Source: a bacterium (GTDB lineage: Bacteria; JAMCPX01). Taken from it: 7,389 nt of DNA. Under the pieces are notes generated by a model. It was given only the letters and a program-made list of their open reading frames with translations. It searched no databases and was not told the DNA's origin. Position numbers and translations under genes: made by a program. The DNA is taken from positions 1 through 7,389 of the forward strand of contig JAJYJX010000123.1 of the NCBI GenBank assembly GCA_021789095.1. Direction: 5' to 3'. Positions 1 through 7,389 of the stretch are shown one piece after another (position 1 is the first letter of the stretch; every line of letters starts with the position of its first letter).

Positions 1-90
1 CCGATCTATCATAAGGATCATGGCAATAGCAAACCTTCCCACGTAAGGCTTCAAATACCTGAACAATCGTGCAGCGATTTCCCTGTTCAT
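1..90 (-). CDS. msbA: MsbA-like lipid A/lipid ABC transporter, N-terminal 30 residues only
   Basis: Only the first 30 codons lie in the window; the gene continues past the left edge. The peptide starts MNREIAARLFRYLKPYVGRF and runs into a hydrophobic stretch (AIAMILMI). This is the usual opening of an exporter-type ABC half-transporter: a short amphipathic elbow helix with an 'L.RYLKPY' motif, then the first membrane helix. MsbA-type proteins flip core-lipid A across the inner membrane, and the position directly after lpxB supports that role. The ATG (90-88) overlaps the lpxB stop as ATGA. It is preceded by AAGGG (102-98) with 7-base spacing, inside the end of lpxB, so the start is well supported and translation is probably coupled. 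The ATP-binding half cannot be seen, so another lipid-exporting ABC protein remains possible. Confidence 0.75.
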   Translation of the reverse strand, partial: MNREIAARLFRYLKPYVGRFAIAMILMIDR

Positions 91-1331
91 ACCTCTGCCC
101 TTAAAAGGCTTATAACCTCCTGTGCCGCCCTGCGGGACGCATCCATGCTGCTCAGTACATTCCTGAGCCTGGAATAACCCTCTATCATTTTACTGTAAGC
201 CGCGCTGTCCTTAAGGTACTCATCTATCTTCATTGCAAGTCTGCCCGGGCTCAAATCGTCCTGTACGAGTTCAGGCACTATGTCGTCACCCGTAGCTATA
301 TTTACTATACCTATGCGCTTAATGGAAAGGAGCATTTTTGCTATTATATGCGATAAAAGCGAAACTTTGTATATAATGATCATCGGTATGCCGAGCAAGG
401 CTGTTTCAAGCGTTGCGGTACCGGAAGTGACCACTGCAAAATCCGATGCACCCACGGCATTGTACGTATCGTCGACAATCAGTTTTATGGGAAGATCATA
501 CCCGCTTATTACCTGCATGCACATTTCAGCCTGTGATGCAAGCACCGGCACAACAAAAAACAGCTCTTTGTGCGCATCTTTGAGGAGCATTGCGGTTTTG
601 AGCATTATGGGCAGGTGGCGCCTCACCTCGGATGCCCTGCTTCCGGGCAGCATGGCAATTACCCTCCTGTCAACCGGTACTCCGTACTTCTTTAAAAGGT
701 TTGGCCTGGAATCAGACATCTTCACCTCTTTTATCAGGGGGTGGCCCACAAAGGCCACGTTTATACCCGCTTCCCTGTAAATATCTTCTTCAAATTTGAA
801 GATCACAAGTACCTGCTTGAAATACTTTGCAATCTTTTTGATCCTGCTCTTCCTCCATGCCCACACCTGCGGGGATATATAGTAGACAAGCGGTATGCCT
901 TTTTCATACAGCTTCTTTGCAAGCCTTAAGTTAAAATCCGGAAAATCTATCAGTATGCCAAGGTCAACATGCTCATCATACGCAGTACGAACGGCTGTTT
1001 TAAAAGCCCTGTTTATCATGCCGAGGTGCCTTATTACCTCCGATACACCTACGACCGCTATTCTGTCGGCATCAAATATGATCCTTACGCCTGCCTGCTG
1101 CATCAGCATACCGCCTATGCCGATAAATTCAACGTCCTCATTTTTATTAATCCCCGCTCCTTCCCCTGTAGTAATCCCCCCTATCCCCCTTTTAGTAAAG
1201 GGAGCAGGGTACCCAAGCGAAGCTTGGGTCGGGGATTTGTCTTTAAGCAGTTGAGATTTGATGGCTTTTACAAGATTGGCGCCGTGCAGATCCGCTGACG
1301 GCTCACCTGCTATTATCAGGACCTTTTTCAT
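87..1331 (-). CDS. lpxB: Lipid-A-disaccharide synthase LpxB with an in-frame N-terminal insertion
   Basis: LpxB (GT19 family, peripheral inner-membrane enzyme) joins 2,3-diacylglucosamine-1-phosphate to UDP-2,3-diacylglucosamine, giving the lipid A disaccharide. The 414-residue product has the family landmarks in order: GEPSADLHGA (residues 9-18), IGIGG (70-74), VVGVSEV (93-99), IDFPDFN (128-134, with the conserved Asp pair), YYISPQVWAWR (150-160), GHPL (196-199), LPGSR (228-232) and SGTATLE (303-309). E. coli LpxB has 382 residues. The excess is explained by about 37 extra residues (roughly 28-64) between the first helix and IGIGG, encoded by a palindromic element described separately. In the later conserved block, where an Ala-Gly-Arg signature is usual, this protein has T-G-D (347-349) before IVPELVQ. 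The ATG at 1331 gives the standard N-terminus and lies 29 bases inside the upstream oxidoreductase gene; the TGA overlaps the next start. Whether the inserted form is fully active cannot be judged from sequence. Confidence 0.95.
   Translation of the reverse strand: MKKVLIIAGEPSADLHGANLVKAIKSQLLKDKSPTQASLGYPAPFTKRGIGGITTGEGAGINKNEDVEFIGIGGMLMQQAGVRIIFDADRIAVVGVSEVIRHLGMINRAFKTAVRTAYDEHVDLGILIDFPDFNLRLAKKLYEKGIPLVYYISPQVWAWRKSRIKKIAKYFKQVLVIFKFEEDIYREAGINVAFVGHPLIKEVKMSDSRPNLLKKYGVPVDRRVIAMLPGSRASEVRRHLPIMLKTAMLLKDAHKELFFVVPVLASQAEMCMQVISGYDLPIKLIVDDTYNAVGASDFAVVTSGTATLETALLGIPMIIIYKVSLLSHIIAKMLLSIKRIGIVNIATGDDIVPELVQDDLSPGRLAMKIDEYLKDSAAYSKMIEGYSRLRNVLSSMDASRRAAQEVISLLRAEV
1149..1237. repeat. 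Palindrome-rich MITE-like element inserted in frame within lpxB
   Basis: The stretch is bounded by an 8-bp perfect inverted repeat, AATCCCCG at 1149-1156 and CGGGGATT at 1230-1237, spanning 89 bp. Inside are an 8-bp-stem hairpin (1211-1229), a 6-bp-stem hairpin (CCCTTT at 1187-1192 with AAAGGG at 1197-1202) and runs of C at 1161-1190. On the lpxB strand it encodes a Gly/Pro/Thr-rich stretch including PFTKRGIGGITTGEG, with no counterpart in ordinary LpxB proteins. From memory, similar C-run/CTTT-N-AAAG-G-run repeats, and peptides of the type 'PLFQRGVGGI', are dispersed in many deltaproteobacterial and Nitrospirota genomes; this is not verified here. No clear target-site duplication is visible, so the outer boundaries are approximate; the alignment with E. 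coli LpxB suggests about 108 extra bases (around 1143-1250). Confidence 0.7.
1211..1229. repeat. Perfect hairpin inside the lpxB insertion
   Basis: ACCCAAGC (1211-1218), a 3-base loop GAA, and GCTTGGGT (1222-1229) form an 8-bp perfect stem. It encodes part of TQASLGY (LpxB residues 35-41). It could fold in the mRNA about 100 bases downstream of the lpxB start codon. There is no U-run after it on the transcribed strand, so it does not look like an intrinsic terminator. Confidence 0.75.
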
Positions 1332-2268
1332 AACCTACAACTTTGAGATTTTTCTCTATCTTACCGAGTATTTTGAATGCGTTCTCAAGCGCAAGCAGGC
1401 CGTCCCTGCCTTTTACAACCGGATCATTTTTTGTTTTTACCGCATGGATAAAGCTTTTTATCTCTTCGAGCAGGCTGTCCTCTTTTGATATCTCAAGCTG
1501 TTTTGCCTCAAGCTCCGGCTGCGGGCATTGATTTACCCTTATTATATTGACCCTTGATGTTCCATAGTCTATCGAAAAATAGCTGTCCCTCTGGAACAGG
1601 CGTATCTTCCGCATCTTTTCCGAAGACACCCTGCTCGCGGTTACATTGGCGACACAGCCGTTTTTGAACTTGAGCCTTGCATTTGCTATATCAATCTTGT
1701 CTGTCAGCACAGGGACACCCACGGCATCTACAGATACGACATCGGACCGGATCAATGAAAATATAATATCAAGGTCATGGATCATAAGGTCTCTTACAAC
1801 ATCCACATCCGTGCCCCTGACTGTAAAGGGACTCAGCCTGTGCGCTTCTATAAAAACGGGCCTTTTTATCATGCCGCTTACAGTCCTTATCGCGCTGTTG
1901 AAGCGCTCGAGATGGCCGATCTGGAACGCAACGTTGTTTTCCTCCGCGGCCTTTACAAGTTTCCTGGCATGGCTTACTGTATCCGCAATAGGCTTTTCAA
2001 GCAGTACAGGTATGCCCTTCCTGAGGAAATACCCGGCGACATCATAGTGGCTTACCGTGGGCACTACCACACTCACAGCATCGACAAGCCCGTAAAGTTC
2101 CCTGTAATCACCGTACGTATCAACCCCGAACCTGTCGTGCGCAGCCGTTCTTTTGGCTTCGTCCGTATCAGCGACTGCAGCAAGTTCCGCATCTTGAAGC
2201 TGTGTGTACTTGTCGCAGTGGAACGTGCCGAGATACCCTGCACCGACAACGCCTATCCTCAGTTTCAT
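1303..2268 (-). CDS. Gfo/Idh/MocA-family NAD(P)-dependent oxidoreductase (GnnA-like by position)
   Basis: The 321-residue protein starts MKLRIGVVGAGYLGTFH, a Rossmann fold with GAGYLG at 9-14. It carries the family EKP motif at 91-93 (the Lys is the usual catalytic/cofactor residue), GHLERFN at 118-124 and RDLMIHDLD at 159-167 (D160 and H164 fit the family's Asp-x3-His catalytic pair), then the C-terminal alpha/beta domain. These enzymes oxidise sugar hydroxyls, often on UDP-sugars. The slot between lpxA and lpxB is where Acidithiobacillus ferrooxidans has gnnA, whose product oxidises the 3-OH of UDP-GlcNAc before GnnB transamination, giving lipid A with amide-linked primary chains. That function is inferred; no GnnB-like gene is adjacent. 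I chose the ATG at 2268-2266 because it overlaps the lpxA stop as ATGA, has AGGT 7 bases upstream and begins right at the Rossmann strand. A TTG five codons earlier (2283) is possible but poorly spaced from a ribosome site. The 3' end overlaps lpxB by 29 bases. Confidence 0.88.
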   Translation of the reverse strand: MKLRIGVVGAGYLGTFHCDKYTQLQDAELAAVADTDEAKRTAAHDRFGVDTYGDYRELYGLVDAVSVVVPTVSHYDVAGYFLRKGIPVLLEKPIADTVSHARKLVKAAEENNVAFQIGHLERFNSAIRTVSGMIKRPVFIEAHRLSPFTVRGTDVDVVRDLMIHDLDIIFSLIRSDVVSVDAVGVPVLTDKIDIANARLKFKNGCVANVTASRVSSEKMRKIRLFQRDSYFSIDYGTSRVNIIRVNQCPQPELEAKQLEISKEDSLLEEIKSFIHAVKTKNDPVVKGRDGLLALENAFKILGKIEKNLKVVGYEKGPDNSR

Positions 2269-3044
2269 ATCCTGTACCTGCAAACACCTCTTTTTGACGT
2301 CTGGATGAACTCTATTATACAGGATATGTCCCGGTCCTGCGGGAGGTCCTCTTTTACTTTTTTGATGGCGTCATGAAGGCTGTAATTGCTCCTGAACAGG
2401 ATCCTGTAAGCCTTTTCGATAAGCTGGATCTTTTCCCTGGTATACCCCCTCCTCCTCAGGCCTATTACGTTTATGCCGTACAGTTTTACCCTGTCTCCGT
2501 TTGCGATCGCATACGGAGGGACATCCATTGATACCATTGAACCGCCGCCTATCATGGCAAGCTTGCCTATCCTTGCGAATTGGTGCACTGCTATAAGCCC
2601 GCCGAGTATTGCCATGCTCTCGATTGTTACATGTCCTGCAAGAGTGGCATTGTTTGCGAATACGGTGCCGTCACCGACAATACAGTCATGCGCAATATGC
2701 GAGCCGATCATGAATAGGTTATTATTCCCTATGGTCGTTATAGCCCTGCCTGTAGGAGTGCCGGGATTAATGGTCACATGCTCCCTTATGATGTTGTTGT
2801 CGCCTATCACCAGCCTTGTGGGCTCGTTTTTGTACTTAAGGTCCTGCGGCGGAGAGCCGATTGACGCAAACTGGAATATCCTGTTATTGCTGCCGATCTC
2901 GGTATGCCCGTCTATAACAGCAGACGGACCAACAACGGTCCCGTCCCCAAGCCGGACATGCGGGCCGATGACTGCGTAGGGTCCTATCTCAACGTTCCCG
3001 AGTACAGCGTCCTTTGAAATAACGGCAGACGGATGTATGTTCAT
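2265..3044 (-). CDS. lpxA: UDP-N-acetylglucosamine acyltransferase LpxA
   Basis: LpxA catalyses the first lipid A step, transferring a 3-hydroxyacyl chain from ACP to the 3-position of UDP-GlcNAc in the cytoplasm. The 259-residue protein (E. coli 262) has hexapeptide repeats of a left-handed beta-helix over about residues 3-185. Landmarks include FQFASIGSPPQDLKY (57-71), REHVTINPGT (87-96), MIGSHIAHDC (112-121), NNATLAGHV (131-139), AVHQF (152-156) and DVPPYAIANGD (174-184), followed by the helical C-terminal domain (LRRRGYTREKIQLI onward). H119 aligns without gaps to the E. coli catalytic His125. G167 aligns to E. coli Gly173, the acyl-chain 'ruler' residue, so a long chain is plausible. The ATG forms ATGA with the fabZ stop and has a near-ideal Shine-Dalgarno. 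Because a GnnA-like gene follows, the sugar acceptor might be the 3-amino analogue of UDP-GlcNAc; the sequence alone does not decide this. Confidence 0.96.
   Translation of the reverse strand: MNIHPSAVISKDAVLGNVEIGPYAVIGPHVRLGDGTVVGPSAVIDGHTEIGSNNRIFQFASIGSPPQDLKYKNEPTRLVIGDNNIIREHVTINPGTPTGRAITTIGNNNLFMIGSHIAHDCIVGDGTVFANNATLAGHVTIESMAILGGLIAVHQFARIGKLAMIGGGSMVSMDVPPYAIANGDRVKLYGINVIGLRRRGYTREKIQLIEKAYRILFRSNYSLHDAIKKVKEDLPQDRDISCIIEFIQTSKRGVCRYRI
2276..2279 (-). promoter_or_regulatory. Ribosome-binding site choosing the oxidoreductase start
   Basis: AGGT at 2279-2276 lies 7 bases before the ATG at 2268, within the last codons of lpxA. The stronger GAGGTG at 2290-2285 is only one base from the TTG at 2283 and 16 bases from the ATG, which suits neither start well. 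This favours the ATG, though not decisively. Confidence 0.45.
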
Positions 3045-3481
3045 CTGTCCTCCTTAACCATAACTGTCAATATCTCCCCCTCTGCCGCAACCCTGTCATT
3101 CACATAAGCCTTGCACGAAAATGTAATGAAATTTTTAAGATGCCTTTTTATTACAGACTCAAGCTTGAGACAGTCGCCGGGCTGCACCGGCTGCCTGAAT
3201 TTGAAATTTTCTATGCCTGCAAGATAAGGCATGCCGTTCTCCAACACGGGTATGGACTTCGCTGCAAGTATACCGCTTGCCTGTGCAAGCGCCTCAACTA
3301 TGATAACGCCGGGAAGTATGGGGTTAGCAGGAAAATGACCTGTAAAAATTGCTTCACCTGCCGAAACATTCTTGATGGCGACAATCCTTTCCCCGACTAC
3401 AAGTTCCTCGACCCTGTCAACAAACAGGAACGGATACCTCTGCGGTATGAGATCCATTATCTCTTTGATATCAAGCTTCAT
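3041..3481 (-). CDS. fabZ: 3-hydroxyacyl-[ACP] dehydratase FabZ
   Basis: FabZ dehydrates 3-hydroxyacyl-ACP to trans-2-enoyl-ACP in fatty acid elongation. The 146-residue product has the normal length and hotdog-fold signatures: IPQRYPFLFVDRV (12-24), GHFPANPILPGVIIVEALAQ (48-67) and KFRQPVQPGD near residue 100. H49 (in GHFP) and E63 (in IVEALAQ) are the catalytic pair. They fall at the same numbers as in Pseudomonas FabZ. The gene sits between lpxD and lpxA because these enzymes draw on the same 3-hydroxyacyl-ACP pool, so their balance sets fatty acid against lipid A synthesis. Its ATG overlaps the lpxD stop (ATGA), with AAGGAAG at 3495-3489 spaced 7 bases away, and its TGA overlaps the lpxA start. 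Nothing is missing or unusual. Confidence 0.97.
   Translation of the reverse strand: MKLDIKEIMDLIPQRYPFLFVDRVEELVVGERIVAIKNVSAGEAIFTGHFPANPILPGVIIVEALAQASGILAAKSIPVLENGMPYLAGIENFKFRQPVQPGDCLKLESVIKRHLKNFITFSCKAYVNDRVAAEGEILTVMVKEDR
3048..3056 (-). promoter_or_regulatory. Strong Shine-Dalgarno of lpxA inside the fabZ 3' end
   Basis: TAAGGAGGA (3056-3048 on the minus strand) precedes the lpxA ATG (3044) and lies wholly within the last fabZ codons. It fixes the lpxA start and suggests that lpxA can load ribosomes by itself as well as by coupling to fabZ. Confidence 0.8.
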
Positions 3482-4509
3482 TTCTGTTCTTCCTTCCTTT
3501 CACCCGGGCCTGCCTGTCTTTTCAGCTCGTTGAGCAGTCTTTTCATTTCCGGCAGCTCTTTAAAGATCGCAGCGGCTTTCAGCCAGTCGACATGATTGAA
3601 GGCAGGACTGCCTGAAATAACGGCATGAGGCGGAACATCCTTTGCAACTCCTGATTGTGCACCGATCATGGCATGGTCACCAACCTTAAGGTGGCCTATT
3701 ATACCGACCTGCCCCGCGATCGTAACATTGCTGCCTATATACGTGCTGCCGGATATGCCTGACTGACTCACTATAATGCAATTCTCACCTATATGGACAT
3801 TGTGTGCGATCTGGACAAGGTTATCTATTTTGGTGCCGCTGCCGATCCGTGTAACGCCGAGAGCTGCCCTGTCTATAGCGGTGTTTGCGCCGATCTCGAC
3901 ATCGTCCCCTATCTCAACATGCCCTATTTGCTGGATCTTCACGTTTTTAAGTCCGTCCTTTGCAAAACCGAAGCCGTCCGATCCTATCACAGCGCCCGAA
4001 TGTATTATGCACCTCTTGCCGATCAGTGTGTGATGGTATATCGAGACATTCGCATAGACGACCGTATCATCGAATATGACACTGCCGTAACCTATGTACA
4101 CGTGTGGATATATGTGGACCCTGCTGCCGATCTGTACATTGCTGTCAATATGACAAAGAGGCGCAAGGTGGGTATCCCTCCCTATCTGTACGTTTTTGCT
4201 GACGCATGCCCTGCCGTCTATTCCCCAGTCAGGGTGTGAAGGCGGATGGAACTTTGCCACTATCTTTGCAAACGCGAGGTAAGGCTCTTTTACGATGATC
4301 TGCGACAGGGTTATGCCTTCAATGTTTTCTCCTGTAACAATTGCGGAAGCCTTTGTCTGGAACACGAGCGGTTTGTACCTGGGATTTGATAAGAAGGTTA
4401 TAATACCGCTCTCCGACTCTTCAAGCGTTCCAACATCATGTATCGAGATGTTCTCGTCGCCGGCAACCCTGCCGCCGACCAGTTGTGCAAGCTCTTTCAG
4501 GGTGTGCAT
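3478..4509 (-). CDS. lpxD: UDP-3-O-acylglucosamine N-acyltransferase LpxD
   Basis: LpxD adds the N-linked 3-hydroxyacyl chain to UDP-3-O-acylglucosamine, the third step of lipid A synthesis. The 343-residue protein has an N-terminal uridine-binding domain (about 1-95, with LEESESGIITFLSNPRY at 29-45) and a long left-handed beta-helix of hexapeptide repeats (about 98-295). It ends in a C-terminal helix (DWLKAAAIFKELPEMKRLL, from 308). GSDGFGFAKDG (176-186) and the IDRAALG block (212-218) are family signatures. In DNLVQIAHNVHIG (229-241), H236 corresponds to the catalytic His239 of E. coli. Length matches the family. The ATG follows the skp stop by 11 bases, with GAGG (4518-4515) 5 bases before it. 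The short charged tail (GPGERKEEQK) overlaps the fabZ ribosome site. Confidence 0.96.
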   Translation of the reverse strand: MHTLKELAQLVGGRVAGDENISIHDVGTLEESESGIITFLSNPRYKPLVFQTKASAIVTGENIEGITLSQIIVKEPYLAFAKIVAKFHPPSHPDWGIDGRACVSKNVQIGRDTHLAPLCHIDSNVQIGSRVHIYPHVYIGYGSVIFDDTVVYANVSIYHHTLIGKRCIIHSGAVIGSDGFGFAKDGLKNVKIQQIGHVEIGDDVEIGANTAIDRAALGVTRIGSGTKIDNLVQIAHNVHIGENCIIVSQSGISGSTYIGSNVTIAGQVGIIGHLKVGDHAMIGAQSGVAKDVPPHAVISGSPAFNHVDWLKAAAIFKELPEMKRLLNELKRQAGPGERKEEQK

Positions 4510-4520
4510 ACGTGCCTCTG

Positions 4521-5066
4521 TTATTTTGCTTTTTTCCTGGCCGTCTGTTCGTTGAAAAGATCCATCACCTTGTCAGTCAGGTCCTCGCTGCCAGGGGCAT
4601 ACAGTATCCCGCCCTGTGATTTCTCGAGTATAACGCTGTAATGCCCGTCCTCTCCCAGTTTGGTTATTATGTCCTGGATTTTAAGCAGTATCTTCTTTGT
4701 TAGCTCCCCGTCTTTTTCCTGAAGTTCCTTGTCGTACTGCTGGACAAGCTTTAGGAATTCATCCCTCTTCTTTACAAAATCAGCCTGTTTCTCAAGAAGT
4801 GCATCATGGGAGAGCACGGAACTCTGCGTCTCAAGCGATGTCTGGAGCTTTTCAAGTTCCTGTTTCTTCTGGCTCAGCTCTTCTTTTCTTGATGCAAACT
4901 GCTTTTCAAGTGCCTCTTTCGCCTTTTTGCCCTCATTTGACTGCAGAAGGATCTTCTGAAGGTCTATGTAACCGATCTTTGCGGTCGCCGTATCCGCGCA
5001 GTAAGCCCTGTTCCATGCAATAAGTATCATCGTGGATACTATCAGTATACTTGTAATCTTTCTCAT
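4521..5066 (-). CDS. skp: Periplasmic OmpH/Skp-family chaperone
   Basis: Skp-type chaperones form trimers in the periplasm and hold unfolded outer-membrane proteins until the Bam complex inserts them. The 181-residue product starts with a clear Sec signal peptide: MRK, a hydrophobic core (ITSILIVSTMILIAW), and probable cleavage around residues 23-25 (AYC-AD). A mature beta-strand KIGYIDLQKILLQS (about 30-43) is typical of the family's trimer body. Residues about 45-125 are a Lys/Glu/Gln-rich heptad-like coiled coil forming the tentacle arm. The C-terminal part, with ITKLGEDGHYSVILEKSQGGILYA, completes the body domain. The Cys near the cleavage site is not in a lipobox, so a lipoprotein is unlikely. 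It directly follows bamA, the common arrangement, 17 bases downstream. Confidence 0.93.
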   Translation of the reverse strand: MRKITSILIVSTMILIAWNRAYCADTATAKIGYIDLQKILLQSNEGKKAKEALEKQFASRKEELSQKKQELEKLQTSLETQSSVLSHDALLEKQADFVKKRDEFLKLVQQYDKELQEKDGELTKKILLKIQDIITKLGEDGHYSVILEKSQGGILYAPGSEDLTDKVMDLFNEQTARKKAK

Positions 5067-5073
5067 TTATTTG

Positions 5074-5083
5074 CCTCCTCCTT
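5074..5083 (-). promoter_or_regulatory. Strong Shine-Dalgarno of skp
   Basis: AAGGAGGAGG (5083-5074) lies in the short bamA-skp gap, 7 bases before the ATG at 5066. It confirms the skp start and predicts strong initiation, in keeping with an abundant chaperone. Confidence 0.8.
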
Positions 5084-5084
5084 G

Positions 5085-7389
5085 TTAATAAAATGTTCCA
5101 ATCGAGAATTCAAAGACATTTGGTGCATCCGTTGGTCTGGGATTCAAAGGGAACCCCCATTCAAACCTGAAAGGGGCAATAGGCGTGAACCACCGTATGC
5201 CAGCGCCGTAGCCCATTTGCAGCGGTGCCGCAAAATAACCCTGGTTCTCTGCGTATGCATTGCCCGTATCAAAGAAAACAACCCCGTCTATCTTCGCTTC
5301 TTTGATCAAGGGGAAGATATACTCCGCTGTGGTTGCTATCATCTTGTTACCACCATACATAAGTTGAGTTGTAGGTGCAAGCGGATCAGTATTTGTAAGC
5401 AGCGCCGGTATCTCCGGGCCAATCGTCCTGTAATTGTAGCCCCTGACAGAGTTGATGCCGCCCAGGAAGTACCTGTTTGTGAAAGGCAGAAAGCCGTCGC
5501 CCGGCACGAACCCGTATCCTATTCTTCCGTTTATCATGAACACCGTATCAAGCGGCAGCGGGAAATACCTCGAAACTGATGCGTCAAATTTAACGAAATT
5601 GAAATTTCCTCCGAATGGTCCGCCTGCATACTCTGCAGAACCGTTCAAAAGCGATCCCTTTGTTGTGTATATCGGGTTATCCCTTGTGTCCTGCACAAGA
5701 CCAAGCGTTACTGCGCTTGTAGCCCCGTTTTGAAGGAGGTAAGAATAGGCACTGCTTATGCTTGAGAAGTATGAATCGTCATAGCCGTAGTTTACATAGA
5801 CCCTCAGCCTGTCAATAAGCCAGTATCCGAGCTGGAGAGTGCCGCCGTTATCATTCGTCGTATAGCCTGGATACACATTCGACATATTGTAAAGGCTGGT
5901 CGAGAAGGACCAGTTCGTATCCATGAAGTACGGATCATAGTAGGACAAGCTGTACTGCTGTGTAATGCCTCCTACCTGCGCCATAACACTGAGCTGCGAA
6001 CCAAGTCCCGCAAGGTTTTGGAACTGCAGCTGGGCTGTCAGAAAGAACTGCTGGTAAGAGCTGTATCCGCCGCCGATCATTGCCATACCGCCGTGCCCTT
6101 CCTTTACCTTGACATCGAGATCCATCTTTTCAATGTCGCCTTCGGCCTTTCCTTTCGATGTGCTTATATCCGCACTATCAAAGAATCCGGTCGCGTATAC
6201 TCGCTCCTTTGATGCTTTCACCCTATCCTCCCTGTACAGTTCTCCTTCCCAGATCTGCATCTGCCTTCTTATGACCTTGTCTTTCGTCTTGGTATTGCCT
6301 GTTATATGGATCTTGTTGATATAGGTAAGCAGTCCCTTGCTGATCTGAAAATCTATCGCGACAGTCCTGTCTTTCTCATTTACGGATGTAGCCGGATTTA
6401 TATTCGCGAACGCATACCCGTTGTTTGTGTATATATCGGTCAACCTGAAAATGTCCTCCATGAGTTTCGACCTGTTGAACCATTCGCCGGGTTTTGTGTG
6501 AATGTTTTCCATGAGCCTGTCTTTCGGGAATAAAAGATCGCCTTCTATATCTATCGAGGAAATTTTGTACCGGTTACCTTCTTCCACGTTTATCACAATA
6601 TTTATGGTCTTACCGTCGGGGTTAAGAAAGATATGAGGCTGTTCTATCTTTATGTTTATGTAGCCGCTGTCCATGTAAAACATGGTGAGTCTCGTTATGT
6701 CCCTGTCGAGTTCAGCCTCGTTGAACTTCCCGCTGCCCGTAAGGAAACTGAAAATGCCCGGCGTTGTGCTCACCATCTTTGAACGCAGTTCATCGCCGCC
6801 GAACGCACGATTGCCTATGAACGCTATTGATCGTATCCGTACGACCTGTCCCTCTTTTATGTTGATATTCACATTGATTTCCATGGTTGAAACAGGTTCG
6901 ATCTCATAGGTGACGTTTACGTTGTAGTAGCCCTTTTCCTTGTACATATCTATGATTTTATCTATGGAGGTCGATATTGCTGCCCTGTCGAAGAAACTCC
7001 GGGGTTTGAACGTCAGCGCATCCTTGAGCTTGTCAGTGCCGATCTCCGAATTGCCTTTAAAATTTATTTCCCTTATTAGCGGCCTTTCAACAACGCTGTA
7101 TATCAGGTTTATCCCTTTACCGTACGGCTCCTGGTACACTACCACGCTGTCAAAGTACCCCAGCCCGAACAGCCGCATAACATCGTCATTAACTGTCTTC
7201 TCATCCAGCAGGCCGCCCTCGACCTGGCGGATGTTTTGGCGTATGACCTCCTTCTGTATTCTGGTATTGCCCTCTATGGTTATCTTTTCCACTACCGGCT
7301 GGTCTGCAAGAAGCATTTTTGGCATGGACAGAACTATGAAAGCGCTTGAGAACAGCAAAAGTTTAGCCGAGATTCTGAAACAGTACCCC
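5085..7389 (-). CDS. bamA: Outer-membrane protein assembly factor BamA, 5' end outside the window
   Basis: BamA is the essential Omp85-family insertase of the Bam complex in the outer membrane. Numbering from a TTG at 7358, five POTRA domains follow at about 21-91, 92-170, 171-262, 263-342 and 343-421. Recurring signatures are I.I.GN (26-31), INFKGN (98-103), IAFIGN (178-183), IDIEGD (269-274) and IHITGN (350-355). A C-terminal beta-barrel spans about 422-757, with TRDNP (558-562), the loop-6 motif VRGYNY (638-643), FFDTGN (695-700), and a final strand ending FEFSIGTFY with an aromatic last residue, the usual beta-signal. The frame stays open from 7358 to the right edge. The extra codons (GYCFRISAKLL...) supply the basic part of a signal peptide whose hydrophobic core is LLLFSSAFIVL and whose cleavage is near LLA-DQ. 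The TTG at 7358 has no ribosome site, so the true start is probably just beyond the window. The TAA is 18 bases before the skp ATG. Confidence 0.95.
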   Translation of the reverse strand, partial: GYCFRISAKLLLFSSAFIVLSMPKMLLADQPVVEKITIEGNTRIQKEVIRQNIRQVEGGLLDEKTVNDDVMRLFGLGYFDSVVVYQEPYGKGINLIYSVVERPLIREINFKGNSEIGTDKLKDALTFKPRSFFDRAAISTSIDKIIDMYKEKGYYNVNVTYEIEPVSTMEINVNINIKEGQVVRIRSIAFIGNRAFGGDELRSKMVSTTPGIFSFLTGSGKFNEAELDRDITRLTMFYMDSGYINIKIEQPHIFLNPDGKTINIVINVEEGNRYKISSIDIEGDLLFPKDRLMENIHTKPGEWFNRSKLMEDIFRLTDIYTNNGYAFANINPATSVNEKDRTVAIDFQISKGLLTYINKIHITGNTKTKDKVIRRQMQIWEGELYREDRVKASKERVYATGFFDSADISTSKGKAEGDIEKMDLDVKVKEGHGGMAMIGGGYSSYQQFFLTAQLQFQNLAGLGSQLSVMAQVGGITQQYSLSYYDPYFMDTNWSFSTSLYNMSNVYPGYTTNDNGGTLQLGYWLIDRLRVYVNYGYDDSYFSSISSAYSYLLQNGATSAVTLGLVQDTRDNPIYTTKGSLLNGSAEYAGGPFGGNFNFVKFDASVSRYFPLPLDTVFMINGRIGYGFVPGDGFLPFTNRYFLGGINSVRGYNYRTIGPEIPALLTNTDPLAPTTQLMYGGNKMIATTAEYIFPLIKEAKIDGVVFFDTGNAYAENQGYFAAPLQMGYGAGIRWFTPIAPFRFEWGFPLNPRPTDAPNVFEFSIGTFY

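Follow-up and report, generated by a model that had tools for sequence, protein, structure and literature searches.

What accounts for the extra residues in the lpxB gene at this locus, and how did they come to lie there in frame? The window, that is, the whole stretch of 7,389 nucleotides that was analysed, is the entire contig C55 of the source genome G000 (a draft of 2.15 Mb in 203 contigs). It carries on its minus strand bamA, skp/ompH, lpxD, fabZ, lpxA, a Gfo/Idh-type oxidoreductase gene and lpxB. The lpxB gene (87 to 1331, minus strand) encodes a lipid-A-disaccharide synthase of 414 amino acids, as identified by TIGR00215 (290 bits against a cut-off of 190), Pfam (LpxB, E 1e-91) and an AlphaFold2 model. 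A sequence-only reading of the window had proposed that a palindromic repeat was inserted in this gene, and the open 414-codon frame and the low-complexity insert that it described are both present, with the insert at residues about 31-60. The oxidoreductase gene (1303 to 2283, minus strand), UDP-GlcNAc 3-dehydrogenase-like, sits between lpxA and lpxB, and could be a pointer to amino-sugar (GlcN3N-type) lipid A; the partner aminotransferase for such a lipid A is absent from the window.

The gene was compared across nine genomes of the phylum (G000 to G008), which represent one family and four genera. The LVKAI(K)-to-FIGIGG spacing is 43 residues in the LpxB of G000, against 7 to 15 in the six insert-free members of the family; filled loops in the family are 43 to 60 residues long. 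Residues about 28-60 are missing in six of the eight relatives, and the remaining two carry an insertion there. The proposed gain of about 37 residues is close to the difference from the shortest loop (36), whereas the net gain over same-family orthologues with loops of 14-15 residues is 28-29.

Within the insert, the core palindromic element (1172 to 1238, minus strand), delimited by a covariance model, R1, and by other copies, consists of an outer stem and two hairpins, and codes for KSPTQASLGYPAPFTKRGIGGI. Its size is 65-67 bp and the repeated core spans 1173-1237. On the coding strand, the 5' arm of the outer stem, AATCCCC, lies at 1231-1237 and the 3' arm, GGGGATT, at 1173-1179, both recognized from sequence and fold. 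Between them lie hairpin 1, ACCCAAGC-TTC-GCTTGGGT (1211 to 1229), seen as an inverted repeat with compensatory changes across the family, and hairpin 2, CTCCCTTTACTAAAAGGGGG (1185 to 1204), found by pattern match and fold. The adjoining sequence at 1149 to 1173, TACTACAGGGGAAGGAGCGGGGATT, is a degenerate second copy of the 3' half of the element (18 of 25 bases identical to TACTAAAAGGGGGATAGGGGGGATT), and to judge by this match it may have arisen by duplication of that half. All these features are on the minus strand of the window.

The inverted repeats noticed beforehand, 1149-1156 with 1230-1237 and 1211-1218 with 1222-1229, are both there. The first pair had been taken for the ends of the element, but the natural outer stem is formed by 1231-1237 with 1173-1179, and the left arm at 1149-1156 belongs to the degenerate duplicate. 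Nor is an 8-bp inverted repeat unusual, since the window holds 12 such pairs against an average of 9.9 in base-shuffled sequence. The C/G skew is raised in 1173-1205 only (0.41); over the whole insert it is 0.16, about that of the rest of lpxB (0.14). What settles the insertion is the fact that the element is repeated elsewhere.

A DNA search of the source genome found copies on contigs C127 (89% identical) and C16 (81% identical), as well as partial ones, and copies at E<=0.01 turned up in seven of the eight relatives. The R1 model was built from eight copies with the lpxB copies excluded, and comprises the outer stem, hairpin 1 (ACCCAAGC/GCTTGGGT) and hairpin 2 (CCCCCTTT/AAAGGGGG). At E<=0.01 it matched all nine genomes of the phylum, with 6 to 26 matches each, and at E<=1e-8 it matched eight of the nine as against none of 89 genomes outside. 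Applied to the lpxB inserts, it scored 76.5 bits (E 1.5e-19) in G000 and 61.8 bits (E 5.5e-15) in G004, and gave a weak match in G001 (25 bits, E 0.001). The sequence is multicopy and dispersed across the source genome and its relatives, as had been anticipated, and it is neither single-copy nor common to all close relatives. A search of a plasmid collection gave no match.

The two hairpins differ in their distribution. In the genomes sampled, hairpin 1 with its ACCCCG linker was confined to the phylum, where eight of nine genomes have it as against none of 89 elsewhere. Hairpin 2 and the AATCCCC/GGGGATT ends, on the other hand, correspond to a palindrome for which we coined the name CCCCCTTTNNAAAGGGGG. 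Of 290 genomes sampled, 37 have exact matches to this palindrome, one of them as many as 118, where most reversed controls gave almost none. With a widespread hairpin 2 palindrome and a hairpin 1 specific to the phylum, the element has the look of a common palindrome joined to a phylum-specific hairpin. A literature search gave no description of CCCCCTTTNNAAAGGGGG, seemingly a widespread repeat, and an exact-string search on the CCCCCTTT palindrome returned unrelated papers only among the matches listed. Two genomes of 2.6 Mb outside the phylum, G232 and G123, have 118 and 93 exact matches to CCCCCTTTNNAAAGGGGG and none to the reversed control. At least seven copies of a near variant of hairpin 1, combined with another second hairpin (TCACCCCCACGACCCAAGCC...GGGTGCCCCGCCTCCCCCGTCGAGGGGGAGG), lie on a single 66-kb contig of G001 (C22; loci L163, L164, L167, L171 and L172).

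We examined where the copies lie with respect to genes. All three full copies in G000 are in frame in conserved genes, namely lpxB, murI (glutamate racemase), where the copy is close to the C-terminus, and the gene for a glycerophosphodiester phosphodiesterase (GDPD); the murI and GDPD orthologues are without the insert. The best copies in the phylum, 14 in number, score 55 bits or more. Four of them lie within genes and nine outside recognized genes, the latter called by ORF inspection only. The remaining one, a fifth genic copy, sits N-terminally in a G008 gene of the outer-membrane efflux type, whose true start is uncertain. The five genic copies share one sense and use more than one reading frame, and three of the six frames of the element consensus are stop-free. 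The G008 gene was considered as a source of an empty site and set aside, since its flanks have diverged too far to place the junctions exactly. We likewise rejected the idea that other hairpins had left remnants in the short lpxB, murI and GDPD loops of relatives, where fold z-scores are only +1.1 to -2.2. The short lpxB loop of G005 (L044) has an 8-bp perfect hairpin, CTTGCCGG-CATGC-CCGGCAAG, with a fold z-score of only -1.7.

These copies bear on whether the insert could be an artefact of assembly or binning. The genome is a draft in 203 contigs and the window is one whole short contig, but the frame is open all along, the element occupies this site in a second genome (G004) too, and G000 itself has two more in-frame insertions. 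We find an artefact hardly credible.

The effect on the protein was assessed with AlphaFold2, using an alignment of 31 LpxB proteins. The model has a mean pLDDT of 87.8 and a pTM of 0.83, and is confident everywhere outside residues 36-63. This is the sole stretch with pLDDT below 50, and it falls between a helix (11-30) and a strand (67-73). The alignment with the solved LpxB structure 5w8s has its gap at the same loop, between helix 1 and strand 2. Together with the low score, this makes a disordered loop at the protein surface the most likely form of the insert, in agreement with the exposed position first supposed for it. The intact frame and conserved residues suggest that LpxB activity would be kept, and the inserted peptide probably has no function and would be neutral.

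The 108-nt insert stretch folds better than all of 200 dinucleotide shuffles (z -3.75 as RNA, -4.9 as DNA), which would also suit a functional RNA or regulatory hairpin acting on stability or translation of the lpxB message, with coding only incidental. Compensatory changes in hairpin 1 across the family speak for such a role as well, since 30 distinct sequences contain 16 double-changed cells against 5.0 in shuffles, none of 500 being as high. However, the compensatory pairs resemble separate subfamilies and are explicable by mobility alone, and eight close full copies show no covariation over the whole element, their stems decaying uncompensated. Copies also occur in unrelated genes and intergenic places, six of the eight relatives are without the element in lpxB, and no Rfam family matched in the window. 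A regulatory role is accordingly very improbable. Taken together, the pairing kept in hairpin 1 across subfamilies and the decay among close copies form the pattern expected if structure is needed while the element spreads but no longer once it has landed.

Insertion of a non-autonomous, dispersed palindromic repeat in frame into lpxB is, as an explanation of the whole, very probably correct. The element, with its AATCCCC/GGGGATT ends, outer stem and two hairpins, would spread through the genomes of the phylum, its best copies being mostly intergenic. A copy that landed in a tolerant surface loop, with the frame kept and no stop, could persist as a short unstructured peptide, and in LpxB such a peptide between helix 1 and strand 2 would let the enzyme retain its fold. 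The element is presumably mobile. A mobilizer of the RAYT/IS200 type was considered and rejected, as no copy was seen within about 1.5 kb of the 27 Y1_Tnp matches, which come from eight of the nine family genomes, with some flanks ending at contig ends. No target-site duplication was evident by eye in the flanks, and the orthologous flanks are highly diverged.

Whether the lpxB site was filled once or repeatedly was approached through the relatives. In G004 the element interrupts lpxB at the same codon and in the same frame as in G000, and G001 has a 60-residue loop, equal in length to that of G004, of degenerate element-like sequence. G008, the sister of G001, is without the insert, although the two lpxB genes are 95.5% identical over the remainder. 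The lpxB genes of G008 (L042) and G001 are identical over the first 68 nt, differ wholly in the loop, and then return to about 95% identity, a pattern that suggests local replacement by recombination. Near-identical genomes yielded no clean pair of filled and empty sites.

A single ancient insertion in the family ancestor, retained as an LpxB loop in G000, G004 and G001 and lost elsewhere, would account for the agreement of G000 and G004 in position and frame and for the equal loop lengths in G004 and G001; if the latter two share their insert, a loss in G008 is needed in either view. In an LpxB tree made with the loop left out, however, G000 groups with the insert-free G002 and G005 (support 96/93) and G004 with G001 and G008, so that presence of the insert requires at least three changes. 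Silent divergence between G000 and G004 is lower in the insert than in the rest of the gene, both at third positions (7 of 25 differ, against a fraction of about 0.55 elsewhere; Fisher p 0.012) and, with small counts, at fourfold sites (2 of 10 against 69 of 127; p 0.049). Yet G004 and G001, which split later, have an ungapped DNA identity of only 43% in the loop. The hairpin 1 forms differ too, being AAGC/GCTT in G000 and close to ATCC/GGAT in G004. We regard one old insertion as rather unlikely, though with such small counts an old insertion that later underwent conversion is still conceivable; tree position, low silent divergence and the differing hairpin 1 subfamilies favour independent insertion or conversion, and we infer separate events in the G000 and G004 lineages. 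More tentatively, and somewhat short of probable, the lpxB loop could be a repeated landing or conversion site, filled independently in at least two lineages with the frame kept by machinery that favours the site or structure, and loops in this phylum would be renewed by mobile hairpins.

The best-known protein-coding palindromes are those of Rickettsia and Wolbachia, which are obligate intracellular bacteria and for which weak selection is often invoked. The likeness to Rickettsia palindromic elements (RPE) that the sequence-only reading drew is apt as an analogy. RPE and Wolbachia palindromic elements (WPE) are short, have terminal inverted repeats, and lie between genes and within them as in-frame extra peptides (PMC2229807; PMC10969869), and the lpxB element, a palindrome too, likewise ends in inverted repeats and lies in frame in conserved genes. 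However, RPE are 105-146 bp long and specific to Rickettsia (PMC2229807), and those of R. conorii are reported with a CGTC end (PMC3733652), whereas the present element is 65-67 bp long, has two hairpins and AATCCCC/GGGGATT ends without a CGTC end, and occurs in full only in another phylum among the 98 genomes sampled. Intragenic REPs of the GTAG and CGTC families are small hairpins, often paired, whose units or dimers in ORFs code for 20-30 residues, at times with two insertions in one gene such as uvrA (PMC3733652). The lpxB element shares the small paired hairpins inside ORFs, but has neither GTAG (at the hairpin foot or in the consensus) nor a CGTC tag, its outer stem encloses both hairpins, and it differs from GTAG REPs in that no copy adjoins a Y1/RAYT transposase gene. 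MITEs such as Correia/NEMIS and ERIC are non-autonomous, bounded by terminal inverted repeats, and sometimes produce in-frame gene fusions (PMC2229807); the element resembles them in its terminal inverted repeats, with ends of 7-9 bp and 78% of cells paired, but these ends are short, about 7 bp, and no target-site duplication was evident by eye.

The element lacks what characterizes RPE (length, CGTC end and host) as well as what characterizes GTAG REPs (the tag and RAYT linkage). Like intragenic palindromic repeats in general, it is dispersed, in frame in conserved genes and absent from orthologues, so we file it as a putative new family of protein-coding palindromic repeat. The kind was known already from RPE, WPE and intragenic REPs; what this locus newly adds is a repeat family, a lineage and what looks like recurrence at a single lpxB loop. 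The same behaviour is thereby extended to a distant, apparently uncultured phylum and to core envelope genes, possibly more than once at one site, and hairpin repeats may thus give rise to new protein loops more generally. As the family has both filled and empty orthologues, tolerance and recurrence are directly testable. In G004 (C261), an ORF of 670 amino acids (L180, 47 to 2056) holds the element together with SFPRNRES, SVIPVKTGIQ, DESDEAISS and LSPLKRGDARGV, several different repeat-like peptides, in one variable region, as if that region collected many repeat families.
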